A DNA stretch of 49,143 bases from a virus. Both the position numbers and the translations under genes were made by a program. The stretch lies in the IMG/VR virus record IMGVR_UViG_3300020000_000022, positions 1 to 49,143 of that record; one strand, written 5' to 3'. Position 1 is the first letter of the stretch. Each line of letters opens with the position of its first letter. Positions 1-49,143 of the stretch are shown here, one piece after another. The notes beneath the pieces are model-generated. The model ran no database searches and had not been told where the DNA came from. It saw only the letters and a list, made by a program, of their open reading frames with translations.

Positions 1-164
1 GTCCGTGGTGGACGCGTCCACAACACGGTACTGGAGCGCATTCCCTCCGTAGACCCGAACCCTTGCAGCAGTAGTGTGCTCCACAGGAGTGGGCTAAGAG
101 GGTTCGTCGGTGTCGTCGGAGCGCCGGACGTTACGGAGCCGCCGCCGATGAAAATCTCCGGCAC
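1..164. repeat. Left copy of terminal redundancy (contig overlap)
   Basis: These bases reappear at 48979-49143. The two copies differ by one base: the left copy reads GGAGCGCATTCC where the right copy reads GGAGCGCCATTCC. The simplest reading is that an assembler closed a circular or circularly permuted genome and left an overlap. The missing C breaks the reading frame of the gene crossing this point, while the right copy keeps it open, so the left copy probably carries the error. Confidence 0.9.
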
Positions 165-560
165 GCTCGCATTGCTCGTAATCGGGCCTGCGGTATGCAC
201 GGAGCTACTCCCGGTGGATGTAGCGGTACTCCCGAGCGAGCTAGTCAGCGCCGCGCCCTCAATTTCCAGCACCGCGATGGTGGGAAACGAGGAGCCATGG
301 CCAGTTGGGTCGAACGTATGCCCAGCCCCACCAATGCAGTTCGCCGCGTAGAACACTGCGGTAAAGCCCGACCCACTCCCAAACGAGGCTATCGCTTGCA
401 CCCAGGTATTGCTCTTGTTGTCGGACACGGGAGTCGCGCCGACCCCGGAGAACCCGGTCACAATTGCGACCAGCAAATTCCCCGACACCGTGGTAATCGC
501 GTTGGTGACCGCGTTGAGCTTATACGCGCCCTGCCGCACGCCGAAGAATGGTTGCGCCAT
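1..560 (-). CDS. Terminal tail fibre-like structural protein, 5' part (split by contig ends)
   Basis: The gene starts at the ATG at 560 (MAQPFFGVRQ), reads leftward, and continues in the right-hand repeat copy to a stop at 48859. The joined protein is about 226 residues. It is rich in Gly, Ser, Thr and Ala with alternating hydrophobic residues, as in beta-sandwich virion proteins, and ends in a run of glycines. The start overlaps the stop of the collagen-like gene (TAATG), so it is translationally coupled to it. As the last gene before the next late promoter, and following a fibre gene, it is probably an exposed tail protein. I do not recognise a specific family. In this copy a one-base deletion near position 40 shifts the frame. 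Confidence 0.7.
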   Translation of the reverse strand, partial: MAQPFFGVRQGAYKLNAVTNAITTVSGNLLVAIVTGFSGVGATPVSDNKSNTWVQAIASFGSGSGFTAVFYAANCIGGAGHTFDPTGHGSSFPTIAVLEIEGAALTSSLGSTATSTGSSSVHTAGPITSNASVPEIFIGGGSVTSGAPTTPTNPLSPLLWSTLLLQGFGSTEGMRSSTVLWTRPPR

Positions 561-1249
561 TAGCCAATCACCCGTACTCTCAGTGACAGCGCCACACGGG
601 TTACCGTTGCGGCGGAATCCACGTTGAACCGCACGACACTCCCTGCCGGGAGCGCGCGAGTCCAGCCTGTGAGCGTTGTATCCTCCGAGTTGGTCGCACT
701 GCTCAATGTCGGCTTCGCGCTCGCGGTAATCGTATCCGCCACAGTCGGCGGGAAATTTGCCAGCGTATCCACCCAGATATCGAACACGATAGAACCGGAT
801 TGGTCCGCGACCAACCGCGCGGCATCGATATAGCACGCGTAGGGGAGGGTGACGTCTCCCTTGATGCCGGTCGTAATCGCCGTGCCCGCACCGTCTACCG
901 TGATGCCAAACTGCGCGACCCGCTGTCCACCGCTCATCGTGACGAACGCGGTATCGCCGTCCTGTCCGTCCTGTCCGGGAGGGCCAACCGCGCCAGCCAC
1001 ACCAGCCGCACCCGCGGCTCCGGTGAGCCCCTGAATCCCAGGAGCGCCTTCTGCGCCGTCCTCGCCTTGCAGCCCTAGCGGTAATCCAATAACCGTCGAT
1101 ACTGGCACCGTGCTGGACGAGGGCGACCCCGTGGTCACCCCCGTGCTCAGTTCACCAACCCGCTTATACAACTCGTACAGCATCTCATCCAGCGCTTCGA
1201 CTTGAAACGCGGTAAGAGGCCATTGCAGCCGCATCGGTTGTTTCCGCAT
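560..1249 (-). CDS. Collagen-like tail fibre protein
   Basis: This is a 229-residue protein. After a short helical N-terminal part (about residues 10-35), residues of about 58-100 consist of Gly-X-Y triplets (GLQGEDGAEGAPGIQG and onward), the collagen triple-helix signature that many phage fibres use as a trimeric shaft. The remaining 125 residues are beta-rich (for example GSIVFDIWVDTLANFPPT) and resemble a globular fibre tip. The start codon overlaps the upstream stop as TAATG. Its place at the end of the tail genes fits a receptor-binding or accessory fibre. The collagen repeat is seen directly; the receptor role is inferred. Confidence 0.75.
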   Translation of the reverse strand: MRKQPMRLQWPLTAFQVEALDEMLYELYKRVGELSTGVTTGSPSSSTVPVSTVIGLPLGLQGEDGAEGAPGIQGLTGAAGAAGVAGAVGPPGQDGQDGDTAFVTMSGGQRVAQFGITVDGAGTAITTGIKGDVTLPYACYIDAARLVADQSGSIVFDIWVDTLANFPPTVADTITASAKPTLSSATNSEDTTLTGWTRALPAGSVVRFNVDSAATVTRVALSLRVRVIG

Positions 1250-1584
1250 TACACCACGCCCTGTTCACCCTCAACCGTAATCGTGAGTGTCGAGCCCGCG
1301 CTTGCCAACCCCGAGAGGAAGTCGGTCGAGAGCATCAGCATCGAACAGTAGTAGTCGAAGCTGCCGTTGGCAGCAACCGTATACGCCTTGAACAGTTCCG
1401 TGCCGCCCGTGGAGCCGCCCGTACCGCCCACATACAGCGTGAACGTTGCGGCGGACCCTGTGGGGTTGCCGATATGGATGTGGCGAATCACGGTATAGAT
1501 AGTCGAAGCAGGCGGCGTGTAGATGTTCGCAACCGAACTCCCCAGATACGCCGGTCCTGCAATACGCTTGAGTGTGCCTGCCAT
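1249..1584 (-). CDS. Small virion structural protein
   Basis: This is a 111-residue protein beginning MAGTLKRIAGPAYLG. It is rich in small and aromatic residues and predicted to be beta-structured (IYTVIRHIHIGNPTG, TFTLYVGGTGG). It lies between the tail hub gene and the collagen-like fibre, with a one-base gap to the former and a TAATG overlap with the latter. It could be a fibre adaptor or a small tail-tip protein. I cannot assign a family. Confidence 0.6.
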   Translation of the reverse strand: MAGTLKRIAGPAYLGSSVANIYTPPASTIYTVIRHIHIGNPTGSAATFTLYVGGTGGSTGGTELFKAYTVAANGSFDYYCSMLMLSTDFLSGLASAGSTLTITVEGEQGVV

Positions 1585-1585
1585 G

Positions 1586-3205
1586 TTATCTCCGTCCCAG
1601 AACGTGGACCGGGTCTACTTCGTAGCCCAGCACCTTCACGTCTTCACCAACGTTGTTGTTTACGAGGCGCATGTTCAAGTGCTTGCCTTTGCCCAGCCGT
1701 CCCAGCCGCTTCCGCGGCTTGCTGAGATTGCTGTGCTGCACCATGACGTTGCGCGTATCCGTCGCACCCGGTTGCGGCCGCTCCCCCACCTTGGTCTCGA
1801 TGCGCAGTATGCCCGTGGTCTGCGGCGTCACCAACATGGAGAGTTCCCCGAAGTACTTTTCCTGGTCGGGCACATCCAAATCGTGCTCCTTCCCCACCAC
1901 GTCCATCTCGATAGCGGTATTGAACCCGTCCGTCCGGGTGTCCTGCTTCTGAAACACGGATGCAGGTCCACCGATAAGCGGAATCCTCCGGTCACTCGCG
2001 GTAGACCGGCTGAATGCAGACGTCGGCGTGAAGAGGTCCGTCTTGTGCGGACCGAACCAGACCTTATCCTCGATGTCGTACTCCACCCAAGAGTCGATGA
2101 CATCGCTATCCGCACTACACAGGAACAGCCGATAGGTCACGCTATCCGGGTCGATGTGGGCGAACGCGACGTTGAACTTATCCCGGTTGAAATAGTTGTC
2201 CGTCGCGAACCAGGACCGCACGTTCCCCAGGCCCGAGGCTTGCGACCCATCGGAAATGCACGTGAGGCCAGACGAGTCCACCGAGTAGACCCCGTCTTTC
2301 CACAGGAAGTAACACACGTCGCGAAACACGACGGTAGACTCCTGCGACTCGATGCCAACCTCGTTCGAAATCGTGACCGGTTCTAAATCGGTATCCGCCC
2401 CGCTCTCCGCACCCGTGCCGACAATCTGACTCAGCACGTTACGGCGCCCGACGATGAGCGCTTCTCGTCTCGCGGCAAGTGCGACGATGCCAAACTGGTC
2501 CGTCCCGAGTCCCGGAATGGGAATCACGTTGTCCGCGGGCCACGCGTATTGAATGCCCGCTTCGGAGTAACGCAGGTTATCGATATCGGTATCACCCGAG
2601 CCGAATAACCGGCCCCGGAACTGCGCGATAGTCGTTAACCTGGGCGGCGTGCCCAGTGTGGGCGCCGCGAACACGCTCAGCCCCGCATCCGCGAGGTCGT
2701 CTTGAATCGTCGTCAGCACGTTGCCATCGAGGTCAACCCACTGAAAGAACACCGCACCGTTATCCGTTGTCCGGTAGAACCGGCGCAGGGTAATCGCATC
2801 CGGCGAGATATCCGCGTTCGACACCCCAAGGAACTGACTGGCAATCGCAGTCCGCGTGCTGACCGGGCTGTAGTCACTCTCGCTCAGGATGTTGCCGAAC
2901 TCGTCCAGCGTGACGAACGTTTCCTTCACGCGGAAGGAGCCGGATAACGTTCCACCCGCCACACCGGCAAGAATGGGCGCAAGTCTCGGCGGCTTCGGGC
3001 TCAGAATCCGCACCGTGCCCGTACTATCAATCGCGAGCGGCTGACTCGGTGTATTCACCAAGACCACATTCCGGTTATACACGCACCACCGCGGCTTCAC
3101 CGTGTCGTCCAGGGTAATCCCTGCCGGGAGGGTGAGGAGCGTTCGCCCCCCATCCTCATCCAGCAGTTGGAGCGACGTTCCCGTTTGAATAATTGACAGC
3201 GCCAT
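1586..3205 (-). CDS. Tail hub/nozzle protein, P22 gp10-like beta-propeller
   Basis: This is a 539-residue protein. The middle carries the features I associate with P22 gp10-type DNA-stabilisation (hub) proteins: an RLFGSGDTD stretch followed by NLRYSEAG, a PIPGLGTDQFGIVALAA segment, and EALIVGRRNVLSQI, which look like successive propeller blades. Such proteins form the nozzle that closes the short tail below the portal and adaptor rings and keeps packaged DNA inside. The C-terminus (residues 440-539) is beta-rich. It is translated from an ATG overlapping the stop of the large upstream tail gene. The hub assignment rests on motif style and position, not on an alignment. Confidence 0.6.
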   Translation of the reverse strand: MALSIIQTGTSLQLLDEDGGRTLLTLPAGITLDDTVKPRWCVYNRNVVLVNTPSQPLAIDSTGTVRILSPKPPRLAPILAGVAGGTLSGSFRVKETFVTLDEFGNILSESDYSPVSTRTAIASQFLGVSNADISPDAITLRRFYRTTDNGAVFFQWVDLDGNVLTTIQDDLADAGLSVFAAPTLGTPPRLTTIAQFRGRLFGSGDTDIDNLRYSEAGIQYAWPADNVIPIPGLGTDQFGIVALAARREALIVGRRNVLSQIVGTGAESGADTDLEPVTISNEVGIESQESTVVFRDVCYFLWKDGVYSVDSSGLTCISDGSQASGLGNVRSWFATDNYFNRDKFNVAFAHIDPDSVTYRLFLCSADSDVIDSWVEYDIEDKVWFGPHKTDLFTPTSAFSRSTASDRRIPLIGGPASVFQKQDTRTDGFNTAIEMDVVGKEHDLDVPDQEKYFGELSMLVTPQTTGILRIETKVGERPQPGATDTRNVMVQHSNLSKPRKRLGRLGKGKHLNMRLVNNNVGEDVKVLGYEVDPVHVLGRR

Positions 3206-6096
3206 TACGTCACCACCGCACCAAACATCGGAAGAAGCGTTGCCGTTTCCACCGGGAGTTCAGCGGTTAAATCCGTCCACGTCGTGCCGTCACTGGTTAC
3301 CAGGAGGACCGCGTCATAGGGCTGTGACCCGCCGACCGCGTAAATCTCCGCATTGTCCAGTTGCAGCAGAATGTACGGCACCAGCGTTGACCCGGTCCCG
3401 GTATACGCCGTGGACCATGCCGAGCCGGTGTACTTCTCAATCTTCGAAATAGGCGTTGTGTCGTTGTTCCAGTACGACGCGTAGAGGTTGGCACCCAGCA
3501 CCGTGAGTGCGAGATAGCCGTTGTTCACCTTCGCGGTCCCACCGGACCCTGTCTGCGAGGTCGTATACGCGCCTGCGGTATCCCGCGCGAGCACTTTGCC
3601 CCGCGAGCCCGCTGCGTTGTCCGTCCCCACGTAGAGGATGCCCTTGTACGACGCCATCGACGTCACGCCGCCCGCCGAACTGGACGAGGTTGCGTAGTCC
3701 TGGGTCCACGCCGTATCAATGCCCGGGCGGAAGTAGTAGACCTTGCCCACCGTGCCGATACTGTTGTTCGTGCCACACCAGAGCCGTCCCATATGCCAGC
3801 ACAGCGCATACGGCATTTCACCGTTGGCAAACTTCACGCCCAGCGGAGTCAGCACCCCCGTCTCCGGGTCCAGCTGCATCACGCGGCCGTTCCAGTCCGA
3901 CGAGGACGTACCCGAGTCCCACGTCGTCAGGTAGACGGTCCCGTTCGCCGCCAGCATCGACATCACCGCTTTCGGGATGACGTTCGCCGTCGTCGGCGGT
4001 AGTCTGCACAACTCTTTATCCGACCGTCCGTCGAATACGCGAATCGGCGGATAGTCCGTGCCCACCGTGTAGCCGGATGCCGGATAGACCATGTGGTTGT
4101 TGATGTTGCATCCCGCAGCGGGCGCTCCACCGTACACCGCCATGTTGCCAATCGCGCACCACGTAGAGAGCTTCGCCCATGAGCGCGGGTCAGCCGGACG
4201 TCCACCGCTCACGATGGTGTCCTGGTTGCCGAACCCCGCGGTCGAGAGATACCAGCCATTGGCCGTCGCCGGACCCGCACACGCAACCCAGCCGGACCCC
4301 GGAGAGTCAATCTGGTATACGCTCAGGCCGAACGCCGGATAACACCACCATTGGAACGTTGGGTCGAACCCGGCGTTCACCCAGCCATCCCCTGGTGACG
4401 TCTGCGAGACTTGCGTCGTTTCGATATCCGAAGTTGTTCCGGTGCCCAAGTCGAGCGGGGTCGTCAATACCCACGTCGGCGGCGAAATCGGAGCCCCACC
4501 GTCGCCCGCTTGGAACCCCCACCACCAGAACGGCTGGCCTGTCGTCTGGGCAATCGCACTCTGGAACGAAATCGCGTTCGCCCCAATCGCGACGATACCC
4601 GTTGTCGGCACGTTGTTGTTGCCGCCCGGGATGCTCACGCGCGTAGAGCTTGTGCCCGTGTGCGTCGGACCGCGGAAGATACCGCCATCCGTGAACCCGC
4701 TGCTGTTTCCCTGTCGGCCGAACACGAGTGTCGGCGTGAACGGTAGCCCGCTCACCACCTTGGGGAGACTGCCCGGGGTCGTCGCTTGTCCGCTGGTAAA
4801 GACGTTCAGTCCTTGAAAGACCGTATCCCCACCCACAAACGCCATGAAGTTGTACTTCCGGTTGTTCGTGTTGACACTCTGGTTCGCGCCTGCCGCGTCT
4901 ACCACCGTGAACCCGTCCGTCGCGGTGAATCCGGTAATCATCGTGGTCACGGGCACCGAACCGCTCGCGCCCGCCTGCAAGTCCACCGACGTCGTACTCG
5001 GAATATCCGTAGACTTATAACAAACGCCGCTTCCCCAGACCCACACGTGAGTCAGGGCAACCGGGTTAGCTGTTCCCGCACTTGGCGCGTTGACCGTGCG
5101 CGTTCCACCCGCAAACGTCAGCGTAACCGGGTTCGACGTCGCCGGGATATACGCCGGAGAGATAGACCCAACCGTCGAACTCACATAGGTGAAGATGTAG
5201 GTGTTAGCGCTGCCATCCGTAACTTGGATACCGGACATGCTGGGGTCGAACACAATGCCACTAAAGTAGTTGACGACGCTAGAGCCGTGAGTGGCGAGGA
5301 CGCTAAGCGCTGAACTGCCAAGTCCGACATAGGAACCCACACGCATGTAGCGATTGTCGAAGGTAGAATCCTTACACACCACAGCAACATAGGACACCCC
5401 CGAGGTATTCGCGTAGGTCAGTGAGCTTGCACCCGCTGAGACGTGGAACCCGCCTGCGACGAAATCTACAATGCCGTCTGCCAACGGATTGGACCCGATG
5501 CCCGCAACCGCGGTGCCCGTCATCATCGACCCGTTGTGCCGGAAGAAGTTCGCATCTCCGGTGCCGTTCCCGTTCGCTCCACCCACACCCCAGATAGCAA
5601 CCACGCCGCTATCGAGTGCGAAGGACGTCGGGATAAGCCGGTTCGCAGTCCCGTCTCCGGTCCAGGTCACAATTTCCTGGTCGTACTGCCCAAGTCCGGC
5701 CACGGTCAGAAACACGACCTCAACCTGCCACGCCCACGTCACCGTGCTGAACGTCTGGCCGTTCGGGTCCGTGTAGCTACTTGCGAGGGTTTGCACCCCG
5801 TTCTGCGTGCCGTCTGGCGTGATGGTCGTGCCATTCACCACCGACTGTGCCGCGACCGTGAACACGGCTGGAAGATTGCTGTAGTCCGCGGTGGTCGGGT
5901 TGTTCACCCAGTTCACACTGTATTGCGTGCCCAGTGCAACCGGGGAGATGCCGACGATGATGTTGGACCCTGCTGGGTCGGGCGTACCGAGCCCCAGGTT
6001 GTAGTCCGATTTAATCTGGTTATAAAGCGTGATGTCCGTGACGCGAAGACTCGCGGCCGGATAGAACTGAGCGGTAGGCGCGACGTAGTTAGACAT
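3205..6096 (-). CDS. Large tail protein with C-terminal beta-propeller-like repeats
   Basis: At 963 residues this is the largest protein encoded. The N-terminal third is Thr/Ser/Gly/Val-rich beta structure. The C-terminal third (about 690-963) contains repeated blade-like units such as GRLWCGTNNSIGTVGKVYYF, GILYVGTDNAAGSRGKVL and NLYASYWNNDTTPISKIEKY, typical of a beta-propeller or Kelch-like fold. It lies between two small tail genes, with TAATG overlaps on both sides. It probably forms a tail appendage or adhesion platform. No catalytic motif is evident, so a depolymerase role is not supported. Confidence 0.65.
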   Translation of the reverse strand: MSNYVAPTAQFYPAASLRVTDITLYNQIKSDYNLGLGTPDPAGSNIIVGISPVALGTQYSVNWVNNPTTADYSNLPAVFTVAAQSVVNGTTITPDGTQNGVQTLASSYTDPNGQTFSTVTWAWQVEVVFLTVAGLGQYDQEIVTWTGDGTANRLIPTSFALDSGVVAIWGVGGANGNGTGDANFFRHNGSMMTGTAVAGIGSNPLADGIVDFVAGGFHVSAGASSLTYANTSGVSYVAVVCKDSTFDNRYMRVGSYVGLGSSALSVLATHGSSVVNYFSGIVFDPSMSGIQVTDGSANTYIFTYVSSTVGSISPAYIPATSNPVTLTFAGGTRTVNAPSAGTANPVALTHVWVWGSGVCYKSTDIPSTTSVDLQAGASGSVPVTTMITGFTATDGFTVVDAAGANQSVNTNNRKYNFMAFVGGDTVFQGLNVFTSGQATTPGSLPKVVSGLPFTPTLVFGRQGNSSGFTDGGIFRGPTHTGTSSTRVSIPGGNNNVPTTGIVAIGANAISFQSAIAQTTGQPFWWWGFQAGDGGAPISPPTWVLTTPLDLGTGTTSDIETTQVSQTSPGDGWVNAGFDPTFQWWCYPAFGLSVYQIDSPGSGWVACAGPATANGWYLSTAGFGNQDTIVSGGRPADPRSWAKLSTWCAIGNMAVYGGAPAAGCNINNHMVYPASGYTVGTDYPPIRVFDGRSDKELCRLPPTTANVIPKAVMSMLAANGTVYLTTWDSGTSSSDWNGRVMQLDPETGVLTPLGVKFANGEMPYALCWHMGRLWCGTNNSIGTVGKVYYFRPGIDTAWTQDYATSSSSAGGVTSMASYKGILYVGTDNAAGSRGKVLARDTAGAYTTSQTGSGGTAKVNNGYLALTVLGANLYASYWNNDTTPISKIEKYTGSAWSTAYTGTGSTLVPYILLQLDNAEIYAVGGSQPYDAVLLVTSDGTTWTDLTAELPVETATLLPMFGAVVT

Positions 6097-6371
6097 TAGC
6101 TTGTCGGTCCTCTCCCGATATACAGGTTCCGCAATCCGGATGTACTCGTGTTCCGGAGCGGCAAGTCCGACCCTCCCAGGACCGACCCCTCTGTAATCGC
6201 ATCTGTGTTAAACGCGATGAGCCCCGGACGTTTCCGCAGAGCGCTAAACCCTGCTTCCACATCCGAGGCGGCATTCTGCGACTGGGCTAACTCATTGTCG
6301 CCCAGTTCCAGCGGGTCCTTATCGACGTTGACCCCCGCAAGGCCCATGTGAGTAACTTTGAGTTCAGCCAT
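6096..6371 (-). CDS. Small tail-associated protein resembling a hub N-terminus
   Basis: This is a 91-residue protein, MAELKVTHMGLAGVNVDKDP and onward. The pattern 'GVNVDKDPLELGDNELAQSQNA...FSALRKRPGL' resembles the N-terminal strand-exchange segment that I know from fused phage hub proteins, where it precedes the propeller. Here it is a separate gene, with the propeller-bearing hub gene one large gene downstream. Both neighbours are coupled by overlapping start and stop codons. It may assemble with the hub as a detached domain; this is inference. Confidence 0.55.
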   Translation of the reverse strand: MAELKVTHMGLAGVNVDKDPLELGDNELAQSQNAASDVEAGFSALRKRPGLIAFNTDAITEGSVLGGSDLPLRNTSTSGLRNLYIGRGPTS

Positions 6372-6799
6372 TATCTCCGCAGTGCTTTCCGCAACCCGGT
6401 CAGCGAGGCCGGAGTTGCAATGTTGTTCGACCGCATGAGGCGTTGATTTTCCAGGTCTTGCGCAGTGAGCGACTGTGCAGACACCGGAGTCGCATCATAC
6501 GGACCGCCAAGGACCCCACCCGGTCGTAGGGCTGGGTCATCCGCAATCCCTTCAGGACGTGCGGCATCCTGTGCAACCCGCGTCACCCCATTATCCGTAA
6601 GCGACTGAAAGAACCCATCCCACTGTCGGTCGGGGAGAGGTCCGCTCATGTAGTTCGGATTGCTATGACGCCGTGCTTCCATGTCCGCTTCCACGCCCCG
6701 CTGCATACGATTGGTGCCGAGCGGGTCATCAACCTCCGGCAGCAGTGCCGCGTTCAGCCCGATAAGCGAATCCGGGACTTTCTTCTTAGCAGAAGCCAT
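6371..6799 (-). CDS. Virion-associated protein of unknown function
   Basis: This is a 142-residue, polar protein beginning MASAKKKVPDSLIGLNAALL. It is rich in Asn, Gln, Asp and Arg with a basic C-terminus, and shows no recognisable fold. Its start overlaps the end of the neck/adaptor gene by 14 bases, and its stop overlaps the start of the next gene as TAATG. The position suggests a small tail or neck accessory, perhaps an internal or chaperone-like protein. Confidence 0.55.
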   Translation of the reverse strand: MASAKKKVPDSLIGLNAALLPEVDDPLGTNRMQRGVEADMEARRHSNPNYMSGPLPDRQWDGFFQSLTDNGVTRVAQDAARPEGIADDPALRPGGVLGGPYDATPVSAQSLTAQDLENQRLMRSNNIATPASLTGLRKALRR

Positions 6800-7853
6800 C
6801 GAAGATTCCTTCCACGATTTCCTCTTCCTGTTCCTGACGTGGGGTCAGCGAGACCAGGAGAGACTGTTTATCCGTTGCGTACACTGCGAGCCACGCCGGG
6901 TCCGGCATCCGGTCTTCCCGTTCCTTGGACCGCGCGTGGGCAACCGTCCAGGCGATAAGCGCGTTATCCGACTCGCCCGGAATCGGGTTGTCACTGTTCT
7001 CCGTCAGCGTCGGCAGCACATGCACGTAGACCAAGCGTAGCGCAACCGCCGAACTCAGCACGGGTGCAATTACAATGCTCGGCGCCGCAACCGGAGAGCC
7101 CGCGTTCAGAATGTCGTAGAACACAACCGGCGTCTGGTTGTTGGTCAGACTGAGATTCTGTGACCGCGCGCCCTGGAACGCCAGACTGTGATACTGCTTC
7201 GGCTTGAAATAGAGAAAGCGGTCCGGGCTTCCACTGGTGAGCGTCTTCGGCTCAATCATCAGGACCCGGTAGCAGTCCACCGGAGTACCCTGCAACGTGG
7301 TCTGGCTTGCAACCACCGACACGTTGGTCTCGTCAATCGTGGTGAAATGTCCCTGGTGCAAATCGACAATCGCGCGCCACAGGTCTTTCGCCCCAAGCAC
7401 GATAAGGTCTAAGAGTTCCTGTTCGGTCCAAAAGGGCGAGTCAATGCCGCTGGTGTTGACCGTGGGCGCGATGCTGCTGTCGCCCGCTGCGCCAACGTCA
7501 TCGTAAGTAGTGATGCCCGTAGCCACGCTGGCAATGAGCCCCGTCGTAATCGGGCTGACCCCGTTGGTCGCCGTTCGGTATACGTCATAGCCGCTCTCCT
7601 CTCCGGGAACGGCTTGCCACGTCAGGCGATTGAAGTTAACCCCCGTGAGGGTAGCCGCTGCGGTGGTGACCGTCTTGGCCTGCGACGCATCGGAGGACCC
7701 GCTGTTATTCTTCGCGACAATCTTGTAGCTAATCGTGGTGGTGCCGGGAGTGCCCTGCACACTCACCACCGGGGAGCCCGGTGTCGTCAGCGCCAGCGTC
7801 TCCAGCAGTCGTTCGCGGACCTTCTGTCGAATGGTCGTGAGTGGAGTTGCCAT
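6786..7853 (-). CDS. Neck/head-tail adaptor protein with an Ig/FN3-like insertion
   Basis: This is a 355-residue protein. I chose the ATG at 7853 because it overlaps the preceding stop as TAATG. The N-terminal helix (TTIRQKVRERLLETLAL) is followed at about 28-125 by a fibronectin/Ig-like domain (SYKIVAKNNSGSSDASQAKT, GYDVYRTATNG). A helical and beta adaptor-like domain comes next (FWTEQELLDLIVLGAKDLWR, then a hydrophobic strand pattern). The 'LLDLIVLGAKDLWRAI' style is common in phage neck proteins that bind below the portal. The Ig-like insertion may decorate the neck. The adaptor role is inferred. Confidence 0.55.
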   Translation of the reverse strand: MATPLTTIRQKVRERLLETLALTTPGSPVVSVQGTPGTTTISYKIVAKNNSGSSDASQAKTVTTAAATLTGVNFNRLTWQAVPGEESGYDVYRTATNGVSPITTGLIASVATGITTYDDVGAAGDSSIAPTVNTSGIDSPFWTEQELLDLIVLGAKDLWRAIVDLHQGHFTTIDETNVSVVASQTTLQGTPVDCYRVLMIEPKTLTSGSPDRFLYFKPKQYHSLAFQGARSQNLSLTNNQTPVVFYDILNAGSPVAAPSIVIAPVLSSAVALRLVYVHVLPTLTENSDNPIPGESDNALIAWTVAHARSKEREDRMPDPAWLAVYATDKQSLLVSLTPRQEQEEEIVEGIFDGFC

Positions 7854-8194
7854 TATGTCCCTGTCGTCGGAGGCCACGTTGAGACGTGGACCGTGCCCTC
7901 GAAAATGAGTGGTGGGAATCGGTGGCGCCTCGCGGTTAAACGCGGGACCGGCCGAAACTCGGAAATCGTCACGCCGTCCGGCGTGTAGAGAAAGTGCGGC
8001 CAGAACCCATGCGTTGACTTACGCACCAGGACCCAACCGCCTTCGTAGTAGAAACGGCTCACAGCGTAGAGGACGCAATTACTGCGTCCCCCAACTGTTC
8101 CCCCGCATGCGGCACAGAGCAATCCCGCGCCCACCGCGAGTACCCCGAGCCCGAGGTAGACGGTGAACAACAGCAACGGCATCAGTAGCGGCAT
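7853..8194 (-). CDS. Small membrane protein inside the structural operon
   Basis: This is a 113-residue protein. I start it at the ATG at 8194 because this opens with MPLLMPLLLFTVYLGLGVLA, a clear transmembrane helix spanning about residues 3-30 and ending in a Cys pair. A soluble tail of about 80 residues follows, rich in aromatics (RFYYEGGWVLVRKSTHGFWP). It starts about ten bases after the preceding stop and its own stop overlaps the adaptor gene start. A membrane protein among neck genes is unusual. It could be delivered with the virion or act at the membrane during entry or lysis. No family is recognised. Confidence 0.6.
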   Translation of the reverse strand: MPLLMPLLLFTVYLGLGVLAVGAGLLCAACGGTVGGRSNCVLYAVSRFYYEGGWVLVRKSTHGFWPHFLYTPDGVTISEFRPVPRLTARRHRFPPLIFEGTVHVSTWPPTTGT

Positions 8195-8204
8195 TGGCGT
8201 TACA

Positions 8205-8666
8205 TCAGACGAGGTAGTCGCCTGAGACAGCGGAGACGCCCGTCGCGGTGCCAATCGTGAGCACAACGCGCCACGAGCATCCGAGATGCTGGTTAATGGT
8301 GATACCCGCCGAGTCCGCGATGCCGGTCAAGCCGGGGTAAATCGTGATGATGGAACCGGTCACGGAGCCAAGCGCGGCCGTCACGGCTCCGGCGATGTCG
8401 GTCCAGTTCGTGGTTCCGGGCATCTTGGCCTGAACCTTGACCGTTGCGGTAGACCCGCCCGCCGCATCATTCGATACGAACAGACGAAGGCCCCGCGCGC
8501 CGAGGTTCTGAAATTCCTGCGAGGTATACGCCGCTGCCACACGCGACAACGACGCGAAGATAATCCCAGGTGCGAACGCCGCGTCCAGCGCAGCGGTCCC
8601 CGTCGCGTTCTGATACGAAATCGGCCCACTCGGTCCCTGCACCGGGCCATTGTGACGTTCTGACAT
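8205..8666 (-). CDS. Probable head decoration or neck protein
   Basis: This is a 153-residue protein starting MSERHNGPVQGPSGPISYQN, preceded by a good ribosome site (AGGAGCAGGAAC, then ATG). The body is a Thr/Ala/Gly/Val-rich beta sandwich (LRLFVSNDAAGGSTATVKVQ, SWRVVLTIGTATG). An intrinsic terminator lies just upstream, so this gene may begin a less-expressed downstream part of the late operon. Decoration protein or tail accessory are both possible. Confidence 0.55.
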   Translation of the reverse strand: MSERHNGPVQGPSGPISYQNATGTAALDAAFAPGIIFASLSRVAAAYTSQEFQNLGARGLRLFVSNDAAGGSTATVKVQAKMPGTTNWTDIAGAVTAALGSVTGSIITIYPGLTGIADSAGITINQHLGCSWRVVLTIGTATGVSAVSGDYLV

Positions 8667-8683
8667 TGTTCCTGCTCCTATCG

Positions 8684-8718
8684 AGAAAAGGCCGTCCCAG
8701 GTTTCCCCAGGACGGCCT
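8684..8718 (-). terminator. Intrinsic terminator within the late operon
   Basis: On the minus strand the arms AGGCCGTCC and GGACGGCCT form a nine-base-pair stem and are followed by TTTTCTC. It sits between two structural genes, so it probably attenuates rather than stops transcription, giving more capsid-proximal than tail-proximal message. Confidence 0.75.
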
Positions 8719-8727
8719 GCAACATAC

Positions 8728-9198
8728 TTACGCTACGCTTGTCACGGCGTTCTTCGCCAGCACAGCCCACTTACCTGCCTGCACCGCGCGGAGCACAATC
8801 GACGCGCCGATAAACGATGCGAGAGTAATCGTAGTCTTGGACCCGCCCGTCACACCGTCGTCAATCAGGCCCGTGGCCGTAATGACGTGGGCTTGCGCGG
8901 AACCCGCAACAAGTGTCAACGTGGTGCCCAGGACCGCAGGCGCGGCCAGGGTATGCGTAGACGAGCTACCCTTGGTGAACACGACAGTTCCCCCGGTAAT
9001 GGGAATCGCCGTATCTGCCGCATCTACCGTGATGGTGTCGGCAACACCCGCTGCGCCGGTAATCGTTGGCGCGGTGAGCGTTTTGTTCGTGAGCGTCTGG
9101 GTGCCGGTTTCGGTCACCAGTGGGTTCATCGCCCCACCGGTCGGGTAGTCCGAAAAGTACTTACCCAGCACTTCATGGAAAATAACTCGGACGTCCAT
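8728..9198 (-). CDS. Structural protein, Thr/Ala-rich beta fold
   Basis: This is a 156-residue protein, started at the ATG at 9198 (MDVRVIFHEVLGKYFSDYPT), one base after the upstream stop. The segment LVTETGTQTLTNKTLTAPTI matches the repeat style common in phage tail-fibre and head-fibre shafts ('GTQTLTNKTLTAPT'). The remainder is small-residue-rich beta structure. Because it lies near the capsid genes it may be a head fibre or decoration protein. Confidence 0.6.
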   Translation of the reverse strand: MDVRVIFHEVLGKYFSDYPTGGAMNPLVTETGTQTLTNKTLTAPTITGAAGVADTITVDAADTAIPITGGTVVFTKGSSSTHTLAAPAVLGTTLTLVAGSAQAHVITATGLIDDGVTGGSKTTITLASFIGASIVLRAVQAGKWAVLAKNAVTSVA

Positions 9199-9199
9199 G

Positions 9200-9787
9200 T
9201 TACACAGCCGCCGAGAAGGGAGTGGCAACCGTGCCGCCCGCTTCCGAACGAATCTGCACACCCCACACGTTGGCCGCGATGTCGCGGAACTCGTAGTAGG
9301 CGCCTTTGATGCCGCCCTGCGCGTTCGCCGTGCCGAACAGGCTCACCGTATCGGACTCCGTCGCCAGCGTACCCGTGTTCGCCGTGGGGAAGCCGCTCAC
9401 CGTGCCGACCTTATCCAGCAGCGCGAGGCCAAGCATGTAGTCGTTGGCGTTCGCAACCGCAACCGAGGCCGCGCCGGTAAACGTAATGAGGACCAGGAGC
9501 GGATACGCGTCGCCGGAACCCGTCGCAGCCGGGAGCGTCACCGCGATGCCCGCCGCGAGGCTGAGGGTCGTGACGCGGTCCTTGTTGGCCGCACCCAGCG
9601 TCACCGTGGACGAGGTCACATTGGCCGGAATCTTACCGTTGATAGTGGAGACTTCGATTTCGGTCGAGCCCGTGCCCGAGGGATTGATGTACAGACGATT
9701 GGACGTGCTGTCCACGCGGATGGGTGCGTTCGTGGGGGTAGCATACCCCTTCTGCGACGCACCACGATAAATACCACGAACTGACAT
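9200..9787 (-). CDS. Structural (decoration-like) protein
   Basis: This is a 195-residue protein, started at the ATG at 9787 (MSVRGIYRGASQKGYATPTN). The sequence is Ala/Thr/Gly/Val-rich with evenly spaced hydrophobics (TVTLGAANKDRVTTLSLAAG) and a final YYEFRDIAANVWGVQIRSE strand region. It is a typical composition for an abundant beta-sandwich virion protein. It lies downstream of capsid genes and upstream of the fibre-like protein ending at 8728. The exact role is unknown. Confidence 0.6.
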   Translation of the reverse strand: MSVRGIYRGASQKGYATPTNAPIRVDSTSNRLYINPSGTGSTEIEVSTINGKIPANVTSSTVTLGAANKDRVTTLSLAAGIAVTLPAATGSGDAYPLLVLITFTGAASVAVANANDYMLGLALLDKVGTVSGFPTANTGTLATESDTVSLFGTANAQGGIKGAYYEFRDIAANVWGVQIRSEAGGTVATPFSAAV

Positions 9788-9811
9788 GAGGAGGAACCTT
9801 TCTCGCTGGCT

Positions 9812-9834
9812 CCGGGGGTGTTTCGGACCCCCGG
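9812..9834. terminator. Strong GC hairpin between structural genes
   Basis: CCGGGGGT and ACCCCCGG form a perfect eight-base-pair stem with a seven-base loop. There is no T-run on either side, so it may be an mRNA-stabilising or processing hairpin rather than a true terminator. Confidence 0.5.
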
Positions 9835-9887
9835 CCATTCCGAGTTAGTAAGTGAGGACTGCCGAACCAGTGCAAGGGGAGAGAGTC

Positions 9888-10364
9888 TTACGCGCCGACG
9901 AGGACGAAGCCGTTGCCCGCATCAGCCGCAGCCGATTCGGTCGCACCGCCCACTGCCGTGGCGAACGAGACGGTCAGGGCAGTCTCAACCGCCATACCGC
10001 TCGGAAACACCGCACCGAAGCTCTGCCCAGCCGCCTTGAAGCGCTCGGTGAGAATCGTGGTCGTGGTCGCGCCGTTCGTTGCCGCCGCGTGGATGGCGAA
10101 GAACGCCGAAGTCGTACCAGTCGTCCGCGCGCCGTTCACGTAGGCGCCGTACAGGGTGCACGCCACGTCAGCAGCCTGGAAGCCCGTATCCGTCACGGCC
10201 TGAGCCGCGGTAAACGGAATGAACTGCAACTGGGGGTTCTGCCCCTGAGTCGCGATGTACTCGCGGAGAACGCGGAACGCGTTCTGGGTAGCCGGGTTCG
10301 CGTTGGTGAGCGCCTGCTTGACCTTCTGCCAAACCTGGACGCCGTCCTGAAGAGAAAGAGCCAT
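9888..10364 (-). CDS. Structural protein near the capsid gene
   Basis: This is a 158-residue protein starting MALSLQDGVQVWQKVKQALT. It has a short helical N-terminus, then Ala/Thr-rich beta structure ending GNGFVLVGA. It starts five bases after the stop of the preceding gene. Size, composition and location fit a head-completion or decoration protein. No family is recognised. Confidence 0.55.
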   Translation of the reverse strand: MALSLQDGVQVWQKVKQALTNANPATQNAFRVLREYIATQGQNPQLQFIPFTAAQAVTDTGFQAADVACTLYGAYVNGARTTGTTSAFFAIHAAATNGATTTTILTERFKAAGQSFGAVFPSGMAVETALTVSFATAVGGATESAAADAGNGFVLVGA

Positions 10365-10368
10365 GTAA

Positions 10369-11043
10369 CTAAACCTCGCCGCCGATAGTCAGCGCCGGTA
10401 TCGGCGCCCCATCCTGCTGTGCTTCTAGGGGTGGAAGCTGTTGAACCGTCGCTTCCTTCACGGGAGAGTAATGCGGCGCACCGTTCTCGTGGATGAATTG
10501 CGTCTTGGCAAAACGCCCAACGGGAGAGGTATGTCGCTGCTGATAGTTGTCGTTGAACTTGATACTGGACGCACCGGTTCGCGCTTGATACGTGCGCCAG
10601 CCGTCGCCACTACGGTTCCACAGGTCGTCGCGTATCGCCTTCTTGGTCGCAGCTTCGTCTGCTGCTTCCTGGGCTTCCAACTGGTCCGCGACTTTGTCCG
10701 CCCCACCGTTGGCGCGAATGTCCCGAGCCTTCAAGCGCGCGATAATCTGGTCAGGGTTCCACGAGATGCCCGACTGGAACATCGCGCACACCGGAACCCA
10801 CCCCATCGCCATGCAGAGCCGCGTATCCGGGTTGCCCACGGATGCGAGCGCCGCACTGGTCAGCCCCGGGGAGTTCTCCCGGCGCCGAGCAATCACATAC
10901 GCGCCTGGACGCGCCGTACTGGGAAACATCACCAGCAGCGCGTCATAGTCGTAAATACGTTGCAGGAAGTATTCTGGCGGCACGGGCATCTGCACGTCGC
11001 CTTCAAAGTACGTCCTGCCGATGAATGAGTTGTCCTCACTCAT
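10369..11043 (-). CDS. Capsid-proximal hypothetical protein
   Basis: This is a 224-residue soluble protein starting MSEDNSFIGRTYFEGDVQMP. It has a mixed alpha/beta N-terminal half and a charged helical middle (residues about 118-145, DKVADQLEAQEAADEAATKK), then a disordered C-terminus rich in Pro, Gln and Glu. It begins directly at the end of the previous gene. A small head protein or internal capsid protein is plausible. Confidence 0.5.
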   Translation of the reverse strand: MSEDNSFIGRTYFEGDVQMPVPPEYFLQRIYDYDALLVMFPSTARPGAYVIARRRENSPGLTSAALASVGNPDTRLCMAMGWVPVCAMFQSGISWNPDQIIARLKARDIRANGGADKVADQLEAQEAADEAATKKAIRDDLWNRSGDGWRTYQARTGASSIKFNDNYQQRHTSPVGRFAKTQFIHENGAPHYSPVKEATVQQLPPLEAQQDGAPIPALTIGGEV

Positions 11044-11493
11044 TTAGTCTCTCCGGTCGAAGCTCACGTTGGCAGGACCCGCGCCCGAGCCCGCTTCAGT
11101 CCGACTCCCAGCAGGCAGCTTCCGCCCCTTGCCGTGAATCACCTGACGCGCCTTGGGGTCACCGCCATACCGCTCCTGGAACGCCGCCTTCTCGTCATCG
11201 CGGCAGGGCCGGTTCAGATGGTCCTCCCACTCGTCCTTGGTGAGCGGCTCAATCTCTTCGCCCGGTTCGTCGCTGTCCTTCACGCCGACCAGATACCGCC
11301 CGCCACTGATGTGCGGGTTGTTCGGGTCCACGCTCCCCATGATGGGGTTCTGATTCTTAGCAAACGGCACCACCACTGCCGGGACCATATTCTCACCCGG
11401 CACGAGCGTCTTGCTCTCACCGTCGAAGGTCACCGTCAGATTCACGGGCGCGCGGTTCACGAGGACTACCTGCTTGTGGAAAATTCCGCTCAT
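11044..11493 (-). CDS. Capsid-proximal hypothetical protein
   Basis: This is a 149-residue protein starting MSGIFHKQVVLVNRAPVNLT with a good ribosome site (AGGGAG). The first 40 residues look like a small beta domain (LTVTFDGESKTLVPGENMVP). The C-terminal half is charged and likely flexible. It follows the major capsid gene across a hairpin. Its function is unknown. Confidence 0.5.
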   Translation of the reverse strand: MSGIFHKQVVLVNRAPVNLTVTFDGESKTLVPGENMVPAVVVPFAKNQNPIMGSVDPNNPHISGGRYLVGVKDSDEPGEEIEPLTKDEWEDHLNRPCRDDEKAAFQERYGGDPKARQVIHGKGRKLPAGSRTEAGSGAGPANVSFDRRD

Positions 11494-11516
11494 GTTGTGA
11501 CTCCCTCACAAATGTG

Positions 11517-11544
11517 CCGGGATGCCCATTGCTGAGCACCCCGG
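11517..11544 (-). terminator. Hairpin after the major capsid gene
   Basis: The arms CCGGGATGC and GCACCCCGG (plus strand) pair over nine positions with one wobble. The hairpin lies directly after the capsid stop but is not followed by a T-run, so it is more likely an mRNA 3'-protecting hairpin or weak attenuator. Confidence 0.5.
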
Positions 11545-11562
11545 ACTTGGTTACCGCTAGTC

Positions 11563-12918
11563 TTACAGGTCGCGCACGATAACGAGGGTCTGACCCGTGA
11601 TTCCGTCCCACCGAGCATTGACGCCCGGGTTCTTGCAGAAGTTCTGCACGCGCCGGAAGTAGGTCGCCTCATACTTGTGACGAGCCGCCGTGCCAGTGCC
11701 CGAGCGCTGCCACATGCTGCCGTCCTTGTCCATGAACTTACCCGGCTCCGCGATGTAGCGCTTGAACCCGGCTTTCTTGGTATCGACAAAGTACGCCTGG
11801 GCCAGACCGATGGTCCGCAGCGCCTTAATCTTGACGTCGTCCACGGTGATATCACCCTGGGTGAACGCCTTGGTCGAGGGGTCCGGATTACGCAGGTCCG
11901 CACCGGTATAACGCCGGTCCGCATCGGTAATCTTCAGCCACTCGCGCCGAGTGCTGGTGTGCATCGCAATCGCGTCGATGATGCCGCCCAGCTTGTTGTA
12001 CACAACGTCCGCCGTCCGCTGCGCCGCGTCCATGCTCATCGCACCAACGCTCGCAACCACGTACGACTTCAGCGACTCAACCTGCGAACGCAGGATGCCG
12101 AAGAAGTTATCGCGGTAGGTACCGTCGTCCACCAGCGCCGGGAGACCCCAGAACGCCGCTTCGAACGAAGTATCCAGAAGGTCCGTCACCGAACCGTTCG
12201 CCGCCGCCACGAGGTAGTCGTTGTCCGCCCAACCGGTAAAGGTCGTGCCGTCGAACGTGATGGAGGTTCCCGCGCTCGCGAGGCTGTTCACCTTACGAAT
12301 GCTGGTACGCAGGGTGCCCGACGCCGGGTCCAGCGCTGCCACGAACATACCCGCATCGAAGAAGCGGTTGCCGAAGTCGGCGCCCGCGATTCCGCCCGGG
12401 CTGTCTACCGGCAGGACCGCGCCCGTCGCCGTGCCATTGGCCAGGGCCAGCACGCCGCGTCCGTCCATACCGAGCGACTGATTCTCACGACGCGAAATGT
12501 CGTCAATCAGGCGGGTCTTTTCATCCGTCATTCCGTTACGGAACGCGTTCTCGCTGGACGTCAGGTCGTCCATCGCCTCTTCCGTCAGTTCGATACGGCC
12601 CATAATCTTCTTGACGAAGATACGCCCCTTCGAACTGTTCTGGTTGCCAGCAACCGCGTACGCGCCGCCCTCGTTCGCGAAGAACGGGGAGACGTTGCGC
12701 CCATGGTGATGGTTCCACACGGTGCCTGCACCGCCCGCGTAGTCAGCCTCTTCCGGCTTGAACCAGTCCTTCAGGTCGAAGGAGTTGTTCACGCCTTCGC
12801 TGATGGAGTCCTCGTAGACTTCCTTTTCGAGACCGCTGAGGGAAACGGTGTCGGCGCCGTGCAGCAACCCGTCCGGGCTCTGCGTCAGGAATGAGAGAAA
12901 ACGAAATCCGTTCTGCAT
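11563..12918 (-). CDS. Major capsid protein
   Basis: This is a 451-residue protein starting MQNGFRFLSFLTQSPDGLLH. It follows the scaffold gene and precedes several small head genes, the usual capsid position. The mix of an extended charged N-terminal region, long helices (for example RIELTEEAMDDLTSSENAFR) and beta segments near the C-terminus fits an HK97-type fold, although I recognise it by context and size rather than a diagnostic motif. A ribosome site (AGGAC) lies about five bases before the start. Confidence 0.75.
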   Translation of the reverse strand: MQNGFRFLSFLTQSPDGLLHGADTVSLSGLEKEVYEDSISEGVNNSFDLKDWFKPEEADYAGGAGTVWNHHHGRNVSPFFANEGGAYAVAGNQNSSKGRIFVKKIMGRIELTEEAMDDLTSSENAFRNGMTDEKTRLIDDISRRENQSLGMDGRGVLALANGTATGAVLPVDSPGGIAGADFGNRFFDAGMFVAALDPASGTLRTSIRKVNSLASAGTSITFDGTTFTGWADNDYLVAAANGSVTDLLDTSFEAAFWGLPALVDDGTYRDNFFGILRSQVESLKSYVVASVGAMSMDAAQRTADVVYNKLGGIIDAIAMHTSTRREWLKITDADRRYTGADLRNPDPSTKAFTQGDITVDDVKIKALRTIGLAQAYFVDTKKAGFKRYIAEPGKFMDKDGSMWQRSGTGTAARHKYEATYFRRVQNFCKNPGVNARWDGITGQTLVIVRDL

Positions 12919-12937
12919 GTTGTCCTATGTCTGTCTG

Positions 12938-13828
12938 TTAGCGACGTCCAAACTGTCCGCCCCGGGCCTTGAAGCCCGCAACGAGCATGTCTTCGACCGC
13001 TTTAGGGTCCTTGACGTCGATGGGTCTTTCGCCTGCGCCCACAAGGCTACGGTCCTTGCCACCTGGAACCCGCGGTCTGCGCTGAAGCTCAGACTGCTGG
13101 GCACTCCGTCTGCCCGGTTCCACGAAGTCTTCCACCCACTCGGTGACGAACTCTTTGATGAGCGTCTCGTCTCCAGATTCGTGCCGCTTGAGGAACTCCG
13201 GATTGCTCCGAGCCTCATCCACGTACGCCTGCTGAATCCGTTTCTGCTGCCGCTCACTGAGTTTGCCGCCGCCGAGTGCTTTCTGCGCTTCGTTCGTGAC
13301 GCTGGATAGCATCTTATTGGCGTGTGTCGTCCATGTCCGCTGTGTAGCGCTTTCGAGTTCCGAAAACCGACCCTTGGTCTCGCGGATAGCCGCGATATCT
13401 TCCGCAGTCAAGTCCTTCATCCAGGGGTACAGAGCTTCCATGCGCTGACGAATCAACGCTTCCTGCTCGGCTTCCGGAGTCTTGACCTCCAAACCGCTGA
13501 GAGCCCGCACGCGAGCCCGTTCCCGGTCCAGTTCCGCCATCGCTGCTTTGTGGTCAGCCTCGTACTTCTGCCGCGCCTTACGTTCTTTCTGAAGGTCCGC
13601 AACTACGCCGTTGTAGCGAGCGTCATCAGCAGGTTGTTTCTTCCCGCCTGCGCCGGGGTCACCCGCTACGGGCTTTTGCTTTCCGTCACCGTCCCCAGGT
13701 TTGTGGTCGCCGTCGTTGCCAGCGCCCGGGTTTCCGTCACCGTTTCCGCCGCCTCCTGCGCCCTCGTCGCCGGGGGTCTCCATGAGGTACGGCATTGCCA
13801 GTAGACGTTCAACGAAATTCTTCACCAT
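12938..13828 (-). CDS. Capsid scaffolding protein
   Basis: This is a 296-residue protein, started at the ATG at 13828 behind AGGAG. Residues about 20-70 are a low-complexity Gly/Asp/Asn/Pro/Lys linker, followed by a charged coiled coil (DLQKERKARQKYEADHKAAM) and further helices, and a basic C-terminus (FKARGGQFGRR). A highly charged, helical protein directly before the capsid gene is the classic scaffold arrangement. Basic C-terminal tails of scaffolds bind coat protein. A late promoter lies 86 bases upstream. Confidence 0.75.
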   Translation of the reverse strand: MVKNFVERLLAMPYLMETPGDEGAGGGGNGDGNPGAGNDGDHKPGDGDGKQKPVAGDPGAGGKKQPADDARYNGVVADLQKERKARQKYEADHKAAMAELDRERARVRALSGLEVKTPEAEQEALIRQRMEALYPWMKDLTAEDIAAIRETKGRFSELESATQRTWTTHANKMLSSVTNEAQKALGGGKLSERQQKRIQQAYVDEARSNPEFLKRHESGDETLIKEFVTEWVEDFVEPGRRSAQQSELQRRPRVPGGKDRSLVGAGERPIDVKDPKAVEDMLVAGFKARGGQFGRR

Positions 13829-13913
13829 CTTTGCTACTCCTAGTTTAGCCTGCGGAAGCACAGGGCAAAGAGGTACCGGGCACGCATTGTGCATGCCCGC
13901 CACTCCTGTTCTC

Positions 13914-13943
13914 AGTATACCAACTATGGTACACTTCTTGCAA
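13914..13943 (-). promoter_or_regulatory. Late promoter with overlapping dyad operator
   Basis: On the minus strand TTGCAA and TATACT are separated by 18 bases, and the -10 is extended (TTGGTATACT). The plus-strand dyad AGTATACCA-N4-TGGTACACT at 13914-13935 covers the -10 box. The same dyad with a two-base spacer occurs at 48838-48857, and the half-site TGGTACACT recurs at 19010-19018. It drives scaffold and capsid genes. A regulator binding the dyad would block or remodel the promoter. Confidence 0.65.
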
Positions 13944-13951
13944 CCCCTATC

Positions 13952-16366
13952 TTACTTCGCTGGGGATTCCTTCCCGGGGACCTTCGCAGGCGCCGAGTTG
14001 GTGTTGCTGTTCTGCATCGCGCGAGCCCCACCCTGTTGGGGCGGGGGAGGGGCAACTTCCGTTGGCGCGGGCATTGCAGCAATGATTTCCTGCATGTGCA
14101 TCCGGAGGAACTGTTCAACCATCGGATTCTTGGTCATCAGGTCCCGGATGTTATCGTCGTTCGCCCACTTCATGAACTCCTGGAGATGAATCTGCGGCGC
14201 GTACCAGGGTTGCCATTTCAGCGGTGTGCCGTCCAACACGGACGGCGGGGGATTCGGCATCGGCAGCGGCGCGGGCAGCGGGTTAGACGGGTCTGTGCTT
14301 CCCGCCAACTGCTGCGACGTCGATTGCTCATACTTCTGTAGCGCCTGCTCGTAGAGCGCCTGTTGCTCCTGGGCAATCGCGACAGCCGCCGTCACAACCG
14401 CCTTGTTCGATACCCACTTCTCAAACGCTTCCTGCTTCTGAAGCGCGGCCTGCATGTGGATGTCGAGCGTCGGCACCATCTTCACAAGGCCGAACAGCTG
14501 CAACGTCTTATACTGCACGTCCGGGTCGCTCATGTTAAGCAGACCGAGCCCATTCGCATGCTCCACACTCGCCCGCAGACCCAGACTCGTCTTCGGCGTG
14601 GTACTGCCGTCTTCCACCACCACCGAGATGTTGCCACTGAGGTCCGCACGCTTGAACGTCTTGAACGTCCACTTGCGCGCCGGAGTGAGAATCGGCTGCG
14701 TCCGCTCGTCTGGGCCGAACGCCCGTTCAAGCTCCAACGCAAACTTGACCCAATCCTTGTACGCCTGTCCTCGCGACTGAAACACGGACGCAAACCGCGC
14801 CTGCGACCGCTCCACAAGCAGTTGAAGCGCACTGAACGCTTCCACGCCCGCGGGTTTCATGCCCTTGAGAATATCAAACGTGCCTGCAAGCTCCTCGATG
14901 TCGCGCAAGAACTGCTCGCGCAACTGCATGATGCTCGCGTCAATCGGCACTCCCGGCCAGCGCTCCGGCTTCGCGTTCCCGCCCACTGTCAGCGGGTTCC
15001 ACTTCCACACCGCACCCGGCATACCTGTCATGCGCTGAATTTCCGCGCCCTTCGGTTCCAGGATGACTGGATTGGCCGTCCGGCTCAGACACAGCAGCGT
15101 ATGCGAGTCCAGCTGGTTCAACTGGTCCTGCTTCTGGATGATGACATCCAGCGGACCGGAGCCCAGAATGCGCCCACCCACATGCTCAAACGTCGCATGG
15201 GTGAACGTGAACATCGGCCGACCCTGCGCGTCCTGATACGGCAGCACACCCGGCAAGCCCTCCACGTCTTCCGCGTGGACGACAATGGGGCTCTCGTCGT
15301 TGATGACCCGGAATACAAGCCCGTCCGGATACTTGTCGCACGGCTTCATCCAGACTTCATACTCTGCGATGCCGTCCGTGTCCGCGCCGCCACGCCCACT
15401 CCCGTCCATGCCGTAGCCGCTGGACAGGCCCAGGTCGTTCATCTGCGCCAACCCCGTGAACAGTGCAAGGCTGTGGTCGCTAGGCGACTTCTGCCACTTC
15501 ACCGACGTCACGAGGTCTTTCAGATGGGGCTGGCTCTCGTAATACCGCTTCGTTCTCCACCGGCTCCACACGATGTACGGAATGTCTTCGAACCGCGTAT
15601 ACGAGTTCGGGAAACAGACCTCCAGCGGTGACAACGTAATGGTTGCCGGGACGCCCTTATTCTCCGTCCGCTGCACCGGCTCACCGGTAGTCGGGTCCGT
15701 CGCCTTCGTGAACGCCGTGCCGCCGCAATCCGGACACGTCGGCTGCGCACCCGTCAGCTTGTCCGACTCGGTCACCGTCCCACACTGCGTACACTGTTCC
15801 GCCGTGATGGTTAGTGTGCCGTGCTTGATGTCGTAGTCCAGGAACGTGTGCAAGAACGCATTCCCGGTTGCACACAACCAGAAGTCGAACTCGCTCATGC
15901 ACTGGTTCATGTGGTGAACCTCGTGCAGCAGGACGGCCAAATCGTCCGCCGTCGCTGCGGTCGCCACGTTCTCCGGCTCGCTGCCGTTGGGCCGGATATT
16001 CACGCTCAGCGCAATGCTGGCGAACATAGCCCGAATCGCCTGAACTGTTTCCTTACACTTGTTGGTGACCGGCCGCGGGATATACGCCGCCATGCGCTTA
16101 TCGCGCCAACCGCCAAACTTCGCCAGATACTCAATCCACTGGCGCCCGAGGATGTACCAAATGTTCCGCTGCCACTGACGGTGAAATACCCACTGCTGGT
16201 CTACGGTTTCCCGCTTCACCTGCTGCCAGAGTTCCAGCAACTCCTCGTCATCGAACAGGGGCGTAACCCCCGCATCGACCGGAGCCGCCGCGTCCGGGAC
16301 GACTGGCTGAATGCGCGACCGTTCATCGGACGCGATGTCGAACGGTTGTGAGAGTAAATCAGACAT
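13952..16366 (-). CDS. Portal protein
   Basis: This is an 804-residue protein, MSDLLSQPFDIASDERSRIQ and onward, lying between terminase and scaffold, the canonical portal position. The N-terminal region carries the WQRNIWYILGRQWIEYL stretch and 'RPVTNKCKETVQAI', typical of long P22-type podovirus portals, followed by DDLAVLLHEVHHMN. Residues about 190-215 hold a four-cysteine zinc-ribbon-like element (CTQCGTVTESD...CPDCGG), unusual for a portal. The C-terminal 150 residues contain a coiled coil and a Pro-rich, disordered tail, consistent with a portal barrel. The start overlaps the preceding stop as TAATG. Confidence 0.8.
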   Translation of the reverse strand: MSDLLSQPFDIASDERSRIQPVVPDAAAPVDAGVTPLFDDEELLELWQQVKRETVDQQWVFHRQWQRNIWYILGRQWIEYLAKFGGWRDKRMAAYIPRPVTNKCKETVQAIRAMFASIALSVNIRPNGSEPENVATAATADDLAVLLHEVHHMNQCMSEFDFWLCATGNAFLHTFLDYDIKHGTLTITAEQCTQCGTVTESDKLTGAQPTCPDCGGTAFTKATDPTTGEPVQRTENKGVPATITLSPLEVCFPNSYTRFEDIPYIVWSRWRTKRYYESQPHLKDLVTSVKWQKSPSDHSLALFTGLAQMNDLGLSSGYGMDGSGRGGADTDGIAEYEVWMKPCDKYPDGLVFRVINDESPIVVHAEDVEGLPGVLPYQDAQGRPMFTFTHATFEHVGGRILGSGPLDVIIQKQDQLNQLDSHTLLCLSRTANPVILEPKGAEIQRMTGMPGAVWKWNPLTVGGNAKPERWPGVPIDASIMQLREQFLRDIEELAGTFDILKGMKPAGVEAFSALQLLVERSQARFASVFQSRGQAYKDWVKFALELERAFGPDERTQPILTPARKWTFKTFKRADLSGNISVVVEDGSTTPKTSLGLRASVEHANGLGLLNMSDPDVQYKTLQLFGLVKMVPTLDIHMQAALQKQEAFEKWVSNKAVVTAAVAIAQEQQALYEQALQKYEQSTSQQLAGSTDPSNPLPAPLPMPNPPPSVLDGTPLKWQPWYAPQIHLQEFMKWANDDNIRDLMTKNPMVEQFLRMHMQEIIAAMPAPTEVAPPPPQQGGARAMQNSNTNSAPAKVPGKESPAK

Positions 16367-16716
16367 TAGCTAACCGGCCTTCCGTGTTGTGTGACGCGCC
16401 CCTGGTCGTCCCAGTCGAGCCCGAGTTTCTTCGCTTCCTCGTCCCCGACGTCGTTGAAATTCGGGAGGTCGCTACCAATCTGGCTGGACGTCTCCGTCCG
16501 GGGAGTATCGGGCACCAGTTCCGGGACGGTAATCTTGATATCCATGTACCGGTAGATAAGCGCCGCACGCTCATGCTCCAGTTGGGTCATGCGGTGAATC
16601 ATCCAGTCGTTGGTGGATTTCTGCGCATCCACTTGCCGCTGCATCGCTTCCTTCTCACCCTGAGCAATCAGCGCCCGCTCCATCAACTTGTCGTACTCGG
16701 CTCGTTTAATCCACAT
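16366..16716 (-). CDS. Coiled-coil protein between terminase and portal
   Basis: This is a 116-residue protein, MWIKRAEYDKLMERALIAQG and onward, with a continuous helix over about residues 5-58 predicted to form a coiled coil, and an acidic C-terminal tail. It overlaps the end of the large terminase gene by 11 bases and the portal start as TAATG. Small coiled-coil proteins at this site can be packaging accessories. Function unknown. Confidence 0.6.
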   Translation of the reverse strand: MWIKRAEYDKLMERALIAQGEKEAMQRQVDAQKSTNDWMIHRMTQLEHERAALIYRYMDIKITVPELVPDTPRTETSSQIGSDLPNFNDVGDEEAKKLGLDWDDQGRVTQHGRPVS

Positions 16717-18304
16717 AGCTCTCTCCCTCTATCGGATTGAACATCCCGCCCATCGGGTAGTTCTCGTTGTCGGGTTCCAGGTCGGACGACTTGGACCGCT
16801 CCTCATACTCTCGGACGCGCTCGATATCTTGGCGCGTCTGCTCGGACATGTTGTCCCACCGGTCCTGCTCGCTCTTGGTGCGAACCGGCTGGTCTGGCTC
16901 TGGCATCTCCGGCCACGCCATCATCGCGTAGCGCACGCCGTCCGGGAGTTCGTCCTTGAACTTCCAGACCTCTTCCTTGTTCTTCTTCTGGCCGTCTGGT
17001 TTCGAGTTGTTCGCATACCGGTATGCGCGCATCTGCTCGATGGTGTTGGGCACCGTGTACCCAAAGTGCAGATTCTTCGTATACAACCACGACTGCACCC
17101 GCTGAATGCCAATCTCGTGCTTGTTCTCAGCGGGGATAACTCCGATACCCTTCAGCCCGAACTCCAGCCGCAGGTTTGCCTCGTTCTTGTTCGCCGCCCA
17201 CTTCACATTGGTGAAACGGTGCAGGCCGAACTTCAGAACGATAGGTCCGATGTGCTGACTAATCGCTTTCTGCCGTTCCAGGTATTCCCCGACCACTACG
17301 AGCCCGCGCGACGTCGCGACAATCATCACCGCGCCGAACGGATGGTCCGCTCCGGAGTCGAGCCCAACGATAACTGGCCGCGAGGGGTCGATGTTCGGCC
17401 ACTCCGGGATGAACTTCTTCATCTCATCCGCGGTCAGCACGCTCAACTCTTCGATGAGCGAGTAGTCGTAGACGAGCCCGGTCGCATTGCGCCGTTCCGC
17501 CTTGTACTCCTGGGCATAGAACGCCGGTTCCATCTTCCGCTTGGCTTGCTCGATGCTCGCCATCATGACCGGGTTCGACCGGAACAGCGGATTCTCTTCA
17601 GTCCACCAGCGCGTGGCCCAGTATCCCGGCTCCTTGTAGACCAGCGCTTGCTTCTCTATCTTGTCGTAGGTCCAATCGTACCCAAGCACGGTCGTGGACG
17701 CGATAATGATGCCGCCCGCTTTGATGAGCGTGGGTTCAAACACGTCGTACGCACGCTCTGGCGATTGCGCTGCCTCGTCCAGCCATCCACCACTGATACC
17801 GTGCGGTCCGCGCGCTCGCTCCGGGTCTTCCAGGGAGCGGAACGCAACCATGCTGCCATTCTTGAGGCGAAGTTCCATGTGCTCCTCGCTCCAACTCTCA
17901 ACCCAGTCAGGGTTAATCAGTTTGATGAGCGTCGGAAACGTGGAGTCATGGAGAATTTTGAACGTGGGTCCCATGGCCCACCAAATGGAATTGGGAATCA
18001 TCAGTTCTTGGCGAACTGCGTGCGCGCCTGCGAGCGTTTTGCCGCCGCCTCGACCGGCTAACAGGAGGAAACGATTAAACGCTCTCGGTGCATCGAGGTT
18101 CGACGTCGCAACAGTCCCGCACTTGGGACAGGTAAACACGCCGAAGTCGTCGTGCTCACCCATCACCTTGCACTTCAGGCACACCCGCTTCCTGAGTGCA
18201 GCAAAGAAACCGTCCTCCCCGTGAATGTACGGGTTGTACAGGTACGGTTCGTTGAGATTGTCGCCGCAACCCGCGGGCAGGCGTACCGTTTTCTTATACG
18301 CCAC
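16706..18304 (-). CDS. terL: Terminase large subunit
   Basis: This is a 532-residue packaging motor. The ATPase domain has Walker A GRGGGKT (about residue 88) followed by LAGAHAVRQEL, and Walker B/catalytic GGWLDEAAQSP. The nuclease domain begins at VIVGLDSGADHPFGAVMIVA, whose Asp is the expected metal ligand. The N-terminus holds a four-cysteine zinc ribbon (CLKC...CPKC, about residues 38-62), not a universal terminase feature. It starts with GTG overlapping the small-subunit stop (TAGTG). It cuts and pumps phage DNA into the prohead through the portal. Confidence 0.9.
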   Translation of the reverse strand: MAYKKTVRLPAGCGDNLNEPYLYNPYIHGEDGFFAALRKRVCLKCKVMGEHDDFGVFTCPKCGTVATSNLDAPRAFNRFLLLAGRGGGKTLAGAHAVRQELMIPNSIWWAMGPTFKILHDSTFPTLIKLINPDWVESWSEEHMELRLKNGSMVAFRSLEDPERARGPHGISGGWLDEAAQSPERAYDVFEPTLIKAGGIIIASTTVLGYDWTYDKIEKQALVYKEPGYWATRWWTEENPLFRSNPVMMASIEQAKRKMEPAFYAQEYKAERRNATGLVYDYSLIEELSVLTADEMKKFIPEWPNIDPSRPVIVGLDSGADHPFGAVMIVATSRGLVVVGEYLERQKAISQHIGPIVLKFGLHRFTNVKWAANKNEANLRLEFGLKGIGVIPAENKHEIGIQRVQSWLYTKNLHFGYTVPNTIEQMRAYRYANNSKPDGQKKNKEEVWKFKDELPDGVRYAMMAWPEMPEPDQPVRTKSEQDRWDNMSEQTRQDIERVREYEERSKSSDLEPDNENYPMGGMFNPIEGESYVD

Positions 18305-18957
18305 TACTCCCCCGTTTCTGCGTCAATGTAGGCAGGCGTTCCACCCGTGGTGTCGGCGCGAATGGTCTGCCGCGGTCCATCGGGCATCACAATCTGCACC
18401 GCGACCACCGTAGACCGCTGCTCCTTGACTTCCTGCTGGTCGAACTGTTTGAATAGCGTGCCGTCTGCAATCTTGAGCGCGACGGCCGTGCGCTCGCCCA
18501 TCCCGGTATTGAGAATGCGGTTGGAATCGAGCCCCTCTTCCAGATTGCGCACCACCTTGTGCATCACCTGGAACTGGAGCCGCTCCTTGGGGTCGTAGTC
18601 GATATCGAGCCAACCGTTCTTGGTCGCGCGATACACGTATGGGGAAATGCTGTTCTCGCTGATACCGAGCGCAGCGGCAATCTGCTTGTCGTCCTGGCCG
18701 GAGAGCCGCATCGCGATAATCTGCATCGCGACGGGTCGGACCTTACTATTGTCCGGCAGGTACCACGACCGGTCCGGGTGTCCTACCGGGGGACGCTCTG
18801 TCCACTTTACAGGAGCGAGGGATTCGGGAGCGGCTTGTGGCGTCTCAGCGACGGGTACCGGAGGGAGGGACGGTACCACGGTCTTGGTCGTGTATTTCGG
18901 CCCCATCGTTCTGGGCCGACCCCTCTTACCTGCCTTCTTCTTACGCGAAACAGCCAC
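18304..18957 (-). CDS. terS: Terminase small subunit
   Basis: This is a 217-residue protein with a GTG start at 18957. A very basic N-terminus (SRKKKAGKRGRPR) leads to a Pro-rich linker. A helix-turn-helix lies at about residues 84-112 (LSGQDDKQIAAALGISENSI), which should bind the packaging site. The helical C-terminal half would form the oligomerisation and large-subunit contact region. Position directly before the large subunit supports the call. It is read from a sigma-70-like promoter at 18976-19004. Confidence 0.75.
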   Translation of the reverse strand: MAVSRKKKAGKRGRPRTMGPKYTTKTVVPSLPPVPVAETPQAAPESLAPVKWTERPPVGHPDRSWYLPDNSKVRPVAMQIIAMRLSGQDDKQIAAALGISENSISPYVYRATKNGWLDIDYDPKERLQFQVMHKVVRNLEEGLDSNRILNTGMGERTAVALKIADGTLFKQFDQQEVKEQRSTVVAVQIVMPDGPRQTIRADTTGGTPAYIDAETGE

Positions 18958-18975
18958 AAACCACCCCCATCTCTA

Positions 18976-19004
18976 ATTATGGCACGGTCTTTGCTTTATG
19001 TCCA
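18976..19004 (-). promoter_or_regulatory. Sigma-70-like promoter for the packaging genes
   Basis: On the minus strand TGGACA and CATAAT are 17 bases apart, each five of six to consensus. The site reads toward the small terminase gene, whose GTG lies 19 bases below the -10. Confidence 0.65.
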
Positions 19005-19025
19005 CCCCGTGGTACACTTCTTGCT
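18980..19025 (+). promoter_or_regulatory. Two tandem sigma-54-like motifs (alternative reading of this promoter region)
   Basis: TGGCACGGTCTTTGCT (18980-18995) fits the sigma-54 -24/-12 consensus TGGCACR-N4-TTGCW at every fixed position. TGGTACACTTCTTGCT (19010-19025) fits with one mismatch. Both point toward the plus-strand operon. The same bases also serve the sigma-70 reading and the dyad half-site, so only experiment can decide. Confidence 0.4.
18991..19018 (+). promoter_or_regulatory. Sigma-70-like promoter for the endonuclease VII operon, with TGGTACACT half-site
   Basis: TTGCTT and TACACT are 16 bases apart on the plus strand, and TGG precedes the -10. The sequence TGGTACACTTCTTGC (19010-19024) is an exact 15-base copy of one at 13927-13941. 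The promoter overlaps the divergent terminase promoter, so both are likely controlled together. Confidence 0.55.
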
Positions 19026-19041
19026 TGTACAGTAAGTAGGT

Positions 19042-19398
19042 ATGGGAAATCCACAGAACCCTGACCTCTTACGGCTACAACGCAAACGGTACAAAACGAA
19101 ACGACGGGAGCGAGACCGAGACTGGTATCGCATTCACAGTCTGGGAGAACATATCCCGGATGCGTTTTCATGTGAAATTTGCGGAGACCCGGAGGTTGGA
19201 CGAAAACACGCGAAAGACCACGACCACACAACTGGCATCAAACGAGGCATGTTGTGCCACTCGTGCAACCCGGGATTAGGGTTGTTTCGAGACCGACCGG
19301 ATTTACTTCGCAAAGCCGCGGAGTACATCGACCGCTACCAACAACGAAACGATGACATCAGGGACCAAGCAGATGCCCAGCACCGCGGTAACTCGTAA
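19042..19398 (+). CDS. Recombination endonuclease VII-like HNH nuclease
   Basis: This is a 118-residue protein. C44-x2-C47, then the DHDH box at 59-62 followed by TGIKRGMLC, and C72-x2-C75 followed by NPGLG, are the zinc-binding and catalytic signature of the endonuclease VII family (T4 gp49), which resolves branched DNA before or during packaging. It is divergent from the terminase genes and shares their control region, which fits a role in clearing branches from concatemers. The N-terminal 35 residues are very basic and could bind DNA. The ribosome site is weak (AGTAAGTAGGT). Confidence 0.85.
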   Translation: MGNPQNPDLLRLQRKRYKTKRRERDRDWYRIHSLGEHIPDAFSCEICGDPEVGRKHAKDHDHTTGIKRGMLCHSCNPGLGLFRDRPDLLRKAAEYIDRYQQRNDDIRDQADAQHRGNS

Positions 19399-19627
19399 AC
19401 GTGTCGTCCTACATCACTCGTCCGGCCCGCTGAAAGGGCTCCATCAAATCATCGGGCTTCTGGAGGGTACCCAGGCTGCGGTTGCGAAAGACGCGCCCGT
19501 CTCGCTCACGTATGGACAGGGCAAACAGGCCAGCCACACGAAGACCGTACCGCGGTATATCGAATACCGCGAGTACGCGTTGAAGCGCGCGGGCCGTCTC
19601 AACGACTTTCATCCGGAGCAACGCTAA
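19373..19627 (+). CDS. Hypothetical basic protein
   Basis: This protein has about 84 residues if started at the ATG at 19373 (MPSTAVTRKRVVLHHSSGPL); an ATG at 19352 in the same frame is possible. It is basic, with a hydrophobic central segment (LHQIIGLLEGTQAAVAKDAP), and overlaps the endonuclease gene by 26 bases. No family recognised. Confidence 0.5.
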   Translation: MPSTAVTRKRVVLHHSSGPLKGLHQIIGLLEGTQAAVAKDAPVSLTYGQGKQASHTKTVPRYIEYREYALKRAGRLNDFHPEQR

Positions 19628-19782
19628 TGGCCTTCACGTGGTGGAAATGTCGCTTCTGTCTCGGATGGAACTGGACCAAGAACCGCGCCAAGTGTGTGCG
19701 CTGTCACAAGGAGAACGGTGACCTATGCCTAGGTACGATTTCGGTTGCGTCAACGGGCACGTCCGTAAAGATGTGTGGATGA
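19627..19782 (+). CDS. Zinc-ribbon microprotein
   Basis: This is a 51-residue protein beginning MAFTWWKCRFCLGWNWTKNR. The pairs C8-x2-C11 and C23-x2-C26 form a probable zinc ribbon with a Trp-rich first half. The start overlaps the preceding stop (TAATG), which supports translation, but its 3' third overlaps the next gene by 58 bases, so the true end or the use of both frames is uncertain. Confidence 0.5.
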   Translation: MAFTWWKCRFCLGWNWTKNRAKCVRCHKENGDLCLGTISVASTGTSVKMCG

Positions 19783-19922
19783 GTTCCTACCGGGATGCGC
19801 TCGGCACGACCAAACTGGACATCACGCCCTGCCTGGAGTGCGGGGAGCCGCTGGAGAAGCTCCCGTGCGCGCCGAACTTCTACATTGGCGGCTTCAACGC
19901 CAAGAACGGGTACAGCAAATGA
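19725..19922 (+). CDS. FmdB-like zinc-ribbon protein
   Basis: This is a 65-residue protein. The start MPRYDFGCVNGH, the later CLECG and the ending FNAKNGYSK follow the layout of the FmdB-type zinc-ribbon family (MPxYxFxC...CxxC...GF). These are small regulators or assembly factors whose targets are usually unknown. It overlaps the next gene by ATGA. Confidence 0.65.
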   Translation: MPRYDFGCVNGHVRKDVWMSSYRDALGTTKLDITPCLECGEPLEKLPCAPNFYIGGFNAKNGYSK

Positions 19923-20131
19923 GCTACGGCTACTGCCAAGAGTGCAGTCGGCGCCGCGTGATGAACACCCTGATTGACCAACAGCCCTGCTTCACGTGTG
20001 GGAGCGCGAACTTCGGGTGGAACCCAATGCCCCACATGCAGCAGCACTACAAGATAACCGAGTCGGACGAGAACTTCCTGCGCACCCAGGGCATCAAACC
20101 AGAGCCGCCCGAAAGGTGGAGCGATAAATGA
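19919..20131 (+). CDS. Small zinc-ribbon protein
   Basis: This is a 70-residue protein, MSYGYCQECSRRRVMNTLID and onward. C6-x2-C9 and C24-x2-C27 make a second consecutive zinc ribbon. The C-terminal half is rich in Pro, Glu and Gln. ATGA overlaps on both sides tie it into the operon. It may bind nucleic acid or a host protein. Confidence 0.6.
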   Translation: MSYGYCQECSRRRVMNTLIDQQPCFTCGSANFGWNPMPHMQQHYKITESDENFLRTQGIKPEPPERWSDK

Positions 20132-20418
20132 GCACTGAAACATTCCGCCAACTCATCGTGCATGCGGAAACGGACGCCATCATGGCAACGGTCCTCGCCA
20201 TGATTCGCCGGGGCTACATGACCCGCGAAGACGCATATGAGGAGGGCCTAAACACATACGCTCATCTCGTGCAGAGCTTACGCGCCCAGCTGCTTGATGC
20301 GGAGTCCCGACGTCCCCGCGTATACGTGTTAAAGGGAGACCCAGATGTACGCCTTACACCCCGGTTCCTTGCCGCCCGTGAGTCCCTTGGCGAAGGAGAG
20401 GACGGACGTCTCGGCTGA
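20128..20418 (+). CDS. Hypothetical helical protein
   Basis: This is a 96-residue protein, MSTETFRQLIVHAETDAIMA and onward. It is mostly helical and moderately acidic, with a Leu-rich middle segment (LVQSLRAQLLDAESRRPRVY). Its start overlaps the previous stop (ATGA) and its last 74 bases overlap the next gene. No family recognised. Confidence 0.55.
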   Translation: MSTETFRQLIVHAETDAIMATVLAMIRRGYMTREDAYEEGLNTYAHLVQSLRAQLLDAESRRPRVYVLKGDPDVRLTPRFLAARESLGEGEDGRLG

Positions 20419-20674
20419 GGACCTGATGGCCCTCTACAGCGTCTCCGCTGATGACTGCATCGTCTGGGACCCCACAGACGATTACGACTGGTTCGATTTC
20501 ACTCACCTGTATCCGTCGTACTACGACCGGTACACGCTTAACCCGGAAGGTATTCCGGAAAAGGACGTCCCCATTGGATTCACCGGTCTCACTTCGAACG
20601 CGCGCCCAAGTGCTGCGCACGCTGTGCCGACTCGCCGAAACGCAGCAAAATCTTCCCGTCCCCATCACCGTTGA
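20345..20674 (+). CDS. Hypothetical acidic protein
   Basis: This is a 109-residue protein started at 20345 behind a good ribosome site (AAAGGGAGACCCAG, then ATG). The middle is acidic and aromatic (DDCIVWDPTDDYDWFDFTHL). The last 30 residues are Ser/Arg/Pro-rich and look like out-of-frame reading of the next gene, so the useful part may end near 20590. Confidence 0.5.
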   Translation: MYALHPGSLPPVSPLAKERTDVSAEDLMALYSVSADDCIVWDPTDDYDWFDFTHLYPSYYDRYTLNPEGIPEKDVPIGFTGLTSNARPSAAHAVPTRRNAAKSSRPHHR

Positions 20675-20735
20675 GGAGCGCCTGGACTTGCGAGCCGCGT
20701 TCCGTATGCTCACACTGTGCAAGGAGAGAACGTAA
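20574..20735 (+). CDS. Small helical protein with a probable TTG start
   Basis: This is a 53-residue protein. No ATG fits; a TTG at 20574 behind AAAAGGA is the best start. The sequence LRTLCRLAETQQNLPVPITV followed by EERLDLRAAFRML is well-formed helix, unlike the overlapping frame, which supports it as the real coding frame here. It couples to the protease-like gene by TAATG. Confidence 0.45.
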   Translation: MDSPVSLRTRAQVLRTLCRLAETQQNLPVPITVEERLDLRAAFRMLTLCKERT

Positions 20736-21262
20736 TGGACCTGTTAGCGCGGACTCGGTTCTTCGTACTCGGCGCCGTTCTGGCCCTGCTCATCTCGATG
20801 GCGCCGTTCCGCCTGATGGGCCTGACCGCCGAGATGTTCATGCTGCGACCCGGCAACACCCACAACGCGGCTACCACGGCGCACTACTGGGATGTGCAGG
20901 ACTTGAGCACGAGGCTCAACCGGCTCGGATGGCGCATCATCTATGCCACGCCCATCACGATGGATGGGGACCGGGTGTACGGCATCACGGTATTTGATGA
21001 GCATGTCATCGCCATCGACTCCGGGTTGGCCTGGGATGCGCGGTACGCAGTCCTGGCCCACGAGGGCGGGCACACCCACCAACCGTTCTGGGTGGATAAG
21101 GCGCAGGGGGACTGCTACGCTGAAGCCGTGGCGACCCTCGTGGCTCAGGACGGCATCCGGGAGCATGCCCGCTATCTCGCGGATAACCGGTGGACGTGCC
21201 TGGGGGTCTTCCTCGCGGAGTGGCCGTCCATCTACAACACCGCGGCAACCTTGAGGGATTGA
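20735..21262 (+). CDS. Membrane-tethered HEGGH metallopeptidase-like protein
   Basis: This is a 175-residue protein started at 20735 behind AAGGAGAG. Residues about 8-28 form one transmembrane helix (FFVLGAVLALLISMAPF). The soluble part carries H109-E-G-G-H113, the HExxH zinc-protease signature, with E130 seventeen residues on as a candidate third ligand (gluzincin-like arrangement, as in ImmA/IrrE-type or peptidase families). The predicted topology places the active site outside the cytoplasm or just at the membrane. Substrate unknown; protease activity is inferred only from the motif. Confidence 0.6.
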   Translation: MDLLARTRFFVLGAVLALLISMAPFRLMGLTAEMFMLRPGNTHNAATTAHYWDVQDLSTRLNRLGWRIIYATPITMDGDRVYGITVFDEHVIAIDSGLAWDARYAVLAHEGGHTHQPFWVDKAQGDCYAEAVATLVAQDGIREHARYLADNRWTCLGVFLAEWPSIYNTAATLRD

Positions 21263-21263
21263 C

Positions 21264-21545
21264 ATGGACCCGATTGAGTTCCCGGAACAGAATACCGTGT
21301 GGAAGCCAAGCCAGCAAACGCATCGGCCCCTTCCGGCGTACGTCGATGTGATGCAGACGATTTCGCTGTGGCGCCTCTCGTGGCGCGAACGCCTGCAGGT
21401 CTTCTGGTCTGGGCGCCTCTGGCTACGGCAGTGCAACTACGGGGAGCCCTTACAGCCCCAGCTTATCCAAGTGGAGTCGCCATTCGTGCGGCCCCTGTTC
21501 CATAGCGGCGCAGCGCGAAGCGCAAGCCGCGTCCTTAACCATTGA
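21264..21545 (+). CDS. Conserved phage protein with WRLSWRERL motif
   Basis: This is a 93-residue protein. The stretch ISLWRLSWRERLQVFWSGRL followed by WLRQCNYGEPLQPQ is a pattern I have seen in small proteins of many unrelated phages, where its function is unknown. It begins right after the protease-like gene. The Trp/Arg-rich amphipathic core could lie on a membrane or bind nucleic acid. Confidence 0.6.
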   Translation: MDPIEFPEQNTVWKPSQQTHRPLPAYVDVMQTISLWRLSWRERLQVFWSGRLWLRQCNYGEPLQPQLIQVESPFVRPLFHSGAARSASRVLNH

Positions 21546-21554
21546 AAGGATAAC

Positions 21555-21743
21555 ATGCTAAACCTCGTATTGATTATCGCCGGATGCTCCCTGGCTACCC
21601 TGCTCATCGTGATGGCGCTCCAGTGGGCGTACAACCAGGGCGTCCGCGACACGGGGGAGCGCTGGTCCGAAGCGGTACGCCGCAAAGAGAGTGATGACTT
21701 CAGGGCAGGCTTTGAACGCGGCCGACAGGAGAAGTGTCATTGA
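21555..21743 (+). CDS. Small membrane protein, single N-terminal helix
   Basis: This is a 62-residue protein. Residues 2-24 (LNLVLIIAGCSLATLLIVMA) are a transmembrane helix, followed by a charged helix. The ribosome site AAGGATAAC lies before the ATG. The topology resembles an inner-membrane spanin or a small holin-like protein, but it lies far from the endolysin, so this is unproven. Confidence 0.55.
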   Translation: MLNLVLIIAGCSLATLLIVMALQWAYNQGVRDTGERWSEAVRRKESDDFRAGFERGRQEKCH

Positions 21744-21955
21744 GAGACCGTAAGAGTGACGCCCACATGAAGGTCAAGCCTGCCGGTCCTGGTCAGGTTC
21801 GACACCACAAGGACGAGGACAAGGAGAACAACGCGCCCGACAACATCGACGTCAAAGACAGAGGCGAGCACACGACCGACCATAACAAGAACCGGGGACT
21901 GAGCAAACTGCGGAAAGCGCTCACGATGGTGAAGCGCGGGGAGAAACTCTACTAA
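21740..21955 (+). CDS. Highly charged small protein
   Basis: This protein has about 71 residues. I prefer the TTG at 21740, which overlaps the preceding stop and has GGAGAA at good distance; a GTG at 21734 or ATG at 21767 are alternatives. It is dominated by Lys, Asp, Glu, His and Asn (HHKDEDKENNAPDNIDVKDR) and probably disordered, with a basic helix at the end. Confidence 0.5.
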   Translation: MRDRKSDAHMKVKPAGPGQVRHHKDEDKENNAPDNIDVKDRGEHTTDHNKNRGLSKLRKALTMVKRGEKLY

Positions 21956-22167
21956 TGGCAAAGAAGGTTGGCTACTACGAATACCGCGTCCTCAAGGTCC
22001 TGGGCGACCGGGACGATGCGATGAGTGAAGCGCTCATGGAGGGACTGGCCCTCGCGGACTCCCAGCCTATCCTGGGAGACAAGGCGGACCACTTCGAAGT
22101 GTACGCCGCCTCTTCGTTCTACGGCGGCATGCTCTACACCCTGCGCCGCTGGACCGTGAGCCGCTAA
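21955..22167 (+). CDS. Hypothetical small protein
   Basis: This is a 70-residue alpha/beta protein, MAKKVGYYEYRVLKVLGDRD and onward. Start and stop overlap both neighbours as TAATG, so it is firmly part of the operon. No domain recognised. Confidence 0.6.
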   Translation: MAKKVGYYEYRVLKVLGDRDDAMSEALMEGLALADSQPILGDKADHFEVYAASSFYGGMLYTLRRWTVSR

Positions 22168-22343
22168 TGGCGTGGCAACGATTTCTCAACTCTCTCGACT
22201 CGATGGGCGGGCATCTGTTCATGCTCGCAATGGGCGTGCTGCTCGGATGCGTACTCGCTCATTTCGGCATTGCGGACGGGCACACCGTCATCATCGGTAG
22301 CGGAGGCGCGCTCCTCGCCCTCCTCCGCTCCAAGTCCGCCTAG
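22167..22343 (+). CDS. Holin-like small membrane protein
   Basis: This is a 58-residue protein, MAWQRFLNSLDSMGGHLFML and onward. Two hydrophobic segments (about 17-34 and 40-52), separated by a short polar turn and followed by a basic tail (LLRSKSA), give a holin-like or channel-like topology. It is the last gene of the plus-strand cluster and overlaps the previous stop as TAATG. The endolysin lies elsewhere, next to another candidate holin. Confidence 0.6.
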   Translation: MAWQRFLNSLDSMGGHLFMLAMGVLLGCVLAHFGIADGHTVIIGSGGALLALLRSKSA

Positions 22344-22367
22344 CTAGTTACAACACCAACCAATACG

Positions 22368-22391
22368 GGAAGGGGTCATGGGACCCTTTCC
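22368..22391 (+). terminator. Hairpin ending the plus-strand accessory operon
   Basis: GGAAGGGGTC and GACCCTTTCC pair over ten positions with one wobble and a four-base loop, 24 bases after the last stop. No T-run follows, so it is a weak intrinsic or Rho-assisted terminator. Confidence 0.55.
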
Positions 22392-22532
22392 TGTTCGATA
22401 AAAAATCGCGCACCTACCCTTCGGCCCCAGGAAGCCACCGGCCTCCGAGGGGGTCCCCCCACCTATCATGTAGAGCGCTTTGCATTGCAGAGTGCTTTGG
22501 TAAATCACTTTATATCGCAAAGTAGAGCGCAA
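22392..22532. other. Intergenic region between convergent operons
   Basis: No gene is seen. The stretch is more AT-rich than its surroundings and holds the direct repeat GTAGAGCGC at 22470-22478 and 22522-22530, with partly complementary GCGCTTTGC and GCAAAG segments between. Two facing terminators flank it. The repeats could be a protein-binding site; nothing else is supported. Confidence 0.4.
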
Positions 22533-22559
22533 AAGAAAAGCCCTCGCGATGAGGGCCTT
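22533..22559 (-). terminator. Intrinsic terminator for the minus-strand accessory operon
   Basis: On the minus strand GCCCTC and GAGGGC arms with a five-base loop are followed by TTTTCTTTT, a classic intrinsic terminator, 21 bases past the last stop codon. Confidence 0.8.
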
Positions 22560-22579
22560 GTCTCTAGCAGTGCGAGTGC

Positions 22580-22789
22580 TTACAGGTCCAGGCTCGCGCG
22601 CAAGTCTTCGAACCGCTCAGCACTCAGGCGGAAGTACTCGACACTGGCATTCGTCGGCGCTAACCGCTCGCTATCATCCGCATGCTGCATGCACGTATCA
22701 CGTGCAATGCGCAATGCATCCAATATCAATCCAATATCCTCATCCTTCAGTGTGGGAATTGCTCGCGAGGTCGCTGTTTTGCGTGCCAT
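22580..22789 (-). CDS. Small helical protein, last gene of the accessory operon
   Basis: This is a 69-residue protein, started at the ATG at 22789 behind GGAAAG. It opens with a basic MARKTATSRAIPTLK followed by two amphipathic helices (DIGLILDALRIARDTCMQHA, then FRLSAERFEDLRASLDL). A six-base inverted repeat lies in its leader. It could be a small regulator. No family recognised. Confidence 0.6.
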   Translation of the reverse strand: MARKTATSRAIPTLKDEDIGLILDALRIARDTCMQHADDSERLAPTNASVEYFRLSAERFEDLRASLDL

Positions 22790-22802
22790 AGTGGTTCTTT
22801 CC

Positions 22803-22818
22803 ATAACCGAATGGTTAT
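22803..22818 (-). promoter_or_regulatory. Inverted repeat in leader of the last accessory gene
   Basis: ATAACC and GGTTAT are a perfect six-base inverted repeat with a four-base loop, 13 bases before the start codon. A TATAAC box just upstream could be a -10. It may be an operator or an RNA hairpin next to the ribosome site. Confidence 0.4.
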
Positions 22819-22859
22819 ATGTGTTGGTTTGTGGGTTAACTAGGTATGCGCTCAGAGGG

Positions 22860-23105
22860 TTACGCGGTGAATCCGCACGCATCCAGGAACGCGCGTTCAT
22901 TCAAGGCGTAACCGCAGTCAAGCGCTAGGATAATAAAGGCTTCTGCCGTTTGGACGGCGCGCAGTTCCCCGCCATCAATGAACGCGTCCAGGGCGGTAGT
23001 ATCTGTAATAGATTCCGGCGCCCAGTCGGGTAATTCATCGGTCCATTCGCCGCGCCGCATGGCGCATACGATGTTCACCATGGCTTGCACAGTTTGGGCA
23101 TTCAT
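22860..23105 (-). CDS. Hypothetical acidic helical protein
   Basis: This is an 81-residue protein, MNAQTVQAMVNIVCAMRRGE and onward, started at 23105 behind GGAG and overlapping the previous stop as ATGA. It is acidic with several short helices. No known domain. Confidence 0.6.
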   Translation of the reverse strand: MNAQTVQAMVNIVCAMRRGEWTDELPDWAPESITDTTALDAFIDGGELRAVQTAEAFIILALDCGYALNERAFLDACGFTA

Positions 23106-23365
23106 CGGCACCGCTCCAGGTTAGCCGCGTTGATACGGCGATAGCGTAGCGTCGGGTCAGCTGCAATCTCTTCGGCCGTATACATACCGTCATCGGGTCG
23201 GAATTCGTTGGTGAGCACAAACGCATACCGGTCACCCTTGCCAACGATATACGCTTGCACCGTCCACACGCTTTGCCCGTCCTCTCCGGCAATCTGGCCC
23301 GTATCGCGTAAGAATTGGCCAGTGAGGCGGACCTTATCGCCAACGTTAAAGACTTTGACAGCCAT
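23102..23365 (-). CDS. Small SH3-like protein
   Basis: This is an 87-residue protein, MAVKVFNVGDKVRLTGQFLR and onward. The pattern 'VGDKVRLTG...QSVWTVQAYIVG' resembles an SH3-like barrel as found in KOW or translation-associated domains, but it is short and I would not assign a function. It overlaps the next gene by four bases. Confidence 0.5.
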   Translation of the reverse strand: MAVKVFNVGDKVRLTGQFLRDTGQIAGEDGQSVWTVQAYIVGKGDRYAFVLTNEFRPDDGMYTAEEIAADPTLRYRRINAANLERCR

Positions 23366-23367
23366 CG

Positions 23368-23547
23368 TTAGTATCCAATCGTGGCAATGCGCCACGCGTT
23401 AAAGTCTGCTGTTGCTTCCGGGTATGCGCTCCAATCCGGTTCGAATCCTCCGGAATGCAACCAATACAAAAGCGCCTGACGGAGTTCGCGCAAGCGCGCC
23501 GAATCGGTGCACTCGCTCTGCTCTGCGAGGTTCGCGTTTGGGTCCAT
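23368..23547 (-). CDS. Small hypothetical protein
   Basis: This is a 59-residue protein, MDPNANLAEQSECTDSARLR and onward, containing a helix (LRELRQALLYWLHSGGFEPD) and an aromatic end. The start lies four bases after the preceding stop and its own stop two bases before the next ATG, so spacing supports it. Confidence 0.5.
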   Translation of the reverse strand: MDPNANLAEQSECTDSARLRELRQALLYWLHSGGFEPDWSAYPEATADFNAWRIATIGY

Positions 23548-23550
23548 GGG

Positions 23551-23772
23551 TTACCGCCTCTTCGTAACGGGATGCGGACCATGCGTGCGCAATCCTGGAC
23601 CCGGCGTAATCTCTTCGATATCTTCAATCTCCGCGCTACCATCCGCGATAGTGAACGCATCGCTACGCCAATCCATTTCGCTAACCGTCTCTTCTGCGTC
23701 GGCTACGCTAACCGCCTTCACATCCACATATGCGCGAGTGCTGTAGTAAACCGACACGCGATAAACAGGCAT
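23551..23772 (-). CDS. Small hypothetical protein
   Basis: This is a 73-residue protein, MPVYRVSVYYSTRAYVDVKA and onward. A beta-alpha-beta start leads to an acidic segment and a disordered Pro/Arg tail. The N-terminal pattern (YRVSV...VKAVSVADAEETV) resembles small phage proteins of unknown function. The start is TAATG within the preceding gene's last codons, giving a short overlap. Confidence 0.55.
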   Translation of the reverse strand: MPVYRVSVYYSTRAYVDVKAVSVADAEETVSEMDWRSDAFTIADGSAEIEDIEEITPGPGLRTHGPHPVTKRR

Positions 23773-23777
23773 TATCG

Positions 23778-23912
23778 TTACCTCGTAATCGAAGGAAAGT
23801 AGAGACGTTGACAGACCTTGCACGTCACGAACAGTCGAATCGATGAGCGCAGGCCCTTTAACGGGATATGCTTTGCGTGTCCAGGGCGGTAGTGGATGAT
23901 AAGGCGCTTCAT
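23778..23912 (-). CDS. Basic microprotein with CxxC
   Basis: This is a 44-residue protein, MKRLIIHYRPGHAKHIPLKG and onward, ending CKVCQRLYFPSITR. It is strongly basic with a single C-x2-C pair. The start overlaps the previous stop as ATGA. It could bind RNA or DNA, or pair with a second half-site to hold zinc. Confidence 0.5.
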   Translation of the reverse strand: MKRLIIHYRPGHAKHIPLKGLRSSIRLFVTCKVCQRLYFPSITR

Positions 23913-24113
23913 ACAACCCGCACCGAGACTAGAAACAATTCGTGTCCTTGCACGCTATCGGTATCGATGTGTGTTCCGTTGTTGTTGTAGTTGCGTTCGT
24001 CTTCGGGATCATGCCTGCGCATCGGCAAGTGTGACGTTTGACCGTATGACGCGGCGCCGTCCACTTTGTTTAAAGTAACGGACGATGCGGTAAATCCGTG
24101 GTTCACCTTCCAT
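23909..24113 (-). CDS. Small conserved phage protein interrupted by a +1 frameshift
   Basis: Started at the ATG at 24113 behind GGGAGAG, the first frame reads MEGEPRIYRIVRYFKQSGRR, then RVIRSNVTLADAQA, and stops at 24009. This matches the start of a small phage family I know as 'YRIVR...GRRRVI...LTLAEAQAH.DPE'. Skipping one base just before that stop gives HDPEDERNYNNNGTHIDTDS in the next frame, ending at 23909. Either a base is missing (mutation or sequencing error) or +1 frameshifting is used. The joined product is about 68 residues. Confidence 0.5.
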
Positions 24114-24303
24114 AGCTGCTCTCCCTTGGTGTCACGTAATCGTCACACGTGGGACAGTAAAAGCTGTCCGCTTCCAGGTGGAGCAAGGTGCCGTCCTTGG
24201 GACAATGCTTACCGTGAGCATGTGGCGCATAGCTGACGCCGGACCATTGCGCGCTATACGTAGGGTCACCGGATTTCTTCGTGGTCGGATGTCGGCCGTT
24301 CAT
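24103..24303 (-). CDS. Small zinc-ribbon protein
   Basis: This is a 66-residue protein, MNGRHPTTKKSGDPTYSAQW and onward. A Cys before PKDG and the later CPTC can coordinate zinc together with nearby His residues. It overlaps the next gene by 11 bases. Probably nucleic-acid binding or an adaptor; unknown. Confidence 0.55.
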   Translation of the reverse strand: MNGRHPTTKKSGDPTYSAQWSGVSYAPHAHGKHCPKDGTLLHLEADSFYCPTCDDYVTPRESSYGR

Positions 24304-24305
24304 GG

Positions 24306-24548
24306 CTAGCGTTTCGTCTCAAATGAGAGTGGCGGCGCATCACTGCCCGGTGTGCGCGCCGACAACAGTACTCTACCGTCTTCGGTCGCGTATCCACTAA
24401 CTTCCAGCGCTCGCACGATACCACCTTCGGAGCGTTGCAGAATGGTCAAGCTAAATCCGCCGTCCTTCGAACGTGGTCCCGTTTCGACGTTGGATTTTGA
24501 ACCATCTACGCTGAGTTCTAGCCAAAAGTTGCGCACATTTCTAGGCAT
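24306..24548 (-). CDS. Conserved small phage protein (GPRSKDGGF motif)
   Basis: This is an 80-residue, mainly beta protein, MPRNVRNFWLELSVDGSKSN and onward. The central motif ETGPRSKDGGFSLTILQR looks like a family I associate with small genes of lytic phages, with no assigned function. Three bases separate it from the following gene. Confidence 0.55.
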   Translation of the reverse strand: MPRNVRNFWLELSVDGSKSNVETGPRSKDGGFSLTILQRSEGGIVRALEVSGYATEDGRVLLSARTPGSDAPPLSFETKR

Positions 24549-24551
24549 GGT

Positions 24552-25202
24552 TTAAGCTCTCTTCCCGTCTTCGGTAAACTCGTATTCATTAGCGCGCATG
24601 GTTTCGTCTATCTGTTCGTCGGAGTTCTGATACTCGTATTCGGTCTCCAGGTTACGGTAAATCCAATCGGCAAAATCCCGGAGTGCAGAGGAGACCGTAT
24701 CGATAGCGTCGGAGGTCATCGGGTTGTCGTCAGTGCGCTCAACATCGACGACAAGCCAATGTCCGCGATGCGTTGCGCTTACCGATGCGGTTAACGCGTA
24801 GAAATTGCGCCGTTGCACATCGGCCAAATCCCGCGCAATTCGGTTTACCTCGTTATTGTGCGCAAAGTCTTTGCCTTCGCCCGTAGGGGCATGGACGGCT
24901 AATTTCTTCACTGCGCCCTTCGCATACGCGTATGTCCCGCTATAGCTGGCGCCTTGACCTTGATGACTAAACCCTTCCCACCATACCTCCGGCGCATACC
25001 GCGTGCTCCCGTTCATGAGTTTTACGGGACGTTGGCGCAGGTTGATACCGATGATATCGGCAATCGTAGCAGCGTCTTCAATGACTGATTCGGCGAAATA
25101 GTTATCGCCATCACTTGCGCGCCGATACCATTCGCGAGCGGTATCCTTCGCAGTGTCGGACAACTCGTCAAACTGGTAAACCTTGGAGACTACTTCTCGC
25201 AT
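24552..25202 (-). CDS. Phage protein of the 'antitoxin of TA stability system' type
   Basis: This is a 216-residue protein, started at 25202 behind AAGGAGA. The N-terminus MREVVSKVYQFDELSDTAKD followed by TAREWYRRA is the hallmark of a widespread phage family often labelled antitoxin of a toxin-antitoxin stability system, without proof of such a function. The middle contains Gly/Tyr-rich beta segments (GFSHQGQGASYSGTYAYAKG). No toxin partner is evident. It is the largest gene of this accessory operon. Confidence 0.6.
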   Translation of the reverse strand: MREVVSKVYQFDELSDTAKDTAREWYRRASDGDNYFAESVIEDAATIADIIGINLRQRPVKLMNGSTRYAPEVWWEGFSHQGQGASYSGTYAYAKGAVKKLAVHAPTGEGKDFAHNNEVNRIARDLADVQRRNFYALTASVSATHRGHWLVVDVERTDDNPMTSDAIDTVSSALRDFADWIYRNLETEYEYQNSDEQIDETMRANEYEFTEDGKRA

Positions 25203-25399
25203 ACGTGGTCTCCTTCGAAGTCTTCTAGGCACCAATCAACCCAAGCTGCATACGTGTCGGGCTGCTCTCCGTCCACCTTGAAACAATCCCAGTCTTCCGG
25301 AGGGTCACTGCTATCGTAGTTGTAGCGCTGTTCCTGTCCACACTCGCTACAGTAGATAACGGTATCAAACGTTCCATCGTCTCCGAGTCTAGCAGCCAT
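25190..25399 (-). CDS. Small acidic protein with CxxC
   Basis: This is a 69-residue protein, MAARLGDDGTFDTVIYCSEC and onward, strongly acidic in its C-terminal half, with one C-x2-C pair and two further Cys residues (DWC, HVC) that could complete a zinc site. It overlaps the next gene by 13 bases. Confidence 0.55.
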   Translation of the reverse strand: MAARLGDDGTFDTVIYCSECGQEQRYNYDSSDPPEDWDCFKVDGEQPDTYAAWVDWCLEDFEGDHVCEK

Positions 25400-25400
25400 A

Positions 25401-25604
25401 TTAACGTCCCTCTAAAAGATATTGCCAGCCTCCGCGGTCAAGACGTTTAGCGCATCGGATAGCGCCTTCGATATCCCCTCTCCAGCCCACTACAATCGCG
25501 TGTGTTGGGCCGTTAACGCGAACCTCATACCCGCGCATAGCGAAACGTGAGCGATAGACGTAAACGTGTTGACCCTCCCACACGATACGCTTCTCGGCAT
25601 CCAT
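25401..25604 (-). CDS. Small hypothetical protein
   Basis: This is a 67-residue basic alpha/beta protein, MDAEKRIVWEGQHVYVYRSR and onward. The preceding gene ends directly at its start, and its stop (TAA) is one base before the next ATG. No domain recognised. Confidence 0.55.
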   Translation of the reverse strand: MDAEKRIVWEGQHVYVYRSRFAMRGYEVRVNGPTHAIVVGWRGDIEGAIRCAKRLDRGGWQYLLEGR

Positions 25605-25829
25605 TTATGCGTCACTCCTAGCCCGCAGGGATGCGCGCACTAGCCTATCCCGATGCGCAGCACCATTGGAGATAAGCTTACGCGTGCGGATATTGTACTT
25701 TTGCGCATCGGTCAGGGTTGGTAGGGTAACCCGATACCCGCTGTAGTCCGTGCCGCATCGCGGGCATACCATGTCGGCGCCTATTTCCTGGAGTTCGACG
25801 GACGACATGAGGCATTCTCCACAATTCAT
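25605..25829 (-). CDS. Zinc-ribbon small protein
   Basis: This is a 74-residue protein, started at 25829 behind GGAGG, MNCGECLMSSVELQEIGADM and onward. C3-x2-C6 and CPRCG form a clear zinc ribbon, followed by a basic tail (RDRLVRASLRARSDA). It is typical of nucleic-acid or protein adaptors. Confidence 0.6.
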   Translation of the reverse strand: MNCGECLMSSVELQEIGADMVCPRCGTDYSGYRVTLPTLTDAQKYNIRTRKLISNGAAHRDRLVRASLRARSDA

Positions 25830-25903
25830 CGCAGTAACCTCCACACTAGCGCGCCGACTATCGACGCGCCGATATACAGCAACAGCGCAAGGCCAGTATT
25901 CAT
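25826..25903 (-). CDS. 25-residue transmembrane microprotein
   Basis: Nearly the whole protein (MNTGLALLLYIGASIVGALV, then WRLLR) is one transmembrane helix with a basic end. Its start overlaps the previous stop as TAATG and its stop overlaps the next start as ATGA, so it is knitted into the operon. It could inhibit or modify a host membrane protein. Confidence 0.5.
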   Translation of the reverse strand: MNTGLALLLYIGASIVGALVWRLLR

Positions 25904-26118
25904 TACACAACCTCGCTAACTTCGGTAGTGCCGAAACCCTCACAACGTTTCCCCAGGTCCGCCACGATAGGCCGTAGAACGGCATCAGCATCCTCTACGC
26001 GGTCAAACCGGGTAGCGCCGTCTACCGTGTTCGGCGCAAATTCGGTGCGCACATAGGACCGTTTAACGCGGGAGACAGCCGTAAGACGAAACTCGTAAAA
26101 CGCGATAACTTTGAACAT
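25903..26118 (-). CDS. Small hypothetical protein, first gene of its cluster
   Basis: This is a 71-residue protein started at the ATG at 26118 (MFKVIAFYEFRLTAVSRVKR); a TTG at 26124 is possible. It is basic in its first half and acidic in its second. It is the first gene after the 490-base noncoding region, from which its promoter must come. Confidence 0.55.
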   Translation of the reverse strand: MFKVIAFYEFRLTAVSRVKRSYVRTEFAPNTVDGATRFDRVEDADAVLRPIVADLGKRCEGFGTTEVSEVV

Positions 26119-26269
26119 GCCCAATTAGATTGCAGTCGGCATACCATCTGCACTACTCAATAGAATCAACAGCTTAGCAACCATCCGACTACCACACCGT
26201 GTGCTGTTTTTCAACACGTGTTACGGAATGGGACACCACTGTCCTAGCGCGTCCCCAATTCCGGACGTT

Positions 26270-26285
26270 GGCATGAATCGTGCCA
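26270..26285 (-). promoter_or_regulatory. Partial sigma-54-like motif before the accessory cluster
   Basis: On the minus strand TGGCACGATTCATGCC keeps the -24 GG and -12 GC at the right spacing but departs from TTGC. It points toward the gene starting at 26118. Weak evidence on its own; it belongs to the recurrent TGGCAC set. Confidence 0.3.
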
Positions 26286-26344
26286 TAGGGAATCCACTCG
26301 GCATGTACCGTTCCAACATACCTGTACCTTCGCCCTATGGACAA

Positions 26345-26368
26345 TCGAGCACTCGACCGTCGAGCACT
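26345..26368. repeat. Direct repeats TCGAGCACT with embedded inverted repeat
   Basis: TCGAGCACT occurs at 26345-26353 and 26360-26368, a 15-base period. CTCGAC-C-GTCGAG (26352-26364) lies between. This is the layout of an iteron or operator pair. Confidence 0.5.
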
Positions 26369-26416
26369 GCACGTATCCCGGCGTCGGCCTGACGGCCTCG
26401 CCTCGCGCCTTGATTG

Positions 26417-26466
26417 GGGTGTCTGTAGGAAATCCTAGCCAGGGGGACCAGGGTGTCTGTAGGAAA
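26417..26466. repeat. 16-base direct repeat GGGTGTCTGTAGGAAA
   Basis: Exact copies lie at 26417-26432 and 26451-26466, a 34-base period. They lie outside any gene, so selection on protein does not explain them. Confidence 0.6.
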
Positions 26467-26616
26467 CGCCAGGACGCCCCACCAGGGCTGCGGAGTGCAT
26501 CTCCGAGTGATGGGGCGCCCTCACGTGTGCGCTGGCGTTACCGGCGCGTGCGGGTCATGGTGTGCCCTCCCAAGAGGTCGCCCGAAGGCGGCTCACAGAG
26601 GGAGTGTGCAAACGCC

Positions 26617-26730
26617 TTACCAGGGGAGCGAGGTCGCGACCATATACGACAGGATGCCCAGGACTACCAGCCCACACAGCAGCAGGGCGGCACCACCCCA
26701 GAAATCGGGGTCGTCGGGGAGCCCGTTCAT
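26617..26730 (-). CDS. 37-residue transmembrane microprotein
   Basis: After MNGLPDDPDFW a single helix (GGAALLLCGLVVLGILSYMV) spans the membrane. The start overlaps the previous stop (ATGA), showing coupling. It is the last gene of its cluster. Function unknown; a host-membrane effector or small holin-like peptide are possible. Confidence 0.5.
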   Translation of the reverse strand: MNGLPDDPDFWGGAALLLCGLVVLGILSYMVATSLPW

Positions 26731-26888
26731 TCCTCTATCCGTGCGAGGTCGCCCGCCAGCTTGTGCAGTTCAATCACAATGGACTGGCACTCCACGGACA
26801 TCTCGGAATTATGCGGGGTGTCCTTGCACAGCAACGCGATGCGGTCCGCCAGTTTCCGCAGTCTGCGATTGAACGTCAGTTTAGTCAC
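26727..26888 (-). CDS. Small helical protein, GTG start
   Basis: This is a 53-residue, largely helical protein with a basic N-terminus (VTKLTFNRRLRKLADRIALL). The GTG overlaps the preceding TGA, and its own stop overlaps the following ATG. Probably real because of this double coupling; unknown function. Confidence 0.5.
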   Translation of the reverse strand: MTKLTFNRRLRKLADRIALLCKDTPHNSEMSVECQSIVIELHKLAGDLARIEE

Positions 26889-27064
26889 GACTTCTTCGGC
26901 GGACGACCCACACGCGGCCGCGGGGCGAACGACTCGATGATGTCGCGAATCCGGTCAGCGGCGCTTTGGTATTCCGCTCGCCGCGCCTCCAGGACCACAC
27001 GCAAATCCTCAAACACCATATCCAGCGGCTCCACCGGCATCCGTAACGCGTTTGACTTGGCCAT
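26885..27064 (-). CDS. Small basic-tailed protein
   Basis: This is a 59-residue protein, MAKSNALRMPVEPLDMVFED and onward. A central helix leads to the C-terminal tail PRPRVGRPPKKS, resembling an AT-hook-like (GRP) DNA-binding element. It starts five bases below the preceding gene. DNA binding is a reasonable guess only. Confidence 0.5.
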   Translation of the reverse strand: MAKSNALRMPVEPLDMVFEDLRVVLEARRAEYQSAADRIRDIIESFAPRPRVGRPPKKS

Positions 27065-27068
27065 ACCG

Positions 27069-27353
27069 TTATCCTCGGATGAGACTGGTCATGTGCTGCG
27101 CCGTCCACTGGCTCACCAGCAGTCGAAGACGCTGTTGAAATCCGCCCTCGCCATACGACGTTGCATACTTGGTGATGCGGGCGAAGTCATCCGCATCAAA
27201 GCGCACGATGCCCGGGCTCTTGGTCACGCGTGAGGCGACGTCCCGCATGAGGGACTGAAACCCACCCTGCCCCTTGATGTCGAGCGAATCGAACGCGCTC
27301 CGGATGTTGGGTGTCACCGCAACCGAGAACATCTTGACCTGTTTCTTGGACAT
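27069..27353 (-). CDS. Small putative DNA-binding protein, first of the minus early cluster
   Basis: This is a 94-residue protein, MSKKQVKMFSVAVTPNIRSA and onward, behind AAGGAG. Helices such as GGFQSLMRDVASRVTK and GGFQQRLRLLVSQWTA and a basic charge suggest nucleic-acid binding. It is divergent from the plus-strand replication operon and its ribosome site lies beside a ten-base inverted repeat, so it may autoregulate. No family recognised. Confidence 0.6.
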   Translation of the reverse strand: MSKKQVKMFSVAVTPNIRSAFDSLDIKGQGGFQSLMRDVASRVTKSPGIVRFDADDFARITKYATSYGEGGFQQRLRLLVSQWTAQHMTSLIRG

Positions 27354-27365
27354 CGTGCTACTCCT

Positions 27366-27412
27366 TGTCAGTTACGTATTTCAACCATCGTGCCATAGAA
27401 CTGTAACTGACA
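27366..27412. promoter_or_regulatory. Ten-base inverted repeat in the divergent control region
   Basis: TGTCAGTTAC (27366-27375) and GTAACTGACA (27403-27412) are perfect inverted copies around a 27-base loop that contains TGGCACGATGGTTGA (minus strand). The left arm borders the ribosome site of the minus-strand gene. It may be an operator for both divergent operons or an mRNA hairpin. Confidence 0.55.
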
Positions 27413-27520
27413 TGCCCGCGGTAATAGGCCCAAAACCGCACGTAACTTATTGTGGTGCAAAATAGTTGGGCTTCTGACTGTCCTCTTTTCCAACAGCGGT
27501 TGTATGAGTACGCGACACGC

Positions 27521-27536
27521 TGGCACCCCGCGTGCA
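27521..27536 (+). promoter_or_regulatory. Sigma-54-like motif before the plus-strand early operon
   Basis: TGGCACCCCGCGTGCA keeps TGGCAC and the -12 GC with the correct ten-base interval, with one mismatch in TTGC. It lies 61 bases before the operon's first ATG in the correct orientation. I see no good sigma-70 site nearby. Confidence 0.4.
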
Positions 27537-27596
27537 GCACTGCACACCGAGACGCGGCCTAGAACCTCAAACCCGCTACCTTGAAGGGAGCCTCGC

Positions 27597-27935
27597 ATGG
27601 CAAAGAAGACGGCGAAGAAGACACGTGTGACTCGGAAGGCGGCACCAGCCCCATCGCGTTACCTCTATGTAGAGGCGCGCGGTTGGTTCCGCAAGGACAA
27701 CAACGTAGACCTCGATGCGGCTGAAATTCTGGACGGGCCTATCTCGTTCGACAGTATCGTGGTGCGCGCGAAGGACGAAGCGGACGCGTATAACCGGGGC
27801 GCCGCGCTCCTCCAGGAACAGCAGTTTGCTGACCCGCAGATGTATGACCAGGGCGACACCACCGACACGGACCCCGCTATCGAGGGCTCCCACGTCTCCG
27901 GTCGTTTCCTCAACGACTACGTGGTGAAGCTGTGA
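27597..27935 (+). CDS. First gene of the replication-side operon; basic N-terminus
   Basis: This is a 112-residue protein starting MAKKTAKKTRVTRKAAPAPS behind GAAGGGAG. The Lys/Ala-rich first 20 residues resemble a histone-like or nucleic-acid-binding tail, followed by a compact alpha/beta domain (RYLYVEARGWFRKDNNVDLD) and an acidic loop. No family recognised. Confidence 0.6.
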   Translation: MAKKTAKKTRVTRKAAPAPSRYLYVEARGWFRKDNNVDLDAAEILDGPISFDSIVVRAKDEADAYNRGAALLQEQQFADPQMYDQGDTTDTDPAIEGSHVSGRFLNDYVVKL

Positions 27936-28129
27936 GTCGCCCACGCCTGATGAACCACGACGAGAGGATGGCCCATCTGGGCCGTCCTTTCCCCATCACG
28001 TATATCCTGCCCGTCAAGCGCTGGGGCGGGGTACAAATCATCCACGACAACCAGTGGATGGACGACGCCAACGCATGGCGCAAACGGTACCGTCAGGAGC
28101 ACGGAATTGAACCGGAGGCGGTACTATGA
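27932..28129 (+). CDS. Small hypothetical protein, GTG start
   Basis: This is a 65-residue protein. The GTG at 27932 overlaps the previous TGA; an ATG at 27950 is the alternative. It is basic and aromatic (FPITYILPVKRWGGVQIIHD). Its end overlaps the next gene as ATGA. Confidence 0.5.
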   Translation: MSRPRLMNHDERMAHLGRPFPITYILPVKRWGGVQIIHDNQWMDDANAWRKRYRQEHGIEPEAVL

Positions 28130-28341
28130 CTGGAACGTATGCGCGCCACAAGACCAACGAGGGACAACTTCGACCACTGGAGGACCGAGTGACTGACAAG
28201 CAGATGGAGCGACGCACGCAGAAGATGGCTACGCGTATCGGGCGAGACCACGCCTTGACCCGTGGCGCCGTGGTGCAGATGGGACAAATCCTCTCACGCG
28301 GCTTGTTCGGCCGCCTGAAGTGGCTCCTGGTGGGGCGATGA
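28126..28341 (+). CDS. Small basic protein
   Basis: This is a 71-residue, strongly basic helical protein, MTGTYARHKTNEGQLRPLED and onward, ending in a hydrophobic/basic segment (LFGRLKWLLVGR). ATGA overlaps on both sides. It may bind nucleic acid or peripheral membrane. Confidence 0.5.
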   Translation: MTGTYARHKTNEGQLRPLEDRVTDKQMERRTQKMATRIGRDHALTRGAVVQMGQILSRGLFGRLKWLLVGR

Positions 28342-28607
28342 CCGACCGCATCCACAGTTGCAAGGAGTCGCCCGATGGCAAGCACCACATCGTGGAGGGC
28401 GAGTACGGCTGCCACTACTGTCACCGGACCGTGTCCTATCTCCAGGACATGGGCTGGAACGCGCCGCACCACGACCCGGATACCTGGGACCACGAGGCCG
28501 ATGTGAACGATGCGAAAGTCGGCCCCAGTCGAGAGACGCTGGACGCCTTCGCCCATGAGGAAGACGCGCGCATCGCTCGCGACTGTTATCGCCACATGTC
28601 GGTATGA
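28338..28607 (+). CDS. His/Cys-rich putative zinc-binding protein
   Basis: This is an 89-residue protein, MTDRIHSCKESPDGKHHIVE and onward, then CHYCHRT. Two or three Cys with several His form a likely zinc-finger. The C-terminal half is acidic and helical. Start overlaps the previous stop (ATGA). Confidence 0.55.
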   Translation: MTDRIHSCKESPDGKHHIVEGEYGCHYCHRTVSYLQDMGWNAPHHDPDTWDHEADVNDAKVGPSRETLDAFAHEEDARIARDCYRHMSV

Positions 28608-28618
28608 TTCGTGCAGTA

Positions 28619-28628
28619 GTACTAGTAC
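28619..28628. promoter_or_regulatory. Perfect palindrome GTACTAGTAC before a winged-helix gene
   Basis: A ten-base palindrome lies 33 bases before the start of the winged-helix gene, a natural place for autoregulation. A short palindrome can arise by chance. Confidence 0.35.
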
Positions 28629-28661
28629 CAACCCTGTAACCCGTACCCTTGTGAGGACAGC

Positions 28662-28853
28662 ATGAACACTCGTCAGCAGACCATTCTCAACGCGCTCCAG
28701 ACCGGCCCCCAGTCGATTCGCTCCCTGGCGGACAGCATCGCACCGTGGGTGCCCTTTGCCAGCGTCCGCCGCAACATCCAGGAGCTTCGTCGCGCCGGGT
28801 ACAACATCAACGACGCGCGCGACAACAACGGTCTCTATCGCCTCGTCGCCTAG
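28662..28853 (+). CDS. Winged helix-turn-helix protein
   Basis: This is a 63-residue protein, MNTRQQTILNALQTGPQSIR and onward, with ribosome site GAGGA. The helix-turn-helix LQTGPQSIRSLADSIAPWVP, the recognition helix FASVRRNIQELRRAG and the final wing NINDARDNNGLYRLV are the classic layout of BirA/replication-type winged helices. A palindrome lies upstream and a terminator follows, so it is a probable small regulator. Confidence 0.65.
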   Translation: MNTRQQTILNALQTGPQSIRSLADSIAPWVPFASVRRNIQELRRAGYNINDARDNNGLYRLVA

Positions 28854-28861
28854 CTCCCCCT

Positions 28862-28893
28862 GAGCCCGTCCTGGTACACACTAGGGCGGGCTC
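28862..28893 (+). terminator. Terminator between the winged-helix gene and helicase
   Basis: GAGCCCGTCCT and AGGGCGGGCTC pair over eleven positions with one wobble and a ten-base loop, eight bases after the stop. It is followed by CTCCTCCTGT, so partial readthrough is likely. Confidence 0.6.
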
Positions 28894-28916
28894 CTCCTGT
28901 ATCGGAGACCCCCTGA

Positions 28917-29897
28917 ATGGCTTTGAACCTCCACCTAACCGCGCCCGGGTCGATGCGCATGTTCTCCACCGCGGAGATGATGCATCTTCCCCCGCCGACA
29001 TGGTTGATTGATAGGATTATCCCCTCCGGTGGACTGGTCGGACTCTACGGCCCTCCCGGAGTGATGAAGAGTTTCGTTGCAGCCGACATTGCCCTCAGCA
29101 TTGCCGCGGGCGGGAAGTGGCAAGGGCACCCTGTCGCACAAGGCTTCCCCCTCTATGTCTGTGCGGAAGGCAGCGCGGGCATGGGGAAGCGGATTAACGG
29201 CTGGCTGGCGTATCGAGGGTTGAAGCCCTCCCAAGCCGCAGCAGCGTGGTTGACCGAGTCAGTCCCGGTCTACGCGGATAGCGATGGCATGGCACGTGTG
29301 ATTGAACGTATTGAGGAGGCAGACATTGTCCCAGACCTTATCGTTATCGACACCTTGGCCCGTTGTTTCGATGGTGACGAGAACCAGCAAGCGGACATGG
29401 GGCGGTTTGTGGCAGGAGTGGACCGTCTGCGCAAGGAGTTTGATGCCACGGTCATTGTCGTCCATCACACACGCCTGGACGGTGACCGTGAACGTGGCAA
29501 TACCGCGTTCCGGGGTGCTGCGGACACCATGCTCTCCCTTAGCAACAAGAAGGGGAAACTCATTCTCACGTGCAACAAGCAAAAGGATGCCGAAGAGTTC
29601 GATGATATCGAATTCCGCATCAAGCAAATGCCCACCCAAGACACTGTCGTCATCGTCAACGAGGCGGGGCAAGAGGTCCGCGTAGAGAGTCGAGCGCGCG
29701 ACATGATGGCGGTTCTGGACGCTGAGGGACCGCTGACCGCCGACGAGTGGCGAGGTATCATGGAGGAACGGTCGAAAATGCCCCGTGCGACCTTTTTCCG
29801 CTACAAGGTGAGACTACAAGGAAATGGCGAAATCATTAAGAAAAACGGCAAGTACAGCGTTCCCGAGTCTCACCTTGAGGGAAATGAGGAGGAGTGA
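28917..29897 (+). CDS. RepA-like hexameric helicase (RecA fold, AAA_25 type)
   Basis: This is a 326-residue protein with Walker A GPPGVMKS at 45-52, Walker B LIVIDTLAR at about 140-150 and a later VIVVHHTRLDGDRERG box. This set matches the RepA/AAA_25 helicases found beside phage and plasmid replication genes. The C-terminal 80 residues (DAEGPLTADEWRGI onward) look like a winged-helix domain, as in RepA-type proteins. It is the likely replicative helicase for this genome, since no DnaB-type helicase is seen. Start ATG follows GGAG at a good distance. Confidence 0.8.
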   Translation: MALNLHLTAPGSMRMFSTAEMMHLPPPTWLIDRIIPSGGLVGLYGPPGVMKSFVAADIALSIAAGGKWQGHPVAQGFPLYVCAEGSAGMGKRINGWLAYRGLKPSQAAAAWLTESVPVYADSDGMARVIERIEEADIVPDLIVIDTLARCFDGDENQQADMGRFVAGVDRLRKEFDATVIVVHHTRLDGDRERGNTAFRGAADTMLSLSNKKGKLILTCNKQKDAEEFDDIEFRIKQMPTQDTVVIVNEAGQEVRVESRARDMMAVLDAEGPLTADEWRGIMEERSKMPRATFFRYKVRLQGNGEIIKKNGKYSVPESHLEGNEEE

Positions 29898-30069
29898 TAC
29901 TAGGGTTTAAGTTGTTGAAAACAAACGTCGTCTGCCTAGCGGAAACCCCCAACCTCCCGGTTACTAGACCGGGAGGGGAGAGTCCCCTAGAGACCAGGAG
30001 TTGGGAATGGGACTACCGGGGTGGAGACGAGATTCAATTGAATACCATAGACGCTATAGGGAGGAATCA
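29898..30069 (+). promoter_or_regulatory. Structured 172-base leader before the RNA-repair operon
   Basis: It holds no gene. Two hairpins follow the helicase stop: CCTCCCGGT/ACCGGGAGG (29953-29976) and AGGGGA-gag-TCCCCT (29974-29988), which share bases and so compete. The 12-base palindrome ATTCAATTGAAT (30032-30043) precedes TATAGG, a weak -10 candidate. The ribosome site AGGGAGGA is strong. A terminator/anti-terminator switch or regulated promoter is possible. Confidence 0.45.
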
Positions 30070-30297
30070 ATGAAGAAGTGCCACGCGTGCGGACAGAAGC
30101 TCCCGTTGAAGGTGGGTGACGTCGTAGCAGGGAAAGCTACGAGCGGCTATAAGACTCAGGGTATCGTCATCGAGGTTATGGGGACCACGGCGAAGGTTCA
30201 GCCTTTTGACGGAACCAATGCGCTCCACTGGGCGGAACACCAGCTTACCCGGCTCCACGGCTACTACCGCATCACCGAGCGGGAGCCGCTGGGATGA
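30070..30297 (+). CDS. Zinc-knuckle plus SH3-like small protein
   Basis: This is a 75-residue protein starting MKKCHACGQKLPLKVGDVVA. C4-x2-C7 is followed by a probable SH3/KOW-like barrel (GDVVAGKATSGYKTQGIVIE). It has a very strong ribosome site and couples to the next gene by ATGA. Position at the head of the RNA-repair operon suggests it may bind RNA, an inference only. Confidence 0.55.
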   Translation: MKKCHACGQKLPLKVGDVVAGKATSGYKTQGIVIEVMGTTAKVQPFDGTNALHWAEHQLTRLHGYYRITEREPLG

Positions 30298-30407
30298 GCC
30301 CCTGTGTCCATCGTTGGAAGTACTACCACAACGCCACGGGCACCTGTTCGTACAAAGTCTGCCTGCTCTGCGGGCAAGTGGTGTGGTTTGCGAAGGAGTG
30401 CAAATGA
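30294..30407 (+). CDS. 37-residue zinc-finger microprotein
   Basis: The sequence MSPCVHRWKYYHNATGTCSY, then KVCLLCGQVVWF, carries C and His near the start and C-x2-C later, giving a plausible single zinc finger. Start and stop overlap both neighbours (ATGA twice), tying it directly to the kinase gene. Confidence 0.5.
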   Translation: MSPCVHRWKYYHNATGTCSYKVCLLCGQVVWFAKECK

Positions 30408-31333
30408 AGAAACTGATTATGTGCCAGGGTCTCCCCGGGAGCGGCAAATCCACGTGGGCGGAAGAACAGCGGCTCCGCGCGTTCGAAGCGTGGGACCCGG
30501 ACCGGCCGGATGACCTCGTGGTCCTCGTGGTGAACAAAGACGCCATTCGTCGGCAGTGGGAATTAGGCGGCTGGGTGTGGTCGCGAGAAAACGAAAAAGC
30601 GGTCGTGAAAGAACGCGATGCACGCATCCAGCATTCCCTCCTGGACTGGAACAACGTCATCGTGATTAGTGATGATACGAATTTCGGCTATCGCCACAAG
30701 ACCCGATTGGAACAGTTGGCACGGGAAGCGGGCGCCGAGTTTGAAATCAAACGCTTTGACGTCCCGGTTGCCGAATGCATTCGTCGGGACGCCTTGCGAC
30801 TGGGGAAAGCCCAGGTGGGGGAGACGGTCATTCGGGGAATGGCGCACCAATTTGGGATTAGCGCGTCTCTGGGCTACCCGCCCGCGGCACCCCTCCTGAC
30901 GCCTGTAGACGCGCCCTACGCCATCATCTGCGACCTGGACGGCACCCTCTCGCTGTTCAAGGAACAGGGGCACCGCGGGCCGTATGACGCCTCGCGCTGT
31001 GCCGAGGATGACGTCAACGTGCCGGTACGGACTTTGCTTGAAATCTACTACCGTACCCAGCACGACCACATCATCTACCTGTCCGGTCGCGAGGACACCT
31101 ACCGTACTCAGACGGAGACGTTTCTGAGGGGGCACCACTGTCCCCCGGGTGCCCTCTATATGAGACAGGGCGGCGACCATCGCAAGGACTGGGTGGTGAA
31201 GGGTGAGTTGTTCGATGCCCACGTGAGGGGACGGTACAACGTGCGCTTTGTCCTCGATGATAGAAATCAAGTCGTGGACTACTGGCGCCATATTGGCCTG
31301 ACCTGTTTCCAGGTCGCGCCGGGAGCGTTCTGA
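30404..31333 (+). CDS. pnk: Polynucleotide kinase-phosphatase (T4 Pnkp type)
   Basis: This is a 309-residue enzyme, close to T4 Pnkp in length. The kinase domain has P-loop GLPGSGKS at 9-16 and D46/R49 as likely counterparts of the T4 catalytic Asp and Arg. The phosphatase domain has D177-L-D179-G-T (the aspartate nucleophile of the HAD/DxDxT family), SGRED at 227-231 and LDDRNQV around 284-290. It phosphorylates 5'-OH and removes 3'-phosphate or 2',3'-cyclic phosphate ends of RNA, preparing them for the ligase encoded next. This fits repair of host-cleaved tRNA. Fused bifunctional layout is intact. Confidence 0.88.
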   Translation: MKKLIMCQGLPGSGKSTWAEEQRLRAFEAWDPDRPDDLVVLVVNKDAIRRQWELGGWVWSRENEKAVVKERDARIQHSLLDWNNVIVISDDTNFGYRHKTRLEQLAREAGAEFEIKRFDVPVAECIRRDALRLGKAQVGETVIRGMAHQFGISASLGYPPAAPLLTPVDAPYAIICDLDGTLSLFKEQGHRGPYDASRCAEDDVNVPVRTLLEIYYRTQHDHIIYLSGREDTYRTQTETFLRGHHCPPGALYMRQGGDHRKDWVVKGELFDAHVRGRYNVRFVLDDRNQVVDYWRHIGLTCFQVAPGAF

Positions 31334-31455
31334 TGCTGACACCGACTCCACTACCGCCAACGCCGCTCACCCTACCGCCCGTGCGACTGCCGGACCTCGC
31401 CTGGGTGCCGACGCCGCCATTCAAGAAGGTGCCGGTTCCTGTGAGGGTCCAGTGA
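31333..31455 (+). CDS. Proline-rich micro-ORF between kinase and ligase
   Basis: This is a 40-residue protein, MLTPTPLPPTPLTLPPVRLP and onward, about one third Pro. It starts as TGATG at the kinase stop and overlaps the ligase start, so it is in the coupled chain, but composition is very low in complexity. Could be a linker peptide or merely a reading-through coupling device. Confidence 0.4.
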   Translation: MLTPTPLPPTPLTLPPVRLPDLAWVPTPPFKKVPVPVRVQ

Positions 31456-32723
31456 GCGCACTGCTGGTCCAGGAGAAGCTGAGGATGGGGGTTGCGCTGG
31501 AGACCTTGTGCCAGCCGCCCTTTGCGCTTATTGCGAAACGGCATGCGGAGTTTCCGAATCTCGTGCTGTTGAAGTACAACCAGATTGAATCCGACATGGA
31601 CAACCCGCTGGTCTGCCAGTGCCGCGGGGTCATCCTGGACGAAGCGGACAACTGGGCTATCGTCTCACGGCCGTTCGATAAGTTCTGGAACGCGCACGAG
31701 GGGCGCGCGGCCACGATTGACTGGACCACAGCCCGGGTGCAGGAGAAGTTGGACGGCTCGCTCATCCAGATGTATTGGTACCGCGGGTTATGGCGAGTAG
31801 GAACGTCGGGCACGCCGGACGCGACTGGCCGGGTCAACGGGTTCAACCTGACGTTTCAGGAATTGTTTTGGGAAGCGTTCGAAGAGATGCGCTTCGACGT
31901 GCCGCCCGCCGAGAATGCCCGTTCCGTGACGTTCCTGTTCGAACTGATGTCACCGTATAACCGCGTGGTGACGAAGCAGAGTGGGCACACGTTGCGGCTT
32001 ATCGGCCTGCGGGAGCGCACCGGGAAGGAATACCCGACCCGGAGCTACGCGGGCTACAACCCGGTTCACGAGTTCGCCCTGACGACCCCGAGCGAAATCG
32101 AGGATACCTTCCTCCACATGGACCCGCTGGACCAGGAGGGCTATGTCATCGTGGACGCGGCGTTCAACCGCATTAAGGTGAAGCATCCAGGGTATGTGGC
32201 GCTGCACCATCTGCGGGACAACCTCACGCCCAAGGGTATCTTGGACGTGGTGAGGAAGGGTGAGACCGGCGAAGTGCTCGCGAGCTTCCCGGAGTGGAAG
32301 GACGAGTTCGCCCGCGTCCAACGTGCCTATGACTGGCTGGTGGAGCGGATTACGCTGCGATGGCGGATGGCGCAAGGTCAGCCCACCCAGAAGGACTTCG
32401 CCATTGCCGTGAAGGACTTCCCCTACAGCGGCGTGCTGTTCGCACTGCGCAAGGGTACCGTCCAGAGTGTCAAAGAGGCGCTCGTGGACGCGCGACTGGA
32501 CCGACTCATGGAATGGACAACAGGAGGGCAGAATGGCGACAGCGAAGCGAGTAGCGCAGGACCGGAAAGCGACGGCACGCACGGGGGTGGAGTATCACAA
32601 GACGGAAATCATTCGGTCGGTGAACGGTCATACCGTGAGCACGAACGTTCTGGAGTCACACTACAAGCCAGTAGCCGTGACCGAATACCAAGGACCAGCC
32701 GGACCGCATCCAGCTGGATATGA
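31452..32723 (+). CDS. rnl1: RNA ligase (T4 Rnl1 type)
   Basis: This has up to 423 residues with a GTG start overlapping the previous TGA. The nucleotidyltransferase motif I is K99-L-D-G-S, the AMP-accepting Lys at the same residue number as in T4 Rnl1. Further motifs are FLFELMSPYNRVV (motif III/IIIa), EGYVIVDA (IV) and IKVKHPGYVALHH (V). With the kinase-phosphatase it would reseal broken tRNA, an answer to anticodon nucleases such as PrrC. The last about 60 residues (Gly/Ser/Asp/His-rich) overlap the next gene by 191 bases and look like overprinted or lost-stop tail, not a functional domain. Confidence 0.85.
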   Translation: MSALLVQEKLRMGVALETLCQPPFALIAKRHAEFPNLVLLKYNQIESDMDNPLVCQCRGVILDEADNWAIVSRPFDKFWNAHEGRAATIDWTTARVQEKLDGSLIQMYWYRGLWRVGTSGTPDATGRVNGFNLTFQELFWEAFEEMRFDVPPAENARSVTFLFELMSPYNRVVTKQSGHTLRLIGLRERTGKEYPTRSYAGYNPVHEFALTTPSEIEDTFLHMDPLDQEGYVIVDAAFNRIKVKHPGYVALHHLRDNLTPKGILDVVRKGETGEVLASFPEWKDEFARVQRAYDWLVERITLRWRMAQGQPTQKDFAIAVKDFPYSGVLFALRKGTVQSVKEALVDARLDRLMEWTTGGQNGDSEASSAGPESDGTHGGGVSQDGNHSVGERSYREHERSGVTLQASSRDRIPRTSRTASSWI

Positions 32724-32781
32724 GTTTGGAGGAGGCCCGAGCCCTTCACACTCGGATGGGACGCTTTACGGGTGCCCATGA
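32533..32781 (+). CDS. Small protein nested in the ligase 3' end
   Basis: This is an 82-residue protein, MATAKRVAQDRKATARTGVE and onward, behind a strong AGGAGGG ribosome site. It has a basic N-terminus, a beta-rich middle (EIIRSVNGHTVSTNVLESHY) and a Pro/Gly-rich end. It shares 191 bases with the ligase frame and 62 with the next gene. Its coherent composition and ribosome site argue that this is the main coding frame here. Confidence 0.6.
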   Translation: MATAKRVAQDRKATARTGVEYHKTEIIRSVNGHTVSTNVLESHYKPVAVTEYQGPAGPHPAGYEFGGGPSPSHSDGTLYGCP

Positions 32782-32926
32782 CTGCTTCAGTGCGTTCAAG
32801 GAATTGGAGCGCGCCCTGTACTCGAAAATGAAGACAGGCGCGTCCACAGGACCGGACAACGCTTGTGCTGGGAAGCCGGATGACCCCAATAAGGTGTACC
32901 CCGAGCCTTCCAGCCTGCTCCGCTAA
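32720..32926 (+). CDS. Small hypothetical protein
   Basis: This is a 68-residue protein, MSLEEARALHTRMGRFTGAH and onward. The first half is well-formed helix (FSAFKELERALYSKMKTG), the rest is Pro/Asn-rich. The ATG overlaps the ligase stop, and about 62 bases overlap the previous gene, so three frames meet at 32720. It is the last gene before a promoter-like motif. Confidence 0.5.
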   Translation: MSLEEARALHTRMGRFTGAHDCFSAFKELERALYSKMKTGASTGPDNACAGKPDDPNKVYPEPSSLLR

Positions 32927-32928
32927 GC

Positions 32929-32944
32929 TGGCACAACGCTTGCA
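32929..32944 (+). promoter_or_regulatory. Sigma-54-like motif before the 33002 gene
   Basis: TGGCACAACGCTTGCA matches the -24/-12 consensus at all fixed positions. It lies 58 bases before the start codon of the next gene in the right orientation. A sigma-70 alternative (TTGCAA with a poor TACGCA) is weaker. Confidence 0.5.
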
Positions 32945-33001
32945 ATCATCATCTATGTACAGGTACGCAAGTTCGAACTCGCAAACAAGGAGAGTGTTAC
33001 T

Positions 33002-33856
33002 TTGGGTCTGAATCTGAAAAAGGGCGGCGGCGGTTTCCTGAACGGCGTGGACGGTGTTATCGCGGGGTACCGCTGGACCGACGAGTTCAACGGTGAGGCG
33101 TTCGTCCCCGGCAAAAAGCCCGGTACCAAGGATGACAAGTTCCACTCGCTGTTCCTCGAAATCAGCGCCCGCCTGGATGGCGCCGATGAGGATATCACGC
33201 AGAATTTGTTCGCGGGCAACGCGGACGAGTACGACTACGAAGACGACCAGACGCTCAAGAACGTGGAAGAGGATGCCGAATGCGGCATCAGCAACAACAG
33301 CCCCGCGGGCAAGTTCCTCGCGTCGTTGGTGGAGGCGGGCTTCCCGCTGAGCGCGTTTGGCGATGACCCGCTGACGGTGAACCTGGAGCCGATGGTAGGT
33401 ACCCGGGTGCGCTTCGGTCAGGCGGTGGTCATCGGTAAGGACGGCAAGCCGAAGAAGCGCGTGGCCAAGAAGGGCAAGTTCAAGGGCAAGGAATTCGATG
33501 ACACGACGACGGTCATCGAACAGGTCTACGAGCGCGCGGGCAAAGCCGGTAAGGCCAGCAAGACCGAGAAAACCGGCAAGACCAGCGGCAAGAAGGCCAA
33601 GGACGAGGAAGCGGACGAGAGCGATGATGTGGAGACGCTCGCGTCGAACTTTCTCATCAAGGTCGTGACGGCGGCGAAGGGCAAGCTGGCGAAAGCCAAG
33701 CTGTCGATGGCGCTGCTGAAGGAAGAGAACGGCATGAGCAAGCACCCGGAGCGCGAGCCGATTCGCAAGCTGCTCAAGTCGGATGACTTCCTGGAAACCG
33801 AGAACGGCTGGTCGTACGACGCGAAGAAGGAAATCATCACGGTAGACGTGGACTGA
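33002..33856 (+). CDS. Replication-cassette protein, probable DNA-binding accessory
   Basis: This is a 284-residue protein. It starts with TTG at 33002 behind AAGGAG, the best spaced start. The N-terminal 140 residues form an alpha/beta domain (GLNLKKGGGGFLNGVDGVIA onward), followed by a Lys/Gly/Thr-rich linker of about 50 residues and a helical C-terminal domain ending in a wing-like IITVDVD. It lies at the head of the recombination cassette, where a single-stranded DNA-binding or annealing accessory often lies. No family recognised; the SSB-like role is an inference from neighbourhood. Confidence 0.5.
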   Translation: MGLNLKKGGGGFLNGVDGVIAGYRWTDEFNGEAFVPGKKPGTKDDKFHSLFLEISARLDGADEDITQNLFAGNADEYDYEDDQTLKNVEEDAECGISNNSPAGKFLASLVEAGFPLSAFGDDPLTVNLEPMVGTRVRFGQAVVIGKDGKPKKRVAKKGKFKGKEFDDTTTVIEQVYERAGKAGKASKTEKTGKTSGKKAKDEEADESDDVETLASNFLIKVVTAAKGKLAKAKLSMALLKEENGMSKHPEREPIRKLLKSDDFLETENGWSYDAKKEIITVDVD

Positions 33857-33963
33857 ACGACTGTCGCCTAGTGTCTCGCGCCGCTAATGCGGGCGACCTC
33901 ACGGGCTGACCGGGAGCACGCAGGCAGCGTAGTTGCTGGTTTCCATGCGTGGGTTTTTACCTG

Positions 33964-34048
33964 GGCGTTCGTGCCCACTCGATACGCGAACAACGTGCGG
34001 TGTCCTCCGTCGGTGAACGGTGTGGGTGCAAATCCCAGGACGCCGCCA
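33964..34048 (+). ncRNA. tRNA-like element (acceptor plus T-arm) inside the noncoding region
   Basis: GGCGTTC (33964-33970) can pair with GGACGCC (34038-34044), with one wobble, to form a seven-base acceptor stem, followed by G and CCA. TGGG-TGCAAAT-CCCA forms a T-arm with a T-loop-like seven-base loop, and CCGT-CGGTGA-ACGG resembles a class II variable arm. No convincing D-arm or anticodon arm exists, and the loop lacks the second T, so this is not a functional tRNA gene as read. Confidence 0.3.
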
Positions 34049-34390
34049 AATATTGACTTAGGACGGAAGGTAGCGGGGGGTAGGTGGCCTCGTGGTTCCT
34101 GTGTCTCGGATGAACGTAAAGGCGCAAGCCGAGACTTCACATACCCCGCCACACCCGCGAGTGCATCGCGCCTGAGACTGGCTACGGATACCCCGGACCA
34201 GTTCCCGTGTGAGCGACGTCCTAACGCGCAGTCGCAGCATGAGAGACATGCTGGCAGGAGAGCGGCACCCAGTGCTGTGCTCTTGTGGAGGGTCTTAAAC
34301 TCTCCCGGCAGATTATCGAACGAGAGCGCACCGGAGTAGACGGGCATTGCGACCCGTCAACACTCAACACGACTCCGCTCTCAGCGACCA

Positions 34391-34422
34391 GGGGCGCACT
34401 AGCAAATAGGTTAGTGCGCCCC
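34391..34422 (+). terminator. Strong terminator at the end of the noncoding region
   Basis: GGGGCGCACTA and TAGTGCGCCCC form a perfect eleven-base-pair stem with a ten-base loop, followed by TTAAGTGTTT. It ends the upstream transcript 22 bases before the next start codon, whose ribosome site (GGAGGA) follows. Confidence 0.75.
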
Positions 34423-34444
34423 TTAAGTGTTTCCGGAGGACAGC

Positions 34445-34609
34445 ATGACACATGGTTTAGAGCGCACGAGTCTAAAGGGCGGGCCTTTTCTGGGCCGCTG
34501 TATCTACTGCGGGTTGGAGAATTTGTCCCCTCGTGCTGCGCTCGACTTGTGCGCGAAGGCACCCGCCCAAGGTCAGCAGGTGTTAGACGCTATCAAAGGT
34601 CCGCGATGA
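34445..34609 (+). CDS. Small protein with CxxC
   Basis: This is a 54-residue protein, MTHGLERTSLKGGPFLGRCI and onward, with C-x2-C (CIYC) and another Cys later, behind GGAGGA. It overlaps the nuclease gene by ATGA. Possibly a small zinc-binding adaptor for the cassette. Confidence 0.5.
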   Translation: MTHGLERTSLKGGPFLGRCIYCGLENLSPRAALDLCAKAPAQGQQVLDAIKGPR

Positions 34610-35187
34610 TTGTCACTCCCGTACTCAACCACGGCATCGACTTCCTCGCGTCGGACCTCGTGCGGTCGCCCGGTCTCCATGCGTCGGACATCTACGGCGA
34701 CCTCTACAAGCACCTAGAGCCGAAGCGCTACGACTACGGAGACGAACCCCCCAACCCCGTGCTGATGGCCCTGGGGACGGCGTGGGAAAACCACTTCGAA
34801 TATCTGCTGACGAAGGCGGGGTTCAAGATTGAGCGGCCGGGAGAGTTCATGAGCCCGCCGCCCCACAACGTTGCGTTCAGTCCGGACCTGTTGCAGTACA
34901 ACGGAGTCACGAAGCTTTGGGAAATCAAACTAACCTCGATGTCGGCCAACGATATGCCGACTGAGGTTGGAGACTCACTCCCGCCCAAGTTCAACAAGTA
35001 CCTCACGCAGATGAAGCTGTATGCGCGATGGTTGGAACTCTACGACGGTATGCTGGCGGTTGTGCTGCTCCACAAACCCTGGGACCCACAGTTCCGGCTG
35101 TTCCAGCTGCGCTGGAATGACCGCGAACTCATTGAGAACGAGCGCATGTGTTTGAACCACGCGCGCCACACTGGGAGGATAAAGTGA
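34606..35187 (+). CDS. PD-(D/E)XK nuclease of the Cas4/RecB-like type
   Basis: This is a 193-residue protein. A helix ALGTAWENHFEYLL (E61) precedes the catalytic D94 (FSPD) and E106-I-K108 (LWEIKLT), the PD-(D/E)XK core. After it, a Tyr/Leu-rich helix (KYLTQMKLYARWLELYDGML) fits the family. It lies between a zinc protein and genes for recombination, so it probably acts as an exonuclease or end processing enzyme. It lacks visible Cys for an iron-sulphur cluster. Confidence 0.75.
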   Translation: MIVTPVLNHGIDFLASDLVRSPGLHASDIYGDLYKHLEPKRYDYGDEPPNPVLMALGTAWENHFEYLLTKAGFKIERPGEFMSPPPHNVAFSPDLLQYNGVTKLWEIKLTSMSANDMPTEVGDSLPPKFNKYLTQMKLYARWLELYDGMLAVVLLHKPWDPQFRLFQLRWNDRELIENERMCLNHARHTGRIK

Positions 35188-35576
35188 TTGCTGTGTTTTC
35201 GCTTACCTGCATTATCGGCGTGTTCATCGCGGGACATCTGCTGGGAGTGCATACAACGGTTGCGGTCATTATGCTCGGTTGCTGTGTGGCGGCATTGGGC
35301 ACGCTCATCGCCGCTGCCGAGACGCGCGGGTTCGAAGGCCAGCGCATTGTGAACCTGCCGATGCCGCTGACCTGGGAGAAGCTGTTCTTGAACGTCGTGC
35401 GGATGGCGATTGACCGCGGGAAGGTCGCTGGCACTGAACGCGTCTACGTGATGACGAAGGCGGGCGCGGTACCCGTAACCGGCGTCTTCACCGCGCGCAT
35501 TAACCACGAACTGAGCCTAGTGCTCGATACGGAGGCCCTGAGTGAACCCGAACTTAACCCCACCACTGCCGTCTAA
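35184..35576 (+). CDS. Membrane protein in the replication cassette, GTG start
   Basis: This is a 130-residue protein. The GTG at 35184 overlaps the previous TGA and has GGAGGA upstream. Two transmembrane helices (about 4-21 and 25-45) precede a soluble alpha/beta tail (NLPMPLTWEKLFLNVVRMAI). A membrane protein in a replication cluster is unusual; it may tether the cassette to the inner membrane or modulate the host envelope. No family recognised. Confidence 0.6.
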   Translation: MIAVFSLTCIIGVFIAGHLLGVHTTVAVIMLGCCVAALGTLIAAAETRGFEGQRIVNLPMPLTWEKLFLNVVRMAIDRGKVAGTERVYVMTKAGAVPVTGVFTARINHELSLVLDTEALSEPELNPTTAV

Positions 35577-36054
35577 CCTGCTTCCTCCGGGAGACGAGTG
35601 CTACATCGCAGGCGGATACGCCGCGTGCCCGGAGCGCGCAACCGACATCGACGTGTGGGTAAAAGCGCCCAACGTTGAACTGCTCCCCTCTGTCCGTCGC
35701 CGCGTGCTGTCCTGGTTTAGTGCGCAGGGGTTCGACTTCCAAGCTATGGAAGACTCGCGCAACATCCACGACGAATACGGCGACGTTATCGGCGGGGTCC
35801 TGAAGGTCGCAGTCATTACCGGCGCCGCACGTCTCCCGATTCACGTGATGGTCACGGACATGCGGCCACGCGCGTTACTGGAAACCTTTGACATCAGCAC
35901 GCATATGGTTGCGTGGGACGGGGACGAAACGGTCACTATCTCGTACACATCAGCGCTGGAAGAAGACCCGATTATCATCAAGATGACGCCCACGACTCCA
36001 GCCCGCTTCGACAAGATTCGCAACCGCTACGCAGACTTGAGGACCAATGGCTAA
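35542..36054 (+). CDS. Nucleotidyltransferase-fold protein
   Basis: This is a 170-residue protein with a GTG start behind GGAGG, overlapping the previous gene by 35 bases. The sequence CYIAGGYAACPERATDIDVW has G24-G25 and the D35-x-D37 metal-binding pair, the signature of the Pol beta-like nucleotidyltransferase fold; a third acidic residue may lie in the next strand. It could be a small nucleotidyltransferase modifying RNA, protein or a nucleotide. Substrate unknown. MNT-type toxin partners or tRNA-repair enzymes use the same fold. Confidence 0.6.
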   Translation: MNPNLTPPLPSNLLPPGDECYIAGGYAACPERATDIDVWVKAPNVELLPSVRRRVLSWFSAQGFDFQAMEDSRNIHDEYGDVIGGVLKVAVITGAARLPIHVMVTDMRPRALLETFDISTHMVAWDGDETVTISYTSALEEDPIIIKMTPTTPARFDKIRNRYADLRTNG

Positions 36055-36805
36055 AGCAGTGGATAAGTTCGCACGCTTCGTGAAGGCTGACCAGGACGTG
36101 AAGAACCGGCTCATCTGGGCCAGCGTGGGAGCGCCGGGAAGCGGCAAGACCCACTTTGCTCTCACCGCGCCTGCACCTATTGTCGTATTCTCCATGGACC
36201 GCGGCCTGGAGGGGGTCGTGGAGCCGTTTCAGAAGAAGAAGGATATCTACGTTGCGGAGTACGACTGGTCTCCGACTGAAGACTTGGACCAGCAGGTTGC
36301 GATTGACCTTCGCGATAAGTTCATCGAAGACTTCGAAGATGCGGTACAGAATGCACGCACGGTCATTTGGGACAAAGAGACCGACATCTGGGAGATGTTC
36401 CGGTATGCCGAGTTCGGCGCTCCCAACGATAGCCCGCGCAACTACCCGGCGTTGAATCAGCGGTACCGCCGCCTTATCAACATGGCGAAGGCGAGCGATA
36501 TCAACTTCGGCTGTCTCCAGGGGATGAAGGCGGAATGGGCGTCCAAGGTCAACAAGAAGACCGGCGCGCAGGGCGCGGCCGCTACTGGCGCGATGATTCG
36601 CGCGGGGTTCGGTGAGCTTGAGGGGCTGGTTCACGTGGACTTGTTTCACCGCTACGACAAGGCCGAAAAGGACTACATCATCGAGGTCGGGAAGTCGCGC
36701 GGTCCGGGTGGGTTCGAAGTCCAGGGGGAAACGCTTAGTAACGTGACCTTCGCAGAACTGGCGCAGATGGTGTTCCCAGATAGCACTGACGAGGATTGGG
36801 AATGA
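36047..36805 (+). CDS. Sak4-like RecA-fold ATPase
   Basis: This is a 252-residue protein with Walker A GAPGSGKT (about 28-35), a probable Walker B stretch ARTVIWDKETDIWEMF and a later glutamine-like NINFGCLQGMK region. The compact RecA core without extra domains fits the phage Sak4 single-strand annealing or recombinase group, often paired with a nuclease and SSB. It lies between a nucleotidyltransferase and the ERCC4 nuclease, supporting a recombination role. AAA-type phage NTPases are the alternative. Confidence 0.7.
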   Translation: MAKAVDKFARFVKADQDVKNRLIWASVGAPGSGKTHFALTAPAPIVVFSMDRGLEGVVEPFQKKKDIYVAEYDWSPTEDLDQQVAIDLRDKFIEDFEDAVQNARTVIWDKETDIWEMFRYAEFGAPNDSPRNYPALNQRYRRLINMAKASDINFGCLQGMKAEWASKVNKKTGAQGAAATGAMIRAGFGELEGLVHVDLFHRYDKAEKDYIIEVGKSRGPGGFEVQGETLSNVTFAELAQMVFPDSTDEDWE

Positions 36806-36951
36806 AGCTGTCTACCCTCACCGGCACAGTAACCGTTACGCACGAGGTCAAGCTGTTCGCGATGGTGCTCTCCATCTTGGACAAAATGTACTCCGGCGAC
36901 CGCGTGCAGATGATTCGGTGCATCGCACGCTACTATGATGTGACGCTATGA
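36802..36951 (+). CDS. Small helical protein
   Basis: This is a 49-residue protein, MKLSTLTGTVTVTHEVKLFA and onward, overlapping both neighbours as ATGA. It is mainly helical and may be a small regulatory or bridging subunit. Function unknown. Confidence 0.5.
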   Translation: MKLSTLTGTVTVTHEVKLFAMVLSILDKMYSGDRVQMIRCIARYYDVTL

Positions 36952-37700
36952 TTTTCGTGGACCGGCGCATCGGTAGTAAGGACCTCCTCACTCCGCTTCG
37001 TGCTGCCGGGTTCGATGCCGAACTGGAAGACCTGGAGTTTGCCGACGTGGCATTCTCCGGGCGCGGGGCGAAAGGCGTATCCGTGGATATCGGCATTGAA
37101 TTGAAACGGCTTAATGACCTCGTCGGCAGTCTCCGCACAGGACGGCTCGCGGGGCATCAGCTACCCGGGCTTCGCGCGCAATACGAACACGCGTGGCTAG
37201 TCGTGGAAGGCCAGTGGAAGACGAATGACCAGGGGCGCGTGGTGACCTACCAAGGCCAGATGCGCGGCTGGACCGAGACCCCGGGGAAAATCTCCGCAGC
37301 CGAGATGGAGAAACAAGTACTCACGCTGGAACTGTGCGGAGGATTACATGTCCGATATACGAACACTTGCAATGACACTGTGCGCTTTCTTGGCAACCTG
37401 TATCGTTGGTGGACTGATGTGGCTCTGGACCACCATACGAGTCATCTGGTGGTGCATGACATGCCCACCCTCGTCCCTATCAACGAATGGCGACAACTCT
37501 TTACCAAGCTCCCAGGTGTGGGCATTAAGGCGAGCAAGGCTGTGGCTGAACATTTCGATAATTCTGTGCGGCTCGCCGCACGTGCTACCGTGGCTGAGTG
37601 GGCAGCTATCCGCGTGGTGGACGAGAGTACGGGCAAGTCGCGCTGCATAGGGGAGGCGACGGCCAAGCGAATTGTCCAATTCCTAGAGGGGAAGAAATGA
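36948..37700 (+). CDS. ERCC4-type nuclease with helix-hairpin-helix
   Basis: This is a 250-residue protein. The nuclease core shows D47-x3-E51-x-K53 with D57 (VDIGIELKRLNDLVGSLRTG), the XPF/ERCC4 (Mus81-like) active-site pattern, followed by RL-x2-HQ. The C-terminal 65 residues hold a helix-hairpin-helix pair (FTKLPGVGIKASKAVAEHFD and IGEATAKRIVQFLEG) that binds structured DNA. Such enzymes cut branched or flap DNA. The stop overlaps the polymerase start as ATGA. It complements endonuclease VII in processing recombination intermediates. Confidence 0.8.
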   Translation: MIFVDRRIGSKDLLTPLRAAGFDAELEDLEFADVAFSGRGAKGVSVDIGIELKRLNDLVGSLRTGRLAGHQLPGLRAQYEHAWLVVEGQWKTNDQGRVVTYQGQMRGWTETPGKISAAEMEKQVLTLELCGGLHVRYTNTCNDTVRFLGNLYRWWTDVALDHHTSHLVVHDMPTLVPINEWRQLFTKLPGVGIKASKAVAEHFDNSVRLAARATVAEWAAIRVVDESTGKSRCIGEATAKRIVQFLEGKK

Positions 37701-39853
37701 ACCGAGAGCCTCGCGCTACAATCGACTTCGAAACCCGTAGCGCCTGCTCTCTGAAGGCGTGCGGGACATGGCGCTACTCGATTGACTCGACCACGGAGAT
37801 ACTCTGCCTTGCGTTCCGGTTGCCCTACTGGGAGCCGGGACGCACCGCGTTGTGGCACCCGGCGTTCAAGCATCTGGGCATTGAAGAAGCCGACTGCTGG
37901 GACGACATCATCGAGTTGTGCGAGTGGATTCAAGGCGAGGGGCTCATCGAGGCCCATAACGTCTTTTTCGAGTACTGCATATGGAACAATATTCTCATCC
38001 CCAGATTCGGCTGGCCTTCTGTCGAGTTGACCCAGTGGCGCTGCTCTGCGGCGAAAGCGGCCTCCTATGCTTTGCCACGGGGTTTGGACGACGCGGCGAG
38101 CGCGTTGCACTTACGGATTCGCAAGGACGAACCTGGGTCGAAGATTATGAAAAAGGTTCGGAGTCCGCGCAAGTCGCTGAAGAAGGAACGGGACGCGTGG
38201 TCCGCATCTGGTGTGACCCCACCAGCGATATTGTGGCACGAGTCGTTAGAGCTATTCCAGGGCCTCTGGAAATACTGTCGTATCGACGTCTTGGCTGAAG
38301 AAACGGTGAGCGAGTCCCTGGAGGATTTGAATGACGAAGAGACCGCGACCTTCCTCCTCGACCTCGCGATTAACGCCAAGGGGTTCCAACTCGACCCCGA
38401 CGCCGTGGTATGTGCCCTGCGCCTCGTGGCCGAAGAGACTACGCGCCTCAATGCGGAACTCGCTCAGGTCACGGACGGCTACGTGGAGAAGGCGTCACAG
38501 CGGGAGAACATGAAGCTGTGGCTGGCGACGGAGGGGTTGAAACTCTATGACACGCAGGGAGCAACTATCGATGACACCCTTACCCGAGATGACCTCACCC
38601 CACGTGCTCGTCGTGCCCTGGAAATCATGCGCGCATTGGGACGCAGCAGTACAGCCAAATACACGGCCATGCGTGATTGGGCCGGACTGGACTGGCGCAT
38701 ACGCGGGGGTCTGCTATACCACGGCGCAAGCACTGGCCGATGGAGTGGAAAGGGCGTTCAGCCGCATAACTTCCCGCGGCTCAGCCCCAAGCCAAAAGGA
38801 CAGAAGGATGACCTACCAACTGATATCGAGATGCTGTGGGAAGCGCTTAAGACTAGAACGCGCGCTTACGTTGTCAAACGGTGGGGCGGCGTCATGGAAG
38901 CACTTTCCGCAGGACTACGCGGCGCCATTACCGCCCGAGCCGGACATCAGCTATACGTGGCCGACTTCGCTGGAATTGAAGCCCGTGTTCTACTCTGGTG
39001 TGCAGGGGATGAGCGTGGTCTGGACTTATTTAGGAATAAGATAGACCCCTACTGCGACATGGCGGCGAGCATCTTCAATCGCCCCGTCACCAAGGCGGAC
39101 AAAATGGAGCGTGGCATTGGTAAGATTGCCATTCTCGGTCTGGGCTATCAGATGGGGCCGTCGAAGTTCTGCGAGACATGCGAGAAGGGCGGCTCGCCTA
39201 TCCCGGAAGACTGCTGGTGCGAGGAATGCGGCGAGGGCTCGCGCTTCCACAACAAGCAGAACCATCCGTTCGAATACGCAGAGGGCCAGGACGAGGATAC
39301 GTTAACCGCGGTGAAGATTGTCAACGCGTATCGCGAGAAGTACTACCTCGTCAAGCGCATGTGGGAGGAACAGGAGGCGAGCGCGATTGCCGCTGTGCAG
39401 ACCCGCTCCCCGGTGCAGTGCGGGGTGGTGCGGTGGGCACTGGAGGGCAAGTTCCTCTACTGCTACCTGCCGAGTGGGCGCCGTCTCGCTTACTACGAAC
39501 CGCGCGTGACACTCACGGTTGCTCCGTGGGGCAAGAACAAAGAGGTCCTGTCCTGGGCAGGCGTGGACAGCAAGACGCGCCAATGGAAGCGGCAGAACGC
39601 GTACGGCGGGCTCTTGACCGAAAACATCGTCCAGGCTATTGCCCGTGACCTAATGGCGTGTGGCATGCACCGTGCAGAAGCGACCGGCGTGTACAGCATC
39701 GTTCTGACCGTCCATGACGAATTAGTCGCAGAAGCGCCGATTGGCACAGGCAGTGTCCACGAGTTCGAACAACTGATGTCCACTCTTCCGGACTGGGCGG
39801 CGGGATGCCCGGTCGATGCGGAAGGCTGGGCGGGACCGAGGTACCGAAAATGA
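37697..39853 (+). CDS. DNA polymerase, family A, with 3'-5' exonuclease domain
   Basis: This is a 718-residue polymerase. The exonuclease begins with D10-F-E12 (TIDFETRS). Polymerase motif A is D423 in ADFAGIEARVLLW, motif B is R472-x3-K476-x3-L480-x3-Y484 with exact E. coli Pol I spacing, and motif C is H673-D674-E675. The Pol I Phe762 position is Leu480, a form reported to make slower, more accurate polymerases. A Cys-rich insert (CETC...CWCEEC, about 488-512) after motif B could bind zinc. It copies the genome with the RepA-like helicase. I see no 5'-nuclease domain. Confidence 0.93.
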   Translation: MNREPRATIDFETRSACSLKACGTWRYSIDSTTEILCLAFRLPYWEPGRTALWHPAFKHLGIEEADCWDDIIELCEWIQGEGLIEAHNVFFEYCIWNNILIPRFGWPSVELTQWRCSAAKAASYALPRGLDDAASALHLRIRKDEPGSKIMKKVRSPRKSLKKERDAWSASGVTPPAILWHESLELFQGLWKYCRIDVLAEETVSESLEDLNDEETATFLLDLAINAKGFQLDPDAVVCALRLVAEETTRLNAELAQVTDGYVEKASQRENMKLWLATEGLKLYDTQGATIDDTLTRDDLTPRARRALEIMRALGRSSTAKYTAMRDWAGLDWRIRGGLLYHGASTGRWSGKGVQPHNFPRLSPKPKGQKDDLPTDIEMLWEALKTRTRAYVVKRWGGVMEALSAGLRGAITARAGHQLYVADFAGIEARVLLWCAGDERGLDLFRNKIDPYCDMAASIFNRPVTKADKMERGIGKIAILGLGYQMGPSKFCETCEKGGSPIPEDCWCEECGEGSRFHNKQNHPFEYAEGQDEDTLTAVKIVNAYREKYYLVKRMWEEQEASAIAAVQTRSPVQCGVVRWALEGKFLYCYLPSGRRLAYYEPRVTLTVAPWGKNKEVLSWAGVDSKTRQWKRQNAYGGLLTENIVQAIARDLMACGMHRAEATGVYSIVLTVHDELVAEAPIGTGSVHEFEQLMSTLPDWAAGCPVDAEGWAGPRYRK

Positions 39854-40200
39854 GTGTGAAACTTCAGGCAACCAAGACGGTGAAGCAGGTAGTGAAAATC
39901 AAGCCTGCGACCCTCACCACGCTGCGTACGGAACTCAAGGCGTATGCCGGGCTCAAGGCGCAACTGGACGCCATCCAGGAGAAGCTGGACGCCAAGAAGG
40001 AGGTCATTGGGGAACTTCGGGAATCGACCGGAGAAGACCAGTTGACCATCGACGGGTTCAGTCTGGCGCTGGTCCAGCCAGTGCGGAAAGTGCTCAACCA
40101 GGAAAAGCTGATTGCGCTGGGGTGCGCGGTCGCCTGGATTGAAGAGGCGACGGAGAACAAGCCGACTGCGCCGTACGAGAAGATTACATGCCCAAAGTAA
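39850..40200 (+). CDS. Coiled-coil protein after the polymerase
   Basis: This is a 116-residue protein, MSVKLQATKTVKQVVKIKPA and onward, with a coiled coil (LRTELKAYAGLKAQLDAIQE followed by KLDAKKEVIGEL) and a small C-terminal domain ending APYEKITCPK. It overlaps the polymerase stop. Proteins of this outline occur beside phage polymerases; it could be a processivity or accessory factor. Unproven. Confidence 0.6.
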   Translation: MSVKLQATKTVKQVVKIKPATLTTLRTELKAYAGLKAQLDAIQEKLDAKKEVIGELRESTGEDQLTIDGFSLALVQPVRKVLNQEKLIALGCAVAWIEEATENKPTAPYEKITCPK

Positions 40201-40622
40201 CACCGTCTCCCAGCGTCGCCCAGGAACCAGACTACACGGCGAGCGAACGCGACAATGAGTTAGACACTAGGGATGCTGAGTTGGCTGAGGGGGCGCTGTC
40301 CTCTCCCGCAAGGCCCACGCCGAAAGAAGTGCATTTGATGGACGTCTACGATTCGCTTGGCGTTCAATGGGGCGACGATGTGTTCGCGGCCATCGCGCAA
40401 CTCAAGGCGGTGTCCTCTCCCGCAAGGCCCCAACTGGAACAGTTGCGGAAGGTCATCGTCGCCTTCAAGGACGGCACGCGCGGCGGTAATAAGCGCGAGG
40501 TCGAGACGATTATCAAGACGCTGAGCGTGGTGCTTGCGGAAATCGACAGGTTATCTGGGGCGTCGTCTACGGCTCCACCCGCAGGGGAACCGCCAACCGT
40601 ACCAGGAACGCTGCCGTTTTGA
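40188..40622 (+). CDS. Hypothetical protein with an internal DNA repeat
   Basis: This is a 144-residue protein, MPKVTPSPSVAQEPDYTASE and onward. It is acidic and Pro/Ser-rich at both ends, with a helical centre. An exact 20-base DNA repeat produces SSPARP twice, 38 residues apart. Function unknown. Confidence 0.5.
   Translation: MPKVTPSPSVAQEPDYTASERDNELDTRDAELAEGALSSPARPTPKEVHLMDVYDSLGVQWGDDVFAAIAQLKAVSSPARPQLEQLRKVIVAFKDGTRGGNKREVETIIKTLSVVLAEIDRLSGASSTAPPAGEPPTVPGTLPF
40297..40430 (+). repeat. Exact 20-base direct repeat inside a gene
   Basis: TGTCCTCTCCCGCAAGGCCC occurs at 40297-40316 and 40411-40430, spaced 114 bases (38 codons), so both copies keep frame. It could reflect a recent duplication or serve as a binding site. 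Confidence 0.7.
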
Positions 40623-40634
40623 TACAATAGGGGT

Positions 40635-40961
40635 ATGGGCTCCCTGTACCTCTATCTCGCCTCCCTCCTCGTGAGCCTCACCGTCCAGGTGGGGCTCTCA
40701 CCCCTCAAAACCTCCGCAAAGGTACACCTGGATGACCAATTCCGGGCCGGGACCGTGTGCCTGATTTGGGAATCGGAAGGTGAGGCCGCGACCCCGGGCT
40801 CGGACTGCTGGACCATCGAGAATTCGACCCAGCGTACCTGGGTGAAGCCTCTGACGCTCCGGACTGGGGTGTATGACGTGTGGGTGACCGAAGTGGGGCA
40901 GGACGACAAGGGGAACGGTTTTAAGGCCGTATCCCCTCATCGGAAAGTGGAAGTCTACTGA
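40635..40961 (+). CDS. Possible secreted or periplasmic protein
   Basis: This is a 108-residue protein, MGSLYLYLASLLVSLTVQVG and onward, with a hydrophobic N-terminus like a signal or membrane segment, then a beta-sandwich-like body with two Cys that could form a disulphide. It is the last gene of the plus-strand operon and meets the minus-strand deoxyribosyltransferase-like gene with a 7-base overlap. Role unknown. Confidence 0.5.
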   Translation: MGSLYLYLASLLVSLTVQVGLSPLKTSAKVHLDDQFRAGTVCLIWESEGEAATPGSDCWTIENSTQRTWVKPLTLRTGVYDVWVTEVGQDDKGNGFKAVSPHRKVEVY

Positions 40962-41374
40962 AGCAGCGCGAGGATGTCCGCGTGGGTCGTCGCCTCTTCC
41001 CACAGCGGTACATAGTGGAACAGGTTGGTCTTCCCGCCGACGAGGATGAACCGGTGAACGCCCATCTTGGAGATGCCGTGCATCCGGCAGAACGCGGACA
41101 ACAGCGCCACGCCGGTCTCGACCGACTTCCCCTCCGACTTCTCCAGGTTCAGCAGGACAATAGCGTCTGCATCGAGCACGCCTGTGATGTCTTCCATCGC
41201 CTGGGTTTCAAGTTCCTTGCGCTCCACGACGCTGATACCCGCCGTGAGGTAGCCGGGAACCTCGCGATGCTCCCACCATTTCTTGGTAATCTCGTGTCCC
41301 GCGCCTTCCAACGCTTCCGCACACGCCTGCGCTTCTGCCTTACGCGTCCACGGCGCCGCTACGTATACCTTCAT
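40955..41374 (-). CDS. Nucleoside 2-deoxyribosyltransferase-like protein
   Basis: This is a 139-residue protein started at 41374 behind GGGAG. MKVYVAAPWTRKAEAQACAE, then the central LDADAIVLLNLEKSEGKSVE and TGVALLSAFC match the nucleoside deoxyribosyltransferase-like fold (N-terminal strand with a small pocket, then DADAIV.L...G...E.G). It would move deoxyribose between bases or hydrolyse nucleotides. It lies with a dNTP diphosphohydrolase-like gene, so a joint nucleotide-pool role is plausible. The catalytic activity is not proven. Confidence 0.65.
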   Translation of the reverse strand: MKVYVAAPWTRKAEAQACAEALEGAGHEITKKWWEHREVPGYLTAGISVVERKELETQAMEDITGVLDADAIVLLNLEKSEGKSVETGVALLSAFCRMHGISKMGVHRFILVGGKTNLFHYVPLWEEATTHADILALLQ

Positions 41375-41826
41375 CGGCTCTCCCTCTCCTTTTCGATGGT
41401 TAACTGAAGCTCTGCGAGGCAGCGCCACGCGGCTTTGGCCATGTGGTACGTGCCGTCCGTGTCCTTGATGTTCCCTACGCCGTGGTCCATCATGTGGCGC
41501 ACCGCGGTATCTGTCTGGTCGGTTGATTTGCCCCGTGCCCAGTGGAGCGGCTGTCCGGGGTTGTGCTGGTCGTTGCCTAACTTGCTCACGTGGGCTACGG
41601 CGGCGATAGCATCCGGGAAGTACATCAGCACGCCTGTGAACATCGGATGGTCCTTGCGCCCCTGCGCGGAGTCGGGGAACAGTCCTCTCTTCACTTCGAC
41701 CCACGGAGTACCCGGAACAAACTTCTCATCAAGGGCGAGATACCGAGTTTGGCACTCCTTGCACATGTGGTTCGCGCCCTCATCGCACCCACACGGTTGC
41801 GCACTCTTCTTCGGGTCCGTATTCAT
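41371..41826 (-). CDS. dATP/dGTP diphosphohydrolase-like protein (DUF5664 type)
   Basis: This is a 151-residue protein, started at the ATG at 41826 behind GGAGGA. The N-terminal 30 residues carry three Cys pairs' worth of Cys (CGCDEG...CKECQ). The sequence KDHPMFTGVLMYFPDAIAAV and GNDQHNPGQPLHWARGKSTD are the hallmark of the dATP/dGTP diphosphohydrolase N-terminal family found in phages. It may alter the purine dNTP pool. Stop and next start overlap as ATGA. No PurZ-type gene is seen, so a modified-base genome is not supported. Confidence 0.7.
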   Translation of the reverse strand: MNTDPKKSAQPCGCDEGANHMCKECQTRYLALDEKFVPGTPWVEVKRGLFPDSAQGRKDHPMFTGVLMYFPDAIAAVAHVSKLGNDQHNPGQPLHWARGKSTDQTDTAVRHMMDHGVGNIKDTDGTYHMAKAAWRCLAELQLTIEKERESR

Positions 41827-42374
41827 CAATTCTCCTCCGTTGATGTGGACTGTGAAATCTTATACGCCCTACACCGCACCAGACTGTTCAGTTGCAGCTT
41901 GTGAACCTTGACCCCGTAGTCCTTCAACTGCTCCTGGGCGGCATTCTTCAACTGCGTCTTCAGCTTCCTCCGCTCCTTCCGGTCATTCAGATACGCCCAC
42001 GTCTCGTCGCTACAGATGTCATGGACCGCAGCCATTGCCAAGTCCACAATCGTGGTAGACGGAGAGTGAGTGCGGGGCACCAGCAGGCCGAGGTCTTCGA
42101 TTTCGTGCGTGAGCGTGCCGCTCGCCATGAACGTGATGCCATCTGCCGTCTCCATCGTCTGCGTTTCGAGCCGGTCAGTTTGCCGCGCAATCGGATACGG
42201 CACAAACGTAGACCGCGCAGGCCAGTAGAAATGCACCCCCGGCCCACACACGACAGGAGTGCGACCACCTTTGTACTTGATGGCGCCCTCCGTCGTATCC
42301 AGGATAACCCACCGAGGGACAAAGCGCCCGAGCCACTCCGCGATGTCCCGAAGCCACGCGAACGCGTTCTCCAT
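41826..42374 (-). CDS. SPFH/band-7 domain protein
   Basis: This is a 182-residue protein started at 42374 as TAATG. After an amphipathic N-terminus (FAWLRDIAEWLGRFVPRWVI) the sequence DTTEGAIKYKGGRTPVVCGP, then GVHFYWPARSTFVPYPI and the helical LKTQLKNAAQEQLKDYGVKV, follow the SPFH (stomatin/prohibitin/flotillin, HflK/C) layout. Such proteins form membrane scaffolds that regulate proteases or transport. Phage examples are uncommon. It follows DUF1353 and precedes nucleotide genes, so its role may be membrane or host-protease control. No transmembrane helix is certain. Confidence 0.7.
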   Translation of the reverse strand: MENAFAWLRDIAEWLGRFVPRWVILDTTEGAIKYKGGRTPVVCGPGVHFYWPARSTFVPYPIARQTDRLETQTMETADGITFMASGTLTHEIEDLGLLVPRTHSPSTTIVDLAMAAVHDICSDETWAYLNDRKERRKLKTQLKNAAQEQLKDYGVKVHKLQLNSLVRCRAYKISQSTSTEEN

Positions 42375-42844
42375 TACAGTCCGCCTTTGTAGGCGCCGCC
42401 TCCGAAGAGATGGACGCCCTGATACATCGTATTCCGTGTCCACCAGCCCACACCAAGCGCGGTCATCGCCTCCTTGAACACGCTGTCCGCATCCGCCTTC
42501 GACGCGATGTGCGGCGTGCGGTAGAGGTAGTCGTGGATGACCGCCGCCTTCCCGTACTGGCCGGTAGGCGGCATGACATTCCAAAACACCTTGGGCACGG
42601 AGGCGAAATCCGTCTCAAACCCCGCGGGCACCTTCACCATGTCGAGCGTGCCCACATCGGTCTTGTAGACGAACTCGTTTACCACCTTCCAAGTGTGCCC
42701 ATCGATGTATTCCAGAACCAACGCATCCAGGAAACGCGGGTCGGCCAGCACGCTCTTGGCAGGCGGCGCCGGGGGAGCGGGCATCTGCACCCGAATCCCC
42801 TTGAGCGCGCCATTATCTTTCGGAAGGTCATCAGCCGTTACCAT
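42374..42844 (-). CDS. DUF1353 family phage protein
   Basis: This is a 156-residue protein started at the ATG at 42844, two bases past the previous stop. The C-terminal two thirds show VPAGFETDFASVPKVFW, then KAAVIHDYLYRTP and a WWTRNTMYQGVHLFG, the DUF1353 signature. The conserved His-Asp of HDYLY suggests a metal or catalytic site; function unproven. It often sits near lysis genes, which fits its position here. Confidence 0.7.
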   Translation of the reverse strand: MVTADDLPKDNGALKGIRVQMPAPPAPPAKSVLADPRFLDALVLEYIDGHTWKVVNEFVYKTDVGTLDMVKVPAGFETDFASVPKVFWNVMPPTGQYGKAAVIHDYLYRTPHIASKADADSVFKEAMTALGVGWWTRNTMYQGVHLFGGGAYKGGL

Positions 42845-42845
42845 G

Positions 42846-43721
42846 TTACTTTCCGATACCACTGAAATGCGTCACCACGAATCCCGTGATGGCCGCGAGG
42901 GTGTACTTGAAAATCGGAGAGTCCACCACTGCAACCCACTTGGACCGAACGGCCGCGCGAAAGTCCGCGATGTCCTGCCGTGTGAGTGCCAGCTGTGTTT
43001 TCAACTCCTCGATATGCGCCATGACCGCCGCGTGGTCAATCGCCTGCTGCGTGAGGATTTGCATCCCCAGGTCTGTGCTCGGCAGGGGCACGGGAACTGG
43101 TGTCGGAACCGGTACTGGAACCGGTGTCGGCGTGGGGACTGGAACCGGCGCACTCCCGAATGAGAAGTGGCCGTTGTCCGTTGCGGCGAACGTGACGATG
43201 TTCGACCGCTCCTGCACGCTCTGCGGTCCCACGTTGTCCCGGGCGTTACCCGAGGACACCATGAACCCAATGGTCTCGCCAGCACGGATGGGGCCGTGGC
43301 CGAAGATGGGCGCCCACCGCTCCGCGTAGTACCAATGTTTGTCGTACAGCGAGGGGACGTCGGGGTCCGCCGCTGAGCCCGAGCCGTCGCGGCCATTCCA
43401 CATCTGGATGAAGCCGGAACCAACCCACTGCCCGCCGTTGTTCACGAACAGCCAGATGGTGTACTCCAGGGGACCCTGCCAGCCCGCAGGCGTGACGTCA
43501 GGCCAGCGGTTCGGCCCGTCCTTCTTGGTGAAGTCCACCCGGGTCACCGCGCCGTCAAAGCTAACCGCGGTTAACGCCGTCGTGACGGGCCAGCCCTTAA
43601 CGTCGGGCGCGTTGACAATCTGTGCCGACTGGATGTTCAGCATGTCCGCCTGGGCGAACACCGTCATCGGCGTGAACGTAACAACCAGGGCGGTCAGCAC
43701 CGCAGCAATCCACATCTTCAT
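42846..43721 (-). CDS. Secreted, C-terminally anchored protein with Pro-Val linker
   Basis: This is a 291-residue protein started at 43721 behind AGGAG. Residues 1-23 are a Sec signal peptide (MKMWIAAVLTALVVTFTPMT, then VFA). A beta domain of about 150 residues, a Pro-Val/Thr linker, a coiled coil and a C-terminal membrane helix (FKYTLAAITGFVVTHF) follow. This is an architecture for a periplasmic stalk or a spanin-like fusion linking inner membrane to envelope. It lies four genes from the endolysin. No family recognised. Confidence 0.6.
   Translation of the reverse strand: MKMWIAAVLTALVVTFTPMTVFAQADMLNIQSAQIVNAPDVKGWPVTTALTAVSFDGAVTRVDFTKKDGPNRWPDVTPAGWQGPLEYTIWLFVNNGGQWVGSGFIQMWNGRDGSGSAADPDVPSLYDKHWYYAERWAPIFGHGPIRAGETIGFMVSSGNARDNVGPQSVQERSNIVTFAATDNGHFSFGSAPVPVPTPTPVPVPVPTPVPVPLPSTDLGMQILTQQAIDHAAVMAHIEELKTQLALTRQDIADFRAAVRSKWVAVVDSPIFKYTLAAITGFVVTHFSGIGK
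43079..43155 (-). repeat. Degenerate tandem repeat coding a Pro-Val/Thr linker
   Basis: Imperfect copies of GGAACCGGTGTCGG-type units encode alternating Pro with Val or Thr. This is a rigid periplasmic-spanning linker of the TonB-like kind and a likely site of slippage. Confidence 0.6.
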
Positions 43722-43753
43722 GCTCACTCCTACCTTGTATGTCGAGTCGCCGC

Positions 43754-43834
43754 TTAGTAGTACCAGAGCCGTCCGTTGCAGGGATTGCAGTAAACCCACA
43801 GCAGATAGCAGCCCGCTTCGAAGTCTTCCAACAT
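43754..43834 (-). CDS. 26-residue Cys-containing micro-ORF
   Basis: MLEDFEAGCYLLWVYCNPCN and onward has C-x2-C and a Trp/Tyr-rich character, behind AAGGAG with good spacing. Tiny and unsupported by a family, so it may be a leader peptide or chance. Confidence 0.4.
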   Translation of the reverse strand: MLEDFEAGCYLLWVYCNPCNGRLWYY

Positions 43835-43847
43835 GATGCGCTCCTTG

Positions 43848-44999
43848 TTATTTGACCAGAATTGGCCACGTGCAAGTTCTGCCACGCTTGCGGTCGATGA
43901 GGAAGAGAAGCTGGCGGGGCTTCTCGTAATCCGCCTTGATACTCAGAGCGAACGTGTTGTACCCAATGAGTGACCCGTTACACAGAAAATTTCCACCATC
44001 GCGCATCTGGTGGAAATGACCAAATACGTCCAGGTCGGCGTGACGAGCCTTCGACCATTGAGCGATAGCCTTGTTGACTGGGATATAGATACCGCCCACG
44101 CCTCCCCCGTACTTGACCGCGTGTCCATGATGGAATCGAATCGTGGTCGCTCCAGGCTGTCCCGCGTACAGGTCAACATACGAGTGCATCCCGTCCGCAA
44201 TGAGAAACGTCACACGCGGCTCGTTGCGGAAGTGCGCAGCCAGCGTGAGGTACATCAAGTATTCCAGCGAGTGACCGTTCTCCGCGCCGAACCGCGTCTT
44301 GATGGTGGTGCGTGAGTGATTCCCACTGTGGCACGGGATGGTGAACTGCGCGCCTGTGTGGTCGAGCAAGAACTGGATGCCACTAATCAGCAAGTTCATC
44401 GCGAATACCGTCGCGTGCGTCGGCTGGAGGGCATTCGTCTCGGCGTTCTCCTCGCCGTGGATGTTGCCGGTGATGAAGTCGCCCAGCAGCGCGAGCACGA
44501 TGTCCGGAATCTCGATGCGCTCCTCCAACAGTTGCACCAGATTGAGCGCTGCCTGGAACGTCTTGGTCGCCCGCGTCGTGCAGATGTCCAAACTGTACTC
44601 GTTCAGCCCGTTGATGCTGCCGGGGGCGACGATTTCCTCGCAGTGCCAGTCGGACAGCACGATAACAGCGGTACCCTCGTTGTCCCCTTGTCCCAGCTTG
44701 GGGACAATTTCCACAGGCGCCTGTCCCGAGGATAGGACGTTCATGGCGCGCAAATCATGCTCCTGCGCCTCGATGGTTTTCAGCGATTCGTTGTACCGCG
44801 CTTTGAGCCGGGCGTTCTCGTCCTGGAGCTTCCGCTTCTCGCGGTCCGTTGCCAGGGTCTCCGCAGGCGTCGGCTCTACGGGCGTAGCAGGCTGTACCGC
44901 CGCGATTCTGCCATCGAAGCAGGGACGGCACAGGCCACTCTGATTGTCGCTATACAGCTTCGCCGGACACATGAGGCACGTGCGCTCACTCTTCTTCAT
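43848..44999 (-). CDS. Calcineurin-like metallophosphoesterase with N-terminal zinc ribbon
   Basis: This is a 383-residue protein started at 44999 behind AGGAG. The N-terminus has a four-Cys zinc ribbon (CLMC...CRPC, 8-27), then a Pro linker and a coiled coil (52-85). The phosphoesterase core shows D117-x-H119, G173-D174, G226-N-H228, H293 and G327-H-F-H330, the full two-metal set. Substrate could be DNA, nucleotide or phosphoester; a Mre11-like nuclease cannot be excluded. It lies between the endolysin and secreted genes. Confidence 0.8.
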   Translation of the reverse strand: MKKSERTCLMCPAKLYSDNQSGLCRPCFDGRIAAVQPATPVEPTPAETLATDREKRKLQDENARLKARYNESLKTIEAQEHDLRAMNVLSSGQAPVEIVPKLGQGDNEGTAVIVLSDWHCEEIVAPGSINGLNEYSLDICTTRATKTFQAALNLVQLLEERIEIPDIVLALLGDFITGNIHGEENAETNALQPTHATVFAMNLLISGIQFLLDHTGAQFTIPCHSGNHSRTTIKTRFGAENGHSLEYLMYLTLAAHFRNEPRVTFLIADGMHSYVDLYAGQPGATTIRFHHGHAVKYGGGVGGIYIPVNKAIAQWSKARHADLDVFGHFHQMRDGGNFLCNGSLIGYNTFALSIKADYEKPRQLLFLIDRKRGRTCTWPILVK

Positions 45000-45052
45000 T
45001 GATGCTCCTGGGTAGGGAAGGGTCTTAGGTGGGTCTTGCAAGCCGCGTACCG

Positions 45053-45089
45053 GGCACGGCGGCTAGGGGGTACTAGCAAACGCCGTGCC
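45053..45089 (-). terminator. Hairpin after the endolysin gene
   Basis: GGCACGGCG (45053-45061) and CGCCGTGCC (45081-45089) form a perfect nine-base-pair stem with an inner GCTAG/CTAGC stem. It has no T-run, so it is probably an attenuator or mRNA-stability element. Confidence 0.55.
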
Positions 45090-45092
45090 AAG

Positions 45093-45464
45093 TCAGAGAT
45101 TCTGGAGGTAGTCGCGAACCGTGTAAATAGTACCCGCCCTACGCTGAATATGTAAGTGGGCGTTAGTGGTCCCTGCCGCCTCGTAGAACGCGTAGAAGCG
45201 CCGGGGGGTTGAGTTGTACAGCCCGACCTGGACATCGTGCAGCAGGGCGGCAATCTGCAAGGCGGTAAGGCCCTGGGACCGCACGTCGAACGCCTCTCCG
45301 GAGTGGTGGGGGTCATCGGGGCCGGAATGGACCCCGTCCCGGGCTGACGTAATTGTAATGTCGAAATCGTAAGTGGGCGCGAGCCGCTTGAGTACGTCTA
45401 GGATGCGGGCGCCCGCGGGGGACAGGGCAGACCCGAAGTCCACCCCGTCTTTGATGCGGAGCAT
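45093..45464 (-). CDS. M15-type peptidoglycan endolysin
   Basis: This is a 123-residue protein. H54-S-G-E-A-F-D60 (HxxGxAxD) and H103-L-H105 provide the zinc ligands of the M15 (D-Ala-D-Ala carboxypeptidase/L-alanyl-D-glutamate peptidase) family, and SARDGVHSGPDD before it is the usual loop. It is a single-domain enzyme without a wall-binding domain, as expected for Gram-negative targets. It couples to the upstream membrane protein by TAATG. No signal peptide, so it needs a holin. Confidence 0.8.
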   Translation of the reverse strand: MLRIKDGVDFGSALSPAGARILDVLKRLAPTYDFDITITSARDGVHSGPDDPHHSGEAFDVRSQGLTALQIAALLHDVQVGLYNSTPRRFYAFYEAAGTTNAHLHIQRRAGTIYTVRDYLQNL

Positions 45465-45703
45465 TAGAGGAACCTTTCGATGAGCCTGTCCAACTTCTGC
45501 GTTTGGTCGCGTTGCTCGTTCTTGAGGTCGAGGAGGGTTGTTTCGATATTCTTGAAAGAGACGGCATCGGCCGCAGTGTGAGCGGCGAAGTCCCGTTCCA
45601 ACTTCGTCACTTGCGCACTCACGGCATAGGCTCTCTTCGTGATGGCGCCGAGCGGGACGAGGGCAATCGTGCCCACGCCCAACCCGAGAGAAATCAGGTC
45701 CAT
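45464..45703 (-). CDS. Membrane coiled-coil protein, candidate holin or lysis accessory
   Basis: This is a 79-residue protein. An N-terminal transmembrane helix (MDLISLGLGVGTIALVPLGA) is followed by a coiled coil (VTKLERDFAAHTAADAVSFK onward). It couples directly to the endolysin gene. Class III-like holins and XhlA-type haemolysins have similar size, but a single helix is also compatible with an i-spanin. Lysis function is likely from location. Confidence 0.65.
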   Translation of the reverse strand: MDLISLGLGVGTIALVPLGAITKRAYAVSAQVTKLERDFAAHTAADAVSFKNIETTLLDLKNEQRDQTQKLDRLIERFL

Positions 45704-46912
45704 TTATCTAACTCCAAACCCCTGGAACCGGTCCAGCAAGGCTTGTGCTTGTTCCGGCGTGAGCGCACGTCCGGACATCTGGGAAAGTTCATCCAGCGGA
45801 GATAACGCTGGTACGGGATGTCGCGTGATATTGCCCGCAGCGACGTCGGAGAGACCGCCGCTGCCTTCTTCGAACTGCCCGGTCATGCGCCCCTCGCCGC
45901 CGAGAGCGGCTTGCGGGTCATCTTCCAGGAACTTCTGAATCGGAGAGAGGTTACTACGTCGAACCGCGTCCTGGAGTCCCTTGAACGCGGGCGTCTCGGT
46001 CAGTCCGCCATTCGGCGGCGCAACCGACTGCTTCATGTCGTTTACAAAGCCTTCATGGGTGAACGGGACATCGCTATTCCGGCTCGCTGCCGGTACTTTT
46101 GAACTGCCCGTGAACGCGTTCGGCTCCACGGGAACCTCTTCACCGGCCATCTTGTGCCAGCCCCAGTTGTACGGGACTTCCGTACTCCGGACTGCGGGGT
46201 CCCCAGCGGCCGCTGCGACTTCCGCTTCAGGCGCTTTGCCCGTTGCTTCCAACAGGCCGTTGAGCGCCGCACCGCCACGCTGCGCGAGCCGTCCCCCACC
46301 GCGAAGGAGCGGAGGAGCCGCTAACGACGCAGCCGCGGCAATCGGATGACCTGTGACCGCTTCAATTGGCGCCAGGGCTTGCGCTCGCGCCAGTGTCTTG
46401 CTCTTGCCCAGCGCTTCCGCACCACGACCCACAGCTTCCATCGAATCTGCAAGCGCGCCGGGAACCTTCGGCAGCAGCGCACCACTGGCGATACCGGCCA
46501 ATTCGCCAGCCCCGCCTGCGAGGTCACCGTTACCGAGTTTGTCGCCCGCGTCCATCAGAGGCTTACCCACCAGGGGCACCGCACCGCCGAGATGCTTGAA
46601 CATCTCCGCAGCGCTGATAGCGCGGCCGTTCTCGCCGTTCCCGGTCACCGTGTCGATACCGCTCTTGACTGCACGCCGCGCCTCGTCCACCGGAGTCGCA
46701 ACCGCGTTCCACAGCGTGTCGAGCGGATGCATGACCGCATGCCCGAGGTTCATCGGATTGAGCGGCGAGGTCTTCGCGGCACCACCGAGGAACCGCATGA
46801 CCGCGGGGTCTTGGGCATCCGTGCTCGGCGCGTTGTCTACCTGCACCCAGGTAGACCCGTTCCATTCGCCCGTCACGCCGCCCTTTGATTTCCGTTCACC
46901 AACTTGCGGCAT
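45704..46912 (-). CDS. Internal virion/ejection protein
   Basis: This is a 402-residue protein, MPQVGERKSKGGVTGEWNGS and onward. It is rich in Gly/Ala/Pro and Val, with long hydrophobic amphipathic stretches (GAGELAGIASGALLPKVPGA) but no classic transmembrane domain, like podovirus ejection proteins that line the channel through the cell envelope. It is the third of three genes between the late promoter and lysis genes, at the same place as P22/T7-type internal proteins. Confidence 0.65.
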   Translation of the reverse strand: MPQVGERKSKGGVTGEWNGSTWVQVDNAPSTDAQDPAVMRFLGGAAKTSPLNPMNLGHAVMHPLDTLWNAVATPVDEARRAVKSGIDTVTGNGENGRAISAAEMFKHLGGAVPLVGKPLMDAGDKLGNGDLAGGAGELAGIASGALLPKVPGALADSMEAVGRGAEALGKSKTLARAQALAPIEAVTGHPIAAAASLAAPPLLRGGGRLAQRGGAALNGLLEATGKAPEAEVAAAAGDPAVRSTEVPYNWGWHKMAGEEVPVEPNAFTGSSKVPAASRNSDVPFTHEGFVNDMKQSVAPPNGGLTETPAFKGLQDAVRRSNLSPIQKFLEDDPQAALGGEGRMTGQFEEGSGGLSDVAAGNITRHPVPALSPLDELSQMSGRALTPEQAQALLDRFQGFGVR

Positions 46913-47950
46913 TTACTGTCCCCAATCCGCGCCCAAGTCCTGCTTGGGAGCCGCACCACCGGACGGGGTGATACCAAGTTCCGCATCGGCTGCGTCCAAT
47001 TCCGCGCTGCTCTTGGCATTCGCGTACTTGGTGAGCCAACGTTCAAACGCATCCAACGCGCCGCTCATCGCGGCCGGAGTCTGAGCGGTGTTAATCAGTT
47101 TGTCGAAGCGTTCCGCCATTGCTTGGTTGGAGCCGCCGCGCGCTCCACCGTGGACCATCGCCATATTGCTCTTGACGAGAGACGCTTGGTTCTTGAAGTC
47201 GCTGAAGGCCCGAGCCGCATCCGGCGCCATGAAGTACTTGTCCATGCCGGTCCCGGTGAGGGCATCGTTGAACCGTCCCGCAACCGGGCCAGTCGCGCCA
47301 TGCTTCTCCAGCGTCCCGAGAATCGCGCGGAGTTTCGGAATCTCCGAGAGCCCCACTTGCGCGCCATGCTCCTGCGCCAGTACCGCAGGCGGCGTCGGCA
47401 CACCACTGAGCGTCATTTGCCCCTTCGCGTTGAACGACGGACGCATCGTGACGCCCGACCCGCCGCCTCCCGGCTGCCCGCCGTTAATCGTTTGGAGCAA
47501 CGCCGAGTTGCCTTTGGTCACGTCCTCACGCGCAACCGCTTCGTTCTTCGCCTTGGCGTTCTCCAGGGCAATCGCGTTCTCCCCCTGCGCCTTGGCCGCT
47601 GCAACGTTCGGCATCGTGGCGAGTGCGAGCTTGTTCGCAAACTCGTCCTGCCGCTTTGCCGTGACATCCGGACGACCGTAGGTGTTGACCTCGTCGTTCG
47701 TGTCTTGGATGTCCTTGATGCGCGCCTGTTCGTCCACGCCGAAGTCCGGCGACTCGTCCAGGGTAGACTGCTCATCCTGGACATCCGCATTGGTCGCCCC
47801 GCTAAACGTATGCCGCGGGTCGCCCGCCTGGAGTTCTAGGGAGCGCTTCATGTCGAGTAAGGCTTGCTCTTTCCGCCGCCGTGCTGCTACGAGCCCGTTA
47901 TCCGCGTTGGCATTCAACGACAGATTGGCGAGCGTATCTACTGCACCCAT
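46913..47950 (-). CDS. Internal virion/ejection protein
   Basis: This is a 345-residue protein, MGAVDTLANLSLNANADNGL and onward. The first half is helical coiled coil with many Ala, Glu and Lys (LALATMPNVAAAKAQGENAI), the second contains a Gly-rich linker and a further helical domain. Typical of head-internal proteins ejected with DNA. No enzymatic motif such as lysozyme is visible. It is followed directly by the third ejection gene. Confidence 0.6.
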   Translation of the reverse strand: MGAVDTLANLSLNANADNGLVAARRRKEQALLDMKRSLELQAGDPRHTFSGATNADVQDEQSTLDESPDFGVDEQARIKDIQDTNDEVNTYGRPDVTAKRQDEFANKLALATMPNVAAAKAQGENAIALENAKAKNEAVAREDVTKGNSALLQTINGGQPGGGGSGVTMRPSFNAKGQMTLSGVPTPPAVLAQEHGAQVGLSEIPKLRAILGTLEKHGATGPVAGRFNDALTGTGMDKYFMAPDAARAFSDFKNQASLVKSNMAMVHGGARGGSNQAMAERFDKLINTAQTPAAMSGALDAFERWLTKYANAKSSAELDAADAELGITPSGGAAPKQDLGADWGQ

Positions 47951-47961
47951 TCTGCTACTCC

Positions 47962-48819
47962 TTAGTACATCCCGCTGCCGGGACTCGAAATCTTGAGTGC
48001 GGCTTCCAGCCCCGCGAGCGCGGTAGACCGCTGTTGTGCGCCCAGCTGCGCCTGTTCAATCTCCAGCGCCTTCTGTGCGTTGCGGTCGGTGATGTCCTGA
48101 CCGCGCTGCGTGACGGCGTTCTGAGCGCCCGCCATTGCCAGCTGACCGGCAAGCGAGTTGCCCGCTTCCTCTTTTTGGAAGTCCTGACCACGTTGCGAGA
48201 TGTCGCCCTGGAAATTCGTCTCTGCGTTCTTCTGCGCTTCATCCGCTCGCGTCACCGCTTGCTGACGCGTGACGTCGCCCAACTGGCTTTCTGCGCCGGT
48301 TGCGAGTGACGCTGTGGCGCGGCTTTCCTGTCCACTACCCAGGAGGTTCCGCCCGCCAAGGGCGGAACGCAGTCCGGTCAGTGCTCCAGTCGCTTCTTGC
48401 CCTACTTGGTCTTTCGCCTTGTTAAACGATGCAGTCTCCGCTGCTGTCGTATCAACCGGTGCAAGGTGCGAGTGACCCGCGGTCGCTCCACCCTGTGACC
48501 CGGACTGCACGCCAGACGGCGCCACAATCCCACCACCGGTAGCCGCGGTCAACCCCTGAAGCGACGGCGGCGCTACCGTCGGCGCCGGACCACTCGATGT
48601 ACCCGGAGTGCCCGTTCCCCCCGTAGACGACGATGACGCTGACCCGTTGATAGGAATGCCCGATGCCGCGCTTGCTGCCGCTAACTGAGACCCCGCAGCG
48701 GTCCCGGCTGCGGCGGAACTGCGCTGTGCTTCTGCCTGCATCGCAGCGTACCACGCGGGCGAATACATCGTGTATTCCTGCCCGTTGATAATCTGGATGT
48801 TTCCGTTCGCGTATCCCAT
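47962..48819 (-). CDS. Internal virion/ejection protein, first after the promoter
   Basis: This is a 285-residue protein, MGYANGNIQIINGQEYTMYS and onward. The N-terminal 55 residues form a helical start, residues about 55-130 are Gly/Ser/Thr/Pro low complexity, and the C-terminal half is a long Ala/Gln-rich coiled coil (AQKNAETNFQGDISQRGQDF). The 'QRGQDI/QRGQDF' repeats are common in podovirus ejection proteins. It lies 19 bases below the extended -10 promoter at 48838. Confidence 0.65.
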   Translation of the reverse strand: MGYANGNIQIINGQEYTMYSPAWYAAMQAEAQRSSAAAGTAAGSQLAAASAASGIPINGSASSSSTGGTGTPGTSSGPAPTVAPPSLQGLTAATGGGIVAPSGVQSGSQGGATAGHSHLAPVDTTAAETASFNKAKDQVGQEATGALTGLRSALGGRNLLGSGQESRATASLATGAESQLGDVTRQQAVTRADEAQKNAETNFQGDISQRGQDFQKEEAGNSLAGQLAMAGAQNAVTQRGQDITDRNAQKALEIEQAQLGAQQRSTALAGLEAALKISSPGSGMY

Positions 48820-48837
48820 AATTTACTCTCTATCTCT

Positions 48838-48857
48838 AGTATACCATGTGGTACACT
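48838..48857 (-). promoter_or_regulatory. Late promoter with dyad operator
   Basis: On the minus strand ATGGTATACT is an extended -10 (TGnTATACT). The plus-strand dyad AGTATACCA-TG-TGGTACACT overlaps it and matches the dyad at 13914-13935 except for spacer length. I see no good -35 box, which fits dependence on an activator. It drives the ejection and lysis genes. Confidence 0.65.
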
Positions 48858-48858
48858 G

Positions 48859-49143
48859 TTATCCGCCGATATAGGTGAAGGACCGTTCCGCGCTGCCTCC
48901 CCCGCCGCCTGCTACCGCCATTTTGAAGCCGACGATGAACGCCGCTTCGGCCACAGCTGCCGCAGTGTAGGACGAGGAGTCCGTGGTGGACGCGTCCACA
49001 ACACGGTACTGGAGCGCCATTCCCTCCGTAGACCCGAACCCTTGCAGCAGTAGTGTGCTCCACAGGAGTGGGCTAAGAGGGTTCGTCGGTGTCGTCGGAG
49101 CGCCGGACGTTACGGAGCCGCCGCCGATGAAAATCTCCGGCAC
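48859..49143 (-). CDS. Terminal tail fibre-like structural protein, 3' part
   Basis: This is the 94-codon end of the protein that starts at 560. Read across the join, the right-hand repeat copy is in frame and continues STEGMALQYRVVDASTTDSS, finishing with a glycine run and SFTYIGG. Only this copy gives one continuous product. The gene ends just before the dyad promoter of the next operon. Confidence 0.75.
   Translation of the reverse strand: MPEIFIGGGSVTSGAPTTPTNPLSPLLWSTLLLQGFGSTEGMALQYRVVDASTTDSSSYTAAAVAEAAFIVGFKMAVAGGGGGSAERSFTYIGG
48979..49143. repeat. Right copy of terminal redundancy (contig overlap)
   Basis: It matches 1-164 with one extra C at 49018 or 49019. It is 165 bases against 164 and preserves the reading frame of the fibre-like gene, so it is likely the correct version. 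Removing one copy gives a circular unit of about 48,978 bases. Confidence 0.9.

Follow-up and report, generated by a model that had tools for sequence, protein, structure and literature searches.

The DNA analyzed here (the window), 49,143 bases long, is a complete virus record of IMG/VR. Inside its plus-strand replication block lies a gene-free stretch (Table 1) that is preceded by a gene for a 284-residue protein and followed by a small zinc-ribbon-like open reading frame (ORF) and a nuclease gene. Among PDB structures, the AlphaFold2 model of the nuclease matches 4ic1 (SSO0001; E 1e-7), which we take to be a Cas4, and lambda exonuclease (E 1e-5). Downstream of the nuclease are genes for a Sak4-like AAA protein, an ERCC4-type nuclease and a family A DNA polymerase (PolA). 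The relatives of this phage, all uncultured, were collected with profiles of the nuclease and the polymerase, and the order 284-residue protein, gap, nuclease, AAA/Sak4-like protein, ERCC4-type nuclease and PolA recurs in most of the family. The closest relative, L008, encodes a nuclease with 79% amino acid identity. The 284-residue protein has no Pfam or PHROGs match and its AlphaFold model has no confident match in the PDB, and "SSB-like" is for this protein a label of convenience only. The earlier note, which was made from the sequence, had placed the stretch between a replication protein and a nuclease; the nuclease is supported by the fold match, whereas the replication-protein label, with neither a family nor a fold match, is unproven. 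Small genes appear to shuffle around the gap site, given that the zinc-ribbon-like ORF, which is not the next gene in L008, is found at another locus in L036 (1819-1977, 74% identity). In L009, an Endonuclease VII/HNH-like gene, as read from the sequence, is inserted in the corresponding gap (3862-4314). Directly upstream of this locus, the window also encodes a T4 Pnkp-like protein and a T4 RNA ligase 1-like (Rnl1) protein; RNA ligase 1 was found in none of 17 related phage records by a search that does detect the ligase in the window genome.

Table 1. Features in and around the gene-free stretch (positions in the window)
Feature	Position	Strand	Basis or remark
T4 Pnkp-like 5' kinase / 3' phosphatase	30404-31333	+	PF25109, 8e-46
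T4 RNA ligase 1-like (Rnl1) protein	31452-32723	+	PF09511, 6e-14
Upstream gene, 284 aa, heads the conserved order	33002-33856	+	tblastn synteny, 14 relatives
Gene-free stretch	33857-34444	+	inside plus-strand replication block
Possible hairpin CACGCA...TGCGTG, then GGTTTTT	33917-33958	+	read from sequence; weak
tRNA-like element, 50 nt, no anticodon arm	33999-34048	+	descriptor scan, three-way-junction fold, position
Body, diverged, modestly structured	34049-34315	+	z -2.2; 44% identity to L008
Nested helix quoted in the earlier note	34073-34149	+	in minimum-energy fold; not conserved in L008
Conserved hairpin, stem ACTGG/CCAGT around invariant 15-nt CTACGGATACCCCGG	34177-34202	+	
Conserved 3' module	34316-34388	+	90% identical to L008; z -3.0
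Terminator-like hairpin, 14 bp	34390-34423	+	inverted repeat; pair comparison with L008
Ribosome-binding site GGAGGA of next gene	34435-34440	+	last conserved bases before window and L008 diverge
Small zinc-ribbon-like ORF, 54 aa	34445-34609	+	
Cas4 / lambda-exonuclease-like PD-(D/E)XK nuclease	34606-35187	+	AlphaFold2 model against PDB

The stretch is very probably noncoding, because the codon scores of its ORFs are negative and no ORF homologous to them was found in the equivalent stretch of L008. The negative scores extend to all ORFs inside the stretch, including those of 150, 159 and 113 aa, against +35 to +189 for the neighbouring genes, and there is no PHROGs match, in agreement with the earlier view that the interval holds no protein gene. 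The L008 stretch, of 665 nt, is equally gene-free, its largest plus-strand ORF being at most 49 aa. The further statement that this is the longest gene-free stretch of the genome depends on the threshold applied and is not firm: 1-559, 25400-25902, 26125-26616 and 23548-24551 are comparable or longer.

No Rfam model matches the stretch, either at the gathering threshold or at E <= 10. The proposed link to GOLLD and ROOL found no backing from the covariance models: that of GOLLD (RF02032) gave no matches at E <= 10, and that of ROOL (RF03087) gave none in a search that included no positive control, the scans with all Rfam models being negative as well. A self-splicing intron was considered and rejected, as no Rfam intron model matches. 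BLAST searches of the stretch against phages and plasmids, at the DNA and protein levels, yielded no match. IMG/VR was also scanned for exact 16- and 17-mers, and the one real relative to emerge was L008, the other matches looking like chance. Covariation is based on two clear members only, the window and L008, and is accordingly thin; when MAFFT aligns the whole region end to end with L008, the result has meaning at the 3' end only.

The stretch as a whole folds better than chance (z -4.2 and -4.1 in two runs), with most of the excess residing in the last 115 nt (z -6.7); the 5' part, 33857-33998, has a z of -1.3. Elsewhere in the window, two other 200-nt segments of the plus strand, 22201-22400 and 47601-47800, also fold with unusual stability (z -4.4 and -3.8, respectively). 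The possible hairpin in the 5' part may be the counterpart of a terminator-like hairpin located 5' of a tRNA in L008 (4271-4298). The identity of the body to L008 is at the level of shuffled sequence, and the L008 body folds no better than chance (z -1.0). The nested helix is present as described, GCGGGG (34073-34078) pairing with TACCCCGC (34142-34149) around GTCTCGG (34103-34109) and CCGAGAC (34129-34135). The only conserved block found in the body is the hairpin at 34177-34202, which matches L008 in 19 of 20 positions, a match equalled or exceeded in 1 of 10,000 shuffles. In L008, the identical loop is closed by a GCGGG/CCCGC stem; both sequences adopt the identical two-storey fold, with two pairs changed on both sides and none broken.

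The most telling feature of the stretch, which the earlier note did not mention, is the tRNA-like element. Its acceptor stem, GGTGTCC/GGACGCC, is paired in all seven positions (one G-U), and its 3' end consists of a discriminator G and an encoded CCA (GCCA). The D arm is CCG-TCGGTGAA-CGG, with the elbow GG, and the T arm is TGGG-TGCAAAT-CCCA, and the element folds as a three-way junction. A descriptor of this architecture has its sole match on both strands of the window here; in 2.97 Mb of loci, it otherwise retrieves only complete tRNAs with an anticodon arm, namely those that ARAGORN lists. When the region was shuffled 20,000 times with dinucleotides preserved, the descriptor matched once, a figure that is optimistic since the descriptor was written after the element had been seen; the scan of the loci, which was clean, is a better control. 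As expected for an element that lacks the anticodon arm, the tRNA programs are silent on it: ARAGORN reports no tRNA in the window and RF00005 has no match there, while 14 of 14 control genomes match. The bases GC that precede the element (33997-33998) can pair with its discriminator G and C74, and this pairing could hinder RNase P.

At the corresponding site, L008 carries an intact tRNA-Asn, likewise with an encoded GCCA and followed by a similar short A-ATTGA motif immediately 3'; it differs from the window element in having an anticodon arm and in its stem sequences. If the two are homologous, both partners have changed in 6 of the 7 acceptor pairs with pairing kept throughout, which would speak for selection on structure. 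A split or permuted tmRNA was rejected, the L008 tRNA at this site being complete. Two further phages have related features. In L028, a T-loop hairpin, CCCGG-TTCGAGT-CCGGG, followed by ACCA, lies just after the stop codon of the upstream gene (2771-2793) and is a possible tRNA remnant at the corresponding site. In the more distant phage L068, a hairpin is directly followed by a tRNA-Asn upstream of the polymerase gene (6182-6348).

At the opposite end of the stretch, conservation is of a different order. The segment 34316-34438 is 86% identical to 4742-4868 of L008, and 90% identical in the part 5' of the terminator-like hairpin, compared to 64-73% DNA identity for the flanking genes and chance level for the noncoding sequence on either side; judging from these alignments, the 3' module is the best-conserved DNA of the neighbourhood. 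Its helices are P0 (TCG/CGA), P1 (GAGAGC/GCTCTC), P2 (GGAGT/ACTCC) and P3 (GACGGG/CCCGTC), the last with the loop CATTGCGA, and it includes an A/C-rich single strand, AACACTCAACACG. The CAUNGCGN hairpin of the module is too common as a stand-alone motif to be diagnostic. A resemblance of 22 nt to the L008 tRNA, in its D/anticodon part, is a probable coincidence, with neither a T arm nor a CCA.

The hairpin that follows the module had been described as a perfect eleven-base-pair terminator before a ribosome-binding site. Its arms are in fact perfect over 12 nt (34390-34401 and 34412-34423), within a 14-bp covarying stem, and it lies just 5' of GGAGGA and the ATG at 34445; its tail, CTTAAGTGTTT, is poor in U, and a strict terminator scan calls none. 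Comparison with L008 shows 10 pairs unchanged, two changed on both sides, two on one side and none broken; one control reaches this count in 65 of 500 cases, so that it is not strongly exceeded and, with two sequences only, the count is suggestive.

A covariance model of the 3' module founded on the window and L008 (138 and 143 bits in these two) was run over 1.12 Mb. Two further matches, on the reverse strand, reflect the palindromic terminator. One more, full-length match (16 bits, E 0.94) is found in L016 (4442-4560), where it has the orientation of the L016 version of the upstream gene and starts 3 bases past the stop codon of that gene, with tRNA and body both absent. Since the syntenic gaps account in total for approximately 0.5% of the bases searched, a chance location is unlikely; by sequence and position, this is a probable, not proven, third copy of the module. 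The model was confined to two sequences because P1 of L016 is shifted by two bases, making a three-sequence alignment unsafe. Other relatives have different strong hairpins at the corresponding place (z -6.8 in L013, -3.6 in L036 and -3.3 in L028). L010 (4370-4440) and L013 (1216-1330) have in common one such hairpin, GCCCGTCCT...AGGACGGGC, the inner part of which is conserved, and z reaches -6.8 (L013).

In general, the comparison with L008 yields evidence for pieces of conserved RNA structure rather than for one continuous ornate RNA, given that the sequence between the elements is at chance similarity and folds barely better than shuffled sequence. Of the large structured RNA proposed earlier, what stands is a noncoding, structured, tRNA-associated phage locus with a terminator-like end and with parts that are conserved or covary in a relative; the single large ornate RNA does not follow from a body of this kind. 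GOLLD is borne by phages and combines a tRNA neighbour and a variable 5' region with a conserved 3' region, and ROOL, also phage-borne, is often found near tRNA genes (PMC12286853). The stretch shares the GOLLD layout, with a tRNA or tRNA-like element at the 5' side and a 3' module that contrasts with a chance-level body, but it is shorter, its body is weakly structured and the GOLLD model does not match. With ROOL, it shares the phage context, the nearness to a tRNA and a similar length, again with no match to the model. sRNAs derived from 3'UTRs, such as SdhX (PMC6393394), likewise comprise a structured RNA after a coding gene and before a terminator, with the difference that processing in the phage locus is putative. 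On this basis, the stretch is best placed among the tRNA-associated noncoding RNAs of phages, as a variant outside any named family.

We tentatively interpret the stretch as a phage noncoding RNA that is headed by a tRNA-like element, terminated at its 3' end and probably cut from the operon transcript by tRNA-processing enzymes, and consider this the leading explanation, albeit with limited confidence. A scan for sigma-70-like promoters in 32700-34700 found none, and the succession of a tRNA or mimic, a structured RNA and a terminator-like hairpin without a recognizable promoter suggests that these enzymes free the RNA from an operon transcript of which it forms part. The operon transcript would run through the stretch, and the tRNA-like element, unable to decode, would be retained as a processing signal. 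RNase P would read its 5' side and tRNA 3'-processing enzymes would cut after the CCA, releasing a downstream RNA of about 380 nt (approximately 34049-34430) that ends at the terminator-like hairpin. In this RNA, the 3' module, with the CAUNGCGN hairpin and the A/C-rich single strand, would be the active core, most likely a protein-binding site or a base-pairing, sRNA-like segment, and the body may be a tolerant scaffold.

The role of the element as a processing signal is suggested by its retention of the parts that RNase P and RNase Z read (acceptor stem, T loop, D-loop GG and CCA) without the decoding part. tRNA mimics with degenerate anticodon arms are read by these enzymes through the elbow, as in mascRNA (PMC11693755), and the descriptor scan and the fold reveal in the phage element the acceptor stem, T arm, D-loop GG and 3' CCA of a mascRNA-type mimic. 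The human mascRNA and menRNA (from MALAT1 and MEN-beta) are also tRNA-like, lack a normal anticodon arm and are joined to a noncoding RNA (PMC11693755); there, the noncoding RNA is upstream of the mimic, whereas in the phage locus it is downstream, and the anticodon arm, abnormal in the human RNAs, is wholly missing in the phage element, the processing of which is putative. By analogy, with mascRNA as the precedent, the element is best explained as a processing signal. Against the tRNA-headed reading are the thin covariation, the weak U tract, the leader pairing, the probable L016 module without a tRNA or body, and the unconserved body.

A close rival, which we regard as possible but doubtful, is a cis-acting element: the 3' module and the terminator-like hairpin would separate the upstream gene from the nuclease-polymerase genes as a structured 3'UTR, or as a partial terminator or attenuator, no free RNA would act, and the tRNA-like element and body would be an insertion upstream. 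Judging from the probable L016 copy, which directly follows the upstream gene without a tRNA or body, existence of the module as a 3'UTR element is possible. The weak L016 match, the different strong hairpins in L013, L036 and L028, and the conservation that extends into the ribosome-binding site of the next gene are all consistent with this alternative, as is a possible pairing, read from the sequence, of GCGCAC in the module with GTGCGC in the 3' arm of the terminator; that antiterminator pairing is, however, just 6 bp long. A gene-specific leader is unlikely because the next gene differs between the window and L008, and, with its invariant loops and single strand, the module seems to go beyond a terminator.

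It is unlikely that the locus is no more than a tRNA gene in decay with ordinary spacer behind it, the terminator hairpin alone being functional. The intact tRNA-Asn in L008, the chance-level similarity of the body and the possible T-arm remnant in L028 would fit such decay, but the remaining stems of the tRNA-like element are all fully paired and its CCA is intact, unlike in random decay, and conservation is higher in the 3' module than in the genes. A new class of large ornate RNA akin to GOLLD and ROOL, which might form a multimer or a cage and have a body conserved in structure only, seems very improbable: the architecture, as in GOLLD (tRNA neighbour, variable 5' and conserved 3' region, phage; PMC12286853), and the whole-region z of -4.1 point that way, whereas the z of the body in both sequences (-2.2 and -1.0), the single conserved hairpin found in it and the failure of the GOLLD and ROOL models to match argue against it. 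Least probable of all is a DNA-level element, such as a replication origin or protein-binding site, despite the location among replication genes and the inverted repeat, because the region (61% GC) has neither iterons nor an AT-rich stretch, the cumulative GC-skew minimum is elsewhere (near 27-29 kb), and an RNA accounts better for the tRNA-like element and the covarying hairpins.

For the tRNA-headed RNA that we favour, the repair genes of the window suggest a further, rather speculative possibility. Phages classically counter anticodon nucleases with T4-type Pnkp and RNA ligase 1 (PMC2610378), and a link between tRNA repair and a tRNA mimic that has no anticodon is attractive, although it comes from one genome. 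The mimic might be the head at which the phage's own noncoding RNA is processed, or it might act as a decoy for a tRNA-directed host defence, alongside Pnkp and Rnl1, and the released RNA might then represent a new class of phage RNA, a combination that we consider fairly unlikely. To our knowledge, neither the function nor the origin of GOLLD and ROOL, large phage RNAs that adjoin tRNAs, is known. If the proposed interpretation is true, the intact tRNA in one phage and the mimic in its relative would make a small test case for the origin and excision of such RNAs, and the 118-nt module and 50-nt mimic are short enough for direct in vitro tests.
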